In this document: positions 1 to 64,000 of the stretch, one piece after another
Numbering within the stretch: position 1 is the stretch's first letter
Layout of the letters: the number at the start of each line of letters is the position of its first letter
Source of the DNA: Nocardia goodfellowii
GTDB taxonomy: Bacteria; Actinomycetota; Actinomycetes; Mycobacteriales; Mycobacteriaceae
Assembly (NCBI RefSeq): GCF_017875645.1
Contig: NZ_JAGGMR010000001.1
Location: 6,014,001-6,078,000, forward strand
Direction: 5' to 3'
Length of the DNA stretch: 64,000 nt
Position numbers and translations under genes: made by a program
The notes under the pieces: model-generated
The model's input: only the letters and a program-made list of their open reading frames with translations
What the model was told of the DNA's origin: nothing
The model's database searches: none

Positions 1-189
1 CACCTCGACGGCACGCCCATCCCGGGCCTCTATGCCGCCGGTCGAGCCGCCGCCGGACTACATGGGGAGGGTTACATCAGCGGCACCTCCCTCGGTGACG
101 GCACCTATTTCGGCCGCCGCGCGGGCGCCGCGGCGGCCCGGTTCCGATCATCGGGACTGGCCACTGACCCCGCCGATATCCCGGCCTAA
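1..189 (+). CDS. FAD-dependent dehydrogenase, C-terminal end (partial, KstD/fumarate-reductase-like)
   Basis: Only the last 62 residues lie in the window; the frame is open at the left edge and stops with TAA. The segment GLYAAGRAAAGLHG followed by GYISGTSLGDGTYFGRRAG is the C-terminal FAD-contacting loop of flavoproteins of the fumarate reductase / 3-ketosteroid dehydrogenase superfamily, where the GLYAAG motif closes over the flavin. Family members dehydrogenate steroid rings or reduce enoates. The next two genes resemble the steroid-ring oxygenase HsaA and hydrolase HsaD, so a ketosteroid-dehydrogenase-like role is plausible, but the substrate cannot be read from this fragment. Confidence 0.75.
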   Translation, partial: HLDGTPIPGLYAAGRAAAGLHGEGYISGTSLGDGTYFGRRAGAAAARFRSSGLATDPADIPA

Positions 190-279
190 CGTCGGTGAAA
201 CGGCATCGATCCGCGCGTCTGGTGCGCGATCCTGAAGGTGCCGGATCTTATTCCCGGAGAACGCAGGAGGACGCCCGCT

Positions 280-1446
280 ATGACCAACAAGGTGCTCGAT
301 CGGGTCCGGGATCTGCTGCCGGCGATCCGGGAGCGGGCCGCGGACACCGACCGGCAACGGCAGGTGCCGGCCCAGAGCATCCGGGAACTGAGCGAGGCGG
401 GCGTATTCCGGATGCTGCAACCGTCGCGGTTCGGCGGCCAGGAAGCATCGCCGGTGGCGTTCTACCAGGTAGTCCGGGCGATCGCGGCGGCCTGTCCGTC
501 CACCGGGTGGGTGTCGTCGGTGCTCGGCGTGCACCCGTGGCAGCTGGCGCTGTTCCCGTTGCGGGCTCAGGAAGACGTGTGGGCCGCGAACGCGGACACG
601 CTGATCTCCTCGTCCTACGCACCGACCGGGAAGCTGACGCCGGTCGAGGGCGGGTACGAGGTGAGCGGCCGCTGGAGTTTCTCCTCCGGCTGCGCGCACG
701 CCGAATGGGTGTTCCTCGGCGCGCTGGCCCCGGATGACAACGGAAATCCGAGTACCTATCTGACGATTCTGGTGCCGCGCGCGGACTACGAGATCGACGA
801 CGTCTGGCATGTGGTCGGCCTGTCCGGCACCGGCAGCAATGACATCGTTATCGACAAGGCCTTCGTCCCGCACCACCGCGCCTACAGCGCGCAGGAACAG
901 TCACAGCTGCGTGGTCCCGGCCAGGCAGCCAATCCCGCACCGCTGTACCGGATTCCGTTCGCCGCGGTGTTCTCCAACACCATCGTCGCGCCCATCATCG
1001 GCGCCGCCGAAGGCGCCTACGCGGCGCATATCGAGCGGATGCGGGACCGCGTGCGACTGTCCTACGGCGGCCAGAAGGTCGCCGACGACGGTTTCGCCCA
1101 GGTCCGGGTGGCCCGTGCGGCCTCGGAGATCGACGCCGCGATCTTGCAGATGGAGCGCAACGTCTCCGAGTTGCTGCGGTATGCCGAAGCGGGCGAGGAG
1201 ATTCCCCAGGCGCTGCGTTTGCGCACCCGGCGCGATCAGGTGCGTGGCACCGAACGTTCGATCCAGGCGATCGAGTTGCTGTTCGACAACTCCGGCGGGC
1301 ACTCCATCCGTAAACCCAACCCCATCGAACGGCATTGGCGGGACGCGCACGCGGGCAGCGTGCACGTGATCAACGACGTCGAGCGGGCGCTGGCGATGTT
1401 CGGTCGCGGAGAATTCGGCATCATCGTCGAAGATCGGATGATCTGA
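280..1446 (+). CDS. HsaA-like flavin-dependent monooxygenase (acyl-CoA dehydrogenase fold)
   Basis: A 388-residue protein of the acyl-CoA dehydrogenase superfamily, in the branch of reduced-flavin-dependent hydroxylases typified by HsaA, the oxygenase that hydroxylates the steroid-derived phenol 3-HSA. Segments recalling HsaA include CPSTGWVSSVLGVHPWQLALF (about residues 70-90), the SSGCAHAEW loop, VVGLSGTGSND, and DAHAGSVHVINDVERA near the end. The length matches the family. The start follows a good GCAGGAGG site at 262-269. The stop overlaps the start of the next gene by one base (TGATG), so the two are translationally coupled. No reductase partner (HsaB type) lies beside it; a flavin reductase exists at 54956. 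Substrate is inferred from the HsaD-like neighbour. Confidence 0.82.
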   Translation: MTNKVLDRVRDLLPAIRERAADTDRQRQVPAQSIRELSEAGVFRMLQPSRFGGQEASPVAFYQVVRAIAAACPSTGWVSSVLGVHPWQLALFPLRAQEDVWAANADTLISSSYAPTGKLTPVEGGYEVSGRWSFSSGCAHAEWVFLGALAPDDNGNPSTYLTILVPRADYEIDDVWHVVGLSGTGSNDIVIDKAFVPHHRAYSAQEQSQLRGPGQAANPAPLYRIPFAAVFSNTIVAPIIGAAEGAYAAHIERMRDRVRLSYGGQKVADDGFAQVRVARAASEIDAAILQMERNVSELLRYAEAGEEIPQALRLRTRRDQVRGTERSIQAIELLFDNSGGHSIRKPNPIERHWRDAHAGSVHVINDVERALAMFGRGEFGIIVEDRMI

Positions 1447-2300
1447 TGCCGACCGCGGCGTCCACGACCCGCTGGGTCACCGTCGACGGACTGAAACTTC
1501 GCTTCCACGAGGCGGGTTCGGGGCCACCGCTGGTGCTGTTGCACGGGTCCGGGCCGGGCGTCTCCGGCTGGGCGAACTTCGGCGGTAACCTGCCGGTGCT
1601 CGCCGAACATTTCCGGTGCCTGATCCTCGACCAGCCGGGCTTCGGGGGCAGTGCGCGCCCGGAAGTGTACGAGCGCAACTATCTTCGAATCGCCGCCGAC
1701 GCCGTGGTGGGTCTACTCGATCAGCTGGAACTGCCGACCGCGCATCTGCTGGGCAATTCGATGGGCGGTGCGGTGGCAACCCTGGTCGCGCTGGAACATT
1801 CGCAGCGGGTGGACCGCCTGGTACTCATGGCGCCCGGCGGTGTCGGGGTCAATGTGCTGGGACCCGAACCGTCCGAGGGGATCCGGCGCCTGCTCGACTT
1901 CACCATGGACCCGACTCGAGATCGGGTGCTGGACTGGTTGCGCACCATGGTGTTCGACCAGTCGATCCTCACCGACGAGCTGGTGGCGGCCAGGCTGCGC
2001 ACCGCCGCCGATCCGGCCGCCATCGCCGCGCTCCGCGACGCCTACGCCACCTTCGCGAATCCCGCCTTCGCCGAACAGGTTCCGTTGTGGGCGCGGCTGC
2101 GCGGGCTCCGCAACGAGGTGCTGATGCTCTGGGGCCGCGACGACCGGGTCACCCCGGTGGAAGGCGCGCTGCTGCCCTCCCGGCAGCTGCCGAACGCGGA
2201 TCTCCGGCTCTTCGGCCGGTGCGGGCACTGGGTCCAGATCGAACGCAAGGCCGCCTTCGAGCGCTCCGTCACCGACTTCCTGGTACACGGACTGCATTAA
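1446..2300 (+). CDS. HsaD-like alpha/beta hydrolase (meta-cleavage product hydrolase family)
   Basis: A 284-residue alpha/beta hydrolase of the carbon-carbon bond hydrolase family that opens meta-cleavage products of aromatic and steroid rings. The oxyanion motif LLHGSGPG is at about residues 31-38, the nucleophile Ser105 sits in GNSMGG, the acid is probably Asp233 in GRDDRVTP, and His261 lies in GHWVQIE. That triad and the GNSMGG elbow match HsaD and BphD. The gene overlaps the oxygenase stop by one base and is the last gene of the pair. The ring-cleaving dioxygenase expected between hydroxylation and hydrolysis is absent here, so this pair may be a paralogous set acting on another aromatic compound. 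Confidence 0.85.
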   Translation: MPTAASTTRWVTVDGLKLRFHEAGSGPPLVLLHGSGPGVSGWANFGGNLPVLAEHFRCLILDQPGFGGSARPEVYERNYLRIAADAVVGLLDQLELPTAHLLGNSMGGAVATLVALEHSQRVDRLVLMAPGGVGVNVLGPEPSEGIRRLLDFTMDPTRDRVLDWLRTMVFDQSILTDELVAARLRTAADPAAIAALRDAYATFANPAFAEQVPLWARLRGLRNEVLMLWGRDDRVTPVEGALLPSRQLPNADLRLFGRCGHWVQIERKAAFERSVTDFLVHGLH

Positions 2301-2340
2301 TCGAGTCGCGCGCGTCGAGCGGCCCGGTTAGGGTCGGCGA

Positions 2341-2868
2341 ATGACGTGGAAGGCACCTGATGTCGATCGACGTGAACCCCCACTCGTCGGCGATGAACGC
2401 ACGGAACTGCAGGCATATCTGGACTACCACCGTGACACGCTGCGCTGGAAATGCTCCGGGCTGAGCGCGGAGCAGCTCACACTGCGCGCGGTACCCACCT
2501 CGAACCTCACGCTGCTCGGGCTGGTGCGGCACATGACCGAGGTGGAGCGCGGCTGGTTCCGGCTCACGGCCGCCGGTAAGGATGTCGGCTACGTCCACGA
2601 CTACACCGACGACACCGATGCCGACTTCAACGCGATCGAAACAGCCGACGCCGCACGGGATTACGCCCGCTATCGCGACGAGATCGTCAAATGCGACGCG
2701 GCCGTCAAGGACATCCCGCTGGATCAGACCTTCCCGCACCCGCGGCCCGACCGGCCTGATACGTACAGCCTGCGCTGGGTGTACCTGCACATGATCGAGG
2801 AGTACGCCCGGCACAACGGCCACGCCGATCTGCTGCGTGAGGCGATCGACGGCCTGACCGGCGAATAG
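2341..2868 (+). CDS. DinB/DUF664 family protein (putative thiol-dependent enzyme)
   Basis: A 175-residue DinB-like four-helix protein of the DUF664 type common in actinobacteria. NLTLLGLVRHMTEVERGWF carries the first metal-binding histidine, and the YLHMIEEYARHNGHADLLRE segment near the C-terminus carries the conserved histidine pair. Characterised family members bind a divalent metal and use mycothiol or bacillithiol in transfer or isomerase reactions. The start is ATG with a TAGGGT box at 2329-2334, six bases upstream, which suggests a leaderless transcript independent of the upstream pair. It converges with the regulator at 2910; a shared hairpin lies between them. The substrate is unknown. 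Confidence 0.8.
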   Translation: MTWKAPDVDRREPPLVGDERTELQAYLDYHRDTLRWKCSGLSAEQLTLRAVPTSNLTLLGLVRHMTEVERGWFRLTAAGKDVGYVHDYTDDTDADFNAIETADAARDYARYRDEIVKCDAAVKDIPLDQTFPHPRPDRPDTYSLRWVYLHMIEEYARHNGHADLLREAIDGLTGE

Positions 2869-2888
2869 TCACCGGCCGTGCGTCGCCG

Positions 2889-2919
2889 CCTCGGCTGATC
2901 CGTCGCGGGTCAGCCGAGG
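2889..2919. terminator. Bidirectional hairpin between convergent genes
   Basis: CCTCGGCTGA (2889-2898) and TCAGCCGAGG (2910-2919) form a perfect 10-bp stem with an 11-nt loop. It lies between a + strand stop (2868) and the stop of the - strand regulator, and overlaps the latter's stop codon. There is no T-tract, as is usual in GC-rich actinobacteria, so terminator function is an inference from position and symmetry. Confidence 0.6.
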
Positions 2920-5240
2920 TTGCGCGTTGCCCACCCGGCGATCTGGGTGCGGGAGGTGAATCCGAGTTTGGTCAGAATGTGGTCGATATGGCTTTCGGCC
3001 GTGCGGATCGAGATCACCAACTCGGTCGCGATCCGTTTATTGCTGTACCCGGCGGCGACCAAGCGGGCGACATCCTTTTCCCGGCGGGTCAGAACGTCCG
3101 CCGCGGCGGCTTTCGGCGCGGGAGCGGGAGCCGGCTCGGCGCCGATCGCGTAGTTCATCGCCTCGTCGAGCGGCATCGCCGCACCGGCCTCGAACGCCGC
3201 ACGGAATTCCTTGTCCCCCATGGCCTGTGCGACCTGCACCCGCACCTTGTCCCCGACCGACTCGGTCATCGCGTGTGCCAGGCGCTGGGTACTGCCGCGG
3301 CGAACCGACACCGCGGCACCCATCAGCCGGGCGGCGCGTGCGTAGTCGCCCTGCGCCGCGGCGGCCCAGGCCAGCCCATCGAATCCGGAGGCCGACCACA
3401 CGCACCGATCGAACAGCCGGAACTGTTCCAGCGCTCGGCGTAGCTCGGCGATCGCCTTGTCGTGGTTGCCGTTGCGCCACTCGTTGGTGCCGGAGGCCCA
3501 GTGCGCGAGCCCGCCGAGCAGATGCGAACCGTGCTCGGCGGACTTGGCGAGAAACCGTGCGGCCACCGCGTCCGCGCGCGCGTCCTCCAGCATGAGCGCG
3601 CAGACGTAGGCGAAGGCGAGGCTCTCCATCTGCACTCCGTGGTGCCCGCAGACCTCCGCCGCCGCCGCGGCCTGAATCGCGATATCGAGCGCGGCGAGCG
3701 GGTCGTTGTCGGCGAAGGTCAGCAGTGCCGACAGCAATGTGTGCTCGACGAGCACTTCAGCGGAGTCCAGTTCGGTTGCCAGCTCGAAGCATTCGCGCGC
3801 GAACCGGTGCGCTTCGGCGGTGTCGGAGAGCATGGCGGCGATCACCGAGGCGGCGGCCAGCGTCCGCGCCCGCGCGACACTGCGGGTCGGATCCTTCGCC
3901 AGCGCCTCTCCCAGCCAGCGATAACCCTCCAGCAGGAAGCGGTAGTGCTCCCAGAACGGGCGCAGCTCATTCGCGATTTCCAGGGCGCGATGCGCGCCTT
4001 CGGGATCGGCGAGTGAGAACTGGAGCGCGGCACGCAGATTGGGATGCTCCCGGGTGACCTCACGGAACCAATCGGCGTCGCGGCTGCCCCAATAGTCGGT
4101 GCGCCCCCGATGCGCCAGCAGATAGTAATGGTCGCGATGCCGGATGCGGACCGCCCGCTCGCCCCCGTGCGCCGCGAGCTCGGCCAGCGCGAACTGCCGC
4201 AGCGGCTCCAGCATGGCGTACCGGCCGGTGCCGTCGCTGTCGTGCCGGTAACTCAGAACCGATTTCTCCACCAAGCCGGTCAGCGAATCCACCAGCACCG
4301 CAGGCGGTTCCAGACAGCACACCGCCTCCGCCGCGTCGAAATCGAATCCGCCCGCGAACACCGACAGCTGCTCCCACAATCGCTGTTCGTCGGGCGTGCA
4401 GAGGTCATAGCTCCAGCGGATCGCCGCCTCCAGCGTCTGCTGCCGGCGCGGCGCGGTGCGCAACCCGGTGGTGAGCAGCTGCATGGCGTCGTCCAGGCGC
4501 TCCAGCACCTGATCGGGGGTGAACATGCGCAACCGCAATGCCGCCAGTTCCAGTGCCAGCGGAATCCCGTCCAGACGACGGCAAATCGCCGCCAGCGCAG
4601 CACGATTGGCGTCGGTGACGCGGAACTCCGGGTTGGCGGCGGCCGCTCGCTCGGCGAGCAACCGCAACGCGTCGCTGTCACCCTGGATCTCGCCGCTGTC
4701 CTCGTCCACGGTGGGCACCGTCAACGGCGCGACCGGCATGATCTGCTCACCGTCCACCCCGAGCGGTTCGCGGCTGGTGGCGAGAATCCGCAACTCGGTG
4801 GTCGCCGGAATCAACCGGCCGGCCAGGTTCGCGCAGGCGTCGATGAGATGCTCGCAGTTGTCCAGAATCAGCAGCAAGCTCTTGTCGGCCAGATACTCCG
4901 TGAGCCCGGCCAGCGGGGCGCTGGTGTCATCTCGCAGACCGAGCGCGTTGGCGACACTCAACGCGACCAGTTCCCCGTCGTGCACGTGCGCGACCTCGAC
5001 CAGCCACACGCCATCGGGAAATGCCCGCCGCACCGCCGCACCCACCCGTCGCGACAGCCGCGTCTTGCCGACGCCACCCGGGCCGGTCAGGGTGAGCAGC
5101 CGAGTGCTGGACAGCAGGCCCTTGGCCGCGGCCACGTCGCCACCACGACCGACGAAGCTCGTCACCTCCGCCGGGAGGTTCCCTCGCACCTGCCGCACCA
5201 CGCCGATTACCATCGCACGCCCGGCCGGCATCTCGGGCAT
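2910..5240 (-). CDS. Large ATPase regulator with C-terminal LuxR helix-turn-helix
   Basis: A 776-residue one-component regulator. The N-terminal part is an NB-ARC/AAA-like ATPase: Walker A GPGGVGKT at residues 53-60 and a Walker B-type LLLILDNCEHL near 118. The middle is an alpha-helical, TPR-like region rich in paired alanines. The last 65 residues are a LuxR/NarL-type DNA-binding domain (LTRREKDVARLVAAGYSNKRIA, then a recognition helix ending in SHIDHILTKLGF). This architecture is frequent in Nocardia, Mycobacterium and Streptomyces, where the signal is rarely known. It is encoded alone, tail-to-tail with the DinB gene and downstream of leuA on the same strand (38-bp gap). MPEMPAGRAM offers two closely spaced alternative starts. 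Confidence 0.88.
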   Translation of the reverse strand: MPEMPAGRAMVIGVVRQVRGNLPAEVTSFVGRGGDVAAAKGLLSSTRLLTLTGPGGVGKTRLSRRVGAAVRRAFPDGVWLVEVAHVHDGELVALSVANALGLRDDTSAPLAGLTEYLADKSLLLILDNCEHLIDACANLAGRLIPATTELRILATSREPLGVDGEQIMPVAPLTVPTVDEDSGEIQGDSDALRLLAERAAAANPEFRVTDANRAALAAICRRLDGIPLALELAALRLRMFTPDQVLERLDDAMQLLTTGLRTAPRRQQTLEAAIRWSYDLCTPDEQRLWEQLSVFAGGFDFDAAEAVCCLEPPAVLVDSLTGLVEKSVLSYRHDSDGTGRYAMLEPLRQFALAELAAHGGERAVRIRHRDHYYLLAHRGRTDYWGSRDADWFREVTREHPNLRAALQFSLADPEGAHRALEIANELRPFWEHYRFLLEGYRWLGEALAKDPTRSVARARTLAAASVIAAMLSDTAEAHRFARECFELATELDSAEVLVEHTLLSALLTFADNDPLAALDIAIQAAAAAEVCGHHGVQMESLAFAYVCALMLEDARADAVAARFLAKSAEHGSHLLGGLAHWASGTNEWRNGNHDKAIAELRRALEQFRLFDRCVWSASGFDGLAWAAAAQGDYARAARLMGAAVSVRRGSTQRLAHAMTESVGDKVRVQVAQAMGDKEFRAAFEAGAAMPLDEAMNYAIGAEPAPAPAPKAAAADVLTRREKDVARLVAAGYSNKRIATELVISIRTAESHIDHILTKLGFTSRTQIAGWATRNLG

Positions 5241-5278
5241 TTTGGGCCAAGATGCCGGCCGGTTCGCCGATCAGTGAG

Positions 5279-6682
5279 CTATCGGGCCGCGAGATCGCGC
5301 CAGGCCGGGTAAGCCGCCTCGAACAACTCGCGCAGCTCGGCCGCGGTGACCTCGCGTCCGGTCGCGTCGGTGTGTGCCTGAACCCGGCGGGCGAAGTCGA
5401 CTTGCAGGTCGCGCGGCAGGTCGATGCCGTACTCGGTGTGCAGCAGATAGGCGATGCCGCCCTTGCCGGATTGCGAGTTGACCCGGATCACCGCCTCATA
5501 GTCGCGGCCCACATCCGCCGGATCGATCGGCAGATACGGGACGTGCCAGTCGAGTTCACGCTCGGCGCGACCGGAGGCGGCGGCGCGGGCCCGATGCTCG
5601 GCGAAACCCTTCTTGATCGCGTCCTGGTGCGTGCCGGAGAACGCGGTGTACACCAGATCGCCCGCGTACGGGTGCCTTTCGTGGATCGCCAGGCGGGTGC
5701 AGTACTCCACGGTCCGGCGAATCCCGTCGATGTCGGAGAAGTCGATCATCGGGTCCACGCCCTGCGCGTGCAGGTTCAGCGCCAAGGTGGCGATATCGAC
5801 GTTGCCGGTGCGCTCACCGTTGCCGAAGACGCAGCCTTCCACGCGCTGGGCACCGGCCAGCACAGCCAGTTCGGCGCAGGCGATGCCGGTGCCGCGGTCG
5901 TTGTGCGGGTGCACGGAGAGTATGACGCCGTCCCGGCGGGCCAGGTTCTTGTGCATGTACTCGATCTGGTCGGCGTAGACATTGGGCGTCGCGATCTCCA
6001 CTGTCGCAGGCAAATTGAGCGTCACCGGTCGCTGCGGGCCGGCGTCCCACAAGGTGGTCATCCGGTCGCAGATGTCGAGTACGTAGTCCGGTTCGGTCAG
6101 GTTGAACACCTCGGGCGAGAACTGGAAGCGCACATTCGGCAGGTGCTCGGTCAGCTCGAGGATGCGCTGTCCACCCGCGACGATCAGCTCGCGCAGTTCG
6201 GCTCGATCCTTGCCCAGCACCATATGTCGCCAGGTCGGCGCGGTGGCGGTGTACAGGTGGATGACCACCTCGTTGCCGATGCCCCGAATCGACTCCACGG
6301 TGCGTTCGATGAGATCGGCACGGGCGGCGGTGAATACGACGATCGTGACATCCGACGGGGCGAGGCCGGTCTCGGCGAGCAGCCGGACGAAATCGAAATC
6401 GGTCTGCGACGCGGACGGGTAGCCGACCTCGATCTCCTTGTAGCCCATGGCTACCAGCAGTTCGAAGAAGCGGCGCTTGCGCTCCGGATCCATGGGTTCG
6501 GGCAATGCCTGATTGCCGTCCCGCAGGTCGACCGGCACCCACAGCGGCGCCTGGGTGATGCGCGCGTTCGGCCAATCGCGCTGGATGAGTGGAACTTCCA
6601 CGCGATCGAAGACGCTGCGATAGCGATGCGAGGGCATCTGTGAGGGTTGTTGACGATTCCAAGGGAAAACGCGCGTACTCAA
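5279..6682 (-). CDS. leuA: 2-isopropylmalate synthase lacking the C-terminal regulatory domain
   Basis: Condenses 2-ketoisovalerate with acetyl-CoA, the committed step of leucine synthesis. The TIM-barrel signatures are present: [10 protein letters not shown] near the N-terminus, the metal-binding HPHNDRG, and [11 protein letters not shown]; the linker after [14 protein letters not shown] is also typical. Actinobacterial LeuA is usually about 570-640 residues and ends in an allosteric domain that binds leucine. This product of about 467 residues stops at [12 protein letters not shown], exactly where that domain would begin, so feedback inhibition by the usual route is unlikely. I chose the TTG at 6682 (MSTRVFPWN...), with AGGAAG upstream; ATG 6637 is an alternative. 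A leucine-codon leader and pseudoknot precede it. Confidence 0.9.
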
Positions 6683-6717
6683 GGGGCTCTGCTTCCTGTC
6701 ACGAATAGGACATTGGT

Positions 6718-6773
6718 GACCGGCCACGACGAAGCCCCACGGCGGGCGGCCGGTCGATCAGGCCCCGCCGTGG
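6718..6773 (-). ncRNA. leuA leader with H-type pseudoknot
   Basis: In transcript order (minus strand), stem 1 pairs 6773-6764 with 6746-6737 (CCACGGCGGG/CCCGCCGTGG, 10 bp, perfect). Stem 2 pairs 6755-6748 with 6725-6718 (GACCGGCC/GGCCGGTC, 8 bp, perfect). Each stem has one arm inside the loop of the other, which is a pseudoknot. The 5' arm of stem 1 lies in the last codons of the leader peptide, and the 5' arm of stem 2 starts just after its stop. Ribosome position on the leader should therefore decide which stems form. Leader-peptide control of leuA by such elements is known in actinobacteria; the assignment here rests on the pairing I can see. Confidence 0.75.
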
Positions 6774-6799
6774 CGGCTAAGCAGAAGCATGGTGCGCAT
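6758..6799 (-). CDS. leuL: leuA leader peptide (13 aa; Leu-Leu-Leu run)
   Basis: The reading frame encodes MRTMLLLSRHGGA then TGA, with three consecutive leucine codons (CTT CTG CTT) at 6787-6779. A second ATG at 6790 would give the 10-residue MLLLSRHGGA. A TATAGT box at 6814-6809 would place transcription start only a few bases before the first ATG, so the leader is probably translated almost leaderless. The last codons form the 5' arm of the pseudoknot. A short ORF with clustered leucine codons directly before leuA is the hallmark of leucine-responsive attenuation. The symbol follows general usage for such leaders. Confidence 0.72.
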   Translation of the reverse strand: MRTMLLLSRHGGA

Positions 6800-6845
6800 G
6801 ATGGCTAGACTATACACAACTCCTCAGACAAGTAGAGAGGTCGAG

Positions 6846-7517
6846 ATGGTTGCCCAGGTTCGTCGCCACCCCTTGGCGGCGCAGACGGCAGAGTTGCTGC
6901 TCGCCCGCATTCGCGGCGGTGAATGGCCGCTCGGGCACCGGCTACCAGGCGAAACGATACTCGCGGCGCAACTCGGCGTAGGCCGGTCGACGCTGCGCGA
7001 GGCGATCCGCGAGCTGGCCGGCAAGGGCGTGCTCGACAGTCGCCAGGGCGCGGGCGTTTTCGTCACCGCGCTCGATGTCACCGACGATTGGGACGTGGTA
7101 CTGCGCCGCGCCACCATCGCCGCGGTGATCGAAGCGCGCATCGCCATCGAAGCCGAGGCCGCCGCCCTCGCCGCCCAGCGCCGCACCCCGGCCGATCTGC
7201 GCGCGATCCGCCGCGCCCTGGCCGCGCGTGCGACGCACGGAGTATCGATCGACGCCCATGTGGACGCGGACATGGCATTCCATCGCACCGTGATCGTCGC
7301 CGCGCACAATGACGTCCTCACCCAGCTCTTCGACAGTTTCCTGCCCCGGCTGCGGGTGGCGATGATCGACATGCTGAAGATCCGCCCCGTGCCCTCGGAG
7401 TCCGCCGACCACGAGGCGCATATTCGGCTGACCGACGCCATCGCGCACCGAAACCCCTCGGCAGCGGCGGAATTCAGCCGCACCCATTTGACGCAGCTGA
7501 AGGCGGCGTTCTCGTGA
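6846..7517 (+). CDS. GntR/FadR-family transcriptional regulator
   Basis: A 223-residue regulator. The winged helix-turn-helix covers about residues 10-75 (LPGETILAAQLGVGRSTLREAIREL, then the wing KGVLDSRQGAGVFV). It is followed by an FCD-type helical effector domain with the metal-ligand pattern HVDADMAFHRTVI and a later DHEAHIRL. I chose ATG 6846 over the in-frame ATG 6789 because an AGAGAGG site lies at 6834-6840 and because 6789 falls in the divergent leuA promoter and leader. Its 3' end overlaps the region of the ABC ATPase gene. Facing leuA across about 50 bp makes it a candidate regulator of leuA or of the ATPase gene; FCD effectors are usually small carboxylic acids. Confidence 0.87.
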   Translation: MVAQVRRHPLAAQTAELLLARIRGGEWPLGHRLPGETILAAQLGVGRSTLREAIRELAGKGVLDSRQGAGVFVTALDVTDDWDVVLRRATIAAVIEARIAIEAEAAALAAQRRTPADLRAIRRALAARATHGVSIDAHVDADMAFHRTVIVAAHNDVLTQLFDSFLPRLRVAMIDMLKIRPVPSESADHEAHIRLTDAIAHRNPSAAAEFSRTHLTQLKAAFS

Positions 7518-7540
7518 CCACGACCGATGGAGGTAATCCG

Positions 7541-8350
7541 ATGCCCGCCGCACCCGTCCTGCGACTCGACGATGTGACCTTCCGCCGGGAAGGCAACCAG
7601 ATCCTGCACGGCATCTCGCTGACCGTGCTGCCCGGCGAACACTGGGCGCTGCTCGGGCCCAACGGCGCGGGCAAGAGCACCCTGCTGGGGTTCTGCGGCG
7701 CGGTCACCTTTCCGACGACCGGAAGCGTGCACGTCCTCGGCGAACAGATGGGCAGGGTCGAGCTGGCCCAGTTACGGCGCTCGATCGGCCACGTCAATCC
7801 CCGTCACCCACTGCGCTATCCATTGACGGTTCGCGAGGTGGTGCTCACCGGCATCACCGCCACCGTCGATCTCCCGATGCGCTGGACGCCGTCGCCCGAC
7901 GAGCTCCGCCGTGCGGACGCGATGATCGAAACCATCGGCCTGAAGGGCAAAGCCGACAGCATCTGGCCCACCCTCTCCCAGGGTGAGCGCGGTCGCACCC
8001 TGATCGCCCGCGCCCTGGTCGCCGAACCCCGCCTGCTGCTGTTCGACGAACCCGCCACCGGCCTGGATCTGGCCGCCCGCGAACAGCTGCTGCACACCAT
8101 CGACACGCTCGGCGACACGCACCCGGAGGTCGCCTCCATCCTGGTCACCCACCACCTGGAGGAACTTCCGAGCACGACCACCCATGCCCTGCTGATCGCC
8201 GGCGGCCGAACCGTCGCCGCCGGCCCCGCACCGGAGATCATCACCACCGACACGGTCACGACCGCTTTCGATCACCCCGTCGAAGTCCGCTACGACCGCG
8301 GCCGCTGGACCGCCCGCGCGCACACGGACCGTCTCACGATGCCGCACTAG
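7541..8350 (+). CDS. Orphan ABC transporter ATP-binding protein
   Basis: A 269-residue ATPase with Walker A GPNGAGKST, a Q-loop region around SIGHVNPRH, a signature motif read as LSQGERGR, Walker B LLLFDEPATGLD and the switch histidine in LVTHHLEEL. The signature and H-loop context resemble metal or iron-chelate-type ATPases. I chose ATG 7541 because GGAGG lies at 7529-7533; an upstream GTG at 7514 overlaps the regulator's stop codon. No permease or binding protein is adjacent, so it either serves components elsewhere or has a non-transport role. Its stop overlaps by four bases the stop of the convergent gene at 8347. Confidence 0.85.
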   Translation: MPAAPVLRLDDVTFRREGNQILHGISLTVLPGEHWALLGPNGAGKSTLLGFCGAVTFPTTGSVHVLGEQMGRVELAQLRRSIGHVNPRHPLRYPLTVREVVLTGITATVDLPMRWTPSPDELRRADAMIETIGLKGKADSIWPTLSQGERGRTLIARALVAEPRLLLFDEPATGLDLAAREQLLHTIDTLGDTHPEVASILVTHHLEELPSTTTHALLIAGGRTVAAGPAPEIITTDTVTTAFDHPVEVRYDRGRWTARAHTDRLTMPH

Positions 8351-8844
8351 GACCCGGCGGCGAGGGCTTCGGCCTCGGCCAGCTCGCGCATCCTGAGCAG
8401 TTGCTTGCGCATCATGATCACATCACCGAAAGCCAAGGCGTAGAAGGCGATTCGGGGGATGCGCCAGCGGAGGCGGACATGCAGGCGGGTGTGCCCGGCC
8501 GCGGGGCGCACAGCGTAGGTGACACACAGATTGCCCGAGACCACAGTGATATGGCGGCCCAGCGCGAACGAGTGCAGGCGGAAGGCGGACATGAAGCGTT
8601 GTCCCGCTTCGAGTTCGGTGAGGGTGGGATCGCGGCGGCTCGGGCTGCGGCGCCCGAAATTGTCCAGCAGGTCGTAGCTGTACGGGGCGACGCGCAGTTG
8701 GCAGAGCCAGGAATAGACGAGGACGGTTGGCGCGGCGATGCTGATCGCCCGATCGGCCTGGTGACCGCGAGGTTGCACCTCGTCGCACGGCAGCGGCAGT
8801 TCCTGTTCGGCCTCGGTGGCGCCCCAGACGACTCCGGGGGTCAT
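8347..8844 (-). CDS. SRPBCC-like (START-fold) protein, second of a pair
   Basis: A 165-residue protein of unknown function. The pattern RAISIAAPTVLVYSWLCQLRVAPYS at residues 32-56 and the later PTLTELEAGQRF...VTYAVRPAAG resemble the START/polyketide-cyclase-like fold, in which a hydrophobic cavity binds lipids or aromatics. Its ATG overlaps the stop of the preceding gene (ATGA, 8841-8844), so the two small proteins are co-translated and may work together. A divergent TetR regulator at 9230 probably controls the pair. No catalytic residues can be assigned. Confidence 0.6.
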   Translation of the reverse strand: MTPGVVWGATEAEQELPLPCDEVQPRGHQADRAISIAAPTVLVYSWLCQLRVAPYSYDLLDNFGRRSPSRRDPTLTELEAGQRFMSAFRLHSFALGRHITVVSGNLCVTYAVRPAAGHTRLHVRLRWRIPRIAFYALAFGDVIMMRKQLLRMRELAEAEALAAGS

Positions 8845-9209
8845 GCCGCGGCGTCGATTCGGCGCATCATCCGGCGCATCACCAGTTTGTGGCCGCCGGT
8901 GCCGATGACCAGCGCGCGGTAGATCTTGCCATGTGGCCCTGGGAATTTCGCCCAACTCTGGGCGCGGACCCGGGTGCGATTCCGGCCTTCCTCGTCGAGC
9001 AGGAAGATCAGTTCGTAGGTCGAGAACCAGTGCCGTCCACGCAGTACCAGGCGGGCGGGTTCCTCGGCGGCGGCGAGCGCGAACCCGCCGGGTACCGTCG
9101 ACGGATCGTGGGGGTCCTTGCAGATCACCCGCAGCACTGCCTTCCAGGCCCGATCGCGATTCGCGTCAACTACTCTGGAATGCTCATCAATATAGGGCAA
9201 CCGCTCCAT
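8841..9209 (-). CDS. SRPBCC-like protein, first of a pair
   Basis: A 122-residue protein beginning MERLPYIDEHSRVVDANRDRAWKAVLRV, the typical N-terminal strand and helix of SRPBCC proteins ("D.HSR.VDA..D..W"). Later segments LVLRGRHWFSTYELIFLLDE and TRVRAQSWAKFPG continue the sheet. The upstream in-frame extension is arginine-rich and lies inside the divergent TetR gene, so I reject it and take ATG 9209. Only 20 bp separate this start from the TetR start, so promoters must overlap the coding sequences or the transcripts must be leaderless. Function unknown. Confidence 0.6.
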   Translation of the reverse strand: MERLPYIDEHSRVVDANRDRAWKAVLRVICKDPHDPSTVPGGFALAAAEEPARLVLRGRHWFSTYELIFLLDEEGRNRTRVRAQSWAKFPGPHGKIYRALVIGTGGHKLVMRRMMRRIDAAA

Positions 9210-9229
9210 ATAGAAGGAACGTACTAGTA

Positions 9230-9823
9230 GTGGCACCACCCCGCAAGCATGATTCGGATGTGATCCTCGACGCCGCACGCACTCTGGTGCTCGGAGAGGG
9301 TCCGCGCGCCGCCAGCGTCGCCGCCATCGCCGCCGCCAGCGGCGCACCCGTCGGCACGCTGTATCACCGCTTCGGCAACCGCAACGGCGTTCTCACCGAG
9401 GCATGGCTGCGCGCGCTGACCCGCTTCCAGTCCGGCGTACTGGCGGCCGCCGACGCTCCCGATCCGGTCGCGGCCGGTGAAGCCATGGTGCGCGCCGCGA
9501 TCCGCTTCGGCCGCGAGTTACCCGACGACGCAAAGCTTTTGCTGAGCCTGCGCCCCAGCGACCTGCTCGACGGCGGTCCCGACGACGCCTTCCGGACTCG
9601 GCTGGCGGGGATGAACGCCCCGCTGATCGAGCACCTGCGCCGCATCGCCCGCGACCTCACCGGGCGCGACGACGACCGCGCGACCGACGCCGTCAGCCGC
9701 GCCGTCGTCGACCTGCCCTACGCGGCGCTGCGCCGCTACGCGCACGCGCCCACCCTGCCCGCCTGGCTCGACGACGATATCGCCGCCGCTGCCCGCACGC
9801 TGCTCGCGTCCTACCGCGGCTGA
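9230..9823 (+). CDS. TetR-family transcriptional regulator
   Basis: A 197-residue TetR regulator. The N-terminal helix-turn-helix is clear: ASVAAIAAASGAPVGTLYHRFGNRNGVLTEAWL at about residues 25-57, with the GTLYHRF recognition helix. The rest is an alpha-helical ligand domain without a recognisable effector signature. The GTG start at 9230 is chosen because the helix-turn-helix begins close behind it and longer versions run through the divergent gene. The 20-bp divergent gap contains GTACTAGTAG around the palindrome ACTAGT, a possible operator fragment. The likely targets are the two SRPBCC genes. Confidence 0.85.
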   Translation: MAPPRKHDSDVILDAARTLVLGEGPRAASVAAIAAASGAPVGTLYHRFGNRNGVLTEAWLRALTRFQSGVLAAADAPDPVAAGEAMVRAAIRFGRELPDDAKLLLSLRPSDLLDGGPDDAFRTRLAGMNAPLIEHLRRIARDLTGRDDDRATDAVSRAVVDLPYAALRRYAHAPTLPAWLDDDIAAAARTLLASYRG

Positions 9824-9835
9824 TCCGGCCGGCGG

Positions 9836-10492
9836 TCAGTCCTGGTCGTCGACCAGGGCCGGGGTGAGTTTGTCGAGCCCGTCGATGACGTGCGCGGCGA
9901 GGACCCGGGCGTCGTCGTCGAGCGGGTATTCGGGGCGCGGCGCGGCGATGACGCGCATGCCGGCGGCGTGCGCGGCCCGAATGCCGTTGCTCGAATCCTC
10001 CACCGCCGCACAGTCGGTCGACTTCTTGCGGAGAAATGCCGCGACCGCCACGTAGACATCGGGCGCGGGCTTGCCCCGATCCACTTCCTCCGTGGAGAAG
10101 GTGACGTCGAAGAATTCGATGAGTCCGGTGCGGCCGAGCACGGTGTCGATCAGCGTGCGCGGCGAGGAACTGGCCACCCCGAGCGGCCAGTTCTCGCTCA
10201 TTCGCTGCACCGCCTCCACCGCGCCGGGCAGCAGCGGCACCGCCTGGTCGTAGTGCGCGGCCATGCGTTCGATCACGTCGTCGGCCACGGTGTCGGGCGA
10301 TTCGCCCACGCCGAGTTCACCGCTGAGATATTCGGACCATTCGCTGGTGCTCATCCCCATCAGCCGCTTCTGCGTATCCGGTAACCACCGCCCGCCTTTT
10401 TCCGCGACATAGTCGCGCCGGACCCGCTCCCACACCGGTTCGGAGTCGACCAGTATGCCGTCCATATCGAAGACGACAGCCGTAATGCGCAT
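9836..10492 (-). CDS. HAD-family phosphatase/phosphomutase-like hydrolase
   Basis: A 218-residue haloacid dehalogenase-superfamily protein. Motif I is FDMDGILVDSEP (nucleophile Asp9, acid Asp11), motif II is the serine run VASSSPRT, the motif III lysine is in DRGKPAPD, and motif IV is VEDSSNG. A helical cap lies between motifs I and II, as in beta-phosphoglucomutase and related sugar phosphatases. It therefore hydrolyses or isomerises a small phosphorylated metabolite; the substrate cannot be told. It is convergent with the TetR gene (12-bp gap) and divergent from the thioesterase gene. Confidence 0.88.
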   Translation of the reverse strand: MRITAVVFDMDGILVDSEPVWERVRRDYVAEKGGRWLPDTQKRLMGMSTSEWSEYLSGELGVGESPDTVADDVIERMAAHYDQAVPLLPGAVEAVQRMSENWPLGVASSSPRTLIDTVLGRTGLIEFFDVTFSTEEVDRGKPAPDVYVAVAAFLRKKSTDCAAVEDSSNGIRAAHAAGMRVIAAPRPEYPLDDDARVLAAHVIDGLDKLTPALVDDQD

Positions 10493-10675
10493 CGGGACAA
10501 CGCCTTTCGCCAGCCGCAGGCACGAAAAGCGCCTGCGTGGGGTTTTCGTCGAGACCTGATGGATGATCGAGTACCCAGACTAGGGGCATCACATTCGACA
10601 ACCGTCGATGGGCCCCATCGGCGGCAGCGGGTCCCGTGCGCGAGCACCCGCCGGGCAACCAATAACATGTTCCAT

Positions 10676-11347
10676 ATGAGTGAACCGCGTCCCGCCGCGC
10701 TGCCCAGCGAAGAGCACCACGAAGGCGGCTTCCGGCCGCTGGTGGAGGCGATCGACGCGGAGCTGGCCAACGACCGGGGCACCGTCCGCGGTGGACCGCA
10801 CTACGGCGAGCTGGTCGAGCAGGTACGCGTCCTGATGGACCAGGCGCGCCTGCTCAACCCCAGCGATGACCTGGCCCTCGAAGCGATCGGCACCCTGGAG
10901 AAGCTGAACGAGAGGCTCGCGACCGCAGTCGTCACCGAATGGTCCGCGCCCACCTGGACCAGGCACGATCTGCCGGGTCGCGGCAACATCACGCTGCCGC
11001 CGTTCATCATCGACACCGCCGACCGCGACGGCGTGCACGCCCGCATCACCTTCCGCACCTTCCACCTCGGTGGCAACAATGCGGCACACGGCGGGCACAT
11101 CTCGCTGGGTTTCGACGACATGATGGGCATGGCCGCCGCCGTGCACACCGGATCGGTGACGCGCACCGCGTCCCTGACGGTCGACTACCGCTCCGTCACC
11201 CCACTGAACACCGAGTTGAACCTGCACGCCTGGGCCGAGCGCCAGGACGGCCGCAAGGTCTACCTGCGCGCCACCCTGCACGATGGCGACCGGCTGTGCG
11301 CCGAAGCACACGGCCTGTTCATCGTCCTGAAGCCCGGCCAGCAATAG
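10676..11347 (+). CDS. PaaI-type hotdog-fold thioesterase
   Basis: A 223-residue protein with a C-terminal hotdog domain. The segment NNAAHGGHISLGFDDMMGMAA (about 140-160) is the central helix of PaaI/4HBT thioesterases, with the GGHI turn and an aspartate suited to catalysis; the following SLTVDYRSVTPL strand is typical. Family members release CoA from acyl or phenylacetyl thioesters. The N-terminal 110 residues are an extra helical region seen in mycobacterial and nocardial versions. A TAACAT box at 10663-10668 is seven bases before the ATG, so the transcript may be leaderless. ATG 10667 is an alternative start. Confidence 0.8.
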   Translation: MSEPRPAALPSEEHHEGGFRPLVEAIDAELANDRGTVRGGPHYGELVEQVRVLMDQARLLNPSDDLALEAIGTLEKLNERLATAVVTEWSAPTWTRHDLPGRGNITLPPFIIDTADRDGVHARITFRTFHLGGNNAAHGGHISLGFDDMMGMAAAVHTGSVTRTASLTVDYRSVTPLNTELNLHAWAERQDGRKVYLRATLHDGDRLCAEAHGLFIVLKPGQQ

Positions 11348-11359
11348 CCGCCGCTCGCG

Positions 11360-12523
11360 TCACCGGCCGGGAAAGTGCGTGGCCCGGTAGTCGGCGAACC
11401 GCGCGTCGACCTGCTCGGCGGTCAGGCCGAATTCGGCCAGGGTGTACTTGTGCGCCGGCCGGGCCGCCCCGGAGGTGCTCTCGGAGTGCAGCGCGGCCAT
11501 CGCCGCCCGAGCCTCGCCGGTGAGTTCCAAGCCGAAGTGCCGGTAGATGGAGGCGACCATGCCGATCGGGTCGGCGACGAAGTCCTCGTAGTAGATGTCG
11601 ACGAACTGAGCGGGATCGTGGCGCTTGCGGTCCGCCAGGAACCGATCCGCGCCGCGAGCCCACAGATCCAATTGGGCGGCCCCGACGACCGGGCCGCGGA
11701 ACTTCTCCGACCAGCCGGCCGAAGCCTGTTCGTTGAGGCTGCACACCGAGGCGATGATGGTGCGCGGGTCGCGGTGCATCTGGATGACGAGCGCGTCCGG
11801 GTACACCTCCATGATCGCGTCCAGCGCGAACAGGTGACTCGGATTCTTCAGCACCCAACGGCGATTCGCGTCGTTGAGGCCGATCAGTTGCAGGTTGCGG
11901 CGGTGCCGGCGGTAGGCGTCGGTCCAGTCCTGCTCGCGTAGCCATGCCGAATAGGTCGGCAGATAGGCCAGGCACTCATAGGACACCGACAGCGCGGATT
12001 GCCGGAGCAACTGCCAGCATTCCTCCACCTGGTCGGCCGAAATGTGGTGCACGCCCATGAATTCCGGATGCTCGACATGGTGCTGTTCGTAGGCGGCGGC
12101 CAAACGCTGGTACACCGGGTTGCCGGCCCAGGTCTCCCGGGGCGGGCGAGGCTGCGGGAATTCCGTCAGCCACATCTCCAGACCCTGATGCCCAGGGTCG
12201 GCGTTCAGCAGCCGGTGCACGGCCGTGGTGCCCGAACGCGGCAGGCCGGTGACGAAGATCGGGCGCTCGATCGCGACCTCGGCGTGCTCCGGAAAACGTT
12301 GCCACGCCGACTCACTGAGTAATCGGGCGATCAACGCGCCACGCAGGAACGCGCGGTTGATCTTGTTCCCGAACGGGGTCAGCTCGGCGTCCTCGGCATA
12401 GGACTTCAGCAGCACCCGCAAGCCCTCGCGGTATCCGTCGTCGCCGAAATCGTCCAGGCCGACGACCTTGGTCGCCGACGCGTGCAGGTCATCAATGGTG
12501 CCGACGTCCGGTCGACCGATCAT
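11360..12523 (-). CDS. Sulfotransferase-family protein
   Basis: A 387-residue PAPS-dependent sulfotransferase homologue. The phosphosulfate loop is IFVTGLPRSGTTAVHRLL and the 3'-phosphate site is near VIQMHRDPRTIIASV. Such enzymes move sulfate from PAPS to hydroxyl groups of lipids or sterols in the cytosol. I chose ATG 12523 because GAGGAGAA lies six bases upstream; ATG 12544 directly abuts the SDR stop and is possible. It is the last gene of a three-gene operon with an SDR and a DUF1214 protein. The genes that make PAPS (cysD, cysNC) lie about 3 kb away. The acceptor is unknown. Confidence 0.85.
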   Translation of the reverse strand: MIGRPDVGTIDDLHASATKVVGLDDFGDDGYREGLRVLLKSYAEDAELTPFGNKINRAFLRGALIARLLSESAWQRFPEHAEVAIERPIFVTGLPRSGTTAVHRLLNADPGHQGLEMWLTEFPQPRPPRETWAGNPVYQRLAAAYEQHHVEHPEFMGVHHISADQVEECWQLLRQSALSVSYECLAYLPTYSAWLREQDWTDAYRRHRRNLQLIGLNDANRRWVLKNPSHLFALDAIMEVYPDALVIQMHRDPRTIIASVCSLNEQASAGWSEKFRGPVVGAAQLDLWARGADRFLADRKRHDPAQFVDIYYEDFVADPIGMVASIYRHFGLELTGEARAAMAALHSESTSGAARPAHKYTLAEFGLTAEQVDARFADYRATHFPGR

Positions 12524-12544
12524 CTGGGTTCTCCTCGCAGACAT

Positions 12545-13321
12545 CTAGTGGTGGTACTCGCCGCAGTTCACGTCCAGGCACTGCCCGGTGATCGCCCGCG
12601 CCATCTCCGAGGCCAGGAAGACCGCGGCGTCGGCGATCTCGTCGGGTTCGGGCAGCTTGCGCAGATCCAGGGTCTTCGCGGTCTCGGCGTACACCTCTTC
12701 GGCGGTGATGCCGCGCTTCTTGGCCAGGTAGCCGAAGTACCACTTCAGGTTGTCCGCCCAGATATACCCCGGCGCAACCGAATTCACCCGGATACCCTGC
12801 GGCCCCAACTCGGTGGCCAAGCTCTGCGACATCGCCAGCAGGCTCGCCTTGGCCATCTTGTACGGCCCGAAGGTGCGCCGCGAGTGCCGCAGCACCGCCG
12901 AGTTGATCATCACCACCGCGCCCTTCGACTCGGCCAGCGCGGGCACGAAGGACCGTGTCATGCGCAGTGCGGCAAGCACATTCGTTTCGAAGGCGGCACG
13001 CACCTCGTCCAGGTCGACCTCGCCCAGGTTCGCCATCGGCGGCATCGCGAAGGCGTTGTTCACCAGCGCGTCGACCCGCCCGAACGTCGACTGCGCGGTC
13101 TCGACCAGATGCGCGACCGCCGCCTCGTCGTTGATGTCGGTCGGCACCGCCAGCGCGCGGCGGCCGAGTCCCTTGATCTCCTCGGCCACCTCGGTGAGCC
13201 GGGATTCGGTGCGCGAGGCCAGAACCACGTCCGCGCCGGCTTTGGCGCTCTGTACCGCGATCGCGCGCCCCAACCCCGGTCCGATACCCGAGACCACCAC
13301 CACTTTGTCCGGCAACAACAT
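12545..13321 (-). CDS. Short-chain dehydrogenase/reductase
   Basis: A 258-residue classical SDR. The cofactor motif is read as SGIGPGLGRAIA (TGxxxGxG type), NNA is in ALVNNAFA, and the active site is Ser141 with YKMAK (Tyr-Lys) a few residues on, followed by the SVAPGYI loop. It oxidises or reduces a hydroxyl or keto group with NAD(P). Its start overlaps the DUF1214 stop by one base (TGATG) and its stop abuts the sulfotransferase region, so the three proteins are co-translated. A hydroxysteroid-type substrate would fit the KstR-like box upstream of the operon, but that is inference. Confidence 0.9.
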   Translation of the reverse strand: MLLPDKVVVVSGIGPGLGRAIAVQSAKAGADVVLASRTESRLTEVAEEIKGLGRRALAVPTDINDEAAVAHLVETAQSTFGRVDALVNNAFAMPPMANLGEVDLDEVRAAFETNVLAALRMTRSFVPALAESKGAVVMINSAVLRHSRRTFGPYKMAKASLLAMSQSLATELGPQGIRVNSVAPGYIWADNLKWYFGYLAKKRGITAEEVYAETAKTLDLRKLPEPDEIADAAVFLASEMARAITGQCLDVNCGEYHH

Positions 13322-14505
13322 CAGCCCAGCATCCTTTCCGCGACGGCCACCTGCCGGGCCGCGATCCGCACCCGCCACTGTTCCGGGGTGATCCGGGCTT
13401 CGTCGTAGAACGGCAGCCGTTTCGGCAGTTCCTCGACGGAGACGACTTCGACGGTCGGACCGTCCTTGGGCTTCATCTCGCGCGCGACTCGCTGCCAGCG
13501 AAACTGCAGGTATCCCCGGGCGTGCCCGGTGCGTTCGATCCAGTTGACCAGCTCGGGGTTTCGCTCGCTGACGATCAAGCGGATCTTGCCGTCCGGATCG
13601 ACGTGCGCCTGATCGGCGGTGAGGCTGGTCTGGTGGTTGATGTAGTCCAGCGACAGGTACCACATGCTGCCGAGCTGAAAACCCTGGTAGGGCGCGTCGG
13701 ACTTGGGCACCGTGATGATCATCGCCTGATCGTCCTCGAGCTCGTAGTGCCCGACCGAGGAGAACTGAGTGGACAGGCCGCCCGGGGTGAGCCGGGGCTC
13801 GGTCATCGTGTTGACCGGCAGGTTCAGGTAGAACCACTTCGGAAACGCCAGGAAGGTGTTGAGCCGGGAGATCAGCATTTTGCCCGCCACGCCGTAGCGC
13901 TTGGTCATGACGTCCTTGGTCAGCGGCGGCGGCGCGTCGCCGATCTTGTCGACCCGCTGGATCCGAATGGTGCCCGGCTTCTCGGTGGCCCAGTCGCCGA
14001 ACACCTCGCGCACCACCAGCATGGCGGCGTCACTACCCAACTGCACGTAGCCGGGACGGGGTTCGCCCGGACCGAAGCGGATCTCGTAGGAGCCGTCCGC
14101 GGCGATTTCGAGCGCGCGGTCATCGAACGCGGTCAGGCTGTCCGGCACATCGACCGGCGAGTAGTCGCCGTTGAGCACCTGGAAGCTCAGGTCCCGGGTG
14201 GTCCCGCGCTGTCCGGTCACCACGTATTCGGCGTCCGGGCGCAGATAGGAGTGGAAGTAGAGGGTGTCCGGATTGTCCAGGCCCATTTTGGTGTACGGCC
14301 CGGTGGACTGGACGAAGAACGGGAAGTCGCGCTCATACGCCCACGCCATCTGCAGCGAGGCCCGGATACTGCCGGCGAGGTAGTCGTAACCCTCGACGAG
14401 ATCCTGGTCGGTGCGGATATGCGGCGCGGTGGTGATGATCTGCTCGGCCGCGGCGATCGCGTCGGCGAACGGCTGGGTCAGCAGGGCGGTGTCGGTCAAG
14501 GGCAT
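13321..14505 (-). CDS. DUF1214-type protein
   Basis: A 394-residue protein with the conserved features of the DUF1254/DUF1214 family: PDTLYFHSYLRPDAEYVVTG near residue 80 and, toward the C-terminus, MWYLSLDYINHQTSLTAD followed by RLIVSERNPELVNWI. The biochemical role of the family is poorly known; actinobacterial members often sit in lipid or steroid catabolic operons. ATG 14505 is preferred to a TTG six bases upstream. It is the first gene of an operon with the SDR and the sulfotransferase, and its promoter region carries two clear operators shared with the divergent IclR gene. Confidence 0.75.
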   Translation of the reverse strand: MPLTDTALLTQPFADAIAAAEQIITTAPHIRTDQDLVEGYDYLAGSIRASLQMAWAYERDFPFFVQSTGPYTKMGLDNPDTLYFHSYLRPDAEYVVTGQRGTTRDLSFQVLNGDYSPVDVPDSLTAFDDRALEIAADGSYEIRFGPGEPRPGYVQLGSDAAMLVVREVFGDWATEKPGTIRIQRVDKIGDAPPPLTKDVMTKRYGVAGKMLISRLNTFLAFPKWFYLNLPVNTMTEPRLTPGGLSTQFSSVGHYELEDDQAMIITVPKSDAPYQGFQLGSMWYLSLDYINHQTSLTADQAHVDPDGKIRLIVSERNPELVNWIERTGHARGYLQFRWQRVAREMKPKDGPTVEVVSVEELPKRLPFYDEARITPEQWRVRIAARQVAVAERMLG

Positions 14506-14521
14506 CTCCAACGGTCCAAAT

Positions 14522-14540
14522 ATGTACCGGTCTGGTACAT
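14522..14540. promoter_or_regulatory. Perfect dyad, candidate IclR operator
   Basis: ATGTACC (14522-14528), a 5-nt spacer and GGTACAT (14534-14540) form a perfect 7-bp inverted repeat in the 76-bp divergent region between the DUF1214 operon and the IclR gene. Position and symmetry suggest the operator of the adjacent IclR regulator. Confidence 0.55.
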
Positions 14541-14557
14541 TTCGATACGAGCAAGAT

Positions 14558-14571
14558 TAGAACCTGTTCTA
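14558..14571. promoter_or_regulatory. KstR-type box
   Basis: TAGAACCTGTTCTA is a perfect 14-nt palindrome and fits the published KstR consensus TnnAACnnGTTnnA, the operator of the cholesterol-catabolism repressor of mycobacteria and rhodococci. It overlaps the AGGAG site of the IclR gene and is about 55 bp before the DUF1214 operon, so it could repress both. Confidence 0.65.
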
Positions 14572-14581
14572 GGAGTTGGCA

Positions 14582-15487
14582 ATGGCCGCTGGGGTAGCAC
14601 GTCGATCCGCCCCCACCACCCGGGTGGTGCGAGTGCTCGATTTCCTCGTCGAGCAGCGCGGTAAGCGTTTCGGGCTCTCCGAACTCGCGCGCGAACTGGA
14701 CCTGGCGAAACCCACCTGCCTGGGGATACTCACCGAATTGACCGCCGCCGGGTACCTGGTGCGCGATCCGCGGACGCTCACCTACGGACTGGGTCCGGCG
14801 CTGATCGCGGCCGGACGGGTCGCGCAGGACAGCTTCGCGATCTCCGCGATCGCCCGCACCGAACTGGAGAAACTCACCGCCCGATACCGCACCACCTGCA
14901 CCGCGTCCGCCGTGGTGGGCGAGCAGATTCTGGTCCTGGAGAGCACCGGTCCCGGCCTGGTGAAGGTGGGCGCCGCGTACGCGTTCGCGCCGCCGGTCGG
15001 GTTGATGTACGTGCTCTGGGATACCGACGCGGCCTTCGACGCCTGGCTGGCCAAGCCGCCGACGGTGCCCGTCCAGCAGGACGAGGCCCGGCTGCGGCAG
15101 GTCGTCGCGGAATGCCGCGAGCGCGGATATCTGGTCGAGAGCCTGACCGCGGCCGGGCGCAAACTGTACTCACTGCTGGCCGGCGTCGCGGTCCGCGAAT
15201 TGCCCGACGAGCTGCGCGAATTGGTCGCCGAGCTGGTGACGAGCCTGGGCGAGCGGGTCTACCTCGGGACCGATCTGCGCCCACGCAAAGAGCATCCGGT
15301 GAGCCTGCTCGCCGCGCCCACCTTCGGCGGGGACGGGCGGCAGAACATGGTGCTGACCATGTACGTCGGGGCGTCGATCACCGGAGCCGAAATCGACCGA
15401 CGGGGAAAGGCTCTCGTGGCCGCGGCCGATGCGGTGACCCAAGCCTCGGGTGGGCGGCGTCCTCCCACCGCGCCCATTGACCGATAG
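14582..15487 (+). CDS. IclR-family transcriptional regulator
   Basis: A 301-residue IclR regulator. The winged helix is at about residues 15-75 (RVVRVLDFLVEQRGKRFGLSELARELDLAKPTCLGILTEL). The C-terminal GAF-like effector domain follows, with SAVVGEQILVLESTGPG and a glycine-rich end around the lost or altered cysteine region that normally binds ligand. ATG 14582 has AGGAG six bases upstream. It is divergent from the DUF1214-SDR-sulfotransferase operon and is followed after 25 bp by cysD, so it may coordinate the sulfotransferase operon with PAPS supply. The effector is unknown. Confidence 0.85.
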   Translation: MAAGVARRSAPTTRVVRVLDFLVEQRGKRFGLSELARELDLAKPTCLGILTELTAAGYLVRDPRTLTYGLGPALIAAGRVAQDSFAISAIARTELEKLTARYRTTCTASAVVGEQILVLESTGPGLVKVGAAYAFAPPVGLMYVLWDTDAAFDAWLAKPPTVPVQQDEARLRQVVAECRERGYLVESLTAAGRKLYSLLAGVAVRELPDELRELVAELVTSLGERVYLGTDLRPRKEHPVSLLAAPTFGGDGRQNMVLTMYVGASITGAEIDRRGKALVAAADAVTQASGGRRPPTAPIDR

Positions 15488-15488
15488 T

Positions 15489-15506
15489 GGAAACGTGTTC
15501 TAGTTT
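15489..15506 (+). promoter_or_regulatory. cysD -10 region overlapping a KstR-like half site
   Basis: TAGTTT at 15501-15506 is a TANNNT -10 box six bases before the GTG of cysD, which predicts a leaderless transcript. It overlaps GGAAACGTGTTCTA (15489-15502), which keeps the AACnnGTT core and GTTCTA arm of the KstR consensus but has a G where the first T is expected. Sulfate-assimilation control by KstR would be unusual, so this is tentative. Confidence 0.4.
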
Positions 15507-15512
15507 TGATGC

Positions 15513-16445
15513 GTGAGCCAGTACGCGAAGTCGACGGCGAGCACCTACGAGCTGCCGCATCTGGACGCGCTCGAGGCCGAGTCGGCATACATATTCCGGG
15601 AAGTCGCAGCGACTTTCGAACGTCCGGTGCTGTTGTTCTCCGGCGGCAAGGACTCGGTGGTGATGTTGCACCTGGCGGCGAAGGCGTTCTGGCCGGCGCC
15701 GCTGCCGTTCCCAGTGCTGCACATCGACACCGGGCACAATTTCGACGAGGTGATCGACTATCGCGATCGCACGGTCGAGAAGTACGGTCTGCGGCTGGTC
15801 GTCGGGAGCGTGCAGGACGATATCGATGCCGGGCGGGCGGTCGAGGAGACGGGGCCGCGCGCCTCCCGGAATCGCTTGCAGACCACCACCTTGCTGCGCG
15901 CCATCCGCGAAGGTGGTTTCGACGCCGTGTTCGGTGGCGCCCGCCGCGACGAGGAGAAGGCGCGCGCCAAGGAGCGGGTATTCAGTTTCCGCGACGAATA
16001 CGGGCAGTGGGACCCGCGCAACCAGCGGCCCGAGCTGTGGAACCTCTACAACGGAAAACATCGGCGCGGCGAGCACATCCGGGTGTTCCCGCTGTCCAAC
16101 TGGACCGAACTCGATATCTGGAACTACATCGCGGCCGAGCGGATCGACCTGCCGCCGCTGTACTACGCGCACCGCCGGACCGTGGTGCAGCGCGACGGCA
16201 TGCTGTTGGCGCAGACCCGGTTCCTGGAACTGCTCGAGGGCGAACAGCCCTTCGAGACGACCGTGCGCTTCCGGACCGTGGGCGATGCCACCTGCACCGG
16301 CTGTGTCGAATCCACCGCCGCCACACCGGACGAGGTGGTCGTCGAGGTCGCCGCCACCCGCATCACCGAACGCGGGGCCACCCGCGCCGACGACCGCATC
16401 TCCGAGGCGGGCATGGAAGATCGCAAGCGAGAGGGCTATTTCTGA
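15513..16445 (+). CDS. cysD: Sulfate adenylyltransferase subunit 2
   Basis: A 310-residue protein of the PAPS-reductase-like PP-loop family. The ATP pyrophosphate loop [15 protein letters not shown] is at residues 40-54. [30 protein letters not shown] and [11 protein letters not shown] are CysD signatures, as is the C-terminal region around VGDATCTGC. With CysN it makes adenosine phosphosulfate from ATP and sulfate in the cytosol. GTG 15513 is the start; a TAGTTT box six bases upstream suggests leaderless expression. Its TGA overlaps the ATG of cysNC by one base. The product feeds cysteine synthesis or the nearby sulfotransferase. Confidence 0.95.
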
Positions 16446-18277
16446 TGACCACGCTGCTGAGACTGGCCACGGCGGGCAGTGTGGACGACGGAAAGTCCAC
16501 GCTCATCGGCCGGCTGCTGTACGACTCCAAGACCATCTTCACCGACCAGCTGGCCGCGGTGGAACGCACCAGCCGGGACCGCGGTGACGCCTACCCGAAT
16601 CTGGCGTTGCTCACCGACGGTCTGCGCGCCGAGCGCGAGCAGGGCATCACCATCGATGTCGCGCATCGCTATTTCGCTACGCCCAGGCGGAAGTTCATCA
16701 TCGCCGACACCCCCGGGCACATCCAATACACGCGCAATATGGTGACCGGCGCGTCCAACGCGGACCTGGCGTTGATCCTTGTCGATGCGCGCAAGGGCGT
16801 GGTCGAGCAGACACGCCGGCACGCGTTCCTGGCCGGCCTGCTCGGTATTCCGCACCTGGTGTTGTGTGTCAACAAGATGGACCTCGTCGACTGGTCGCAG
16901 GAGCGTTTCGAGGAGATCCGCGAGGAGTTCGCCGGTTTCGCCATGAAACTCGACGTCTCCGACCTGACGTTCGTGCCGATGTCGGCGCTGCACGGGGACA
17001 ATATCGTGCACCGTGGCGCCAGCATGCCGTGGTACGAGGGCACTCCCCTGCTGCACCACCTGGAGGAGGTGCACATCGCCTCGGACCGGAACCTGATCGA
17101 CGCCCGGTTCCCGGTGCAGTACGTAACCCGCAGTCACGCAATGGATTTCCGCGGCTACGCCGGTACGGTAGCGGGTGGGGTGTTCAAGGCGGGTGACGAG
17201 GTCACCGTCCTGCCGTCCGGCTTGACGACCACGGTCACCGCGATCTGGGGCCCGGGCGGCACACCCATCGCGGAAGCCTTTCCCCCGCAGGCGGTTACGC
17301 TACAGCTGGGCCACGACATCGACATCTCCCGCGGCGACCTGATCTGCCGCCCCGCCAACCGGCCACAACTGGGGCGCGACATCGATGCGATGGTCTGCTG
17401 GTTCGCCGAGGACGCGCAGCTCACGCCCGGCGCCACCTATACGGTGCGGCACACCACCCGGGCGGTCACCGCCGAGATACGTACGCTGGACTATCGCCTC
17501 GACGTGAACACGCTGCACCGTGACGAGAATCCGCAAACCCTGTCGCTCAACGAGATCGGGCGCGTCCAGCTGCGCACCCGCCAGCCGCTGCTGTTCGATC
17601 CGTACCGTCGCAACCGCAACACCGGCAGCTTCATCCTGGTCGACGAGACCACCGGCAATACGGTGGCGGCGGGCATGATCACCGGGCCCACCCTGCCGTC
17701 GGCCCGCGTGGTCTGGCATTCGACCGCGGTCGGGCGCGACGAGCGCGCCACCCGCGGTCTCACGGTATGGCTGACCGGCCTCTCGGGTTCCGGAAAGTCC
17801 ACGGTGGCAGTGGAATTGGAACGGCGACTGGTCGCCGCCGGCCGTCCCGCCTTCCTGCTCGACGGCGACAATCTGCGGCACGGGCTCAACGCCGACCTCG
17901 GGTTCTCCGCCGAGGACCGCGTCGAGAACATCCGCCGGGTAGGGGAAGTCGCCCGATTGTTCGCCGAATCCGGTGCGGTCGCGGTGGTTTCCCTGATCAG
18001 CCCGTACCAGGCGGACCGGGACAAAGCCCGAGCCGCGCACGAGGCGGCGGGTATCCCGTTCGTCGAAGTCTTCGTCGACACGCCCCTGGAAATCTGCGAA
18101 TCCCGTGATCCCAAGGGCATGTACGCGAAGGCCCGAGCGGGCGAGATCCGCGGCTTCACCGGAATCGACGCGCCCTACGAGCGGCCCGAACGCCCCGACC
18201 TCGTACTGCGCCCGGAAGACGGCGACCCCGCGACCATGGCGCAGTCGATCATCGCTCGCCTGACCGCCTTCGACTGA
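16445..18277 (+). CDS. cysNC: Bifunctional sulfate adenylyltransferase subunit 1 / APS kinase
   Basis: A 610-residue fusion. The N-terminal GTPase (CysN) has GSVDDGKST at residues 10-18, the DTPGH switch II motif and NKMD. Beta-barrel domains follow to about residue 430. The C-terminal APS kinase (CysC) has a second Walker [10 protein letters not shown], near residues 445-453, then [11 protein letters not shown] and [13 protein letters not shown]. CysN drives APS synthesis with GTP hydrolysis and CysC phosphorylates APS to PAPS, the donor for sulfotransferases. The fusion is typical of mycolic-acid actinobacteria. It is coupled to cysD through a TGATG overlap. Confidence 0.95.
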
Positions 18278-18348
18278 CGGACCGCGCTACACCACCAATC
18301 GACACGCATGACGGCGGTCGGCACCTCGCCGATCGACGTAAGCAACCC

Positions 18349-18951
18349 TTACACAGCGGCTTTGATCAGGGCGACCATGGCGTCCGCTGTGCGAGCGCAG
18401 AAGGCGTCGATGTCGTCGTAGCCGTGCATCAGACCCCGGACCAGGGTGCGCGCGACCAGAATCTCGAAAACCAGGTCGGCGGTGGCTGATTCGTCGGCGC
18501 CAGGGGGTAGCGCGGCGCGGATGCGGTCGCACAGCGCTCGGCGGGCGGGAAGGTCGGCGCGCGTGTGCAACTCGCGGTAGCGCTCGGGTTCGGCGTGGTA
18601 GGCCGAGATGAGGCCCGGGACAGCGGCCCGGGTGGAGGGCTCGGCGATCCGGCGCACGAACAGGCGGGCCCACTCCGACATGTCGGCGTGCAGGTCACCG
18701 GTTTCGGCGGGGAGCCACAGGTTTTCGGAGCCGAAGACGGCGTCTTCGATCAGAGCTTCCTTACCCGGCCAGCGGCGGTAGATGGGGGCGGTGCCGACGT
18801 GCGCGCGACGCGCGACAGCCGCGATCGAGGTGTCCTGGTAGCCGACTTCGGCGAGCAGCGAGCGGGTCGCCTCCAGGACCGCCCGATCGATCTGCGTATC
18901 ACGCGGGCGGCCTGCCGCCGACCTGGTACTCGAAGATCCATTAGCCGTCAC
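18349..18951 (-). CDS. TetR-family transcriptional regulator
   Basis: A 200-residue TetR regulator. The DNA-binding helices are at residues 20-60 (LLAEVGYQDTSIAAVARRAHVGTAPIYRRWPGKEALIEDAV), with the PIYRRWPGKEAL pattern common in actinobacterial TetR proteins. The C-terminal domain resembles the TetR_C group often seen with that helix. GTG 18951 is preferred; a TTG at 18987 would add 12 residues and reach into the divergent promoter. The 91-bp gap to the next gene on the + strand suggests that it controls the lipocalin-like/kinase-like pair. About 70 bp between it and cysNC hold no clear hairpin. Confidence 0.83.
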   Translation of the reverse strand: MTANGSSSTRSAAGRPRDTQIDRAVLEATRSLLAEVGYQDTSIAAVARRAHVGTAPIYRRWPGKEALIEDAVFGSENLWLPAETGDLHADMSEWARLFVRRIAEPSTRAAVPGLISAYHAEPERYRELHTRADLPARRALCDRIRAALPPGADESATADLVFEILVARTLVRGLMHGYDDIDAFCARTADAMVALIKAAV

Positions 18952-19042
18952 AGGCGCAGCGTACCCGCGCTGATTCGTCGAAAACAATTACGTTGCGCAC
19001 CAACTCGTATTACATTCACGGCACCACCTTCAAAGGAGTCCC

Positions 19043-20158
19043 ATGCTTGTACCCGAAGACGAAATGCTGTCCCATCAACTGCCGACCACCTTCGACCATG
19101 TCGCCCAGAGCGATCTGCGCTGGACCGAGCGGGTGGTGATGTACGGCTTCGACAAATCCGGCGAGATCAGCATCATGACCGGTCTGGCGCGCTACCCGAA
19201 CCGCAACGTCATGGACGCCTACGCGATGGTCACCATCGCGGGCAAGGAAGCGAAGGTGGTGCGGCTGTCCACCGAATACCGCACGCCCAGGACTCGATTG
19301 GGTGCGTGGAGCGTCGGCCCCTACACCTACGAGGTCATCGAACCACTGCTCAGCACCCGCGCCACCCTCGCGGCCAACGAGCACGGGCTGAGCATGCAAC
19401 TCGAGTTGCGGGGCGACTTCCCGGCCTATGAGCAGACGCCCGCGTTCCACCGCGAACGCGGGCGGGTCCGCGAGGATGCCCGCCGCTACTACCAGAACGG
19501 CACCGTCACCGGCTGGATCGAAATCGACGGCCGGAGAATAGAAATTGATCCGGATCAGTGGTGGTTCGGGCGCGACCACTCCTGGGGCGTACGGCACGGG
19601 CCCGGCGGCGGCAGCCTCGGCGAGGGACCTGGCCTCCAGCCCACGGAGGTGCCCGATGGCGTGCTCTACTACATGGGCATTTTCCAATTCGACGATCAGC
19701 TCGTGCATTTCGCGCAGCGCGAGACCAGCACCGGGGAACGCTGGCAGTTCGAAGGAGAGGTGCTGTATCCCCTCACCACCGGTCGAGATGCCACGCCGAT
19801 CATCGACGTCGAACACGAACTGACCTTCGAGCAAGACCTGCGCGTCGCCACCGGCGGCACATTCACCGTGCACGCCGCCGATCGGACCACCTCCCTGATC
19901 GAAGTGCGGCCACAGTGCCGGTTCTGGCCGGGGTTGGCCGGATACAACGAGTACCGCGGCTATGCCTCCGGCATGTGGCGCGGCGAGGGCTTCAGCGACG
20001 GATATACCGTCGACATCACGGATCCGGCGCAGGTCCAGCCCATCAGCCTGCTCAGTGAGACGCTGTGCGAGGTGCGGATGGGCGATCGGGTCGGGCACGG
20101 GCTACTGGAGATGGTGTTCCTCGGAGCATACCCGCGCTACGGCTACACCGGCTGGTGA
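19043..20158 (+). CDS. Conserved hypothetical protein with lipocalin-like (CrtC/AttH-type) beta-sheet features
   Basis: A 371-residue protein of unassigned function. The sequence is rich in alternating aromatic and charged strands (GSGIHERWGVR-like patches such as DQWWFGRDHSWGVRHG near residue 175) and ends RVGHGLLEMVFLGAYPRYGYTGW. The tryptophan/arginine-rich motif and length recall hydroxyneurosporene-synthase/AttH-like proteins, in which two lipocalin-like domains bind a hydrophobic substrate; this is a resemblance, not a firm assignment. It has no signal peptide. The kinase-fold gene behind it overlaps or abuts its stop, a recurrent actinobacterial pairing. A TetR regulator is divergent. 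Confidence 0.55.
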   Translation: MLVPEDEMLSHQLPTTFDHVAQSDLRWTERVVMYGFDKSGEISIMTGLARYPNRNVMDAYAMVTIAGKEAKVVRLSTEYRTPRTRLGAWSVGPYTYEVIEPLLSTRATLAANEHGLSMQLELRGDFPAYEQTPAFHRERGRVREDARRYYQNGTVTGWIEIDGRRIEIDPDQWWFGRDHSWGVRHGPGGGSLGEGPGLQPTEVPDGVLYYMGIFQFDDQLVHFAQRETSTGERWQFEGEVLYPLTTGRDATPIIDVEHELTFEQDLRVATGGTFTVHAADRTTSLIEVRPQCRFWPGLAGYNEYRGYASGMWRGEGFSDGYTVDITDPAQVQPISLLSETLCEVRMGDRVGHGLLEMVFLGAYPRYGYTGW

Positions 20159-20163
20159 GCAGC

Positions 20164-21165
20164 ATGCGTGTCAGCCCCGAAGCACTACCCGCAGCCCTGG
20201 AACCGATTGTGCGCCAGCACATCCCCGGCGCCGGGATCGCGGGCTGGAGGCGCGCCGAACAAGGGTTCGCCACCGAAACCTATCTTTTCGACGCCGTCGA
20301 TCCCGCCGGCAGCACGACAGGTTTGGTGTTTCGCCGCCCGCCCGAGGTCTCCCTGTTCCCCGACTACGATCTGCGCCGGCAATACCTGGTGATGAAACGT
20401 CTGGCCGGCACCGCGGTTCGGGTGCCGGCGGTGCGCTGGATCGATACCGAAGCCACGGCCCTGGGCTCGCCCTATTTCGTGATGGACCGCATCGATGGGG
20501 GCCGTACCCCCAGCGACGTCCCGACCTACCACGAAACCGGCATGTACTTCGACGCGAGTCCCGCCGAGCGCACCAAGATCTGGCGGGGGTGCCTCGACGC
20601 GATGGCCGAGGTTCATCGACTGGACCCGGCGGCGCTGCGCCTGGACTTCCTGCGCATGGACCGTCTGGGCGCCGACCCGATCGAACAGGCGATCAACTAC
20701 CTCGACCGGGCCGTGCACTGGGCGGCCGAGACACCCGCACCCACCATCGAACGAGCGCTGAGCTGGCTGCGCGACCATCGGTATCGACCCGACCGCATCG
20801 CTCTGTGCTGGGGTGACAGCCGCCTGTCGAACATCCTGTACGGCGCTGACTTCGAAGTGCTCGGCGTGCTCGACTGGGAGACGGCCCGGCTCGGCGATCC
20901 GGAAGCCGACCTCGCCTGGCTGCTGTTCACCGACTGGCTGTGCAGCGACTTCCAGGGCCGCGCCGCACTCGCGGGCACACCCAGCCGGGAGGAAGCGATC
21001 GCCTACTACGAAAGGAGCGCCGGGCGGCCGGTTCGTAACCTGCTGTTCAACGAAATCCTGTCCGCGATCTTGCTTTCCGTGCCACTGTTGCGGATGTCGA
21101 GTCATCTCGGCATGGGAGATCTCTCGGCGGTGTGCGTGGCGCGATTGGACCAGTTACTCCACTGA
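20164..21165 (+). CDS. Phosphotransferase-family (aminoglycoside-phosphotransferase fold) protein
   Basis: A 333-residue protein of the APH/choline kinase fold. The ATP-binding lobe has VFRRPPEVSLFP (lysine position altered) and the hinge YFVMDRIDGG. The catalytic loop reads LCWGDSRLSNILY (HGD-type loop with Trp in the first position), and the metal-binding loop is VLDWETARLGDPEADLAWLL. The phosphate acceptor is unknown; close relatives lie in fatty-acid and steroid gene clusters, often next to acyl-CoA dehydrogenases, and some act on coenzyme-linked or hydroxylated lipids. GTG 20155, overlapping the previous stop, is an alternative start. Confidence 0.8.
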   Translation: MRVSPEALPAALEPIVRQHIPGAGIAGWRRAEQGFATETYLFDAVDPAGSTTGLVFRRPPEVSLFPDYDLRRQYLVMKRLAGTAVRVPAVRWIDTEATALGSPYFVMDRIDGGRTPSDVPTYHETGMYFDASPAERTKIWRGCLDAMAEVHRLDPAALRLDFLRMDRLGADPIEQAINYLDRAVHWAAETPAPTIERALSWLRDHRYRPDRIALCWGDSRLSNILYGADFEVLGVLDWETARLGDPEADLAWLLFTDWLCSDFQGRAALAGTPSREEAIAYYERSAGRPVRNLLFNEILSAILLSVPLLRMSSHLGMGDLSAVCVARLDQLLH

Positions 21166-21235
21166 TCCGCGGCGTGCGCCGGGCCGTAGAGCTGCGTCGT
21201 ATAGATTCTCAGCGACGAGGCTTGAAGGAGGAACG

Positions 21236-22225
21236 TTGACGGATTCCCTACTGCACCAGCGCTTTCCCGAGGTGGCGTCGGAGCTTCCGTTTCTCCGGCT
21301 CGGCGACACGCCGACCCCCGTCCGCGAGCTGCCGCTCGGCATCCGCATCCCGGTGTGGTGCAAGGACGAAAGCGGCTACGGCTCCGGCGGCTGGGGCGGT
21401 AACAAGATCCGCAAACTGGAATGGCTGCTGCCCGACGCCCAGCGGCGCGGCACCAAGACCATCGTCACCGTCGGCGGCACCGGCACCAACTGGGGGCTGG
21501 CGGCCGCGCTCTACGGCCGCGAGCTCGGGCTGGACATCGCGCTGGCGCTGGTCGACCAGCCGGTCGACGACCATGTCCGCGCCCAGCTCGCGCGCCTGGA
21601 GGCCTCCGGCGCGACGCTGCATCACACGCGCTCCAAGTTTCGCACCGTCCTCACCGCGCCGTGGCTGATGCTGCGCCACTCCAGCGGCCGCAAACTCCCC
21701 TACTACCTGCCGGTCGGCGGCTCCTCGCCGATCGGCACGCTCGGCTATGTGGAGGCGGCACTGGAGCTCGCCGCCCAGGTCCGTGCCGGTGACCTGCCCG
21801 AACCCGCGCACATCGTGACCGCGGTCGGATCCGGCGGCACGGCCGCGGGCCTGGCGCTGGGCCTGCGTCTGGCGGGCCTGCGCACCCGGGTGCTCGGCGT
21901 CGTCGTCAACGACACCCTGCCCTTGGAGGCCAAGCACATCGTCGAGCTGGCGCACCGCGCCGAAGAGGTGCTGCGCGAGCGCGGGGCCCAATTCGAGCCG
22001 GTCGGACTCACCCCCGACGACGTGACCATGCTGCGCGACTGGCTCGGCCCGGGCTACGGCCACGAGACCCTCTCCGCGATCGCCGCCCGCGACCGCGCCA
22101 ACATGGTCGGCCTGCATCTCGAAACCGTATACACCGCAAAGGCTTTCGCCGCTATCACGGATCTCTCGGCGCGCGGCGACCTGGATGGCCCGACGCTGTT
22201 CCTCAATACCTACGGCCCGCGCTGA
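21236..22225 (+). CDS. PLP-dependent D-cysteine desulfhydrase / ACC deaminase-like enzyme
   Basis: A 329-residue fold-type II PLP enzyme. GGWGGNKIRKLEWLLPDA carries the PLP-binding lysine (NKIRK), VTVGGTGTNWGLAAALYGRELGL is the phosphate-side region, and GSGGTAAGLALGLRLAGL binds the PLP phosphate. The branch contains D-cysteine desulfhydrase and 1-aminocyclopropane-1-carboxylate deaminase; the NKIRKLE context fits either. The start is TTG 21236, with AAGGAGGA at 21225-21232. A desulfhydrase would release sulfide, which fits the sulfur genes on both sides, but the substrate is not proven by sequence. Confidence 0.8.
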   Translation: MTDSLLHQRFPEVASELPFLRLGDTPTPVRELPLGIRIPVWCKDESGYGSGGWGGNKIRKLEWLLPDAQRRGTKTIVTVGGTGTNWGLAAALYGRELGLDIALALVDQPVDDHVRAQLARLEASGATLHHTRSKFRTVLTAPWLMLRHSSGRKLPYYLPVGGSSPIGTLGYVEAALELAAQVRAGDLPEPAHIVTAVGSGGTAAGLALGLRLAGLRTRVLGVVVNDTLPLEAKHIVELAHRAEEVLRERGAQFEPVGLTPDDVTMLRDWLGPGYGHETLSAIAARDRANMVGLHLETVYTAKAFAAITDLSARGDLDGPTLFLNTYGPR

Positions 22226-22278
22226 GCGTCTGGGGATCCCCGCGCTCATTGGCGACACGGCCGTAGTAACGTATCAAA

Positions 22279-22306
22279 TTGACCCGCCATCCGGGTCGGA
22301 TACAGT
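22279..22306 (+). promoter_or_regulatory. SigA-type promoter for the acyl-CoA dehydrogenase
   Basis: TTGACC (22279-22284), a 16-bp spacer and TACAGT (22301-22306) form a good vegetative promoter. Transcription would start near 22313, about ten bases before the GTG start at 22323. Confidence 0.55.
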
Positions 22307-22322
22307 GCGAGAGGATTGGCCC

Positions 22323-24113
22323 GTGCGTTCGATGTTGCTCTCCCGCAGGGATCTGGAGTTTCTGCTCTACGAATGGCTGCGGGTGCAGGAGCTGACCGAG
22401 CTCCCCCGCTTCGAAGAACATTCGCGGGAGACCTTCGACGGATTCCTGGACCTCTGCGAAGACCTCGCGACCCAGTACTTCGCCCCGCACAACAAGCTCG
22501 GCGACGCCAACGAGCCCAGCTTCGACGGCGAACGCGTGACGCTGATTCCGGAGGTGAAGGCGGCGGTCGAGGCATTCACCAAGGCGAATCTGATCGGCGC
22601 GGCCATGGACGCGGAGATCGGCGGGCTGCAGTTGCCCGCGACCGTGGAAGCGGCCGGGTTCGGCTTCTTCCAAGCCGCGAACGTGGGCACCACCGGATAT
22701 CTGTTCCTGACTGTCGGCAACGCGAACCTGCTGGCCGCGCACGGCACACCGGAGCAGGTGGAACGGTTCGTGCAGCCGATGCTGGAGGGCCGGTTCACCG
22801 GCACCATGTGCCTGTCGGAGCCGCAAGCGGGGTCCTCACTGGCCGATATCGTCACGCGGGCGGAACCACAGCCGGACGGCACCTACCGCCTGTTCGGGTC
22901 GAAGATGTGGATCTCCGGCGGCGATCACGAGCTCACCGAGAATATCGTGCACCTGGTGCTGGCCAAGATCCCGGGCGGGCCCGCCGGCACCAAGGGCATC
23001 TCGCTGTTCGTGGTGCCCAAATACCTTGTCGCCGAGGACGGTTCACTCGGCCCGCGTAACGATGTGGCGCTGGCGGGCCTGAACCACAAGATGGGATACC
23101 GCGGCACCACCAATACGGTGCTGAATTTCGGTGAGGGCAAGCACAATCCGAACGGCGCGCCCGGCGCGGTCGGCTACCTGGTCGGCGAACCGCACCGCGG
23201 GCTGTCGTACATGTTCCACATGATGAACGAGGCCCGGCTCGGTGTCGGCCTCGGCGCGACCGCGCTCGGCTACACCGGATACCTGAAATCCCTCGACTAT
23301 GCCCGCCAGCGTAACCAGGGCCGCGCGGTCACCGCGAAAGACCCGGCCACGCCCCAGATCCCGATCATCGAGCACGCCGACGTCAAGCGCATGCTGCTGG
23401 CACAGAAGGCCTACGCCGAGGGCGCGCTCGCGCTACTGCTGTACTGCAATCGCCTGGTCGATCTGGCCCGCACCGCCGCCGATCCCGCGGTCGAGCGCGA
23501 GCACACGCTGCTGCTGGAAATCCTCACCGGCGTCGCGAAGAGCTGGCCGTCACAGTGGTGCCTGGAGGCCAACAACCTGGCCATTCAGGTGCACGGCGGC
23601 TACGGCTACACCCGCGAATACGACGTCGAACAGCACTACCGCGACAACCGCCTGAACCCGATCCACGAGGGCACGCACGGTATCCAGGGCCTGGATCTAT
23701 TGGGACGCAAGGTGGTTCAGCACGAGGGCGCGAGCCTGCGGTTGCTCACCGATCGGATCACCGGCACCGTCCGCACTGCCACCGAAACCGGTGGCGTCGC
23801 CGCGGAATACGCCGCGCAGCTCGACACCTCGTGGCAGCGACTGTTGGCGGTCACCGCCGGTCTGTTCGCCGATCCGGCGGCCGCGATGGCGCAGGCCACG
23901 GTGTATCTGGAGGCGTTCGGCCACCACGTCGTCGCCTGGATCTGGTTGGAGCAGTTGCTCGCCGCCGAAGGACAGGAGGGCGATTTCTACGCGGGGAAGC
24001 GGGCCGCCGCGCGCTACTTCTTCGCCTACGAGTTGCCCAAGACCGCACCGCAGCTGGACCTGCTCGCCTCGGGCGATCGCACCACACTGGAGATGCGCGA
24101 CGCCTGGTTCTAG
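22323..24113 (+). CDS. Acyl-CoA dehydrogenase (long FadE type)
   Basis: A 596-residue flavoprotein that oxidises acyl-CoA to enoyl-CoA. The N-terminal helical domain starts MLLSRRDLEFLLYEWL. The middle has MCLSEPQAGSSLADI (substrate and flavin contact) and LFGSKMWISGGDHEL. The C-terminal domain carries ANNLAIQVHGGYGYTREYDVEQHYRDNRLNPIHEG, whose glutamate in HEGTHGIQ is the expected catalytic base in the FadE5/very-long-chain class. The extra C-terminal region (to 596) is also typical of that class. GTG 22323 is preferred for its GAGAGG spacing; ATG 22332 is the alternative and starts with the conserved MLLSRRD. Confidence 0.9.
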   Translation: MRSMLLSRRDLEFLLYEWLRVQELTELPRFEEHSRETFDGFLDLCEDLATQYFAPHNKLGDANEPSFDGERVTLIPEVKAAVEAFTKANLIGAAMDAEIGGLQLPATVEAAGFGFFQAANVGTTGYLFLTVGNANLLAAHGTPEQVERFVQPMLEGRFTGTMCLSEPQAGSSLADIVTRAEPQPDGTYRLFGSKMWISGGDHELTENIVHLVLAKIPGGPAGTKGISLFVVPKYLVAEDGSLGPRNDVALAGLNHKMGYRGTTNTVLNFGEGKHNPNGAPGAVGYLVGEPHRGLSYMFHMMNEARLGVGLGATALGYTGYLKSLDYARQRNQGRAVTAKDPATPQIPIIEHADVKRMLLAQKAYAEGALALLLYCNRLVDLARTAADPAVEREHTLLLEILTGVAKSWPSQWCLEANNLAIQVHGGYGYTREYDVEQHYRDNRLNPIHEGTHGIQGLDLLGRKVVQHEGASLRLLTDRITGTVRTATETGGVAAEYAAQLDTSWQRLLAVTAGLFADPAAAMAQATVYLEAFGHHVVAWIWLEQLLAAEGQEGDFYAGKRAAARYFFAYELPKTAPQLDLLASGDRTTLEMRDAWF

Positions 24114-24135
24114 CCGGCGGCCGAACCCCCGCCGG
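24114..24135 (+). terminator. Hairpin directly after the acyl-CoA dehydrogenase stop
   Basis: CCGGCGG (24114-24120) pairs with CCGCCGG (24129-24135) across an 8-nt loop, starting at the base after the TAG stop. No T-tract follows. Termination is inferred from position. Confidence 0.45.
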
Positions 24136-24239
24136 ACCGAGACGGTAGGAGTTCGCGCATTGGAATCCTCGTGATCCGAAATCCCGCCGCCTCGGTCGAG
24201 GTGGCGTAAAGCACCGGCGCACCGCTGTTTCCCCAGGTA

Positions 24240-24307
24240 GCGCCGGGAGGCTACCGGCGCAATACCAGCGCCGGTACGAGTGGCCCGCTCGTGGCGGCGA
24301 GCGGGCC
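24240..24307 (+). promoter_or_regulatory. Structured region with mutually exclusive hairpins upstream of the GntR/AprA-like operon
   Basis: The 221-bp gap 24114-24334 is rich in symmetry. GCGCCGG (24240-24246) pairs with CCGGCGC (24254-24260). TACCGGCGC (24252-24260) can instead pair with GCGCCGGTA (24268-24276), so the two stems exclude each other. A third stem, GGCCCGCTCG/CGAGCGGGCC (24282-24291 with 24298-24307, 10 bp, 6-nt loop), ends 27 bp before the GntR start. The layout resembles an anti-terminator/terminator arrangement, but I cannot match it to a known riboswitch and do not know where transcription starts. Confidence 0.4.
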
Positions 24308-24334
24308 CTCCGAACGCCGCTATCGTCACTGTTC

Positions 24335-25114
24335 ATGCAGGTCAGCGAGCCACAGGACGATCAGCGAGCGCCCGCGCCGGTACGGCGCTTACGTGCCGAC
24401 CAAGCGCGCCGGGTGGCCGATCTGATCCGCCATCAGATCCACGCGGGCGCCTTCGGCGACGTGCTGCCCAGCGAACAGCAGCTGGCCGCCGAACACGACG
24501 CCTCCCGCAACACCGTGCGCGAAGCGCTGACACTGCTCAAGGACGAGGGCCTGATCGATCGGCTGCCCAAGGTGGGCACTCGCGTCGCCGCCCGCAAATA
24601 CGATCACGGCCTGGACGCGCTGCTCGGCCTGCAGGAAACCTTCCAGGGCCATGGCACTGTCCGTAACGAGGTGCGCGCCGCGCTACGGATCAGCGCGCCG
24701 CCCGCCGTCGCGCGCCGCCTCGGACTGGCGGCCGGCGCCCGCGTGGTCTATCTGGAGCGGCTGCGCTACCTCGCGGAGCTCCCGCTGAGCCTCGATCTGA
24801 CCTACCTCACCCCCGAGATCGGCGACCAGGTGCTCGACCACGATCTGGCGAGCACCGACATCTTCGTGCTGCTCGAGCAGATCAGCGGACAGCGCCTCGG
24901 CTCGGCCGACCTGTCGCTGGAGGCCGTCGCCGCCGACCCGCATACCGCCGCCACGCTGGACGTTCCCGCGGCCGCCCCGCTGCTGATGCTGGAGCGGCTC
25001 ACCCGCCTCGACGACGGCACTCCCGTGGACTTGGAGTTCATCCGCATGCGCGGCGACCGAATCACCATGCGCGGCAACCTGACCCGCACCAACCCCGAAT
25101 GGAAGGTCATCTGA
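24335..25114 (+). CDS. GntR/HutC-family regulator with UTRA domain
   Basis: A 259-residue regulator. The winged helix is at residues 25-90 (VADLIRHQIHAGAFGDVLPSEQQLAAEHDASRNTVREALTLLKDEGLIDRLPKVGTRV), typical of GntR. The C-terminal UTRA domain runs from about residue 110 to the end (RRLGLAAGARVVYLERLRYLAELPLSLDLTYL ... PVDLEFIRMRGDRITMRG). UTRA domains bind small ligands such as sugars, amino acids or phosphonate- and sulfonate-like anions. It is the first gene of a six-gene operon; its TGA overlaps the ATG of the ferredoxin by one base. It probably senses the transported substrate and autoregulates. Confidence 0.88.
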   Translation: MQVSEPQDDQRAPAPVRRLRADQARRVADLIRHQIHAGAFGDVLPSEQQLAAEHDASRNTVREALTLLKDEGLIDRLPKVGTRVAARKYDHGLDALLGLQETFQGHGTVRNEVRAALRISAPPAVARRLGLAAGARVVYLERLRYLAELPLSLDLTYLTPEIGDQVLDHDLASTDIFVLLEQISGQRLGSADLSLEAVAADPHTAATLDVPAAAPLLMLERLTRLDDGTPVDLEFIRMRGDRITMRGNLTRTNPEWKVI

Positions 25115-25341
25115 TGGCGCTCGCGAATCAGCGTACCGATATCCCCGTCACCATCGACGAATCACTGTGCATCCAGGGCTGCACGCTGTGCGTCGAGATC
25201 TGCCCGCTGGACTCCCTGGCCATCAACCCCGAGAACGGCAAGGCCTTCATGCACGTCGACGAGTGCTGGTACTGCGGCCCCTGCGCGGCGCGCTGCCCCA
25301 CCGGGGCAGTGACCGTCAATATGCCCTATCTGTTGCGCTGA
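25114..25341 (+). CDS. 2[4Fe-4S] ferredoxin, AprB-like
   Basis: A 75-residue electron carrier with two clusters: CIQGCTLCVEICP and CWYCGPCAARCP. The insertion between the clusters (DSLAINPENGKAFMHVDECW) and the CW.C pattern recall AprB, the iron-sulfur subunit of adenylylsulfate reductase, rather than a generic ferredoxin, although AprB is longer. It is separated from the AprA-like flavoprotein by the transporter genes but lies in the same operon, so it is the likely electron partner. The ATG overlaps the GntR stop. It is cytosolic, with no export signal. Confidence 0.85.
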   Translation: MALANQRTDIPVTIDESLCIQGCTLCVEICPLDSLAINPENGKAFMHVDECWYCGPCAARCPTGAVTVNMPYLLR

Positions 25342-25355
25342 ATCCGGAAAGACCC

Positions 25356-26768
25356 ATGAAGAGAACACGTTTCGCACCCGTCCTGCTGACCGCCGCGCTC
25401 GCGTTGACCGGCTGCTCGCTGGAACAGGCGGCGGCCGGTGACACCGTCAAGGTCGTCATCGGCTACCAGTCCAAGACCATCAACACCGTCACCGCCGGAA
25501 CCCTGTTGCGCGCCAAAGGTTTCCTGGAGCAGCGGCTGAACCGGCTGTCCGGCGCGAAATACCAGGTCGAGTGGCAGGACTACGACACCGGTGCGCCGAT
25601 CACCGCGCAGATGGTCGCGGAGAAGATCGATATCGGATCCATGGGCGACTACCCGGTACTGATCAACGGTTCCCGCACGCAGGCCAGCGAACGCGCCGCG
25701 ACCGCCCTCGTGTCGGTCACCGGCTACAACCCCAAGGGCGCACTGAATATGGTCGTGGTGGCGCCGAATTCGACCGCCCGCACCCTCGCGGACCTGGCCG
25801 GGCAGAAAGTCTCCGCCAGTGTCGGCTCGGCGGGGCACGGCACGCTCGTGCAGGCGCTGACCCGGGCCGGCATCGATCCGAAGTCCGGTGTCGAGGTGCT
25901 CAACCAGCAACCGCAGATCGGCGCTTCGGCGCTGGAATCCTCTCAGGTCCAGGGTCTTTCGCAGTTCGTGGCCTGGCCCGGTCTACTGGTTTTCCAGAAC
26001 AAGGCCCGGCTGCTCTACGACGGCGCCGAACTGAACGTGCCCACCTTCCACGCGGTGGTGGCGCGCCGTGACTACTCCGCCAAGCATCCCGAGGTGCTCG
26101 ATGCCTTCCTGCAGGCGCAACTGGACGCCACCCAGTTCCTCAACGACGAACCTGTCGAGGCAGCCCAGATCGTGGCCGAGAACTCGGGCCTCCCAGCCGA
26201 AGTCGTGTACCTCTACAACGGGCCGGGCGGCACCTCCTTCGACGCCACCGTCAAGCCGCACCTGGTGGAGACGCTGAAAAGCGATGTCACCTACCTGAAG
26301 TCGATCGGCGACTTCGCCGAACTCGACATCGACGAGTTCGTCGACGACACCGCACTGCGGAAGGCGTTCGCCGAGCGCGGGCAGAACTACGACAGCGCGC
26401 TGGCGAACACCGCCAACCCGTCGCTGATCCGGGGCAACGACCCGCTGAACGGCAGGACGGCCGACAATCCCGCGACGGCGAGCGAGATCTGGTTCGCCGG
26501 TCAGGACGCCACGCAACCGGCCGCCGATCCGACGAGCCTGCTCCGGGCCGTCAAACAGGGTCGGGCGCAGGGAAAGACGATACGGGCCGCCTATGTGCCC
26601 GACGCCGAACTCGGCACGCGCTGGTTCGCGGACAAGGCGGTGTGGGTGCGCGACGGGGAGACCTATCTGCCCTTCACCACCGCCGCCGCGGCGGCGCGAT
26701 ATCTGGACCGGCATCCGTCGGGTGTGACCGTCGGCTTCGAGCAGGCTGTCACCGAGGTGCGGGTATGA
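25356..26768 (+). CDS. ABC transporter substrate-binding lipoprotein (SsuA/TauA/NMT1-like, extended)
   Basis: A 470-residue lipoprotein. The signal peptide MKRTRFAPVLLTAALALTGC ends in the lipobox LTGC, so the mature protein is anchored outside the membrane. The binding fold follows, starting TVKVVIGYQSKTINTVTAGTLLRAKGFLEQRL, with KIDIGSMGDYPVLINGS and KVSASVGSAGHGTL typical of nitrate/sulfonate/taurine binding proteins. Normal SsuA or TauA is about 320 residues; here about 130 extra residues follow (DNPATASEIWFAGQD ... TYLPFTTAAAAARYL), an unassigned extension. It is 14 bp behind the ferredoxin and overlaps the permease by four bases. Confidence 0.85.
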   Translation: MKRTRFAPVLLTAALALTGCSLEQAAAGDTVKVVIGYQSKTINTVTAGTLLRAKGFLEQRLNRLSGAKYQVEWQDYDTGAPITAQMVAEKIDIGSMGDYPVLINGSRTQASERAATALVSVTGYNPKGALNMVVVAPNSTARTLADLAGQKVSASVGSAGHGTLVQALTRAGIDPKSGVEVLNQQPQIGASALESSQVQGLSQFVAWPGLLVFQNKARLLYDGAELNVPTFHAVVARRDYSAKHPEVLDAFLQAQLDATQFLNDEPVEAAQIVAENSGLPAEVVYLYNGPGGTSFDATVKPHLVETLKSDVTYLKSIGDFAELDIDEFVDDTALRKAFAERGQNYDSALANTANPSLIRGNDPLNGRTADNPATASEIWFAGQDATQPAADPTSLLRAVKQGRAQGKTIRAAYVPDAELGTRWFADKAVWVRDGETYLPFTTAAAAARYLDRHPSGVTVGFEQAVTEVRV

Positions 26769-27628
26769 GTACCGCCGCGGTCCTCGATCTGGAAGCGGCG
26801 CCGATAGCCGAGCCGGGCGCGGCAGAGGCCCGATCCCGGGCGGGACGCGCGGTGTGGCGTTCCCGGATCGTCCGCGTCGCGGCCGTGGTCGCCGCGATCG
26901 CGGTATGGCAGTTCCTGACCGCCAACGACCTCCGGCTCTGGGTGCGGTTCGACACGCTGCCGACCGTCACCGAGATCGGCCGGGCGTTCCGGACTCAGCT
27001 GAGCACCCAGACCTTCTATCTGGATCTCGGCCAGTCGTTGATCCGCATTCTCACCGGTTTCGGCCTCGCCGCGGCACTGGGCGTGAGCACCGGTGTGGCG
27101 CTGGGTCGCTCGCGGTGGTTCGCCGACATCGTCGGGCCGCTCACCGAACTGGCCCGGCCGATCCCGGCCATCGCCGTGGTGCCGGTGGCGATCCTGCTGT
27201 TCCCCAGTGACGAGGCGGGAATCGTCTTCATCACCTTCATCGCCGCCTACTTTCCCGTCATGGTCTCGACCCGGCACGCGGTGCGCGCACTGCCGACGCT
27301 GTGGGAGGACTCGGTGCGCACCCTCGGCGGCAACCGCTGGGACGTGCTGTGGCGAGTCGTGTTGCCCGGCAGCCTGCCCGGCGTGTTCGGCGGCTTGTCC
27401 GTCGGCATCGGCGTGGCCTGGATCTGCGTGGTCTCCGCGGAGATGATCTCCGGCCGGCTCGGTGTCGGATACCGCACCTGGCAGGCCTACACCATCGTCG
27501 ACTACCCCGGCGTATTCGTCGGGATCATCACCATCGGCGTGCTCGGTTACACCACCTCGGCCGCGGTGGAATTGCTCGGCCGCCGCGCCACCCGCTGGCT
27601 GCCGCGAGTCCGGGAGGTCGCGAAATGA
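26765..27628 (+). CDS. ABC transporter permease (SsuC/TauC-like)
   Basis: A 287-residue inner-membrane protein with about six hydrophobic segments. The ATPase-contact (EAA) loop is around TLWEDSVRTLGGNRWDVLWRVVLPGSLPGVFGGL, with the conserved glycine after the helix turn. The sequence pattern FDTLPTVTEIGRAF and ELARPIPAIAVVPVAILLF matches permeases of sulfonate, taurine and nitrate importers. It overlaps the binding protein by ATGA and the ATPase by ATGA, which gives tight stoichiometric coupling. It forms the membrane channel of the importer encoded here. Confidence 0.9.
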   Translation: MSTAAVLDLEAAPIAEPGAAEARSRAGRAVWRSRIVRVAAVVAAIAVWQFLTANDLRLWVRFDTLPTVTEIGRAFRTQLSTQTFYLDLGQSLIRILTGFGLAAALGVSTGVALGRSRWFADIVGPLTELARPIPAIAVVPVAILLFPSDEAGIVFITFIAAYFPVMVSTRHAVRALPTLWEDSVRTLGGNRWDVLWRVVLPGSLPGVFGGLSVGIGVAWICVVSAEMISGRLGVGYRTWQAYTIVDYPGVFVGIITIGVLGYTTSAAVELLGRRATRWLPRVREVAK

Positions 27629-28377
27629 CCGGTAGCGGAACACGATTGCGCCTGGACCGGGTGCACCTTTCCTATGGTGGCGCACCGGTGATCACCGATC
27701 TGTCGCTCGACGTGCGGCCGGGCGAGATCCTGGTGCTCACGGGGCCTTCGGGCTGCGGGAAGTCCACGGTGCTGCGCGCGCTGGCCGGACTGCTGCGTCC
27801 GGACTCCGGGCGGGTGCTGGCCGACGACGTGGCGGTCACCGGCACCGATCGCGACCGGGCGGTGGTCTTCCAGGACAACGCCCTGCTCCCCTGGCGCACC
27901 GTGCGCGCCAATATCGAACTGGCGCTGAGACTTCGCGGCGAACCCCGCGCCGGGCGCCGCGAGCGCGCCGAGAAATGGATCGAGGAGGTCGGGCTCACCG
28001 GCTTCGCCGACTTCCTGCCCAAGAGCCTGTCCGGCGGCATGCGCCAGCGGGTGCAGCTCGCCCGCGGACTGGCCGGCGCCCCGCGCGCGGTGATGATGGA
28101 CGAGCCGTTCGGCGCGCTGGACACCCAGACGCGCGCCACCATGCAGCGCTTGCTGATCCAGACCTGGCAGACCCATCCGAGCACCGTCGTGTTCGTCACC
28201 CACGATGTGGACGAGGCGCTGCTGCTCGGCGACCGGGTGGCCGTGCTCGGCCGGGCCGGTCAACCGCTGCGCGCCCTGCTCGACATCCCGCGTCCCCGTA
28301 CTCCCGGCGTCGACCGCGCCGCCGCGCGCGCCGAAATCATCGCCGCGCTCGGCCGGCCCGAGCTCGCCGCCCTCTGA
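27625..28377 (+). CDS. ABC transporter ATP-binding protein (SsuB/TauB-like)
   Basis: A 250-residue ATPase with Walker A GPSGCGKST (about residues 39-47), Q-loop VVFQDNALLPW, signature LSGGMRQR, Walker B AVMMDEPFGALD and the switch histidine in VFVTHDVDEAL. The QDNALLPW phrase is characteristic of the nitrate/sulfonate/taurine ATPase family. It powers uptake through the preceding permease. The start overlaps the permease stop (ATGA). Confidence 0.93.
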   Translation: MTGSGTRLRLDRVHLSYGGAPVITDLSLDVRPGEILVLTGPSGCGKSTVLRALAGLLRPDSGRVLADDVAVTGTDRDRAVVFQDNALLPWRTVRANIELALRLRGEPRAGRRERAEKWIEEVGLTGFADFLPKSLSGGMRQRVQLARGLAGAPRAVMMDEPFGALDTQTRATMQRLLIQTWQTHPSTVVFVTHDVDEALLLGDRVAVLGRAGQPLRALLDIPRPRTPGVDRAAARAEIIAALGRPELAAL

Positions 28378-28396
28378 CCGAATGGTGTTGTCACCG

Positions 28397-31090
28397 ATGG
28401 ACATTCCTGATTTGACCGAGACCACCCGCCTGGACTGCGACGTCCTGGTCATCGGCGGTGGTACCGCGGGCACCATGGCCGCCCTCACCGCCGCCGAGGC
28501 CGGCGCGAACGTACTGCTGCTGGAGAAGGCGCACGTGCGGCACTCCGGCGCGCTCGCGATGGGCATGGACGGCGTGAACAACGCCGTCATCCCGGGCAAG
28601 GCCGAACCCGAGGACTACGTCGCCGAGATCACCCGCGCCAACGACGGAATCGTCGACCAGCGCACCATCTATCAGACCGCGACCCGCGGTTTCGCCATGG
28701 TGCAACGGCTGGAACGCTACGGCGTCAAATTCGAGAAGGACGAATACGGGGAGTACGCGGTGCGCCGGGTGCATCGCTCCGGGTCGTACGTGCTGCCCAT
28801 GCCCGAGGGCAAGGATGTGAAGAAAGCGCTGTATCGCGTGCTGCGGCAACGGAAGATGCGCGAGAAGATCCGGATCGAGAATCGGTTGATGCCGGTGCGG
28901 GTGCTCACCGAGAGCGGCCGGGCCGTCGGAGCCGCCGCATTGCACACGCGCACCGGCGAATTCGTCGCCGTCGGCGCGAAAGCGGTGATCCTGGCGACCG
29001 GGCCGTGCGGACGGCTCGGGCTGCCCGCCTCGGGATATCTCTACGGCACGTACGAGAATCCCACGAACGCGGGTGACGGTTACGCGATGGCGTACCACGC
29101 GGGCGCGGAACTGTCGGGGATCGAATGCTTCCAGATCAACCCGCTGATCAAGGATTACAACGGACCCGCCTGCGCCTACGTCGCCAACCCGTTCGGCGGC
29201 TACCAGGTCAACGCCCACGGTGAGCGGTTCGTCGATTCCGACTACTGGTCCGGCCAGATGATGGCCGAGGTCAAACGCGAGATCGAATCCGCCCGGGGCC
29301 CCATCTATCTCAAGGTTTCACACCTGCCCGAGGAGACCCTCGACACGCTCGAAGGCATCCTGCACACCACCGAACGACCCACCCGCGGCACCTTCCACGC
29401 CAACCGCGGTCACGACTACCGCACGCACGACATCGAGATGCACATCTCCGAAATCGGTTTGTGCGGTGGGCATTCCGCCTCAGGTGTCTGGGTGGACGAG
29501 CACGCCCGCACCACGGTGCCCGGTCTCTACGCCGCCGGTGACCTGGCCTGCGTCCCGCACAACTACATGATCGGCGCGTTCGTCTTCGGCGACCTCGCGG
29601 GCGCGCACGCGGCGGGGACCCTCGCCGCGGTGCCCGCGCCGGCGGCGCTTCCGGAAGACCAGCTCGCCGCCGCGCACGAGCTGATCTACCGTCCGCTGCG
29701 GAACCCGGACGGCCCGCCCCAGCCGCAGGTCGAATACAAACTCCGGCGCTTCGTCAACGACTATGTGGCGCCGCCGAAAACCGCCGCGAAACTGTCGATC
29801 GCGGTGGAGACCTTCGAACGGATGCGCGGCGACGTCGACGGAATCGGCGCTCGCACACCGCATGAGCTCATGCGGGCCGTCGAGGTCTCCTTCATCCGCG
29901 ACTGCGCCGAAATGGCGGCTCGCAGCTCGCTCACCCGGACCGAGTCCCGCTGGGGTCTGTACCACGATCGCGCGGACATCCCCGAACGCGACGACCAGGC
30001 GTGGCGCTACCATCTGAATCTGCGCAAGAACGCCGACGGCGCAATGGAATTCCGGAAGCGGCCGGTCGCGCCCTACCTGGTGCCGGTGCCCGGCCTGGAC
30101 GACGTGCCCAGCACCGACCGCACCGTGCTCGCCGTCGAACAACCCGAGCTGGTCGGGCAGCGCGCTCCCCAGATCACCGAGGCGGCCGAGGCCCCCCGCG
30201 AGCCCGTCGCTCCCCCGTCACCGCGACTGGTCAGCCTGCTGGCCCTCGATTCGCCCACGGTGCCCGACCTTTCGGGGTATCTGGCCGACTCCGACCCGCA
30301 GGTGCGGGTCGCCGCGATCTCGGTGCTGACCGAGAACACACCGGACGGGTTCGCCCCGATCCTGGTGCGCGCGTTGCGCGATCCCGCGCCGGCCGTGCGC
30401 CGGACCGCGGCCGAAGGTCTGCGCGAACTCGTCGAGGTCCTGCCGACGTCGACCGGGTTGGCCGACCACCTGGACTCCCCCGACCCGCTCGTTCGCGCCA
30501 CTGTGGTCGATCTGCTGCGCGCCCTGAAGACCGGTACGACCGCGCAGTTCACCGCCGCCCTGTCCGACTCGGATCACCGGGTGCGCATCGAGGCCGTGCG
30601 CGCCCTGGTCTCGCTGGACGACCGGCACGGTGTGGCCGCGGCCGCCGCGGACCACAGCCGCGAAGTGCGCGTCGTTGTCGCCCAAGGGCTTTCGGTGATC
30701 GGCAACGGCGGTCACGAGGTGGTGCGCCGGCTGACCGCCGACCGGGATCCGCTGGTCCGAGCCGCGGCGCTGACCGCGTTCGGCGCGCTGGGCGCCGAGA
30801 CCGCTGCCGATATCACCGATCTGACTACCGCGCTGCGGGATTCCGCGTGGCAGGTACGCGTGGGCGCGGCCCGCGGACTGACGGGCGCGGATCCCGAAGC
30901 CGCGGTACCGGTGCTGGCCGATGCCCTCGACGATCCGCACCTGGATGTCCGCAAGGCCGCGGTGCTGGCGCTGGCCACCTGGCCGGACCACGGCGCGGCC
31001 CAGGACGCGCTGCGCAGGGCCACCGCCGACCGCGACGCCGACGTGCGCGCCTACGCCCGGCGGGCCGCTACTCAACCGGTGGCGCACTGA
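28397..31090 (+). CDS. APS-reductase-alpha-like flavoprotein fused to HEAT repeats
   Basis: An 897-residue protein with two parts. Residues 1 to about 590 are a fumarate-reductase-fold flavoprotein: DVLVIGGGTAGTMAALTAAEAGANVLLLEKA near the N-terminus, GLYAAGDLACVPHNYMIGAF for the FAD, and an AprA-like C-terminal block with SRWGLYHDRADIPE and FRKRPVAPY. This block resembles adenylylsulfate reductase alpha. Residues about 610-897 are nine HEAT-like repeats, each with a DPxVRxAA core (for example DPQVRVAAI, DPLVRATVV, DADVRAYARRAA). The fusion and the ferredoxin/importer operon suggest a redox enzyme acting on a transported sulfur compound; that is inference. ATG 28382 is an alternative start. 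Confidence 0.85.
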   Translation: MDIPDLTETTRLDCDVLVIGGGTAGTMAALTAAEAGANVLLLEKAHVRHSGALAMGMDGVNNAVIPGKAEPEDYVAEITRANDGIVDQRTIYQTATRGFAMVQRLERYGVKFEKDEYGEYAVRRVHRSGSYVLPMPEGKDVKKALYRVLRQRKMREKIRIENRLMPVRVLTESGRAVGAAALHTRTGEFVAVGAKAVILATGPCGRLGLPASGYLYGTYENPTNAGDGYAMAYHAGAELSGIECFQINPLIKDYNGPACAYVANPFGGYQVNAHGERFVDSDYWSGQMMAEVKREIESARGPIYLKVSHLPEETLDTLEGILHTTERPTRGTFHANRGHDYRTHDIEMHISEIGLCGGHSASGVWVDEHARTTVPGLYAAGDLACVPHNYMIGAFVFGDLAGAHAAGTLAAVPAPAALPEDQLAAAHELIYRPLRNPDGPPQPQVEYKLRRFVNDYVAPPKTAAKLSIAVETFERMRGDVDGIGARTPHELMRAVEVSFIRDCAEMAARSSLTRTESRWGLYHDRADIPERDDQAWRYHLNLRKNADGAMEFRKRPVAPYLVPVPGLDDVPSTDRTVLAVEQPELVGQRAPQITEAAEAPREPVAPPSPRLVSLLALDSPTVPDLSGYLADSDPQVRVAAISVLTENTPDGFAPILVRALRDPAPAVRRTAAEGLRELVEVLPTSTGLADHLDSPDPLVRATVVDLLRALKTGTTAQFTAALSDSDHRVRIEAVRALVSLDDRHGVAAAAADHSREVRVVVAQGLSVIGNGGHEVVRRLTADRDPLVRAAALTAFGALGAETAADITDLTTALRDSAWQVRVGAARGLTGADPEAAVPVLADALDDPHLDVRKAAVLALATWPDHGAAQDALRRATADRDADVRAYARRAATQPVAH

Positions 31091-31095
31091 ATCGA

Positions 31096-31563
31096 TCAGT
31101 GCGCACTCGGTGCGGGGACCTGCCCATTGGGTAGTCGGCGATGCCCCGACAGCAGACCGGCGGACAGTTCGCCGTACGCGATTTCGAGTTCGGCGAGCCG
31201 GGTCCAGGCCGCGTGCATCTCGTGGCTGCCCGGATCGATGGTCATCAGCAAACGGAAAGCATATTCCGAAGCATCGGCCATTCGGTCTATCACCAGGCCC
31301 AGGCGCTCGGGAGTGGTGCGCGCGCCGGGATGCGGATCCGGCAGCGCCACCTCCGCCCAGTCATCGATTTGTTCTATCAATTCGGTGCGGCAGGCGTCGA
31401 TGTCCGGGGCTCGGTCCGGGTGGTCACGCCGCTGACGGTGCAACTCGGCCAAGCCGAAGGCCTGGGTGCACAGCGGGCCGATCAGGTAGTGGCCGCGCAA
31501 CGCGGCCAGTAACTGGTCCTTGGATGGCAACGGCTCTGGCACGGGGACATGCCTCGCTGTCAT
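31096..31563 (-). CDS. DUF4254-like protein
   Basis: A 155-residue protein with the conserved pattern of actinobacterial DUF4254 proteins: PSKDQLLAALRG near the start, AFGLAELHRQR, IDACRTELIEQIDDW, and LGLVIDRMADASEYAFRLLM followed by AWTRLAELEIAYGEL. It is predicted all-helical and cytosolic. The biochemical role is unknown. ATG 31563 is chosen for the GGAGGG site upstream; an earlier ATG adds 13 arginine-rich residues. It converges with the flavoprotein gene, with five bases between the stop codons, and has no operon partner. Confidence 0.7.
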   Translation of the reverse strand: MTARHVPVPEPLPSKDQLLAALRGHYLIGPLCTQAFGLAELHRQRRDHPDRAPDIDACRTELIEQIDDWAEVALPDPHPGARTTPERLGLVIDRMADASEYAFRLLMTIDPGSHEMHAAWTRLAELEIAYGELSAGLLSGHRRLPNGQVPAPSAH

Positions 31564-31673
31564 CCGAGGAACCCTCCCTTCACGTCGGCGCCGGGTATCC
31601 ACACCCGGGGAGTACCACCGAAAGCGTCGGCTAACTCACAGAAATCGGTGAATCTGCCCACCCTTACCGGAAC

Positions 31674-32144
31674 TCACGACCCCGAGCGCTGCGCGACGAC
31701 CGCGTCCAGACGCTCGCCCAGGGCCATGACCTGGTCTCGAAGCCGCACCAGCTCGTCCACGGGCCAAGCGATATCGGACAGCACATTGTCGATCATTTCC
31801 TTCGCACGCTCCTGCAGCGCGAGACCCGCTGGGGTCGCGCGCAATTGGACCGCTCGTCGATCATTCGGATTCCGCACGCTCTCCACCAGGCCGCGATCGG
31901 TCAGGCGCTGGATCAGCGGCGAGACGGTGCCGTAGTCCAGACGCAACTGCTCACCGAGCTCCTTCATCGTTATCCCGGGCCGCTCCCATAACGCGAGCAG
32001 CGTCAGATATTGCGGATAGGTGACGGTCATCGCCTCGAGGTGCGGCCGATAGGCGGCGGTCATCGAGCGCGAGGTGGAGTACAGCGCGAAACAAAGCTGT
32101 GCGGCGAGCGAGAGCAGGTGGTCGTCGTTCGCTTGATCGGACAT
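31674..32144 (-). CDS. MarR-family regulator, OhrR-like
   Basis: A 156-residue MarR-type regulator. The N-terminal LCFALYSTSRSM with Cys18 matches the peroxide-sensing region of OhrR, and TYPQYLTLLALWE plus LDYGTVSPLIQRL complete the OhrR-like winged helix. In OhrR the cysteine is oxidised by organic hydroperoxides and the repressor leaves the ohr promoter. No ohr gene is adjacent; the nearest neighbour is a SnoaL-type remnant at 32206. The target may therefore be elsewhere, or may have been lost. Confidence 0.8.
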   Translation of the reverse strand: MSDQANDDHLLSLAAQLCFALYSTSRSMTAAYRPHLEAMTVTYPQYLTLLALWERPGITMKELGEQLRLDYGTVSPLIQRLTDRGLVESVRNPNDRRAVQLRATPAGLALQERAKEMIDNVLSDIAWPVDELVRLRDQVMALGERLDAVVAQRSGS

Positions 32145-32205
32145 ATCAGCACTGTACGACCGTCCGAGTCGGGCCGAAAGACACTACCGCCTACGCTGCC
32201 GCCGA

Positions 32206-32400
32206 CTACAGCCGAGCTTCCGGCGCGCCGATCGGTGTCAGTACGCGCTCGACCAGTGCGGTGTCGCAGTGCTCGACGACCTCGACGATGCGGCCTTCGG
32301 CGAGACGGAAGAGGAAGCAGTAGGTCTGGTGGTAATCCTCGCCGCGCACGGTAGTGGCGTAGCCGCGCGCCTGGACGACGACGCGGTCGCGGGTTCCCGT
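32206..32400 (-). pseudogene. SnoaL/NTF2-like protein, 5'-truncated remnant
   Basis: The minus strand encodes VVVQARGYATTVRGEDYHQTYCFLFRLAEGRIVEVVEHCDTALVERVL, the C-terminal half of a SnoaL-type (NTF2 fold) protein: the strand VVVQARG, the YCFLFRLAEGRIVEV strand pair, and the DTAL helix. No matching N-terminal half is found upstream; the frame instead runs antisense through the DUF4419 gene. About 65 residues remain of a normal 130. It is probably a relic cut by the arrival of the DUF4419 gene. With 32145-32205 and 32401-32496, which show nothing else, it fills the gap between MarR and DUF4419. Confidence 0.6.
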
Positions 32401-32496
32401 GCGGTCACAGCCGGAAATCGGTGGCCGGGCAGGCGGGACGGCGGCAGAATGGCGGCGGGTCCAAGCGGGGCCGCACGCGAGTAGCGGGGGGACACG

Positions 32497-34023
32497 ATGG
32501 TGACTTTCCTGGTCGACGCGGTGACGTCGGCGGCGCAGCCGCTGGCTACGCGACCGCTGGCCGAGTTTTATCCGGACGCACTGCTCATCGGCGGAGATCC
32601 GGAAACGCCGATGCTCACGCCTGATGGCGTGGACCCGCTGTTGAGTGCGGTGGGGCGGGCGTTCGCCGAGCATCGGCCGCTGGTGTTGTCGCCGGACGCG
32701 GTGTGGCTGACTATCGCACAGGGACTGGCCAGGCACATCCGGTTGCATGCCGAGCAGCTGCGGGAGCAGTTGGTCGAACACCAGGGGCAGGCGACACTGA
32801 CCGTCACGGTCGGCGATTCGATGCCCACCGACCGGGATTCGTGGTCGCACGTGGTGGAACTGTTCGACAAGGCGCTGTCCGCCGAGACGCGGTACAGCGG
32901 GTTGTTCGAATGCGACTTCTCCACCAGCACCGCGGTGGAGCGGGTGGCGGGCCGGGTCGTCGCGCTGGACGCCTATGCGGAGTACTTCGCGATGTGGATG
33001 GTGTGCGTCTGCGGGATTCCGTCGATCACGCTGACCGGAACAGTCGAGGACTGGCGCGAAATTCGTGACCGGGTGGACGCGCTCGCCGACTTCGGACTCG
33101 AAACCTGGTGCCGCGCACTGGCTCCGGTCATCGAGGAATTCGTGCGGGCGGCGGACGGCGGGGCCGATATCGCTTTCTGGCAGCGCATATACAAACCGGC
33201 CGACGCCTACGGCGAGTCGGTGATCACCGGGTGGATAACCCGGCTGTACCCGTATCTCCAGGGCGGGACCACCTACGACATCCCGAACTCGATGCTGGAG
33301 TTGCCGCTGGACGAACCGCGCGAGGTGACCGTCGACGGACGCCGCTACGACGGGCCGGGCATCAGCAGCACGATGGTGCCCGCGACGCTGTCGCGGGCGG
33401 TGATCAATGTCAATGACCGCGTGGCAGGGCACAACAGGGCGGTCGCACTGCGGGCCGGGCTGGTCGGTGTGGCGCAAGACGAGGACGGGTCGTTACGCCC
33501 CCTGCCGGGCTGGCACCTGGAGACCGTCACGGTCGATATCGACGAGGTCATCGACCGCATCGAGCGAGAACACGCGGTGACGGCCGCCGTGCCGAGGAAG
33601 TACTGGGAGCGCGTCGGCGCCGACGTGGCCGCGCTCTATCGTCGCATCGGTTCGGCCACCCTGTTCGACGGCGCCTGGCGAATCCTGCCGTGGGCCGAAC
33701 ACCGGAACGTCCGGGTGTCCAGCACCGGCTACACCGAGATCACGGTGATGTTCGAGCTCGCCGACGGCAGCTGCGTGGGCGCTCTCGACACCATCGATCC
33801 GGGATCGCGTTCGATGATCACACACTGGGTGCGCTGCCGGGTCGCAGCGGCCGGGGATCCGTCCGCGCCATCGAAGGCCCGTCTGCTGGGCCCGCTCAGC
33901 GCGGCGCGGGTATGCGGAACCTCGTTGCCGCTGTTGCTCACCGCCGCGCTGGACCACGGCGGCCGGATCACCCACACCGAAACGGGCGGGCTCGACCGGC
34001 TGCTGCGGCGCATCCATCGGTGA
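32497..34023 (+). CDS. DUF4419 protein
   Basis: A 508-residue protein with the DUF4419 pattern: an N-terminal PLVLSPDAVWLTIAQGLARHIRLHAEQLR, then FDKALSAETRYSGLFECDFSTSTAVERVAGRVVALDAYAEYF and TVEDWREIRDRVDALADFGLETWCRALAPVIEEFV, with FWQRIYKPADAYGESVITGWITRLYPYL. The family is found in fungi and scattered bacteria, and its function is unknown. The C-terminal 200 residues look like a separate beta-rich region (SMI1/Knr4-like is possible but not clear). The ATG follows a run of G at 32486-32491. It appears as a single-gene insertion between the MarR/SnoaL remnant and the oxidoreductase. Confidence 0.75.
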   Translation: MVTFLVDAVTSAAQPLATRPLAEFYPDALLIGGDPETPMLTPDGVDPLLSAVGRAFAEHRPLVLSPDAVWLTIAQGLARHIRLHAEQLREQLVEHQGQATLTVTVGDSMPTDRDSWSHVVELFDKALSAETRYSGLFECDFSTSTAVERVAGRVVALDAYAEYFAMWMVCVCGIPSITLTGTVEDWREIRDRVDALADFGLETWCRALAPVIEEFVRAADGGADIAFWQRIYKPADAYGESVITGWITRLYPYLQGGTTYDIPNSMLELPLDEPREVTVDGRRYDGPGISSTMVPATLSRAVINVNDRVAGHNRAVALRAGLVGVAQDEDGSLRPLPGWHLETVTVDIDEVIDRIEREHAVTAAVPRKYWERVGADVAALYRRIGSATLFDGAWRILPWAEHRNVRVSSTGYTEITVMFELADGSCVGALDTIDPGSRSMITHWVRCRVAAAGDPSAPSKARLLGPLSAARVCGTSLPLLLTAALDHGGRITHTETGGLDRLLRRIHR

Positions 34024-34072
34024 CACGCGTCACACTCTGTTACGTCAGCGGCGGCCGCGGTGTCCCGAGAGC

Positions 34073-34798
34073 ATGACTGAGCACACCAGCACCACCAAGG
34101 TCGTTGTCGTCGGCGGCGGTTACGCCGGCACCCTCGCGGCCAACCGGCTGCAAACGCGCGAGGACGTCGAAATCACCCTCGTCAATCCGCGCCCGCAGTT
34201 CGTCGAGCGAATTCGGCTGCACCAGTTGGTCGCCGGTACCGGTGCCGCCGCCCAGGACTTCGGCGCGATGCTGGGCGCGCGGGTACGGCTGATCGTCGAC
34301 AGTGTGACCCGCATCGACACCGCCGCCCGCAGCGTGCGTCTGGCCTCGGACCGCACACTGCGCTACGACTACCTCATCTACGCGGTCGGCAGTACGGCGG
34401 CCACACCCGCCTCGATACCCGGCGCGGCCGAATTCGCTTATCCCCTCGGGGAATGGGAGCACGCGCAGCGGCTGCGCGCCGCGATCGGCGCACTGCCGCG
34501 GGACGCGCGCATCACCGTCGTCGGTGGCGGCCCCACGGGCATCGAAACCGCCGCCGAACTGGCCGAGCAGGGCCGCACCGTCACGCTGACCAACCAACTC
34601 AGCCACCGCGACGACCGTCCCCGCACTCTCTACCTCGGCGGCAGAGTGGCCGCGTTCCTCAAGGAATCGGTCTGCAAGGCAACGGTTTCCGGGATCCGGA
34701 AGGAAGGCCGCAAGCCCGGCTCCTGCGCCACCATCACCGGGTCCGGCGCCCGGCTCGAGCGGCCGGCGCCGGCGCCCGATATGGTGTCGAACCTGTGA
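34073..34798 (+). pseudogene. FAD/NAD(P)-dependent oxidoreductase (type II NADH dehydrogenase-like) with internal deletion
   Basis: A 241-residue ORF. The N-terminal half is normal: VVVVGGGYAGTLAANRL (FAD), TLVNPRPQFVERIRLHQL, YDYLIYAVGST, and the NAD site ITVVGGGPTGIETAAELAEQGRTVTL. It then jumps directly to RTLYLGGRVAAFLKESVCKATVSGIRKEGRKPGS, the C-terminal end of the family. Intact homologues have about 390 residues, so some 130-150 residues, including the second FAD motif, are missing in frame. The protein is probably not functional. Its stop overlaps the GTG of an ECF sigma factor; such oxidoreductases commonly accompany ECF41 sigma factors. Confidence 0.7.
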
Positions 34799-35706
34799 CC
34801 GGCACCGACGAGCACACCGAACGATTCACCCTGCTGCGCCCGTTGCTGTTCACGGTCGCCTACGAAATCCTCGGCTCGGCCACCGAATCCGATGACGTCC
34901 TGCAGGACAGCTATCTGCGGTGGGTCCGGGTCGACCTGGCGACGGTCCGCGACACCAAGTCGTATCTGGCGCAACTGGTGACCAGGCAGGCGCTCAACGC
35001 GCTCCGGGCGGGTGCGCGCCGCCGCGAGGAATACATCGGCCCGTGGCTTCCCGAACCCCTGCTGCTCACCGAGAGCGACGCCCTGAGCGATGTCGTGCTC
35101 GCCGAGTCGGTGTCGATGGGCATGCTGGTGCTGCTGGAGACGCTCACGCCCGACGAGCGCGCGGTCTTCGTCCTGCACGAGGTATTCGGTTTCGGCTATC
35201 ACGACATCGCCACGGCGGTAAGCAAATCCGTTCCGGCGGTGCGCCAGATAGCACATCGCGCCCGCGAACACGTCCAGGCCAGGCGCAGCCGGTTCGGGCC
35301 TGTCGACGCCGCCCAGACCGCCGCACTCACCGATCGCTTCCTGGCCGCGGCGAGCACCGGCGATATGGACGGCCTGCTGTCGATGCTCACACCCGACGCC
35401 ACCTGGACCACCGACAGCGGCGGCAAGGTTTCGGCGCTGGCCTGGCACGCGACGGGCGCGCGGCGGGTGGCCGAAATCGTGCTCGGTGCATTCCGCATGC
35501 GGGAGCTGGTATCCGGGGTGCGGATCGAGACCGTCACCTTCAATCACGCTCCGGCCCTGGCCATCTACCGCGACGCCCATCTCGAGGCGGTGATGCTGAT
35601 CGAGATCGCCGACGGGAAGATCACCAAGCTCTACGGCATCCGCAACCCGGACAAGCTCGCCGCGCTCGAGATCCCGCGCCGTATCACGCGCAGCGAACGC
35701 GGCTGA
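34795..35706 (+). CDS. ECF-family sigma factor with SnoaL-like C-terminal domain (ECF41/SigJ type)
   Basis: A 303-residue sigma factor. Region 2 is at residues 10-80 (LLRPLLFTVAYEILGSATESDDVLQDSYLRWV), and region 4 follows at about 115-165 (LTPDERAVFVLHEVFGFGYHDIATAVSKSVPAVRQIAHRAREHV). The last 120 residues form a SnoaL-like domain (ALTDRFLAAASTGDMDGLLSMLTPDATWTTDSGGK ... LIEIADGKITKLYGIRNPDKL), which in ECF41 proteins modulates activity in place of an anti-sigma factor. The start is GTG 34795, overlapping the damaged oxidoreductase stop. The usual partner gene is thus defective. Confidence 0.9.
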   Translation: MTGTDEHTERFTLLRPLLFTVAYEILGSATESDDVLQDSYLRWVRVDLATVRDTKSYLAQLVTRQALNALRAGARRREEYIGPWLPEPLLLTESDALSDVVLAESVSMGMLVLLETLTPDERAVFVLHEVFGFGYHDIATAVSKSVPAVRQIAHRAREHVQARRSRFGPVDAAQTAALTDRFLAAASTGDMDGLLSMLTPDATWTTDSGGKVSALAWHATGARRVAEIVLGAFRMRELVSGVRIETVTFNHAPALAIYRDAHLEAVMLIEIADGKITKLYGIRNPDKLAALEIPRRITRSERG

Positions 35707-35731
35707 TGTCGCGGCACGCGCCGCCGGGCAG

Positions 35732-36895
35732 TCAGGCCGGACTGTGGTCGGCCGGCACGGCCGGTTCGGTCCGGCCGACCGCCGAGCCGGTCCGGCGCGG
35801 CACGGTGTACACCGCGATCACGCACAGGATCGAGATCGCGAAGCAGGCCAGGGTGTACCAGAGGTTCCCGAGCGGGTCGCCGTTGTCGGTCACGCCGTCG
35901 ACCGCGCTGAAGAAGTCGGGCAGGGCCGAGATCCAGAGCAATGCCATGACCGCCAGGTACACGATGCTGTAGATCCGCACGAACCGATTGGTGTAGGGCG
36001 GATCGTCCAGTTCGCCGCGCCGGAGTCCGAGCCACTGCCGGGTCAGGATCACGACGGCCACGACGCTGACGATCACCAGTTCGGCCGCGTACAAGAAGCC
36101 GCGCACGGGCGTGCTGCCCGCACCCAGCACCGTGGCGGGAATCGGCAGGATGGCGGTGCCCAGCGAGGCGAGCACGCCGATAACCACTGTGCGCCAGACC
36201 AATTGGAGGCCGGTGAAGGTCTGCCCCTGGTCGACGTGGCGGCCGACGAACCACTGCACGCACAGCGCCAGCGACATCGGCCACAGTGCCGCGAAGACGA
36301 CGACGCTGGGCAGCGGCACCGCGTCGAACATCGGCTGGTTCATCGGATTGTCGACCGACCACTCCCACCACCGCAGCTGCGGACCGAGATGGTCGAAGAT
36401 CTCGTAGAAGCCGTGGTGCACGAACCCCACACAGGCCGCCCCGGCAAGCACGCCGTAGCGCCGGAAAACACCCAGCGTCCGGACGATTTCGAAGGCCACG
36501 GTGGCCATGAACGGATAGATCGCGACGATGTAGAGCGGTAGCCGGCCCCACAGGAAGTCCACGGTGAAGACGTTGTGCGCGAACATCGTATCGACGTGTT
36601 CGGAGATGCCGAACTCCTGCGGGAAGTACAGCGGCGGTTCGATGATGAACAGATAGGCGGTGGCGCCGAACCAGAGCACCAGGTTGGTGGGATCACCGTG
36701 GCGGCGCAGGCGCGTGATCGCGTAGATCAGCGCGAGCACCGCACCGAGGATGATGGTGAACTCGAGAACGGGCAGGGTCCAGTTCTCCAGGGCGAACGGA
36801 TTGCGGAACTCGACGAGCCCGCCCGCCTCGGCACACGAAAAGCCCAGTGCCTCGGCCAGTTCGGCGAAGGTGGGTGCGCAACCGGCGGCCATCAC
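35732..36895 (-). CDS. Polytopic membrane protein
   Basis: A 387-residue integral membrane protein with about nine hydrophobic segments, for example LEFTIILGAVLALIYAI, YIVAIYPFMATVAFEIV, VVVFAALWPMSLALCVQWF and FLYAAELVIVSVVAVVIL. I do not recognise a named family. The FIIEPPLYFPQEFG and FVHHGFYEIFDHLGPQLRWWEW loops hold conserved-looking histidines and acidic residues. Its ATG overlaps the stop of the preceding metal-dependent hydrolase gene (ATGA), so the two are coupled and the protein may anchor or supply that enzyme. A TetR regulator is divergent from the pair. Confidence 0.7.
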   Translation of the reverse strand: MMAAGCAPTFAELAEALGFSCAEAGGLVEFRNPFALENWTLPVLEFTIILGAVLALIYAITRLRRHGDPTNLVLWFGATAYLFIIEPPLYFPQEFGISEHVDTMFAHNVFTVDFLWGRLPLYIVAIYPFMATVAFEIVRTLGVFRRYGVLAGAACVGFVHHGFYEIFDHLGPQLRWWEWSVDNPMNQPMFDAVPLPSVVVFAALWPMSLALCVQWFVGRHVDQGQTFTGLQLVWRTVVIGVLASLGTAILPIPATVLGAGSTPVRGFLYAAELVIVSVVAVVILTRQWLGLRRGELDDPPYTNRFVRIYSIVYLAVMALLWISALPDFFSAVDGVTDNGDPLGNLWYTLACFAISILCVIAVYTVPRRTGSAVGRTEPAVPADHSPA

Positions 36896-37821
36896 CGCAC
36901 CTCCCGCGTCTCGGCGGTGTACCAGTGCGAGACGTCATATCCCTCGTCGAAGCGCTTGAACCACAGGTCGGCCAGCGCGGGTAGTCGCTCGTGATCCGGG
37001 TTGTGCCGGGGCATCTGACTGCGGATGATGCCTGCCAGCGCGACGAGTTGTTCTCGCAGCGGCAGATGGTCGAACGCGCGCGGCATCGGTCCGTTGTCCT
37101 CGGCCCGCAGGCCCGGCAGCAGTCGGCGAAGTTGCTGCTTACGGCGATAGGTCGCGTGCATCGCCAGCGCGTCGACCTGCCGATCCGCCAGCGGCACATG
37201 CTTGTTGAAGCCCTCGTTGGCGATCCGGATCACGCGCAGCACATGGGCGAAGATGGACGGGGCCTGCCGCATTCGGTAGAGGTCGCTGCCCACCACATGG
37301 TCGAAGATGATCAGGGCCGAGCTGCGGTGCTCGACCTCCTCGACGAAATGCCAGATGAACAGCGAGGCAACGCGATCGTCACCCGGCGCGAACAACGTCG
37401 CGTCGTTGTCCAGCATCAGTTTGAACACCGGGGTGAACGTGGCTTCCAGGTCCGCGGTATAGGCGAGCCGATACGCCAGTGTGGCGTGCGTGGTCAGGCG
37501 GTCGAATTCCGCGATGACCTGGTTGTAGGTTTCCTCGAGCCCCGGATAGGTCCGGATCAGGGCGTTGACGTGCTGGCGGTGCGCGGTGGAGTGCTGGCCC
37601 TCCTGCCGCACGAACGCGTCGGCCTCCTCGGCGACTTCGGGATCGGTGATCAGCGGCATGGCCTCGCGGATCATGTTCACGATCATCTTTTCGAAGCCGA
37701 TCGCGAGCAGGGACACCGCGTTGGCCATGGCCGAGAAGGCCGGATTTCGTTCATTCCACAGGAACGGCACGTCGTGATCGGCGAATGCGAAACGCATCTT
37801 CCGGACTTGTAGATCGGTCAT
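36892..37821 (-). CDS. PF10118-type metal-dependent hydrolase
   Basis: A 309-residue helical protein of the PF10118 family (predicted metal-dependent hydrolase). The conserved metal ligands are visible as EGQHSTAHRQH (about residues 73-83) and FIWHFVEEVEHRSSAL (about 157-172), a ferritin-like spacing of Glu and His. It starts RKMRFAFADHDVPFLWN, as family members do. The catalysed reaction is unproven in the family. ATG 37821 lies at the edge of the TetR operator; the downstream membrane gene is coupled by ATGA. Confidence 0.8.
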   Translation of the reverse strand: MTDLQVRKMRFAFADHDVPFLWNERNPAFSAMANAVSLLAIGFEKMIVNMIREAMPLITDPEVAEEADAFVRQEGQHSTAHRQHVNALIRTYPGLEETYNQVIAEFDRLTTHATLAYRLAYTADLEATFTPVFKLMLDNDATLFAPGDDRVASLFIWHFVEEVEHRSSALIIFDHVVGSDLYRMRQAPSIFAHVLRVIRIANEGFNKHVPLADRQVDALAMHATYRRKQQLRRLLPGLRAEDNGPMPRAFDHLPLREQLVALAGIIRSQMPRHNPDHERLPALADLWFKRFDEGYDVSHWYTAETREVR

Positions 37822-37830
37822 GGCCGACAC

Positions 37831-37856
37831 CATACACACAACCCATCGTTTGTATG
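37831..37856. promoter_or_regulatory. Inverted repeat between PF10118 gene and TetR gene
   Basis: CATACACAC (37831-37839) and GTTTGTATG (37848-37856) match as an inverted repeat with one mismatch in nine and an 8-nt spacer. The perfect core is CATACA/TGTATG. It sits between the divergent starts, where an autoregulatory TetR operator is expected. Confidence 0.55.
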
Positions 37857-37865
37857 ATGCTAATC

Positions 37866-38546
37866 GTGTCTACTGACCGGAACTGCGCAAAGGCAGCCCG
37901 GCGATCCTCTGGTACCGTCGGGCCAGTGGCAGGCAGGCGCGGGTGGGGCGGCAATCCGCCGAGCAGCGACGAAGAGGCGACGAGCCGAATCATCGCCGCC
38001 GCGGTCGAACTGATCGGGCGCACCGGGTCGGCGATCAGCATCGCCGACGTCGCGGACGCGCTCGGCGTCATCCGGCAGACCGTCTACCGCTACTTCGCCA
38101 GCGCCGACGCGCTGATGCGGGCGGCGGCGATCGCGTCGGTGGCCGAGTTCCTCGATCGGCTGACCGAGCGGGTCAGCGGCATCCACGACCCGGCCGAGGC
38201 GATGACCGAAGGCGTGGTCTTCACCTTGGCCGAGGTCACGCGCACCCCGCACCTGGGCCTTCTGGTCTCGGGGGCGTACTCCAACGTGCATCCCGACAGC
38301 CTCACCTCCGACGCGGCGCAGATGTTCGGCATGCAGATGATCCGGCGCTTCGATGTCGACTGGGAGAGCTACGGATACGACGAGCAGGCGCTCTATGAAC
38401 TCGTCGAATTCTGCCTGCGCATCCAGCAGTCGTTCTTCGCCGCGCCGAGCAATCCGCCGCGCAGCGACGATGAACTGCGGCGGTATCTACGGCGCTGGAT
38501 GGGTTCGGCCATTCTGGCCCAAAACCTCCCCGCCACCAGGCTTTAG
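37866..38546 (+). CDS. TetR-family transcriptional regulator
   Basis: A regulator of about 226 residues. The DNA-binding helices are IIAAAVELIGRTGSAISIADVADALGVIRQTVYRYFASADALMRAA, with TVYRYF as recognition helix. The C-terminal domain is helical, with no assignable ligand. The start is uncertain: ATG 37854 lies in the operator, GTG 37866 follows it, and GTG 37926 begins just before the conserved part; I chose 37866. It is divergent from the PF10118/membrane pair and convergent with the AraC gene, overlapping its stop by four bases. Confidence 0.85.
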   Translation: MSTDRNCAKAARRSSGTVGPVAGRRGWGGNPPSSDEEATSRIIAAAVELIGRTGSAISIADVADALGVIRQTVYRYFASADALMRAAAIASVAEFLDRLTERVSGIHDPAEAMTEGVVFTLAEVTRTPHLGLLVSGAYSNVHPDSLTSDAAQMFGMQMIRRFDVDWESYGYDEQALYELVEFCLRIQQSFFAAPSNPPRSDDELRRYLRRWMGSAILAQNLPATRL

Positions 38547-39568
38547 CGGCGCGGCTCGCGGGGTGCGCGGCCGGTCCAGCGACGGTGGGCGCGGCTGAAA
38601 CCGGCGGCGTCGTGATAGCCGAGACGACGCGCTATCTCGGTGAGGGTGAGCCGGTCCAGGGTCAGCAGATCGGCGGCCAGGGCGGAGCGCACCTCGTCGA
38701 CGAGTTCGCGGAACGAGGTGCCCTCGGCCCGCAGGTGCCGGCGCAGCGTGCGCTCGTCGAGATGCAGGCGGGCGGCGATATCGGCGGCCGAGGGAGCGTG
38801 GTCGATGTCGGCGAGGATCAGGGCGCGCACGCGGGCGGAAATGCCGCGACGCGATCGCCGGGCCTCCAGCATGCGCGTGCACTGTTCTTCCAGCAGCAGC
38901 GCGGTGGTCGAATCCGCTTGCGGCAGTGGGCGATCCAGCAACGAGGCGGCGACCACGATCCGGTGCCGCTCGGTTCCGGTACGCAGGTCGACGCCGGGCA
39001 GCAGTGCACGCAGGGCCGTCGCGCGGGAGCCGGTGAACGCCGCCTCGACCCGCAACCCCTGATGCGCGCCGATCGCGATGGGCGAGAGGACGGCGATCTT
39101 GGTGAGCTCGCGTTCGACGAAGAACCCCCGGACGTCGGCGGGGATGTCGGTGTCGTCGAAGATCACCGTCAGGTCTGACCCGCTGGGTTCGAGCACCGGT
39201 TTGATGAACGCGAAGGACAGTTCCGCATATCGCACGCCGAGGCGGATCGCCTCGCGCACACTCGCACTGGACAGCATGGCGTAGCCCCAGACGCCCAGGG
39301 TGCCGATGGTGTAGCGCAACCCGGCGGCGACGCCGAGTCCGGGCTGGTCACCGACCCGGTTCAGCAGATTGCGCGCGATGGCGAGTTCCTGCCCGCCCTC
39401 GATGAAGGTGTCGGCGCGGTCCAGGTCGGCGGAGCGCAGGCCGGTGCCGGACAGGCATTCGGCGGCGGTCAGCCCGTGCGCCGCGCCCAGCTCGACGAGA
39501 ATCCGCGTGGCGGCGGGTCCGCGCGGATGGTCCCAGGTGGGAGTCTCGGCTGTGCTGTCCGTGCTCAT
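38543..39568 (-). CDS. AraC-family regulator (Arabinose_bd-type N-terminal domain)
   Basis: A 341-residue regulator. The N-terminal ligand-binding region resembles the family that includes VirS and OruR (LLNRVGDQPGLGVAAGLRYTIGTLGVWGYAMLSSASVREAI ... AELSFAFIKPV). The C-terminal AraC domain has two helix-turn-helix units, SAADIAARLHLDERTLRRHLRAEGTSF and LTLTEIARRLGYHDAAGFSRAHRRWTG. ATG 39568 is preferred over an earlier in-frame ATG. It faces a Baeyer-Villiger-type monooxygenase across 71 bp, an arrangement like virS-mymA of mycobacteria, although neither protein looks like a true orthologue. Confidence 0.88.
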   Translation of the reverse strand: MSTDSTAETPTWDHPRGPAATRILVELGAAHGLTAAECLSGTGLRSADLDRADTFIEGGQELAIARNLLNRVGDQPGLGVAAGLRYTIGTLGVWGYAMLSSASVREAIRLGVRYAELSFAFIKPVLEPSGSDLTVIFDDTDIPADVRGFFVERELTKIAVLSPIAIGAHQGLRVEAAFTGSRATALRALLPGVDLRTGTERHRIVVAASLLDRPLPQADSTTALLLEEQCTRMLEARRSRRGISARVRALILADIDHAPSAADIAARLHLDERTLRRHLRAEGTSFRELVDEVRSALAADLLTLDRLTLTEIARRLGYHDAAGFSRAHRRWTGRAPREPRR

Positions 39569-39639
39569 GTCCGGAAATGACAATAGCTCATCCGGATCGG
39601 ACCTCGTCGCGACCGGGGCCGCGAGCCTACCGTCCAACC

Positions 39640-41130
39640 ATGACGAGTAAGGCAGTGTCGGTCGCCATCATCGGTGCGGGGTTCGGCGGGCTGGCCGCGG
39701 CAATCGAACTGGACCGCAACGGCATTCACGACTACACCGTTTTCGAACGCGGCGAGTCCGTCGGCGGCGTGTGGCGGGCGAACTCGTATCCCGGTGCGGC
39801 CTGCGACGTGCCGTCGCCGATCTACTCGTTCTCCTACGAGCTGGAGACGGAGTGGTCGCGGCGGTTCGGCACCCAGCCGGAGATCCATCGATACCTGCGG
39901 CGCACCGCCGACAAGTACGGCGTGACCCGCAAGATCCGGTTCGGTACCGAGGTCGTCGCGGCGACCTTCGAGGAGGACGCGGGCCGCTGGCGGGTCGAGC
40001 AGGCCGGCGGGGAGGTGGACTACTTCGATGCGCTGATCTGCGCGACCGGGCAGCTGTCCCGGCCCAAACTGCCCGAACTCGACGGGATGGACAGTTTCGC
40101 GGGAGCGCAGTTCCACTCGGCGCAGTGGGACCACAGCGTCGATCTGACCGGCAAGCGGGTCGCGGTGGTCGGTAGCGGTGCGAGCGCGGTGCAGATCGTG
40201 CCCGCCATCGCCGACCGGGTCGCGGCGCTGGAGGTGGTGCAGCGGTCGGCGTATTGGGTGGGCAACAAATGGGACCATCAGACCAGCAAGACCGTGCGCG
40301 CCCTGCTGCGCACCGTGCCCGGACTCGCACGGCTGCAACACAATGCCGAATGGCTCTGGTACGAAGCGCGGGCGCCGTTCATCGCGCGCTGGGCCGAACC
40401 GGTGCAGATCGCGTTCGAGTACTGGCTGAAGTTCAAGATCCGCCGCGAGATTCGCGATCCGGAGCTGCGCGCGGCGGTGACGCCGGACTACCGGTTCGGA
40501 TGCAATCGGGTGCTGCTGTCCAACGCCTGGTATCCGGCGCTGGACCGAGAGCATGTGACCCTGCATCCACACGGCGTCCACCGCGTCACCGAGCGCGGAC
40601 TGGTGCTCTCCGACGGTAGCGAGGTGGCCGCCGATGTCATCGTGTGGTGCACGGGCTTCACGGCGAGCGAGTATCTCGCGCCGATCGACATCACCGGGCT
40701 CGACGGACGAAAACTGCACGCGGAGTGGAAGTCCGGGCCGTACGCCCATCTCGGCATCACGGTGTCCGGCTACCCGAATATGTTCCTGATGTACGGGCCC
40801 AACACCGGGTCGCTCACCAACACCATCACCTTCCTGCTGGAGAAGCAGGCCCGTTACGCCCGCCAGGCGATCGAGCGGATCGCCGCGCGCGGCGGGTGGC
40901 TCGACGTGCGCCCGGAAGTGCAGGAGGCGTTCAACGACGGACTCCAGCACACGTTGCGGCGCACGGTATTCACCACCGGCTGCCCCGGCTGGTATCACAC
41001 TCCCGAGGGCAAGGTCACCGCCGTCTGGCCGGGCTCGCACGTCGCCTACGCCCGCAAGACCCGGAAGGTCGATTTCGACGAGTACGAGCACCGTGCCGCT
41101 TCAGGCGAGCTCATGCACGGGCTGTCGTAG
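39640..41130 (+). CDS. Flavin-containing (Baeyer-Villiger-type) monooxygenase
   Basis: A 496-residue flavoprotein. The FAD motif is IIGAGFGGLAAAIEL at the N-terminus, the NADPH motif is VVGSGASAVQI near residue 190, and between them FAGAQFHSAQWDH fits the FxGxxxHxxxW(P/D) fingerprint of Baeyer-Villiger monooxygenases. The GVWRANSYPGAACDVPSPIYSFSY segment is also typical. The enzyme inserts oxygen into ketones, using NADPH and O2. The divergent AraC protein is the obvious regulator. The last 30 bases overlap the 3' end of the convergent membrane-protein gene. Confidence 0.92.
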   Translation: MTSKAVSVAIIGAGFGGLAAAIELDRNGIHDYTVFERGESVGGVWRANSYPGAACDVPSPIYSFSYELETEWSRRFGTQPEIHRYLRRTADKYGVTRKIRFGTEVVAATFEEDAGRWRVEQAGGEVDYFDALICATGQLSRPKLPELDGMDSFAGAQFHSAQWDHSVDLTGKRVAVVGSGASAVQIVPAIADRVAALEVVQRSAYWVGNKWDHQTSKTVRALLRTVPGLARLQHNAEWLWYEARAPFIARWAEPVQIAFEYWLKFKIRREIRDPELRAAVTPDYRFGCNRVLLSNAWYPALDREHVTLHPHGVHRVTERGLVLSDGSEVAADVIVWCTGFTASEYLAPIDITGLDGRKLHAEWKSGPYAHLGITVSGYPNMFLMYGPNTGSLTNTITFLLEKQARYARQAIERIAARGGWLDVRPEVQEAFNDGLQHTLRRTVFTTGCPGWYHTPEGKVTAVWPGSHVAYARKTRKVDFDEYEHRAASGELMHGLS

Positions 41131-41721
41131 CCGGACGGCCGCCACCAGGGCGGTGAACATCACGGCCTCACCGGCGTTGCCGAGCGGTGGTACCGCGAAG
41201 GCCGCGCCCGAGGCCACGAAAAGGATGGCCGTGGCCAGCGCCAGCCACGGCCAATTCAGCTTGCGCCACAGCATGATTCCGGCGATGAGCAGCACGATGG
41301 AGACGACCAGTGCGGGGATCGGCGGGCCGGACGGTGTTTCCGGGGCGTACCGGACCGTATCGGCGAACCGGCGTGGGATCAGACGCAGGTCGGTCAGATC
41401 CGCGACAGCGCCCCAGGCGATCAGAGCGGCGGTGAGCAGCCAGGCCCAGCGCATCCGGATCCGCAGCACGCATTGCGCGGCCCAGATCACCAGCAGCGGG
41501 GTCAGTACCACGTGGCCGACGAATCTGCCCACACTGAGGTCGTGCAGTAGATTGCCCGGACCCAGTGTGGCGCCCAGCCCGAATATCGCCGAGTCGTAAG
41601 CCAATCCGATGCCGACCGCGTAGAGGCACAGCCGAGCAGGCCCCGTTACCGCGCTCCCCCGCAGCATCAGCACACACGCGATTTGGAATCCGGCCAGCGA
41701 TAACAGTGCGACGGACAGCAT
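41101..41721 (-). CDS. Small polytopic membrane protein
   Basis: A 206-residue protein with about six hydrophobic helices (SVALLSLAGFQIACVLML, ARLCLYAVGIGLAYDSAIFGLG, FVGHVVLTPLLVIWAAQCVL, AWLLTAALIAWGAV, ALVVSIVLLIAGIMLW, WLALATAILFVASGAAFAV). I do not recognise a family or catalytic motif. It stands alone between the monooxygenase, with which it overlaps tail-to-tail by 30 bases, and the amidohydrolase, 102 bp away. It is probably real, given the consistent hydrophobic pattern. Confidence 0.65.
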   Translation of the reverse strand: MLSVALLSLAGFQIACVLMLRGSAVTGPARLCLYAVGIGLAYDSAIFGLGATLGPGNLLHDLSVGRFVGHVVLTPLLVIWAAQCVLRIRMRWAWLLTAALIAWGAVADLTDLRLIPRRFADTVRYAPETPSGPPIPALVVSIVLLIAGIMLWRKLNWPWLALATAILFVASGAAFAVPPLGNAGEAVMFTALVAAVRLRQPVHELA

Positions 41722-41823
41722 CGGTCTCCTCGGTCGGCCGGAGGGATGATGCCACCCGGCATGCGCTTCCAGTGTGGATGTAGCGGAGGTCGCCGCCGCG
41801 AGCGGCCCTCGGGCACACTCGCC

Positions 41824-43287
41824 TCAGACCGGCGCGCGGCGCAGATAGCGGCCCTGCGGATCGCCCTGGACTTTGCCGTCGTTCAGGATGTGCTGACCCC
41901 GCAGGAAGACATCGGTGACCCGGGCGTTCATCTCGAATCCCTCGAAAGGCGTGTATTGCTGCGCGGATTCGGAATCCGCGGCCCGCACGGTCCAGCGCGC
42001 TCCGGGATCGACGAGCGCGATATCGGCATCGAAGCCCGCGGCGATGGCGCCCTTGGTTCGCAGGCCGTAGCGCTGGGCCGGGTTCCATGCGGTCAACTCC
42101 GCGATGCGAGACAGCGGCAGACCACGCTTCCGCCCCGCGCCCACCAGCCCGGGTAACAGGTACTCGGCGCCGCCGAAGCCGGACTTGGCGGCGAACACGT
42201 CGCCGCGGTCGGCCCCGAATTTCTGCTCCTCGCGGCAGCAGGCGTGATCGCTGACCACCCAGTCGATGTCGCCGTCCAGCAGATGCCGCCACAGCGTCTC
42301 GACGTCGTCGCGGTCGCGCAGCGGTGGGTTCACCTTGCCACCGAGACCGTGCGCGGTATCGACGTCCGCGAGCAGGTGACCGATGGTGACCTCGCGGCGA
42401 AAGTCGACGTGCGGGAAGGCTCGCGCCATCGTGAGCGCGGCCTCGACCGCCTTGGCCGAGGACAGGTGCAGCAGGTTGATGTTCGCCAAGCCGGTTTCGT
42501 GGGCCAGATAGGCGGCCATGGTGATGGCCAGACCCTCGGAATGGGCGGGACGCGAGGCGCTGTAGGCGCGCAAGCCGGTCAGCGTGCCCGCGCGCTCCAC
42601 CATCTCGGTGTACGCGGTCATGATCTCGGCGGTCTCGCAGTGCAGCGACAGGGAGATCCGGTCACCGAAACGCGCACGTGCGTCTTGGATTCCACGCATC
42701 ACGAACTCGAAGTGCGCCAGGTCGTAGCGCGCACTGGGCGGAATCATCAGGAAGTCGGCCTGATCCGTGGCGCGCCCGTGCAGGCCGTGCCCACCGTAGA
42801 ACATGAAGATCTTGAACGAGGTGATGCCGAAATCCTCGATGAGCGCGGGGATCTCGGCAATATGCTCGGCGGTCATCGGGGCGAGGTGCAGGGCGTGATC
42901 GACGAAGGCGCGGCCTGCCATCCGGTCGAGCACCTCCGGCACGAAGTCGCGGTAGGCGCCGCCCCGATTCAGGTAGTAGCGCCCGGTCCGCATGTAGGTG
43001 ATGGACGTGGTGACGCCGCCCTGGGCACAGGCCCGGCTTTCGCTGGCGGTGTCGGCGGACAGCTCCTGATAGATACCCCAGTGCTGATGGGCGTCGACGA
43101 TGCCCGGAAAGGCCAGCAGCCCTTGGGCATCCACCACGCGGTCTACGCCCCCCGCGGCCAGATTCGGGCCCACGGCGGTGACGACACCTTCCGCGACAGC
43201 GATATCCACGGCCGCGGGACTGTCGGTGGACGGGTCACCCGGGCGCACCACGCGGGCGTTCCGGATCAGCAGGTCGGTCGCCGCCAC
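41824..43287 (-). CDS. Hydantoinase/dihydropyrimidinase-like amidohydrolase
   Basis: A 487-residue cyclic amidohydrolase. The metal-binding HQHWG motif follows GLLAFPGIVDA near residue 68, SFKIFMFYGGHG carries the bridging lysine, LSLHCE and NLLHLSSAKA supply further ligands, and VVSDHACC holds the catalytic aspartate. Family members open hydantoins, dihydropyrimidines or allantoin. The GTG start at 43287 is chosen because GGAG lies six bases upstream; no start fits farther up without running antisense through the CoA-transferase. It is divergent from a CoA-transferase/cyclase/PrpD operon, which suggests a shared catabolic pathway. Confidence 0.88.
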   Translation of the reverse strand: MAATDLLIRNARVVRPGDPSTDSPAAVDIAVAEGVVTAVGPNLAAGGVDRVVDAQGLLAFPGIVDAHQHWGIYQELSADTASESRACAQGGVTTSITYMRTGRYYLNRGGAYRDFVPEVLDRMAGRAFVDHALHLAPMTAEHIAEIPALIEDFGITSFKIFMFYGGHGLHGRATDQADFLMIPPSARYDLAHFEFVMRGIQDARARFGDRISLSLHCETAEIMTAYTEMVERAGTLTGLRAYSASRPAHSEGLAITMAAYLAHETGLANINLLHLSSAKAVEAALTMARAFPHVDFRREVTIGHLLADVDTAHGLGGKVNPPLRDRDDVETLWRHLLDGDIDWVVSDHACCREEQKFGADRGDVFAAKSGFGGAEYLLPGLVGAGRKRGLPLSRIAELTAWNPAQRYGLRTKGAIAAGFDADIALVDPGARWTVRAADSESAQQYTPFEGFEMNARVTDVFLRGQHILNDGKVQGDPQGRYLRRAPV

Positions 43288-43425
43288 GATGACTCCAGTT
43301 TCTCTGTGCGAAACATCATTACCAATTGGCCGATCATGGCAGTAGTATGCGCTGATAGTCAATGCCGCAGAAGCACTCTCGCGTTTCGTTGTGGGAAACA
43401 ACTGCGGCGGTGAGGAGTTGGGGCG

Positions 43426-44613
43426 ATGACCGATCCGCTGTCGGGAATCCGGGTGCTGGATGTGGCGACACTGTTCGCGGGGCCGCTGGCAGCGACGCTG
43501 CTCGCGGATTTCGGGGCCGAGGTGATCAAGATCGAGCACCCCAACGGCGATCCGGTGCGCACCCACGGCGCGCAGCGGGACGGGGTCGGCTTGTGGTGGA
43601 AGATGCTGGGGCGCGGCAAGAAGTCGGTCACCCTGTACCTCGGTTCGCCCGACGGCCAGGAGATCTTCCGGCGCATGGTGGCCGACGCGGATGTGGTCAT
43701 CGAGAATTTTCGCCCCGGCACCCTCGAGCGCTGGGGCCTCGGCTACGCCGAACTCCGCGCGATCAACCCCCGGCTGGTGCTGACCCGGGTCACCGGCTTC
43801 GGCCAGATCGGCCCGTACGCACACCGGCCCGGCTTCGGCACGCTGGCCGAGGCGATGAGCGGGTTCGCCGCCGTCACCGGCGAACCCGACGGGCCGCCGA
43901 CCCTGCCGCCGTTCGGCCTCGCCGACGGCATCGCCGCATTGGCCACCGCCTTCGCGGTAATGACCGCGCTGCGAGCCCGCGACCGCGACGGACACGGTCA
44001 GCAGATCGACATGGCCATCATCGAACCCATCCTCACCGTGCTCGGGCCGCAGCTCATCGCCTACGACCAACTCGGTGAACTGCAGCCGCGGATGGGCAAC
44101 CGATCCGCCAACAATGCCCCCCGCAATACCTATCGCACGGCGGACGGCGGCTGGGTGGCGGTGTCCACCAGTGCCCAGTCGGTTGCCGAGCGGGTTGTGC
44201 GCCTGGTCGGGCGGGCCGACCTCGCCGAGCAGCCGTGGTTCGGCTCGGGAGCCGAAAGAGCCCGGCACGCAGACGAACTCGATGCCGCGGTCGGCGGCTG
44301 GATCGTCGCCCGATCGACCGAGGAGGTGGTGCGCGCCTTCGAGAAAGCCGAAGCCGCCGTGGCACCGATCTACACCGCCGCCGACATCATGACCGATCCG
44401 CAATTCCAGGCGCTGGGCACCATCGCCGAACTGCCCGACGACGAACTGGGACTCGTGAAAATGCAGAACGTGCTGTTCCGGCTGTCCGCAACGCCCGGCC
44501 GAATCCGCTGGACCGGGCCACCGTTGGGCGCACACACCGCCGAAGTGCTCGCGGGCTACGGTGTGACCGCCGACCGGCTGGCCGAACTCCGCACCACCGG
44601 AGTCGTGCGATGA
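43426..44613 (+). CDS. CaiB/BaiF family (family III) CoA-transferase
   Basis: A 395-residue protein that moves CoA between organic acids. Typical motifs are GIRVLDVATLFAGPLAATLLADFGAEVIKIEHP at the N-terminus, VVIENFRPGTLERWGLGY near residue 88, and PFGLADGIAALATAFAVM, whose aspartate is the nucleophile equivalent. It is coupled to the following cyclase gene by an ATGA overlap. The 138-bp divergent gap to the amidohydrolase contains CCAATTGG (43322-43329) and a GTTTC/GAAAC inverted pair (43383-43399), possible operators. The acids used are unknown. Confidence 0.92.
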   Translation: MTDPLSGIRVLDVATLFAGPLAATLLADFGAEVIKIEHPNGDPVRTHGAQRDGVGLWWKMLGRGKKSVTLYLGSPDGQEIFRRMVADADVVIENFRPGTLERWGLGYAELRAINPRLVLTRVTGFGQIGPYAHRPGFGTLAEAMSGFAAVTGEPDGPPTLPPFGLADGIAALATAFAVMTALRARDRDGHGQQIDMAIIEPILTVLGPQLIAYDQLGELQPRMGNRSANNAPRNTYRTADGGWVAVSTSAQSVAERVVRLVGRADLAEQPWFGSGAERARHADELDAAVGGWIVARSTEEVVRAFEKAEAAVAPIYTAADIMTDPQFQALGTIAELPDDELGLVKMQNVLFRLSATPGRIRWTGPPLGAHTAEVLAGYGVTADRLAELRTTGVVR

Positions 44614-45461
44614 GCGAGCGAGACACCGTCCTGCGGTCAACGCACCGGAGGCGCGATCCGTTGCTGGAGGCGGTGCGCGGCGGTGTCGATCTGATCGAAC
44701 TCGGGCAGCCGTTCTTCACCGGCATGCCCTGTTCACCCAACCATCCCGGCTTCCGAATGACGCTGGCGCGCAGGCACGGTGACATGGTGCGCCCCGACGG
44801 CGGGTCCGCGTCCAACGAGATCATTGTGACCGGTGGGCATGTCGGGACCCACATCGACGCGCTCAGCCACGTCAGCCAGGACGGCCGGCTACACGGCGGC
44901 ATCGATGCCGCCGACGCGCAGCGGGGCGGGACGTTCACCGTGCACGGGGCCGAGCATCTGCCCGGCTTCCTGCGGCGCGGAATCCTGCTCGATATCGCCC
45001 GGGTGCACGACACCGACACGCTGCCCGGCGGTTACGAAGTCACCGTCGAGGATTTGGCGCGGGCGGCGGCACTGGCCGGGGCCGAGCCCACGTCGGGGGA
45101 TGTGGTGCTGATTCGCACCGGGTGGGCGCGGCTGTTCGACCGTCCCGAGGCGTATCTGGGTGGGCAGTCCGGCGTACCCGGCATCGGGGTGGCGGGTGCT
45201 CGGTGGCTGGCGGCCCGCGGCATCGCCGCCACCGGTGCCGACACCACCGCCTACGAGTGCCTGGCTCCCGGCGCGGGACACAGCGTGCTGCCGGTACACC
45301 GGGTGCTGCTGGTGGAATCCGGGATCTTCATCCTCGAACATCTGGCACTGGAAGTGCTTTCCGCCCAGAGGATTTCGGAGTTCGTGTTCGTACTGGCACC
45401 CTTGCGCATTGTCGGCGGAACCGGGTCTCCGGTCCGCCCTTTCGCGGCGGTAGGCCGATGA
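44610..45461 (+). CDS. PF04199 cyclase-family hydrolase
   Basis: A 283-residue metal-dependent hydrolase of the family that includes kynurenine formamidase and isatin hydrolase. The signature HVGTHIDALSHV (HxGTHxDxxxH) is at about residue 75, and TGADTTAYE and a histidine-rich GHSVLPVHRVLL follow. The enzyme opens amide or ester bonds with a bound metal. It is translated with the CoA-transferase (ATGA). Beside an amidohydrolase and a PrpD-type protein, it fits a ring-opening pathway for a cyclic amide, but no substrate can be named. Confidence 0.88.
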   Translation: MSERDTVLRSTHRRRDPLLEAVRGGVDLIELGQPFFTGMPCSPNHPGFRMTLARRHGDMVRPDGGSASNEIIVTGGHVGTHIDALSHVSQDGRLHGGIDAADAQRGGTFTVHGAEHLPGFLRRGILLDIARVHDTDTLPGGYEVTVEDLARAAALAGAEPTSGDVVLIRTGWARLFDRPEAYLGGQSGVPGIGVAGARWLAARGIAATGADTTAYECLAPGAGHSVLPVHRVLLVESGIFILEHLALEVLSAQRISEFVFVLAPLRIVGGTGSPVRPFAAVGR

Positions 45462-45572
45462 CGAGGTGGACGCGGCCGGGCGAACCGAGGCCAGCGGTGA
45501 ATCCAGTGGCTGCTCTGGTTCGGGCGATGACCAGTCGGGGATCATCGACGGCGAGAGTAGGGCGGTGCGTTC

Positions 45573-46991
45573 ATGAATGAGCGGACAATCGTTCAGCGGT
45601 TGGCGGAATTCGCCGCATCGGCGCGCGATCGTGGTCTCGGTACGGAGTTGCGCGCCGACGCGGCCCGCCGGGTGCTCGACGTCCTCGGCAACAGCCTCGC
45701 GGCCCAACACACTCCCGCTGCGGCGACGGTGCGCGCGCTGATCACCGAGTGGGGCGGCACGCCGCGCGCGACCGCGCTCGGCCTGCCCGGCCGCCACCCG
45801 GAGGCCAGTGCGGCATTGCTCGGCGGAACCCTCGCGCACGCCATGGATTTCGATGACACGCACCTGCCGTCGGTGCTGCACCCTTCGGCTTCGGTGGTAC
45901 CCACCGCTTTGGCGGTCGCGGAGGCTACCGGCGCTGCCGGTGCGGCGCTGCTGGACGCGGTGGCCGTCGGTGTGGAGATCACCGTGCGCCTCGGCATGGC
46001 GGGCTACGACGAGGCTCTGGGCAACTCGGTCTTCTTCGAGCGGGGCCAGCACGCGACCGCGATCTGCGGGGCCGTCGGCGCCGCGGCCGCGGCCGCCATG
46101 CTGTACCGCTCGGACGCCGACGGCATCGCCCACGCCCTCGGCATCGCCGCGAGCATGGGTTCGGGACTGCTGGAAGCCAATCGCACCGGCGGCACCGTGA
46201 AGCGGGTGCACTGCGGGTGGGCCGGGCACGCCGCGGTGACGGCGGCGAGCCTGGCACGGCACGGCATGACCGGCCCGCCGACCGTGATCGAAGGCAGATT
46301 CGGTCTGCTGCAAGCCTTTTGCGGTGACCGAGCGGTACCCTCGGCGATCACCGGCGCGCTCGGCGAGCACTGGGAGTTGCCCGGGGTCTTCTTCAAGCCC
46401 TACCCGTGCAACCACTTCACCCATGCGGGCATCGACGCCGCACTCCGCCTCCGCGCCCGTGGCGTCACCGCCGCGGAGGTGGTCCGCTTGGAGCTGGGCG
46501 CACCGGCACCGGTACTGCGCACCATCGGCGAACCGCTCGACGCCAAGCGTCGCCCCGAATCCGGTTATCACGCGGCGTTTTCCGGCCCGTACACCGTTGC
46601 CGCGGCGCTGCTGGGCGGCGGCGGCCTCGGGGTGTTCCACGAGGACTTCACCGACGCCGCCGCCCGTGACCCACAGCGCCTCGCCCTGGCGGCGAAGCTC
46701 GATTGCGTCCCGGACCCGCACTGCGACAAGATCTTCCCGCACCAGTTCCCCGCCGTGCTCACCGCCGAACTGCACGACGGCCGCACCCGCACCGAACGCG
46801 TGGACGTCAATCGGGGCGGCCCCGGTAACCCACTTTCACCCGAGGAACTCGCGACCAAATTCCGCCTCAACACCACCCATCTGCTGACCCCCGCCGAGGC
46901 CGACACCGTCAGCGAGACCGTATACGGATTGGCCGACCTGGAAGATCTGGAGCCACTGCTGACCCAGCTACGAGCAACAGCAGTTCGCTGA
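45573..46991 (+). CDS. MmgE/PrpD family protein
   Basis: A 472-residue member of the MmgE/PrpD family, which includes 2-methylcitrate dehydratase and cis-aconitate decarboxylase. Conserved regions are ALLGGTLAHAMDFDDTHLPSVLHPSASVVP near residue 85 (DDTH and HPS), LGIAASMGSGLLEANRTGGTVKRVHCGWAGHAA near 195, and FFKPYPCNHFTHAGIDAAL. It probably dehydrates or decarboxylates a tricarboxylic or related acid. It lies 111 bp behind the cyclase, a gap without a recognisable gene, and is probably in the same operon. Confidence 0.88.
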   Translation: MNERTIVQRLAEFAASARDRGLGTELRADAARRVLDVLGNSLAAQHTPAAATVRALITEWGGTPRATALGLPGRHPEASAALLGGTLAHAMDFDDTHLPSVLHPSASVVPTALAVAEATGAAGAALLDAVAVGVEITVRLGMAGYDEALGNSVFFERGQHATAICGAVGAAAAAAMLYRSDADGIAHALGIAASMGSGLLEANRTGGTVKRVHCGWAGHAAVTAASLARHGMTGPPTVIEGRFGLLQAFCGDRAVPSAITGALGEHWELPGVFFKPYPCNHFTHAGIDAALRLRARGVTAAEVVRLELGAPAPVLRTIGEPLDAKRRPESGYHAAFSGPYTVAAALLGGGGLGVFHEDFTDAAARDPQRLALAAKLDCVPDPHCDKIFPHQFPAVLTAELHDGRTRTERVDVNRGGPGNPLSPEELATKFRLNTTHLLTPAEADTVSETVYGLADLEDLEPLLTQLRATAVR

Positions 46992-47021
46992 ACAGCAAAT
47001 CCAACGCGTCCACACTGCCCG

Positions 47022-47051
47022 TTGACATATGCAGGTAATCACCTGCATGAT
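47022..47051 (+). promoter_or_regulatory. Promoter with embedded ArsR operator
   Basis: TTGACA at 47022-47027 is a perfect -35 and CATGAT at 47046-47051 an acceptable -10, with an 18-bp spacer. The dyad ATGCAGGT-AATC-ACCTGCAT (47029-47048) fills the spacer, so a bound repressor would block polymerase. The start of transcription would fall at the GTG at 47058, giving a leaderless message. Confidence 0.75.
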
Positions 47052-47057
47052 TTGGGA

Positions 47058-47849
47058 GTGCGATCCGAACCCGACATCGACCTGGTGTTCAAAGCCCTCG
47101 CCGATCCGACGCGGCGGCTGCTGCTGGATCGGCTGCGGGAACGCAATGGGCAGACATTGCGGGAGTTGTGCGAGCGGGTGGAGATGGCGCGGCAGTCGTT
47201 GACGCAGCACCTGGACATCCTCGAGCAATCCGGGCTCGTCACCGTGCTGCGACGCGGGCGGGAGCGAGTCCATTACCTCGATCCGGGTCCTATCCACGAC
47301 ATCGAGCAGCGCTGGATTTCCGTCTTCGACAAGCCGCGACTGGACGCGATCAGCGCTATCAAGAACCAAGCAGAGGAGAAAGCTATGACTACAACGGTGC
47401 CCGATTATGTTTACGTCACCTACATTCGGGCGAGTGCGGAACAGGTGTGGGAGGCGCTGACCGACGCGGATGTCACCGCCCAGTTCTGGGGCCACTCGAA
47501 TGTGTCGGATTGGCAGCCGGGTTCGGGCTGGGAGCATCGGCGGGCCGACGGGTCGGGCGTAATCGACGTCGTCGGGAAGGTGCTCGAATCCGATCCGCCG
47601 ACCCGCCTGGTCGTCACCTTCGAGGATTCGCCGGAGGTCGAACGGGAGGCTTCGGAGGTGACCTTCCTGATCGAACCCCATCAGGACATCGTGCGGCTCA
47701 CCGTCACCCACGAGAAGCTGCCGAACCAGGAGATGCTGCAGGGCATTTCCACCGGCTGGCCCGCCGTGCTCGCCAATCTCAAATCGCTGCTGGAGACGGG
47801 TGCCGTACTGCCGCAAGCCCCGTGGGAGATGTCAGCGGCCCACGCCTGA
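47058..47849 (+). CDS. ArsR-type regulator fused to an SRPBCC domain
   Basis: A 263-residue fusion. Residues 1-95 are an ArsR winged helix (DLVFKALADPTRRLLLDRLRERNGQTLRELCERVEMARQSLTQHLDILEQSGLV), without the metal-binding cysteines of the classical metalloregulators. Residues 115-263 are an AHSA1/SRPBCC domain (VYVTYIRASAEQVWEALTDADVTAQFWG ... DVVGKVLESDPPTRLVVTFE). An internal ATG at 47385 has an AGAGGAGA site 5-6 bases upstream, so the SRPBCC half could also be made alone. The start is GTG 47058, behind a clear self-operator. The ligand of the SRPBCC domain is unknown. Confidence 0.85.
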   Translation: MRSEPDIDLVFKALADPTRRLLLDRLRERNGQTLRELCERVEMARQSLTQHLDILEQSGLVTVLRRGRERVHYLDPGPIHDIEQRWISVFDKPRLDAISAIKNQAEEKAMTTTVPDYVYVTYIRASAEQVWEALTDADVTAQFWGHSNVSDWQPGSGWEHRRADGSGVIDVVGKVLESDPPTRLVVTFEDSPEVEREASEVTFLIEPHQDIVRLTVTHEKLPNQEMLQGISTGWPAVLANLKSLLETGAVLPQAPWEMSAAHA

Positions 47850-47864
47850 GCTCGAGGAGACACG

Positions 47865-48353
47865 ATGCTCGACACCACCGCGTTGCGCGAGGCCTACCGC
47901 GTACTGATCGAGGCCGCCGCCACGGTCGCCGAGGCGGAGACGACACGCGATCCCGGGCCGGGCGAATGGAATGCCGACCAGGTGCTGGGCCACGTCAGCC
48001 TGGTCACCGCCATGACCCTCGCCGCGGCGTCCGCCGTCGCCGCGGGTGCGCCGACGACCTATGACAACCGGCTGGCCCAGGACTCCTGGACCATCGGCCG
48101 CGCCGTCGAGCTGGCGGGCGACGGCGCGGGGCTGCGCGAACGGGTCCGTCGCCAAGGCGAGGCCCTGTGCGAGTTCAGCGGTCCGGCACTGAGTGACGCG
48201 GAGTTGGACACCCTGGTGCCCACTCGCCTGATCTCGGCCGGCACGCTGCTGGTGGATCAGCCACTGCCGCTTCGAGATCTACTCACCGGCCTCGCCGCCA
48301 CGGAATTGCCGGGCCACACCGAGCAACTGCTGGCCCTGCTGGATATCCGCTAG
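47865..48353 (+). CDS. DinB-like protein
   Basis: A 162-residue protein with an N-terminal helix and histidine pattern typical of the DinB/mycothiol-dependent group: EWNADQVLGHVSLVTAM near residue 35 and ELPGHTEQLLALLD at the end. It lies 15 bp behind the ArsR-SRPBCC gene and is probably co-transcribed, under the ArsR operator. Metal binding through the two histidines is inferred. No substrate is known. Confidence 0.7.
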   Translation: MLDTTALREAYRVLIEAAATVAEAETTRDPGPGEWNADQVLGHVSLVTAMTLAAASAVAAGAPTTYDNRLAQDSWTIGRAVELAGDGAGLRERVRRQGEALCEFSGPALSDAELDTLVPTRLISAGTLLVDQPLPLRDLLTGLAATELPGHTEQLLALLDIR

Positions 48354-48366
48354 CCCGCGGCCTCGT

Positions 48367-49266
48367 CTACACGGCGGCGGCGGGGAACGGCCCCGCGCGA
48401 CCCAGCAGCGCGGGCACCGGTTTGCCCAGCAGTTCGCCCAACCACTGTCCCGTTTCGCGCACCCGTCCGGCATCGACACCGGTCGTCACGCCCATCCGGT
48501 CCAGCAGGTAGAGCAGGTCCTCGGTCGCGATATTGCCGGTGGCGGCCGGGGCAAACGGGCAGCCGCCGATACCGCCGGTGCTCGCGTCCAGCACGCGAGC
48601 ACCGGCCTCGATGGCGGCGACAGCGTTGGCGTAACCGGTGTTTCGGGTGTTGTGGAAGTGGCAGCGCAGTATCGCCGACGGCGCCAGCGCCGCGACTCCG
48701 GCGATGAGGGTGCGCACCCGGTCGGGTGTGCCGACGCCGATGGTATCGGCGAGCGCGATCTCGTCGGGCGCGGCGGCGGCGACCCGGCGGATCAGATCCA
48801 GGACCGACGCGGGAGCCACTTCGCCCTCGAACGGGCAGCCGAACGCGGCGGCGATGGTGACGGTGCGGTGCAGACCGGCCGCGGCGGCACGCTCGGCGAG
48901 CGCCTGCCAGCGCTCGATCCCCTCGTCCGTCGTACATCCCTGATTGCGGCGGCTGAACGTATCCGTGGCCACCACAACGATATTCACCTCGTCCACGGCG
49001 GCGGCCAGCGCGCGGTCCAGTCCCCTGTCGTTGAACACCAGTCCGGCATAGGTGACGCCCGGCGGCCGCGGCACCCCCGCCATCACCGCCTCCGCATCGG
49101 CCATCTGCGGAACCCGTTGCGGGTGCACGAAACTCACCGCCTCGACGCGCCGCACGCCTGCCTCGACGGACCGTTCGATCAGCCGGATCTTGTCCGCCGT
49201 CGAGATCATCTCCGGTTCGTTCTGCAGACCGTCGCGCGGGGCGACCTCCATCAGCGTCAGGTCCAC
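48367..49266 (-). CDS. HMG-CoA lyase-like protein
   Basis: A 299-residue TIM-barrel lyase. MEVAPRDGLQNEPEMI is the N-terminal metal-binding signature (RDGLQ), followed by EAVSFVHPQRVPQMADAEAV, DTIGVGTPDRV, and HFHNTRNTGYANA (the HxH site). GGIGGCPFAPAATGNIATEDLLYLL carries the catalytic cysteine region of hydroxymethylglutaryl-CoA lyases. It cleaves 3-hydroxyacyl-CoA compounds to acetyl- or acyl-CoA plus a keto acid. GTG 49266 has GGAGG upstream. It is divergent from a CoA-transferase, which could activate its substrate. Confidence 0.9.
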   Translation of the reverse strand: MDLTLMEVAPRDGLQNEPEMISTADKIRLIERSVEAGVRRVEAVSFVHPQRVPQMADAEAVMAGVPRPPGVTYAGLVFNDRGLDRALAAAVDEVNIVVVATDTFSRRNQGCTTDEGIERWQALAERAAAAGLHRTVTIAAAFGCPFEGEVAPASVLDLIRRVAAAAPDEIALADTIGVGTPDRVRTLIAGVAALAPSAILRCHFHNTRNTGYANAVAAIEAGARVLDASTGGIGGCPFAPAATGNIATEDLLYLLDRMGVTTGVDAGRVRETGQWLGELLGKPVPALLGRAGPFPAAAV

Positions 49267-49299
49267 CGTGCCTCCGTATTGCCGGGTCGTTTCACTCAG

Positions 49300-49314
49300 G
49301 GATACAGTGTATCC
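49300..49314. promoter_or_regulatory. Dyad in a divergent promoter
   Basis: GGATAC-AGT-GTATCC is a perfect 6-bp inverted repeat at 49300-49314, midway between the HMG-CoA-lyase-like gene and the CoA-transferase gene. TACAGT within it is also a plausible -10 for the + strand (TTGCCG at 49279-49284 as -35). It could serve as operator for both genes. The regulator is unknown. Confidence 0.5.
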
Positions 49315-49334
49315 AGTTTGCCGCGCTTCGCAGG

Positions 49335-50561
49335 ATGGGAACCCAAATGCCCGCTGACACAACCACATCGACCGGTCCGCTGGCCGACCTCCGGGTGATC
49401 GAGATGGGCCAACTGCTGGCCGGGCCGTTCTGCGGCCAACTGCTCGGTGATTTCGGCGCCGAGGTGATCAAACTCGAGAGCCCGGGCAGCGGCGACCCGA
49501 TGCGGCAGTGGGGCCGGGAACAATCGCAGGGCAAGTCGCTGTGGTGGCCGGTGGTCGCGCGCAACAAGAAGTCGGCGACCTGCAATCTGCGCGATCCCGA
49601 AGGACAGCGGCTGGCCCGGGAGCTCATCGCCCAGGCCGATATCGTGATCGAGAACTTCCGGCCGGGCACGATGGAGCGCTGGGGACTCGGCTACGACCGG
49701 CTGCGGGAAAACAATCCCGGTCTGATCATGACGCGGGTCACCGGTTACGGCCAGACCGGCCCATACGCGCCCCGCGCCGGGTACGGTTCGATCGGCGAGG
49801 CGATGGGCGGAATCCGTTACACCACAGGCGATCCCGGCAATCCGCCGGCCCGCACCGGTATCTCGATCGGCGATTCCCTGGCCGCGGTCTTCGCCACCAT
49901 CGGCACGCTCGCCGCGGTGCATCACCGTGCGCGCACCGGTGCGGGCCAGCTCGTCGACTCCGCCATCTACGAGGCGGTGCTGGCGATGATGGAATCACTG
50001 CTGCCGGAGTACGCGATCACCGGCTATCAGCGCGAGCGCACCGGTTCGGTGCTGCCGAATGTCGCGCCGAGCAACGTCTACCCGACCGCGAACGGGGACA
50101 TGATCCTCATCGCCGCCAACCAGGACACGGTTTTCACCCGCCTCGCGCAGCTCATGGACCGGCCCGAATTGGCCACCGACGCAAGGTATGCCACGCATAC
50201 CGCCCGCGGCGCCCGGATGGCCGAGCTGGACGACCTCATCGCGGCGTGGACCGCCGGCGCCGACGCGGAACAACTGCTGGAACGCCTGCACGCCGCCGGT
50301 GTCCCGGCCGGGCGCATCTACACCGCCCGAGATATGTTCACCGATCCGCATTTCGCCGCACGCGAGGCGATCGTGCGGATCGCGCATCCCGAATTCGGCG
50401 AGCTGCCCATGCACAACGTGGTCCCCAAACTCAGTGCCACACCGGGATCCATCCGCCACGCCGGCCCCGAACTGGGCCAGCACAACACCGACGTCTACTG
50501 CGGCCTGCTCGGCCTGGACGCCGGCCAACTCGCGAAACTCGCCGAATCAGGCGTCGTCTGA
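49335..50561 (+). CDS. CaiB/BaiF family CoA-transferase
   Basis: A 408-residue family III CoA-transferase, similar in layout to the one at 43426: LADLRVIEMGQLLAGPFCGQLLGDFGAEVIKLE, IVIENFRPGTMERWGLGYDRL, GYGSIGEAMGGIRY and RTGISIGDSLAAVFATIGTLA, whose aspartate is the expected nucleophile. ATG 49347, four codons later, is an alternative start. It is followed after 11 bases by the amidase gene, so they form an operon. With the divergent HMG-CoA-lyase-like enzyme it could activate and then cleave a branched dicarboxylic acid. Confidence 0.92.
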   Translation: MGTQMPADTTTSTGPLADLRVIEMGQLLAGPFCGQLLGDFGAEVIKLESPGSGDPMRQWGREQSQGKSLWWPVVARNKKSATCNLRDPEGQRLARELIAQADIVIENFRPGTMERWGLGYDRLRENNPGLIMTRVTGYGQTGPYAPRAGYGSIGEAMGGIRYTTGDPGNPPARTGISIGDSLAAVFATIGTLAAVHHRARTGAGQLVDSAIYEAVLAMMESLLPEYAITGYQRERTGSVLPNVAPSNVYPTANGDMILIAANQDTVFTRLAQLMDRPELATDARYATHTARGARMAELDDLIAAWTAGADAEQLLERLHAAGVPAGRIYTARDMFTDPHFAAREAIVRIAHPEFGELPMHNVVPKLSATPGSIRHAGPELGQHNTDVYCGLLGLDAGQLAKLAESGVV

Positions 50562-50572
50562 ATGGATTTCGA

Positions 50573-51190
50573 ATGAAAGATCTGGCCGAAGACGCCCGCG
50601 GCGCGGGTTACGGCACGCCCTTGGGCGCCGGGGACCACCCCGCCGTGCTGGTGATCGATGTCTGTGCCGCCTACCTGGTGGACGACTCCCCGCTGCGCGC
50701 GCCGGTGGAGGACGCGGTGCGCGCGGCCGCCACGGTGGTGCACCGCGCGCGTGCGGCGGGATATCCGGTGTTGTTCACCCGCGTCAGCTACCAGCCCGGC
50801 ACCGGCGAGGGCGGTTTGTTCCGCCGGAAAGTCCCCACCCTCGTTGTGTTCGAGGAAGGCAATCCCCTGGCCGAGTTCCTCGACGATCCGGCCCCGCTTC
50901 CCGGCGAATCGGTGATCACCAAGCAGTATCCGAGCGCCTTCCACGGCACCGCATTGGCCGCCAACCTCACCGCCGCCGGCATCGATACCCTGCTCATCAC
51001 CGGCCTCACCACCAGCGGCTGCGTGCGCGCCACCGCGACCGACGCGCTCCAGCACGGTTTCCGCCCCCTGGTCGTCGCCGACGCCTGTGGCGACCGCGAC
51101 CCCCGGCTGCACGACGCGAACCTGTTCGACCTCAACGCCAAGTACGCCGACGTCATCGGTCTCGACGCGGCGCTCCGGGTCCTGCGTTGA
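50573..51190 (+). CDS. Isochorismatase-family amidase (N-carbamoylsarcosine amidase-like)
   Basis: A 205-residue cysteine hydrolase. The triad is visible: Asp in VLVIDVCAAYL, Lys in VITKQYPSAF, and Cys in TGLTTSGCVRATATDALQ, with the cis-peptide-forming residues nearby. The final VVADACGDRDPRLHDANLFDLNAKYADV pattern closely recalls N-carbamoylsarcosine amidase, which frees sarcosine, CO2 and ammonia. An N-carbamoyl amino acid is what a hydantoinase such as the one at 41824 releases, so the two may act in sequence. The stop is 15 bp from the convergent immunity-like gene. Confidence 0.87.
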   Translation: MKDLAEDARGAGYGTPLGAGDHPAVLVIDVCAAYLVDDSPLRAPVEDAVRAAATVVHRARAAGYPVLFTRVSYQPGTGEGGLFRRKVPTLVVFEEGNPLAEFLDDPAPLPGESVITKQYPSAFHGTALAANLTAAGIDTLLITGLTTSGCVRATATDALQHGFRPLVVADACGDRDPRLHDANLFDLNAKYADVIGLDAALRVLR

Positions 51191-51205
51191 CCGGCAGTGC
51201 CGGAT

Positions 51206-51721
51206 TCAGCAGTCGAAGACCGACCAGCAGATGTCGTTGCGCAACCGTTGATCGTCGAGCACGAGTTCGCGGATCGCCGCCGGCAGCTGGTCACGCTGCC
51301 ACTGGCATTCGAGTCGTCCCGCGGACTCGCTCATATCCGGCGGCGCGGCCGCGCGCGCGGCTTTGATCGCGAAGGCGGCCGCGCCGAGTTCATGCGCGGC
51401 GACATGGGCGACGCACCCAGCTTGACCGGCAGCGTAGGCGGCGTGCCGCGCTGCCCCGCGCAGGTCTCTGGCCGCCCCCATCGCATGTCCGCCGGCGGCG
51501 CGCGCCGCCATCATCTTGACCTCGCCCCGCACCCAGGCTCGGGCGTGCTCTATCGCTTGACGGGGACGCGGGTCTCCAGGCTGGGCGGCCTCGAAGTAGC
51601 CGAGGACATGTTCCGCACACGAGGCGGCCCACAGTGCCAAGAGGTGGTGATCGGCGTCGGTGAGGGTCCCACCACGACGAATCGTCACGAAGCGCGGGTC
51701 CCGGATTTTCGGCAGGATCAC
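51206..51721 (-). CDS. Imm-5-like putative immunity protein (orphan)
   Basis: A 171-residue protein of the Imm-5-like family found in actinobacteria. Family features are DPRFVTIRRGGTLTDADHHLLALWAASCAEHVL at the N-terminus, the middle AIEHARAWVRGEVKMMAARAAGGHAMGAARDLRGAARHAAYAAGQA, and the end QLPAAIRELVLDDQRLRNDICWSVFDC. It is alpha-helical and alanine-rich. The name comes from its relation to polymorphic-toxin immunity families; no toxin gene is adjacent, so the immunity role is only a family-level prediction. The neighbour is a DUF4240 protein on the same strand. Confidence 0.75.
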   Translation of the reverse strand: MILPKIRDPRFVTIRRGGTLTDADHHLLALWAASCAEHVLGYFEAAQPGDPRPRQAIEHARAWVRGEVKMMAARAAGGHAMGAARDLRGAARHAAYAAGQAGCVAHVAAHELGAAAFAIKAARAAAPPDMSESAGRLECQWQRDQLPAAIRELVLDDQRLRNDICWSVFDC

Positions 51722-51744
51722 GACAGGCGCTCCTTCCTCGGTGT

Positions 51745-52245
51745 TTACGCCCAGCCGGACGGGTTCGACATGCTTTCCCGGGTGATGCCGCCCCCGGTGC
51801 GGGGAAAGCCGCCGAACCGCTCATTGTGCAGGTGGGCGAAGAAGTAGCCCATTGCGCCGCATTCCGCGTCCCGCGCGGCCGTTTCGGGTGCCGCCGCTAC
51901 TGCCTCGTAGTAGTCCTTGCCCATCGCGACGATGAAGCCGCGGCCGTACAGGAACCCGTCATCGGAACCGCCGATCACTCGGTGGATGTCGGCACGGTCG
52001 AGGTCGTACATCTTGCGCTCCAGGACGCGGTCCAGCGCGGTCAGCTCACTGGCGGGCAGCTCACCGGCGAGGGCCCGCAGCTGATCGAGAAACGTGCTCA
52101 GCTGCTTTTCCAGGGTCTCGGCGACATCGCCGCGGGTGGTCAGCTCGCCGCGCAGCGCGCTGGGTTCCGCGCCCACCTGCTCCCACGCCGACTCGATGAT
52201 GTTCCAGAACCGGGACTCGTCGGCCGCGGTGGGGATCTCGCTCAC
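51745..52245 (-). CDS. DUF4240 protein
   Basis: A 166-residue protein with the DUF4240 pattern: an N-terminal ESRFWNIIESAW, a central LERKMYDLDRADIHRVIGGSDDGFLYGRGFIVAMGKDYYEAV, and the C-terminal ERFGGFPRTGGG-type tail. Function is unknown; the family is common in Streptomyces and Nocardia and sometimes lies near contact-dependent or toxin-related loci. It is 23 bp upstream of the Imm-5-like gene on the same strand and may be co-expressed with it. Confidence 0.75.
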   Translation of the reverse strand: MSEIPTAADESRFWNIIESAWEQVGAEPSALRGELTTRGDVAETLEKQLSTFLDQLRALAGELPASELTALDRVLERKMYDLDRADIHRVIGGSDDGFLYGRGFIVAMGKDYYEAVAAAPETAARDAECGAMGYFFAHLHNERFGGFPRTGGGITRESMSNPSGWA

Positions 52246-52291
52246 GGGCGGACGTTATCAGACCCGGACGCCGCCATCGTTCGGCCGCCGC

Positions 52292-53188
52292 TCACCGCAG
52301 TTCGACCGTGACCGCTGAATCCTGCTGCGGTCCAATGCGGTACACGTAATCGCGCGCGGCCCGGTCGCCGAGCTGCGCCAGGAACCACATAGCCGTCCAG
52401 CGTGCGGTCGTGGCGATGGACGCTCCCCACGTGGTGGTCGGGACGCGCGGGTCCGGCGCCGCGCCGGGCGGGTTGTTCTCGTCGGTGAGACAGAAGTGGT
52501 TGGCGCCCAGCAGGTTCACGAAGGCCGAGGAGGGAGACCCGCTCAGGCGCATGAAGCTCGCATGGGCTTCGGCGAGTTCGCTGACGCCGTCATTGCTGCC
52601 GTTGACGAACATCACCGGAATGTTCCGCACCGCAACCTCATCCACGGAGGCGCCGACCGTGGTGTTGGCGCCGTGGCCGACGATCGCCCGCAATTCCGGC
52701 GGGCGGCGGTAGGTCAGGCCGAAGCAGAACGGCGGCTGACAGCGGTCGGCGGCGGCGTACAGCGCGGCGGCGGCCCCGTAGGAGTGCCCGGCAACCACCA
52801 GCGTCCCCGGATCCAGCACCGCGCCGATCGCCGAGGACGGATCGGCGGCCGCCACACGCGCCCAGGCGACAGCACGGTTCAGCAAATGCTCACTGGGCAC
52901 CGCGTACCCGATGAACGGCAACGGATAGTGCTCCGGCACCAGCACCACAAACCCGTAATCCGCCAGCGCGGCAGCGAATCCGGCGTAGTACTGCTTACGG
53001 ACATTGGCGCCGGGCAGCAGCAGCGCAACCGGCAGGCGGCGCTCGGACCCGGCGGGATACCAGACTGTCGCGGCATCGCCTTCGATGCCGATTTCGGCGG
53101 ATCGCACCCGTTCCCGGCCCTCGGCGGGCGGGTCGGGCACGGCGATCAGGGATAAGAGGCAGGCGGCGGCCAGGACGAGGGCACGCAT
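52292..53188 (-). CDS. Secreted alpha/beta hydrolase (chlorophyllase/PET-hydrolase-like)
   Basis: A 298-residue hydrolase with an N-terminal signal peptide (MRALVLAAACLLSLIAVPDPPAEG). The oxyanion region is VALLLPGANVRKQYYAGFAAAL, the nucleophile is in VVAGHSYGAAAAL (GHSYG), and the acid and base appear in MFVNGSNDGV and GANHFCL. Cysteines in DRCQPPFCFG suggest an extracellular disulfide. It is probably an exported esterase. ATG 53188 is chosen, as the upstream in-frame extension crosses the divergent promoter. It shares that promoter region, which carries ACAGCGTT motifs, with the membrane gene at 53302. Confidence 0.78.
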   Translation of the reverse strand: MRALVLAAACLLSLIAVPDPPAEGRERVRSAEIGIEGDAATVWYPAGSERRLPVALLLPGANVRKQYYAGFAAALADYGFVVLVPEHYPLPFIGYAVPSEHLLNRAVAWARVAAADPSSAIGAVLDPGTLVVAGHSYGAAAALYAAADRCQPPFCFGLTYRRPPELRAIVGHGANTTVGASVDEVAVRNIPVMFVNGSNDGVSELAEAHASFMRLSGSPSSAFVNLLGANHFCLTDENNPPGAAPDPRVPTTTWGASIATTARWTAMWFLAQLGDRAARDYVYRIGPQQDSAVTVELR

Positions 53189-53205
53189 GAGACCCCATTC
53201 GTTAG

Positions 53206-53280
53206 CAAACGCTGTGTTTGTGGAAACAGCGTTTCGATGTGAAACTAGCGCGAAGCGTACTCTGCGAAACACCGTTTCGC
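53206..53280. promoter_or_regulatory. Cluster of inverted repeats with ACAGCGTT cores
   Basis: Three dyads fall in the 113-bp divergent gap: CAAAC-GCTGT-GTTTG (53206-53220), GAAAC-AGC-GTTTC (53223-53235) and GCGAAAC-ACC-GTTTCGC (53264-53280). The core ACAGCGTT occurs at 53226-53233 and, inverted, at 53208-53215. The same 8-mer recurs upstream of the flavin reductase operon, so these are probable binding sites of the IclR regulator at 54016. Confidence 0.6.
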
Positions 53281-53301
53281 ACAAGAGAACAGGGGAATCG
53301 A

Positions 53302-54009
53302 ATGGGCCCGCACCCACACGGCTGGTGGATCCTGCTGCATCTGGTGTTGTTCGTGTGCTGGCTGGGCGGTGACCTGGGCGTGTTCTACTCCAGCCGCTTC
53401 GTCATCGACCCGGAGCGGACGCCGGCCGCCCGCGCCACCGCGCTGGCCATCATGAGCGGACTGGACCTCGCCCCCAAGGTCTGCCTGGTGTTGTTCCTGC
53501 CCAGCGGCCTCACCCTGATGGCCTTGGAACCGCACGGCGCGGAACTCTTCGACATCGCGCTGTTTCCCTGGTGGACCATTGCCCCGGTGTGGCTGCTCGC
53601 CGCACTCTGGTTGTCGCTCACCGTGATTCAGCACCGCACACACGGCGCTATCCCGATGGTCCGGCGGGGCGACCTGGCGATCCGGTGGGCGGTCATCGCG
53701 GGCATGGCGGGCACCGGCGGCTACGCGCTGATCGCCGCGGAACCGTTCGGCGTCACCACCAACCCGAAGTGGCTCGGGGTGAAAACCTTGCTCTACGCCG
53801 CCGCCATCGCCGCCGGTCTCGGCATCCGAATGACGTTGCGCCCCTTCGGTCCCGCCTTCGCCACCCTGATGACGACCGGCTCCGAGGACACCGTGGAACG
53901 CACCCTGCGCCGCAGCATCGACGGCTGCCTGCCCTACGTCTGGCTGATCTGGGGCAGCGTGCTCGCCGCCGCCGCGCTCGGCGTGTTCAAGCCCGGCGCG
54001 CAGCTGTGA
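53302..54009 (+). CDS. Six-helix membrane protein
   Basis: A 235-residue integral membrane protein. Hydrophobic segments include WWILLHLVLFVCWLGGDLGVFY, GLDLAPKVCLVLFLPSGLTLMAL, IALFPWWTIAPVWLLAALWLSL, WAVIAGMAGTGGYALIA, LYAAAIAAGLGIRM and WLIWGSVLAAAALGVF. The histidines and tryptophans in helix 1 (PHPHGWWILLHL) recall membrane proteins of unknown function seen with catabolic operons. ATG 53302 has AGGGGAA upstream; an earlier ATG adds 28 residues across the promoter. It may import or export the compound degraded by the neighbouring IclR-controlled operon. Confidence 0.65.
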   Translation: MGPHPHGWWILLHLVLFVCWLGGDLGVFYSSRFVIDPERTPAARATALAIMSGLDLAPKVCLVLFLPSGLTLMALEPHGAELFDIALFPWWTIAPVWLLAALWLSLTVIQHRTHGAIPMVRRGDLAIRWAVIAGMAGTGGYALIAAEPFGVTTNPKWLGVKTLLYAAAIAAGLGIRMTLRPFGPAFATLMTTGSEDTVERTLRRSIDGCLPYVWLIWGSVLAAAALGVFKPGAQL

Positions 54010-54015
54010 ACCGGG

Positions 54016-54801
54016 TCAGGCCGAATAACCCATCTGCGCCGACACCGCGCCGGCCGCCTTCTGCAACAGCGGCACGCACTCGGCCATCCGCGGCTCGAAG
54101 CGCGACAGCGGTCCGCACACGCTGAGCGCGGCCACCACACCGCCGTCGTGATCGAGCACCGGCGCGGCGATGGACGCGGCGCCGATCTGCCGCTCCCCCA
54201 TGGAGATCGCGTACCCGCGCTTGCGGATCTCGGCGAGTTCGGTGCGCAGTTTGCGCGGCGTGGTGATGGTGGCGTCGGTGAACGGCGTCAGCTCGTGCCG
54301 GTCCAGGTATTCATCGATCTCGGCCTTGCGCAGGAATGCCAGGATGGCCTTGGACGAGCTGCCCGCGTGCAGCGGATACGGCACCCCGAGCGCCACCTCC
54401 ATCCGCAGTTCCTGGTCCGGCACAACCTGATCCACATACATGCGGGTGTCGCCCCGGCGGATCGAGAGGGTGGCGGTTTCTCCGGTGAGCGAGGCCAGCC
54501 GGCGCAGTTCCGGACCGGCCATCACGCGCAGATCGGTGCGCGCGAGATAGGCGCGGCCGAGCGCGATCGCCGCATGACCGAGCGCGTAGCGGCGGGTGGT
54601 CGGTTCGAGGGTGATGAGTTCGCGGTTGCGCAGCGCGGTGAGAATGCGGTGCACCGCGGCCTTGGTCAGGCCCAGTTCGTTGGCGATCTCGGTAACCCCG
54701 AGATCGGGCCGCCCGGTGCGGCCGAACAGCAACAACACGTCCATGGCTCGTTCGACGGCGGCGATGGAGCGACTCTGATTCTCGGCCTCGGTGTCCGACA
54801 C
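54016..54801 (-). CDS. IclR-family transcriptional regulator
   Basis: A 261-residue regulator. The winged helix is at residues 12-75 (SIAAVERAMDVLLLFGRTGRPDLGVTEIANELGLTKAAVHRILTAL), and the GAF-like effector domain follows (ATLSIRRGDTRMYVDQVVPDQELRM ... SSSKAILAFL ... RGYAISMGERQIGAASIAAPVLDHDGGVVAALSVCGP). It lies between two promoter regions that share the ACAGCGTT motif, and is divergent from the flavin reductase operon. It is therefore the likely regulator of that operon, of the hydrolase and membrane genes at 52-54 kb, and of itself. Confidence 0.9.
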   Translation of the reverse strand: MSDTEAENQSRSIAAVERAMDVLLLFGRTGRPDLGVTEIANELGLTKAAVHRILTALRNRELITLEPTTRRYALGHAAIALGRAYLARTDLRVMAGPELRRLASLTGETATLSIRRGDTRMYVDQVVPDQELRMEVALGVPYPLHAGSSSKAILAFLRKAEIDEYLDRHELTPFTDATITTPRKLRTELAEIRKRGYAISMGERQIGAASIAAPVLDHDGGVVAALSVCGPLSRFEPRMAECVPLLQKAAGAVSAQMGYSA

Positions 54802-54873
54802 GCCAACAGCTTAGGGCACGCCATTTCCCGATGGGAAACGGTCTCGGAAAACCCCCCGAAACGTCTGCGCCAC

Positions 54874-54934
54874 AACGCTGTTACCGGTTGCGCCGGAGCC
54901 CGGACAGCGTTACCTTGAGCGTAACAGCGTTTCC
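54874..54934. promoter_or_regulatory. Three ACAGCGTT-type sites upstream of the catabolic operon
   Basis: AACGCTGTTACC (54874-54885), GACAGCGTTACC (54903-54914) and GTAACAGCGTTTCC (54921-54934) each contain ACAGCGTT in one orientation. They lie in the 154-bp divergent region between the IclR gene and the flavin reductase gene. The last site is about 20 bp before the start codon, so binding there would block expression. Confidence 0.6.
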
Positions 54935-54955
54935 ACTACCGAAACGGAGGTGACG

Positions 54956-55480
54956 GTGGATCCGACGTATCTCCGCACCGTGCTCGCCCAGTGGGCCAGC
55001 GGCGTCGTGGTCGTCACCACGCTGCGCGAGGGTGGCGGCCGTCATGGAATGACGGCCAGCTCGTTCACCAGTGTGGCCCTGGAGCCCCCGCTCGTCTCGG
55101 TATGCCTGGCCACCGACAGCACGACTTGCCGATCGGTCCGGCGCAGTGGGGTTTTCGCGGTCAACATGCTCGGCCACGATCACGAGGAAATCGGTCGCCG
55201 CTTCGCCTCCCCCGCCGACGCGGGCGACCGATTCTCGGTGCCGCAGCGCTTGTCCCACCCAGCGGGGTCGGCTCCCGCCGTCCCCCGGTGGGACACCGCG
55301 ACCACCGGCGCACCCGTACTGGCCGACGCGGTCGCCTGGGTGGACTGCGTGGTCGCCGCCTGCCATCCCGCCGGGGACCACACCATCGTGCTCGGCCTGG
55401 TCCAGGACGCGGCCGCACCCCGGCCCGCGCCCCCGCTCATCTATCACGACCGCACCTACTACGAGGGGATAGCCCGATGA
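54956..55480 (+). CDS. Flavin reductase (component of a two-component monooxygenase)
   Basis: A 174-residue flavin reductase of the HpaC/HsaB type. Typical motifs are RTVLAQWASGVVVVTT near the start, GMTASSFTSVALEPPLVSVCL (flavin binding), FAVNMLGHDHEEIGRRFA, and the C-terminal PPLIYHDRTYYEG with the conserved histidine. It reduces FMN or FAD with NAD(P)H for the oxygenase encoded next. GTG 54956 is chosen, with ACGGAGG just upstream. Its TGA overlaps the ATG of the oxygenase. Confidence 0.9.
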   Translation: MDPTYLRTVLAQWASGVVVVTTLREGGGRHGMTASSFTSVALEPPLVSVCLATDSTTCRSVRRSGVFAVNMLGHDHEEIGRRFASPADAGDRFSVPQRLSHPAGSAPAVPRWDTATTGAPVLADAVAWVDCVVAACHPAGDHTIVLGLVQDAAAPRPAPPLIYHDRTYYEGIAR

Positions 55481-56793
55481 TCGGCGCACGACTCGTCGAA
55501 GACATGACCGACGCGGAACGCGCACGCGCCCAGCGAGTCGAATCCGTTCTGCCCGCGCTGCGCGAGGCGGCCGAGGAGGCCGACCGCACCGCGACCTTCC
55601 CGCCGTCGCATGTGTCGCTGCTGCGCGACGCGGGTCTGCTGGGCCTGGTGGTGCCGGAGAAATTCGGCGGCCTCGGCGGCACCCTGCGCGACCTGGCCGC
55701 CGCGACTTTCGCCATGGGCACCGCCTGCCCGTCCACGGCGCTGGCCTACTTCTTCCACAACACCAGCGCCTCCCGCGGACTACTGCCGCTGGAGGCGATC
55801 GAGGCGGGGCTGTTCTCCGACGACGAGATACCGGTGGTGCGCGCCTTCGCCGAGAAGGTGCTCACGCGGATGGCCGACGGGGTGTGGTTGGCCAATTTCG
55901 CCTCGGAGTCGGTGAAGACCGCCAAGGCGAACATCACCATCGCCACGACCGCCCGCAGCGTCGACGGTGGCTGGATCCTGCAGGGCGAGAAGTCGTTCGG
56001 CTGCGCGACCGGCGTCGCGGACTACTACCTGACCTCGGCCAAACTCGAGGGCTACGACACCGCCGAGGGGCTGGCGACGTTCTTCGTTCCGCGCGACGCG
56101 GCGGGGGTGAGCACCCGCGCCCCCTGGGACGGACTCGGCATGCGAGCCACCGCCAACAACGGCATCCGGCTCGACGAGGTGTTCATCCCGCACGACGAAG
56201 CCTTGGCGGTCCCGGGCGCGTTCACCAAGATGCTCACCATGAGCCGGGGCAGCTTCGTCGGGAACCAGCTGGCCATCGCCGCGGTCTACACCGGGTGCGC
56301 GCAACGGGTCTACGACGAAACCCTCGCCGCGACAACCCGGAAGACCTTCGCCGACACGGGTGCACCCATCGCCTCCTCGCCCGTGCACCAGGTGCTCATC
56401 GGTGAGATGACCCGGCAGTTGCAGACGGCTTACCTGTGGCTGCGCTACCAGCTCGGCATCGAAACCGTGGAGCCGCCGGTCAAACCGAAGCAGGAAGTGT
56501 TCACCCAGTGGCGGCTCGGGAAGGGCGCGGTCACCGAGGCGTGCTTCCAGGTGGCGCTCGGCGGACTGAAAGCCGGTGGGACATCGGCGGCTTCGATGAG
56601 CGGCGTGGCCGGGCGCGCGCTGCGCGACCTCGCGATGGGCCTGGTCATGACGTTCCCCGCGGAGCGCGGCCTGCTCGAGGTGGCGCGCGTCATCACCGAC
56701 GCCAAAGCCAATGAGCTGTTCGCGCCCGCACCGCACATACCCGACAGCAACACCGCCGACGCGCAAGCACCTGCCCCTGAGGTGGCGCGGTGA
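55477..56793 (+). CDS. Acyl-CoA-dehydrogenase-fold oxygenase (two-component monooxygenase)
   Basis: A 438-residue flavoprotein of the acyl-CoA dehydrogenase superfamily. The N-terminal LLGLVVPEKFGGLGGTLRDLAAATFAMGTACPSTALAYFFHN, central LQGEKSFGCATGVADYYLTSAKLEG, and GLGMRATANNGIRLDEVFIP are typical. The usual acyl-CoA catalytic glutamate is not evident, and the gene is coupled (ATGA) to a flavin reductase, so it is more likely a reduced-flavin oxygenase of the DszC/HsaA kind than a true dehydrogenase. A classical FadE is the alternative. Confidence 0.82.
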   Translation: MIGARLVEDMTDAERARAQRVESVLPALREAAEEADRTATFPPSHVSLLRDAGLLGLVVPEKFGGLGGTLRDLAAATFAMGTACPSTALAYFFHNTSASRGLLPLEAIEAGLFSDDEIPVVRAFAEKVLTRMADGVWLANFASESVKTAKANITIATTARSVDGGWILQGEKSFGCATGVADYYLTSAKLEGYDTAEGLATFFVPRDAAGVSTRAPWDGLGMRATANNGIRLDEVFIPHDEALAVPGAFTKMLTMSRGSFVGNQLAIAAVYTGCAQRVYDETLAATTRKTFADTGAPIASSPVHQVLIGEMTRQLQTAYLWLRYQLGIETVEPPVKPKQEVFTQWRLGKGAVTEACFQVALGGLKAGGTSAASMSGVAGRALRDLAMGLVMTFPAERGLLEVARVITDAKANELFAPAPHIPDSNTADAQAPAPEVAR

Positions 56794-56862
56794 CGCGACG
56801 CACAGCGGACGCCTTCGCACGCGAAGCCGTGACGGACCTTACGCACTACCGGAGATTGCGCA

Positions 56863-58269
56863 ATGACTGAAAGCACCGCTGGCAGTGGCGAACTCCCCCG
56901 CATCGTCGACCTGATCGACGGCGACTGGGGCACGCCGTCGATCGATCTCGGTGTGGCGCTGGAAGATCCGGCCACCGGATGCGAGGTCGCGCGGGCTGTC
57001 GCCACCTCGGGCGACAGAATCGAACGCGCCCTCGCGGTGGCCGACCGCGCCTCCGGCGTCATCGCACCGGAACTGCTCGACGCGATCGCCGACGGGCTGG
57101 AACCCCGACTGGCGCAACTGGCCGAATGGGATTCGCGGGCAACGGGTGTGCCGATCCGGCAGACCGAATTGCTCGGTGTCATCGTCGCGGGGGCCTTCCG
57201 CCTGGCCGCCCAGCAGTTGCGGTCCGGCGCGCTGCGCGCCGACCGCGACGGGGTGCAGGTGCACCGGTTGCCACTGGGGCCGGCGCTGTGCCTGGTGCCG
57301 TGGAACGCGCCCGCGCCGATGGCCGCGCACAAGGTCGCGAGCGCGCTGGCCGCCGGCTGCCCGGTGATCCTCAAAGTCAGTGAGCTGACGCCCTATAGCG
57401 CGATTCCGCTCGCCGAAGTGATCGCCGAGCATGTACCGGCGGGGATGTTCCAATTGGTCCAGGGCGGCGTCCAGGCCGGAGCGCAATTGGTCGCCGATCC
57501 ACGGATCAAAGCCGTGTCCTTCACCGGCGGCGTGGCGGGCGGACGCTCGGTCGCGACCGCGTCGGCTCCCCTGTTGCGACCCTGCCAGCTCGAATTGGGC
57601 GGCAACAATCCGCTCGTCGTACTCCCGGACGCCGAGGTCGAGACCGCCGCGCGGATGGCGGCCGAACTGCTCACCACACTCAACGGCCAATGGTGCCGGG
57701 CGCTGGGTCGTTTGATCATGCCCGCCGACCGAGCCGAGGAACTCGTCGAAGCCATCGGGAAGCGGCTCGAGGCGTTACGCTTCGGCCCGCCGCTCGACCG
57801 GGGCACCGATTTCGGCCCGCTCATCCACTCGCGGCATGCCCGGCTGGTCCGGGAATCGCTGTCCGGTCGCGGATTCCACTCCTTCGGTGAACTGCCCGAT
57901 CGCGGAAACTTCGTCGCACCAACGCTTTTGGATGGCGATTCGGCCGACGAGGTATTCGGCCCGATCGCCGGGATCGCCACGTACGACTCGGTAGCGGACG
58001 CGGTGCGGCTCGCCAACGCGGTGCCGTACGGGCTCGAGGGCTACGTCTGTGGGGCTGACGAAGAGCGGGCTCTGTCGGTGGCGCGGCAGATCCGTGCCGG
58101 TGAGGTCAAGGTCAACGGGTCCTCCATCATGAGCCTGCACCTGATGACTCCGCGCCCGGCGTGGGGCTGGTCCGGACTCGGCGAGGAAGGCACCGCGGAG
58201 ACGCTGCGGTTCTTCACCGGAGCCCGGGTCGTCGGCGTCGAGGGCCGCTTCGCCCTGCACACCACATGA
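56863..58269 (+). CDS. Aldehyde dehydrogenase-family protein
   Basis: A 468-residue NAD(P)-dependent aldehyde dehydrogenase. Key motifs are LCLVPWNAPAPMAAHKVASALAAGCPVILKVSE, the glycine loop AVSFTGGVAGGRSVA, CQLELGGNNPLVV with the general-base glutamate, and NGQWCRALGR with the catalytic cysteine. The flank WCRALGR differs from the usual GQ.C.A pattern and suggests an uncommon aldehyde. It is 69 bp behind the oxygenase and overlaps the next gene by four bases. Confidence 0.9.
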   Translation: MTESTAGSGELPRIVDLIDGDWGTPSIDLGVALEDPATGCEVARAVATSGDRIERALAVADRASGVIAPELLDAIADGLEPRLAQLAEWDSRATGVPIRQTELLGVIVAGAFRLAAQQLRSGALRADRDGVQVHRLPLGPALCLVPWNAPAPMAAHKVASALAAGCPVILKVSELTPYSAIPLAEVIAEHVPAGMFQLVQGGVQAGAQLVADPRIKAVSFTGGVAGGRSVATASAPLLRPCQLELGGNNPLVVLPDAEVETAARMAAELLTTLNGQWCRALGRLIMPADRAEELVEAIGKRLEALRFGPPLDRGTDFGPLIHSRHARLVRESLSGRGFHSFGELPDRGNFVAPTLLDGDSADEVFGPIAGIATYDSVADAVRLANAVPYGLEGYVCGADEERALSVARQIRAGEVKVNGSSIMSLHLMTPRPAWGWSGLGEEGTAETLRFFTGARVVGVEGRFALHTT

Positions 58270-59408
58270 GCGCCGTAGTCGTGGTGGGCGCGGGCCCGGT
58301 CGGACTCACCGCCGCGCTGACGCTGTCCCGCCGCGGCGTGCCGGTCACGGTGCTCGAACAGGGCGACACGCTGGCCACCGAATCCCGGGCCTCCACCTTC
58401 CATCCGCCGACACTCGCGATGCTGGCCGACCTCGGCACGCTGGAACCGCTGCTCGCGCGCGGCATCATCGCCTCGACTTTTCAGTACCGGGCTCGCGGCG
58501 GTGGTGAAATCGCCACCCTCGATCTGGGCGTGCTCGCCGCCGACACGCCATATCCGTTCCGGGTCCAGTGCGAGCAGAGCAAACTCACCCCGATCCTGTT
58601 GTCCGCCTTGCCCGCGCACGCCGGCGTGCGCTTCGGCTACCGGGTCGACAGCCTGTACCCGAGCGAGGAGGGGGTCATCGTGCACACCTCACGTGGCCCC
58701 GTACTGGCCGACTGGGTGATCGCCGCCGACGGCGCGCACTCGACGGTCCGGCGCACGCTCGGCGCGGGATTCGACGGCAGCACCTACCCGGAACGGTTTC
58801 TCGTCGCCTCGGTGGCGGAGGATCTGACGGCGGTGCTGCCCGGTATCGCGCCCATCAACTACGTCTTCGATCCGGAAGAATGGCTGGTGCTGCTGCGCAC
58901 GCCCGAGCACTGGCGGGTGCTGCTCCCCACCCCGGCGGACACCCGCGACGACGACGAATTGGCGCGGCTTCCAGCGCGTTTGGACGCCGTCGCCGACCTC
59001 GGCCGGCCGTGGCGGGTGCTGCACGCTTCGCTTTATCAGGTCCACCAGCGCGTCACCGAGAGCTTCCGCCTCGGGCGGGTCCTGCTCGCCGGCGATGCCG
59101 CGCACGTCAACAACCCGCTCGGCGGGATGGGCATGAACAGCGGCATCCACGATGCCGTCCAGTTGGCGGATGCGCTCGCCGGCGTCCTCGACGGTGGCCC
59201 CGAATCCGAGCTCGACATGGTCGCGGTCCGCCGCCGCACCGTCGCCGTCGAGCATGTCCAGCGGGCCAGCCATGACAACTGGCAACGCCTGCGCAGTCAG
59301 GACGACGGCTACCACCAGCAGTTGCGCGCCTTGGCAGCCGACCCGGCCGCCGCGCGCGCCTATCTCCGGCGGGCGTGCCTGCTCGATTCCCTGGAGAACC
59401 AGCCGTGA
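58266..59408 (+). CDS. FAD-dependent aromatic hydroxylase-like monooxygenase
   Basis: A 380-residue enzyme of the para-hydroxybenzoate hydroxylase family. The Rossmann motif VVVVGAGPVGLTAALTLSRRG is at the N-terminus, the DG fingerprint is IAADGAHSTVRRTLG near residue 158, and the GD fingerprint is VLLAGDAAHVNNPLGG near 275. It hydroxylates aromatic or related rings with NAD(P)H and O2. The C-terminal thioredoxin-like domain of the longer relatives is absent. It overlaps the upstream aldehyde dehydrogenase (ATGA) and is part of the same operon. Confidence 0.9.
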   Translation: MSAVVVVGAGPVGLTAALTLSRRGVPVTVLEQGDTLATESRASTFHPPTLAMLADLGTLEPLLARGIIASTFQYRARGGGEIATLDLGVLAADTPYPFRVQCEQSKLTPILLSALPAHAGVRFGYRVDSLYPSEEGVIVHTSRGPVLADWVIAADGAHSTVRRTLGAGFDGSTYPERFLVASVAEDLTAVLPGIAPINYVFDPEEWLVLLRTPEHWRVLLPTPADTRDDDELARLPARLDAVADLGRPWRVLHASLYQVHQRVTESFRLGRVLLAGDAAHVNNPLGGMGMNSGIHDAVQLADALAGVLDGGPESELDMVAVRRRTVAVEHVQRASHDNWQRLRSQDDGYHQQLRALAADPAAARAYLRRACLLDSLENQP

Positions 59409-59537
59409 CGGCGTCGGGGCGGCGACGCGGCCGGTCAGGGCGGTGTGCCGACGCGCGAAGGTGGCGCGCCCGAATTCGGGGGCTTCGTGCCGCGCGCACC
59501 TCCCTCGGGAGTTCAACGGCCGGTGGGGCATCGCGCA

Positions 59538-61046
59538 GTGAGTCGCCACGTCTGGTGTGCCGTCACCGACACGGCCCTGCTCGCCGGACATCGAAGCGTT
59601 CGCCATCGCTGCGACGAGGAGCTACTCGTGCGGATCCAGCGTGAGAATCCGGCACGGCCCCGCGAGATCGTCGGGTCGGTGCCGGTCACCACACCCGACT
59701 CCGTGGACGATGTTGTGCGCGAGGCACATCGAGACTTTCGCGAATGGTCACGCCGGCCCCTCGGCACCCGGCTCGCCGCACTCGGCGCCGCAGCCGACCG
59801 GATGGATGCGAAGCGCTCGGACCTGGCCGCGCTGCTCGCCCGCGAGAGCGGCAAGCCGGTAGCCGACTGCCGTGGTGAAATCGGTTTCGCCGCAACCTAT
59901 CTGCGCTGGGTGCGCGACAATGCCGCGACCGTGCTGATGGCAACGACCATCGACGACGACCTGGGCCGGATCGAATGCGCGCCCGCACCGTACGGGGTGG
60001 TCGCCGCCATTACGCCGTGGAACGCGCCGATCATCCTGTCGGTGCTGAAGCTGGGCCCGGCGCTGGCGGCGGGAAACACCGTGGTGCTCAAGCCTTCTCC
60101 GCTGGCTCCGCTGGCGATCAGCGCGGTGGCGGAACTCCTGCCCGGGGTGCGGGTGATGCACGGCGGCGCCGAGACGGTGCGGGCTCTGGTGGCGCATCCG
60201 CTGATCGGCAAGGTGGCTTTCACCGGCGGCGGCGACGCCGGGCGCAGCATCGCGGCGACGGCCGGGCAGGCGCTCACGCCGGTGGTACTCGAATTGGGCG
60301 GCAACGACCCCGCCGTCTTTCTCGACGACTTCGCGCTGACACCAGACGATTACGAACGATTGGTGCTGGCCTCGTTCGCTACCGCGGGCCAAGTATGCAT
60401 GGCAGCCAAGCGGCTGTACGTGCCGCAGGCGCGGTTCGACGAGTTCATCGAGTCATACCTCGCGGCCGCGCGGCGAATTCTGACGGTCGGCGACCCGCTC
60501 GACGAGAAGGTGACGATGGGCCCGGTGGTGAGCCGCGCCGCCGCCGCGCGCATGACCGCCCTCGCCGCCGATGCCTGGAACCGCGGCGGCTGGATGCTTC
60601 CGCTCGCCGAAAGCCCGGACAGCGACGGCTATTTCGTCGCCCCCACGCTCGTTCTCGACCTCCCGGACGACGCCGATCTGGTCCGGCTGGAGCAATTCGG
60701 CCCCGCTGTCCCGGTCCTCACCTACGACACCGAGGACGAGGCCCTCGCGCGCGCCAACAACAGCGAACTCGGCTTAGGCGCTTCGGTCTGGTCGGTCGAC
60801 GAGGATCGCGCCTTCACCTTCGCCACCCGCCTGGAGGCCGGTTTCACCTTCATCAACACTCACAACCGCACGGGCATGTCCTTGCGCGCGCCGTTCGGTG
60901 GCACCAAACGCAGCGGCTTCGGCCGCGAGTACGCCGTCGAGGGCTTACGCGAATACGTCCAGACCACCGTGCGACACGCCCCGGCCGCATTCCGGGCGGG
61001 CGGTCCCGGCATGCCCGCCCGCGCCTACCCGGGCCCCACCCGCTAG
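59538..61046 (+). CDS. Aldehyde dehydrogenase-family protein (second copy)
   Basis: A 502-residue aldehyde dehydrogenase. Motifs are GVVAAITPWNAPIILSVLKLGPALAAGNTVVLKPS, the loop VAFTGGGDAGRSIA, VLELGGNDPAVF with the general base, and ATAGQVCMAAKRLYVP with the catalytic cysteine. GTG 59538 is an uncertain start: a longer version begins in the 129-bp gap after the hydroxylase, which otherwise shows no feature. With the first aldehyde dehydrogenase it would oxidise aldehydes made by the two oxygenases of this operon. Confidence 0.87.
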   Translation: MSRHVWCAVTDTALLAGHRSVRHRCDEELLVRIQRENPARPREIVGSVPVTTPDSVDDVVREAHRDFREWSRRPLGTRLAALGAAADRMDAKRSDLAALLARESGKPVADCRGEIGFAATYLRWVRDNAATVLMATTIDDDLGRIECAPAPYGVVAAITPWNAPIILSVLKLGPALAAGNTVVLKPSPLAPLAISAVAELLPGVRVMHGGAETVRALVAHPLIGKVAFTGGGDAGRSIAATAGQALTPVVLELGGNDPAVFLDDFALTPDDYERLVLASFATAGQVCMAAKRLYVPQARFDEFIESYLAAARRILTVGDPLDEKVTMGPVVSRAAAARMTALAADAWNRGGWMLPLAESPDSDGYFVAPTLVLDLPDDADLVRLEQFGPAVPVLTYDTEDEALARANNSELGLGASVWSVDEDRAFTFATRLEAGFTFINTHNRTGMSLRAPFGGTKRSGFGREYAVEGLREYVQTTVRHAPAAFRAGGPGMPARAYPGPTR

Positions 61047-61080
61047 CTGAAAGCCGCTCTGCCGCAATGTAGTACCTCAA

Positions 61081-61086
61081 TAGAAT
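61081..61086 (+). promoter_or_regulatory. -10 box of a leaderless GNAT gene
   Basis: TAGAAT at 61081-61086 lies six bases before the GTG start at 61093, so the message should begin at or near the start codon. No convincing -35 is seen. Confidence 0.5.
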
Positions 61087-61092
61087 GGGTAC

Positions 61093-61632
61093 GTGCCCAA
61101 GCTGATCGCGCCCACCACACGACTGCACCACGCCTGGCTCGAAGCACACACCGAGTGGGGCCCCGGCACCCATGAAGACGGGTTCGGACTGACACCGGCT
61201 GACGAAACCGGCTCACCGGACGGCTTCGCGGCATGGGTGAGCCGGCTGATCGCCGACACCCGCACCACCTACCGCTGGATCGTCGAGGACGGCCGAGTGT
61301 GCGGCGGAATCGCACTGCGACAAAGGTTCGACGACTACGTGAGCTGGGCGGGCCACATCGGCTTCGGCATCCGGCCCACCGCGCGACAGCGGGGACTCGC
61401 CACCTGGGCGCTCCGCACAATCCTGGACACGGCACAGCTGCTCGAGCTGGACCGCGTCCTGCTGGTATGCGCTGCGGACAACATCGCCTCGGCGAAAACA
61501 ATCGAACGAGTCGGCGGGACTCTCGAGGAAATCCGCGATACCGAATACGGGCCCGCACGGCGCTATTGGATAGACCTCCAGCCCGGCACGGTAACTCGGA
61601 GTTCGCACGCGAACCCGTCGACGGCGTCATAG
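61093..61632 (+). CDS. GNAT-family N-acetyltransferase
   Basis: A 179-residue acetyltransferase. The acetyl-CoA pyrophosphate loop is in IGFGIRPTARQRGLATWALRTIL (R.R.Q.RGLA pattern) near residue 95, and the later DRVLLVCAADNIASAKTIERVGGTLEE contains the conserved Asn and the active-site helix. The end ARRYWIDL closes the fold. It acetylates a small molecule or peptide amine; the substrate is unknown. GTG 61093 has a -10 box six bases upstream and no Shine-Dalgarno site. It is a single-gene unit. Confidence 0.88.
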   Translation: MPKLIAPTTRLHHAWLEAHTEWGPGTHEDGFGLTPADETGSPDGFAAWVSRLIADTRTTYRWIVEDGRVCGGIALRQRFDDYVSWAGHIGFGIRPTARQRGLATWALRTILDTAQLLELDRVLLVCAADNIASAKTIERVGGTLEEIRDTEYGPARRYWIDLQPGTVTRSSHANPSTAS

Positions 61633-61762
61633 TCTTCCGACATCGCACGCGTGGGCAGCGGTCTCGATCACCGCATGCTCGCGCTGGCCGCGATCGGAAG
61701 TACTCGAGCGCCGGGTGGGATCTCGCTGGTGACAGACCACCCGATCCTCGGCTAGCCGCGGC

Positions 61763-61964
61763 CGACGCGCTCCGATCCTCGCGCACGTCCGCTACGGCGC
61801 ACCCCGATAGTCCACCAACGCACGACTGGCGAGGCGGGGGTGCCAGCCATTCGGCGAGCATGGCGACGCGCTCCGATCTTCGCGGACGTCGGCTGCGGAT
61901 CACTCCCGGTAGTCGACCACCGCGCGGCTTACGAGGCGGGGTATCAGCCATTCGGCGATTTCCC
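61763..61964. repeat. 101-bp imperfect tandem duplication
   Basis: Two adjacent segments, 61763-61863 and 61864-61964, align with a 101-bp period. Both start CGACGCGCTCCGATC and both contain GAGGCGGGG and AGCCATTCGGCGA at equal offsets; I estimate about three quarters identity, with one compensating indel. The right copy includes the 3' end of the Dabb gene, and the left copy looks like its decayed duplicate. The rest of the 267-bp gap (61633-61899) shows no gene. Confidence 0.7.
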
Positions 61965-62186
61965 GGTGGGCTGGATGTCGCTGGTAGGCAGCGAGTTCCG
62001 ACTCGGAATTGTGCGTGGTCATCATGAACAGGTGGTAGGACACGGGGGTGTCGAGTTCGTCGAGGGCCAGTGTCAGGGACCGGATCTCGGGCACCGTGGA
62101 TCGGAGGCCGGTCAGGAGCTTCGCCGCCTGCTGAGCGTCGCCGCGCTCGTGGAACTTCATCAGGACACGTGGGTCAGCGTGCTCAT
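61900..62186 (-). pseudogene. Dabb-family (stress-responsive alpha/beta barrel) gene with a frameshift near its start
   Basis: The main frame from ATG 62160 reads MKFHERGDAQQAAKLLTGL ... FMMTTHNSESELAAYQRHPAHREIAEWLIPRLVSRAVVDY, a typical Dabb protein. The expected start is ATG 62186, which overlaps the stop of the upstream gene (ATGA) and reads MSTLTHVS then stops. One missing base near 62165 would restore THVVLMKF, the usual family N-terminus. As it stands, the stop and the next ATG overlap (TGATG, 62158-62162), so restart is possible. Thus it is either a frameshifted gene, a reinitiated gene, or a sequencing error. Confidence 0.6.
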
Positions 62187-62761
62187 CGGGTGCTGCCGCG
62201 GCGGCGCAGCAGGAAGAATGCCGCGATGGCCGCGACCACGAGGACCGCAGCGGCAATGCCGACGATCATTCTGGTGTTGCTGTCGTCGCTTTCGGATTCC
62301 GCGGCGGGGGACGCCGCAGGGGTGGGCTGGACTGCGGTCTTCGCCGCGAAGGTCAGCGGTACGGAGGCCAGGATCTGGGACGGGTTGGTCAAGCTGGTGA
62401 CGCTGATCGCGCAGGCGCCGGGGGCCGCGGCGCAGTCGGTGCCGCCCACCGCCGCGACCAGGGTGAGGGTGCGGGCGCCGTTTCTGGGCTGCCATACGCC
62501 TTGCGCGTCGGCGGAGCCCATCAGCGATCCGGTGAGGTGGCAGTCGGTCGGCGCGACGACCTGCGGCTTACATTGCCCGACCGCGACGCCCGCCAGGTTG
62601 GCGTCCAAGCCCGACAGTTCCACGGTGATCGTCTGTCCCGCCGCGACTCCCGTACTCGTATCCAGTTGCAGGGTGGGCGCGGCCGAGGCCGTCGGCGCGG
62701 CCGCGAGCAGGCCGGTCGCGGCCGCCGTGAGGACGGCGAGCCGGAACGCGTTGTGTTTCAT
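62183..62761 (-). CDS. Neocarzinostatin-fold surface protein with C-terminal membrane anchor
   Basis: A 192-residue exported protein. A signal peptide (MKHNAFRLAVLTAAATGLLAAAPTASA) precedes an immunoglobulin-like domain of the neocarzinostatin/macromomycin family: ITVELSGLDANLAGVAVGQCKP and TDCAAAPGACAISV carry two disulfide-forming cysteine pairs with the C-x4-C and longer spacing of the family. The C-terminus is a hydrophobic helix (MIVGIAAAVLVVAAIAAFFLL) followed by RRRGSTR, so the domain stays outside. AGGAGAAA precedes the ATG. No enediyne genes are present, so it is not a chromoprotein carrier. Confidence 0.82.
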   Translation of the reverse strand: MKHNAFRLAVLTAAATGLLAAAPTASAAPTLQLDTSTGVAAGQTITVELSGLDANLAGVAVGQCKPQVVAPTDCHLTGSLMGSADAQGVWQPRNGARTLTLVAAVGGTDCAAAPGACAISVTSLTNPSQILASVPLTFAAKTAVQPTPAASPAAESESDDSNTRMIVGIAAAVLVVAAIAAFFLLRRRGSTR

Positions 62762-62781
62762 GTCTTTTCTCCTGAGAGTGT

Positions 62782-63387
62782 TCACAGCCGTCGCCGGTCG
62801 GCGAGGGCGAGACCGGCGACTACGACCAGCAGGGCGGCGGTCGCCGACCACAGCGGTAGCGACGGTCCGTCGATATCGGCCGTGGACGCGGTGGTCGCGA
62901 CGGTGGGGGCGGCCGTGGCCGCCGGGAGTTGCGATCCGGTGAAAGTGACCGCGATCTCGGCGGAGTTGGCCGCGAGCACGCTGGGCGGTTCGGTGCCGGG
63001 CAGCGGCGCGGCGGCGATCACGCACTGCTGCCGCAGGCAGTCGATCATGTTGAAATGCGGGCGGGCGGTGAGTGTGACGGTCGGCAGGGTGCCGTCGTCG
63101 GCGACGTTGACGAACGTCGCGCCACCGCCGAGATCGCAATCCCGCATTCCGCTGGTGAAGCCCTGCTTGCACAGGCCCACCGCGATCGAAGCGAGTCCGG
63201 GTCGGAACCCCGTGCCGTGCACGGTGATTCGCTGGCCCGTGGTCAAGTCGGTACTGGCGCTCACCTGTATCGCGGCCGTGCCGGGTGCCGCCTGCGCGGG
63301 CAGCACCGAAACAACCGGCGTCGAAGTGAGAAGTGCCGCGGTCAGCGAGACGGCCGCGGCCGAGCGGACGGTGATGGTGCGAATCAT
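62782..63387 (-). CDS. Neocarzinostatin-fold surface protein, second copy
   Basis: A 201-residue exported protein with a signal peptide (MIRTITVRSAAAVSLTAALLTSTPVVSVLPAQA), a neocarzinostatin-like domain (ITVHGTGFRPGLASIAVGLCKQG, MRDCDLGGG, MIDCLRQQCVIAA with two cysteine pairs) and a C-terminal helix SLPLWSATAALLVVVAGLALA before DRRRL. The ATG has AGGAGG upstream and overlaps the stop of the repeat-containing membrane gene (ATGA). It and the gene at 62183 are probably paralogues by duplication. Function is unknown; a cell-envelope role is likely. Confidence 0.82.
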   Translation of the reverse strand: MIRTITVRSAAAVSLTAALLTSTPVVSVLPAQAAPGTAAIQVSASTDLTTGQRITVHGTGFRPGLASIAVGLCKQGFTSGMRDCDLGGGATFVNVADDGTLPTVTLTARPHFNMIDCLRQQCVIAAAPLPGTEPPSVLAANSAEIAVTFTGSQLPAATAAPTVATTASTADIDGPSLPLWSATAALLVVVAGLALADRRRL

Positions 63388-64000
63388 GTTGTGCCTCCTG
63401 GGAAGACGGGTTCGGCTCCAGCCGGCCGAGGTGCGAGCCGCCCGCACAGCAGCGCGCAGCCCACGCCCGCCCCGGCAAGCACGGCCAGTCCCGAGCCGGT
63501 GCCCGCCAGCCGTGCCAGAGCACTGACCAGCCCCAGCCCCGTCGCCGCGGCGACCGCGGCCACCAGCACGGTCGCGGCACCCGCGCCGGATGGCACGGTC
63601 GCGGCGCCCGCGCCGGATGGCACGCTCGCGGCGCCCGCGCCGGATGGCACGCTCGCGGCGCCCGCGCCGGATGGCACGCCCGTGGCGCCCGCGCCGGATG
63701 GCACGCCCGTGGCGCCCGCGCCGGATGGCACGCCCGTGGCGCCCGCGCCGGATGGCACGCCCGTGGCGCCCGCGCCGGATGGCACGCCCGTGGCGCCCGT
63801 GGCGGATGGCACGCCCGCGCCGGATAGCAGGATGGCGGCGCGGATTTCACCGTCGAGCCCGCGTGCGGCTCGGGCGGCCGCCGCCAGCGCTACGGCGATA
63901 CCGATGGCCAGAGTGGCCTCGCCCGGTGCGGTGCCGACCAGCAGCGGCCCGCCCGCTGCCAGGGCCAGCAGCGGCACCACGGCACTCGGATCAGGCGTGG
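63384..64000 (-). CDS. Membrane protein with nine-residue Gly/Ala/Ser/Pro repeats (partial)
   Basis: The frame is open at the right edge, so its start may lie outside; an internal GTG at 63980 is possible. It shows a hydrophobic region (LLVGTAPGEATLAIGIAVALAAAARAA), then nine tandem nonapeptides of the type GVPSGAGAT, and then two more hydrophobic stretches (TVLVAAVAAATGLGLVSALARL, GLAVLAGAGVGCALL). The repeats have no charged residues and may form a flexible linker between membrane segments. It is the first known gene of an operon with two neocarzinostatin-like proteins. No named family is recognised. Confidence 0.6.
   Translation of the reverse strand, partial: TPDPSAVVPLLALAAGGPLLVGTAPGEATLAIGIAVALAAAARAARGLDGEIRAAILLSGAGVPSATGATGVPSGAGATGVPSGAGATGVPSGAGATGVPSGAGATGVPSGAGAASVPSGAGAASVPSGAGAATVPSGAGAATVLVAAVAAATGLGLVSALARLAGTGSGLAVLAGAGVGCALLCGRLAPRPAGAEPVFPGGTT
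63574..63816 (-). repeat. 27-bp coding minisatellite (nine units)
   Basis: Nine 27-bp units of the type GGCGCCCGCGCCGGATGGCA, in frame, encode the nonapeptide repeats. Three or four sequence variants exist (GVPSGAGAT four times, SVPSGAGAA twice, and single variants at each end). The units are nearly identical, which indicates recent expansion. Because the period is a multiple of three, changes in copy number keep the frame. Confidence 0.85.

What the first reader, a model, noticed from the sequence alone, without database searches (positions are those of the whole stretch)
24335..31090. Six-gene operon: UTRA-GntR, AprB-like ferredoxin, sulfonate-type importer and AprA-like flavoprotein fused to HEAT repeats
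Seen: all junctions overlap by 1-4 bases or lie within 20 bp. The flavoprotein has AprA-like blocks (SRWGLYHDRADIPE, FRKRPVAPY), the ferredoxin has two CxxC-type clusters, and the importer is of the nitrate/sulfonate/taurine class. Known: AprAB reduces APS to sulfite in sulfate reducers, an unexpected function in an aerobic actinobacterium. Inference: the operon encodes uptake and redox conversion of an organosulfur or related oxyanion, with the HEAT domain as a docking platform. The binding protein also has a 130-residue extension. I know of no named system with this exact set, but I cannot search the literature.
Basis: partly seen in the sequence, partly recalled or inferred. Interest (0 to 1): 0.72.

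Follow-up and report, generated by a model that had tools for sequence, protein, structure and literature searches.

The report
AprAB-like reductase operon with sulfonate importer
A six-gene bacterial operon, with relatives in soil bacteria, cyanobacteria and proteobacteria but no described function that we could find, looks like a machine that imports a sulfonate-type sulfur compound and uses a flavin and iron-sulfur enzyme to strip off its sulfur as sulfite.

Summary
In detail: six same-strand genes (24335-31090), junctions -4 to +19 bp. The operon belongs to a widespread module: 79 of 98 genomes sampled from this genus (Nocardia, by its nearest matches), other Actinobacteria, and plasmids of Proteobacteria and Cyanobacteria. 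The flavoprotein is NCBIfam PRK13800, an equivalog family for which I found no described function. It forms its own clade beside AprA and the AprA-like PAPS reductase, apart from three SDH-like paralogues. It keeps AprA Asn74 and His398 but lacks Arg265, Trp234 and Arg317 in 32 of 32 members, so it is no ordinary APS/PAPS reductase; its ferredoxin keeps the relay Trp. HEAT is a separate gene elsewhere, including a second same-genus operon type that often has FdxA, an FprA-like reductase, Mrp and a YeiH protein (sulfite resistance). The binding protein is SsuA/TauA-like; its extension resembles NosL. Best reading: import of a sulfonate-type anion and flavin/Fe-S reductive release of sulfite for sulfur assimilation (0.5). 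Substrate and direction are untested. A conserved element lies upstream of the operon.

The parts
24203..24262 (+). conserved upstream element: two GGCGYAA repeats 53 bp apart with CAGGT between them
   Evidence: TGGCGYAA upstream of gntR in 55 of 74 loci against 35 of 3700 control windows; pair in 35 of 74 against 8 of 3700; CAGGT in 58 of 74 against 1298 of 3700; coordinates (3 hits of the pair in the own genome)
24335..25114 (+). GntR/HutC-type regulator with UTRA domain
   Evidence: PF00392 59.9 bits, PF07702 112.3 bits
25114..25341 (+). 2x[4Fe-4S] ferredoxin, AprB-like, with invariant Trp52 in CWxCxPC
25356..26411 (+). SsuA/TauA-like lipoprotein binding protein, core
26412..26768 (+). C-terminal NosL-like extension of the binding protein
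26765..27628 (+). ABC permease (Ssu/Tau/Nrt class)
27625..28377 (+). ABC ATPase (Tau/Ssu class)
28397..30106 (+). AprA-like FAD flavoprotein part of PRK13800
   Evidence: NF010374 1738.6 bits, cut-off 1196; NF006131 875.9 bits, cut-off 587
30221..31090 (+). HEAT-repeat part, fused here, separate gene in other lineages
   Evidence: PF13646 109.4 bits

Best explanation
A sulfur-scavenging module. The lipoprotein binding protein captures a sulfonate-type anion (R-SO3-: an alkanesulfonate, or a sulfate ester or sulfamate) and hands it to the permease/ATPase. In the cytosol an AprAB-like flavo/iron-sulfur heterodimer, with its HEAT partner fused on, receives electrons one by one through the two [4Fe-4S] clusters and the relay Trp of the small ferredoxin; reduced FAD attacks the sulfur (N5, as in AprA) and sulfite is released for assimilation. 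NADPH, a ferredoxin reductase and FdxA feed the electrons; HEAT docks or assembles partners; the GntR protein with the upstream element controls expression. Shown: gene set, family, conservation, retained N5-site Asn/His and relay Trp, SsuA/TauA-type fold with a sulfonate-contacting Gln and Gly, and, in sister operons and other phyla, neighbours for sulfite export or resistance, ferredoxin supply and Fe-S assembly. Inferred: the substrate, the reductive direction, sulfite as product, the roles of the HEAT and NosL-like parts, the electron donors of the fused type, the regulation.
Against: No biochemical, expression or mutant data were found. AprA Arg265 (Leu here), Trp234 (Tyr) and Arg317 (Met) are missing in 32 of 32, so the AprA mechanism cannot be carried over unchanged. 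Bicarbonate and nitrate proteins (CmpC 29.3, NrtA 28.6) tie with TauA and lie 2-3 Z units below the top SsuA row. Reductive cleavage of a plain C-SO3 bond by a flavin has no precedent that I know. The window's own fused-type operon does not carry the YeiH/FdxA/FprA/Mrp neighbours; that evidence comes from other operons. Sulfonate-related genes also occur in two of the five control stretches (hpsN/hpsO; LLM, SsuA and soxC), so LLM/SsuA neighbours count for little; a LysR gene like the split-type one was found in control L149.
Confidence: 0.5

Rival explanations
1. Same uptake, but the enzyme cleaves a sulfur-sulfur or thiol-linked compound (thiosulfonate, S-sulfocysteine, thiosulfate) with help of active-site cysteines; sulfite and a thiol or sulfide are released.
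For: Cys244, Cys259 and Cys356 are invariant in 32 of 32 members at the positions of AprA His259, Gly274 and Met395 (Gly274 lines the substrate channel; Met395 is three residues before His398), and are absent from the aligned AprA and PRK06854 rows (channel residues from PMC2211403 passages). Sulfite-related neighbours fit as well.
Against: The binding protein is nearest to alkanesulfonate/taurine binders. Distances of these Cys to FAD are not known: the model is weak there.
Confidence: 0.15
2. The module reduces a non-sulfur substrate (a fumarate-like, nitrate-like or other oxyanion), and the sulfur neighbours are incidental.
Against: Tree and residues set it with AprA; YeiH, TauE, met or YedE neighbours in unrelated lineages.
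Confidence: 0.15
3. It is an APS or PAPS reductase, or the reverse sulfite-oxidising enzyme; the window also holds cysD and cysNC about 6 kb upstream.
Against: APS-contacting residues lost in 32 of 32; NF005331, TIGR02061 and TIGR02060 cut-offs missed; I saw no cysD/cysNC in the 18 plasmid gene tables, nor among the 12 representatives read of the 30 most shared gene clusters of 80 loci; the own genome has two further, adjacent PAPS_reduct hits elsewhere; an importer would be pointless for APS.
Confidence: 0.06

Closest known systems
AprA-like PAPS reductase of Methanothermococcus thermolithotrophicus (PDB 8a8o; NF005331/PRK06854)
   Same: FAD subunit plus 2x[4Fe-4S] ferredoxin subunit, relay Trp, Asn and His at the flavin N5 site; best solved relative
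   Different: about 28% identity; equivalents of Arg265/Arg317/Trp234 lost (kept in 10 of 10 PRK06854 rows); no importer, HEAT protein or GntR mentioned in the passages read; score 271 against a cut-off of 557
Dissimilatory APS reductase AprAB
   Same: subunit plan and N5-site Asn74/His398
   Different: APS-contacting Arg/Trp set not kept; ferredoxin much shorter (75 aa against chains of 150 and 166 aa); AprA score 126 against a cut-off of 642
SsuABC/TauABC sulfonate importers with SsuD/TauD
   Same: binding protein, permease and ATPase class; sulfonate-contacting Gln and Gly
   Different: extra NosL-like domain; coupled to a flavo/Fe-S enzyme in place of an oxygenase
Isethionate reductase IsrBHDK of Rhodobacter capsulatus (PMC11423573, abstract)
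   Same: works like: reductive release of sulfite from a sulfonate for assimilation, with a sulfonate importer
   Different: nitrogenase-like and radical-SAM proteins; no relation in sequence claimed
NosL copper lipoprotein (PDB 7og7)
   Same: domain family of the extension of the binding protein (E 3.3e-5)
   Different: the Cys-Gly-Met stretch of 7og7 is not kept in the aligned rows; that it binds copper is recalled

Membership tests
NCBIfam PRK13800 (NF010374) | curated full-length score | tested here: met
   1738.6 bits, cut-off 1196
Dissimilatory APS reductase AprA | curated score TIGR02061 | tested here: not met
   126.4 bits, cut-off 641.75
Dissimilatory APS reductase AprA | Asn74, Trp234, Arg265, His398 at the sulfate (PMC2211403 passages) | tested here: not met
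   Asn and His kept 32 of 32; Trp to Tyr and Arg to Leu 32 of 32
Dissimilatory APS reductase AprA | Arg317/Leu278 clamp of adenine (PMC2211403 passages) | tested here: not met
   Met288 in 32 of 32; Ala 22, Thr 9, Gly 1 at Leu278
AprB | curated score TIGR02060 | tested here: not met
   30.8 bits, cut-off 135.65
AprB | relay Trp-B48 before the second cluster | tested here: met
   Trp52 in the CWxCxPC motif invariant 14 of 14; equivalence with Trp-B48 judged from the motif, whose AprB form is recalled
PRK06854 / MtPAPSR type | curated score and clade | tested here: not met
   271.1 bits, cut-off 557; outside the PRK06854 clade, 100/99
SdhA/FrdA | curated score and clade | tested here: not met
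   TIGR01812 156.4 bits, cut-off 567.3; apart from three own-genome FAD_binding_2 paralogues, taken as SDH-like without a check and on long branches
SsuA sulfonate-binding protein | TIGR01728 score | tested here: not met
   125.5 bits, cut-off 163.5
SsuA/TauA fold and sulfonate contacts | fold; TauA Gln30 and Gly61 | tested here: met
NosL (PF05573) for the extension | curated Pfam score | tested here: inconclusive
   15 of 17 extensions match at E<=1, L099 with 31.2 bits over the cut-off of 24; as whole proteins 8 of 10 match but all under the cut-off; the window's whole binding protein had no NosL match
Sulfonate desulfurising enzyme | release of sulfite from a sulfonate | not testable with these tools
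   needs enzyme assay

The most novel reading that the evidence does not exclude
A multi-phylum, oxygen-independent reductive desulfonase: an AprAB-like flavin-N5 enzyme with a rebuilt active site, a HEAT scaffold and a dedicated importer takes sulfur as sulfite from organosulfonates in aerobes and phototrophs that are thought to rely on oxygenases (SsuD, TauD) for this.
Probability: 0.33. Interest if true: 0.82.

Novelty: new variant of a known kind. Interest (0 to 1): 0.62.

Why it matters
If right, a very large protein family (6958 of 7999 scored candidates match) marks an uncharacterised route for taking sulfur from organosulfur compounds that needs no oxygen, and its key enzyme is misnamed 'fumarate reductase/succinate dehydrogenase flavoprotein subunit'. 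It would extend AprA-type chemistry from activated sulfate to other sulfo-compounds, would bear on soil sulfur cycling and perhaps on degradation of man-made sulfonates, and would give HEAT and NosL-like domains new partners that can be tested at once.

Tried and rejected
Riboswitch or known RNA upstream: no Rfam family at gathering score in the window; only four sub-threshold matches upstream. GntR palindrome as operator: no inverted repeat stood out as shared; the shared signal is direct repeats. A genome-wide regulon of the paired element: 3 hits in the own genome against 13 for the reversed pattern, so the two other hits mean nothing. Extra neighbour genes in fused-type loci: the commonest non-operon cluster reaches 28 of 80 loci (a serine-hydrolase-like protein, listed from L025 to L079, mostly mycobacteria; name recalled); mycobacterial flanks look like a decarboxylase-nusB-efp side and a pyrR-pyrB-carA side (names recalled). 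Large proteins near L092, L089 and L102: Pyr_redox_2; NAD_binding_9 plus lactamase; ACR_tran - not taken as part of the system. NosL proteins in the class for comparison: 0 of 60 genomes. No NosL row appeared in the fold lists of the binding protein, but its extension was barely tested there. The flavoprotein model is weak round the FAD site, so no pocket claim is drawn from it; it was built with PRK06854 rows in its alignment, which may favour 8a8o. The ferredoxin row of L001 in A3 was in a wrong frame and was dropped; A4 uses 14 of the 19 other rows. L101 and L113 have no gene annotation and are left out of the 18-locus counts (by tblastn L101 has all seven modules). Only 11 of the 14 HEAT-less copies were fetched. 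Papers seen by passages, without the gene set: PMC8557817, PMC7661421, PMC11852219, PMC8792954, PMC10708946, PMC10433963, PMC6037834, PMC5011921; PMC8401276 names PRK13800 only as a domain label on a fungal HEAT protein. PMC8305402 reports a six-gene 'alkane sulfonate ABC transporter' operon, Bphy_7232-37, lower in a nifA mutant (passages); whether it is this module was not settled (no P. phymatum row among the 60 listed). Supplements were not open to me.
Full report
OBSERVATION. The window lies at G000:C1:6014001-6078000; the best GTDB matches of the flavoprotein are Nocardia (82-84% for L001-L012), so 'Nocardia' below is inferred for the unnamed same-genus genomes.

SPREAD. With the curated model PRK13800, 79 of 98 genomes sampled from the genus match at E<=1e-200, 78 over the cut-off, and 8 of 296 sampled across the phylum at E<=1e-100. 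6958 of 7999 scored database candidates match residues 1-570. Of 207 plasmid records with any match 60 were listed; the first 51 are close relatives (55-73% identity, three of them over less than a third of the query) from Rhizobiales, Burkholderiales, Acinetobacter, Acidithiobacillus, Cyanobacteria and Actinobacteria among others.

ARCHITECTURE AND THE HEAT PART. 76 of the 104 loci then in hand have gntR-fd-SBP-permease-ATPase-flavoprotein::HEAT in this order. Outside Actinobacteria HEAT is a gene of its own in the same cluster as flavoprotein and ferredoxin: 18 of 18 annotated plasmid loci (L089-L093, L095-L100, L102-L104, L109-L112), 15 of the 18 with the importer genes close by (L089, L092 and L104 have other or more distant ABC genes). 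Of 14 same-genus copies that looked HEAT-less I fetched 11: nine are complete operons of a second type, gntR-flavoprotein-HEAT-fd-SBP-permease-ATPase, and two are cut by an end but also show HEAT next to the flavoprotein; G350 and G357 carry both types on one contig. In the tree the 12 fused rows form one clade (100/99) beside the 4 split rows used (100/99); one fusion event is the simplest reading. Fusion and fission mark HEAT as a partner of the flavoprotein; whether it docks the ferredoxin, the transporter or an assembly factor is not known.

NEIGHBOURS. In the 11 split-type loci: YeiH 10, LysR 9, FdxA 9, FprA-like 5, Mrp 5; some contigs end before these genes. In 59 fused-type loci over 20 kb: 2, 2, 1, 1, 0. 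Pfam checks of single members: Cons_hypoth698 for YeiH, NUBPL for Mrp, LysR; the FprA-like protein shows only Pyr_redox_2, its name is recalled. FdxA, FprA-like and Mrp follow the ATPase gene directly in L118. In three cyanobacterial plasmids the module is followed by Mrp, YeiH and TauE, in Nostoc by Mrp; in Methylobacterium by FdxA and an annotated ferredoxin-NADP reductase. None of HEAT, YeiH, TauE, DUF971, Mrp/NBP35 or FdxA appears among 209 listed features in five 50 kb control stretches, one on each of five of these plasmids, while sulfonate genes do appear in two of them. YeiH is the main sulfite-resistance factor in Salmonella, under the LysR regulator YeiE (PMC12880088, abstract). Together: electrons probably flow in from NADPH, Fe-S proteins are matured, and sulfite is a likely product.

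MECHANISM. Import of a sulfonate-type anion; one-electron steps through [4Fe-4S] clusters and Trp to FAD; attack of reduced N5 on sulfur; release of sulfite, to be used by sulfite reductase or exported. The bond cleaved (C-S, O-S, N-S or S-S) is open. A precedent for reductive, non-oxygenase release of sulfite from a sulfonate exists in another protein family (isethionate reductase, PMC11423573, abstract).

REGULATION. Upstream of gntR lie direct repeats GGTGGCGYAAT ... CAGGT ... CCGGCGCAAT. TGGCGYAA occurs in 55 of 74 fused-type upstream regions (35 of 3700 control windows) and 9 of 9 split-type ones (4 of 450); the 40-70 bp pair in 35 of 74 (8 of 3700) and 0 of 9 (0 of 450); CAGGT, a weak signal, in 58 of 74 (1298 of 3700). 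Among printed examples the repeat spacing is 53 bp in Nocardia and two mycobacteria, 54 in a third, and 63-64 bp in the one Gordonia and one Tsukamurella with a pair: one helical turn more, which speaks for a DNA-binding protein. Which protein is unknown.

LITERATURE. Seven searches of open-access papers aimed at the gene set found no study of it; three more served AprA, the PAPS reductase and YeiH. Subscription papers and supplements were not searchable. The main text of the IGTS8 sulfur proteome (PMC8557817) has no 'flavoprotein', 'fumarate reductase' or 'succinate dehydrogenase'.

VERDICT. Real, conserved, uncharacterised as far as I could find; AprAB-like but not AprAB; most likely a sulfonate-type sulfur-acquisition system. 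Interest 0.62.

Noticed in passing
window 15513-18277: cysD and a cysNC fusion (sulfate activation to PAPS) about 6 kb upstream of the operon; two further PAPS_reduct hits lie at C1:7447368-7448728. No sign that the upstream pair belongs to the operon.
   Followed up: partly
window 20813-22225: PLP enzyme of the D-cysteine desulfhydrase / D-cysteate sulfo-lyase group, below the NCBIfam cut-offs, with about 150 residues extra at its N-terminus.
   Followed up: no
L114/L115 (G350) and L116 (G357): Both operon types, fused and split HEAT, on one contig in opposite orientation.
   Followed up: partly
mycobacterial loci, e.g. L037, L061, L074: The operon sits between what look like decarboxylase-nusB-efp and pyrR-pyrB-carA genes, a shared chromosomal slot (names recalled).
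   Followed up: partly
L112:13972-14929: In Mesorhizobium sp. AR07 the HEAT gene is annotated as two overlapping frames, perhaps a frameshift; not examined.
   Followed up: no
L085, L086, L087: Three relatives from one unnamed actinobacterial genus show one stop inside the read-through flavoprotein match; L086 and L087 matches are also longer. Not examined.
   Followed up: no
window 32497-34023: DUF4419 protein just downstream, unrelated.
   Followed up: no
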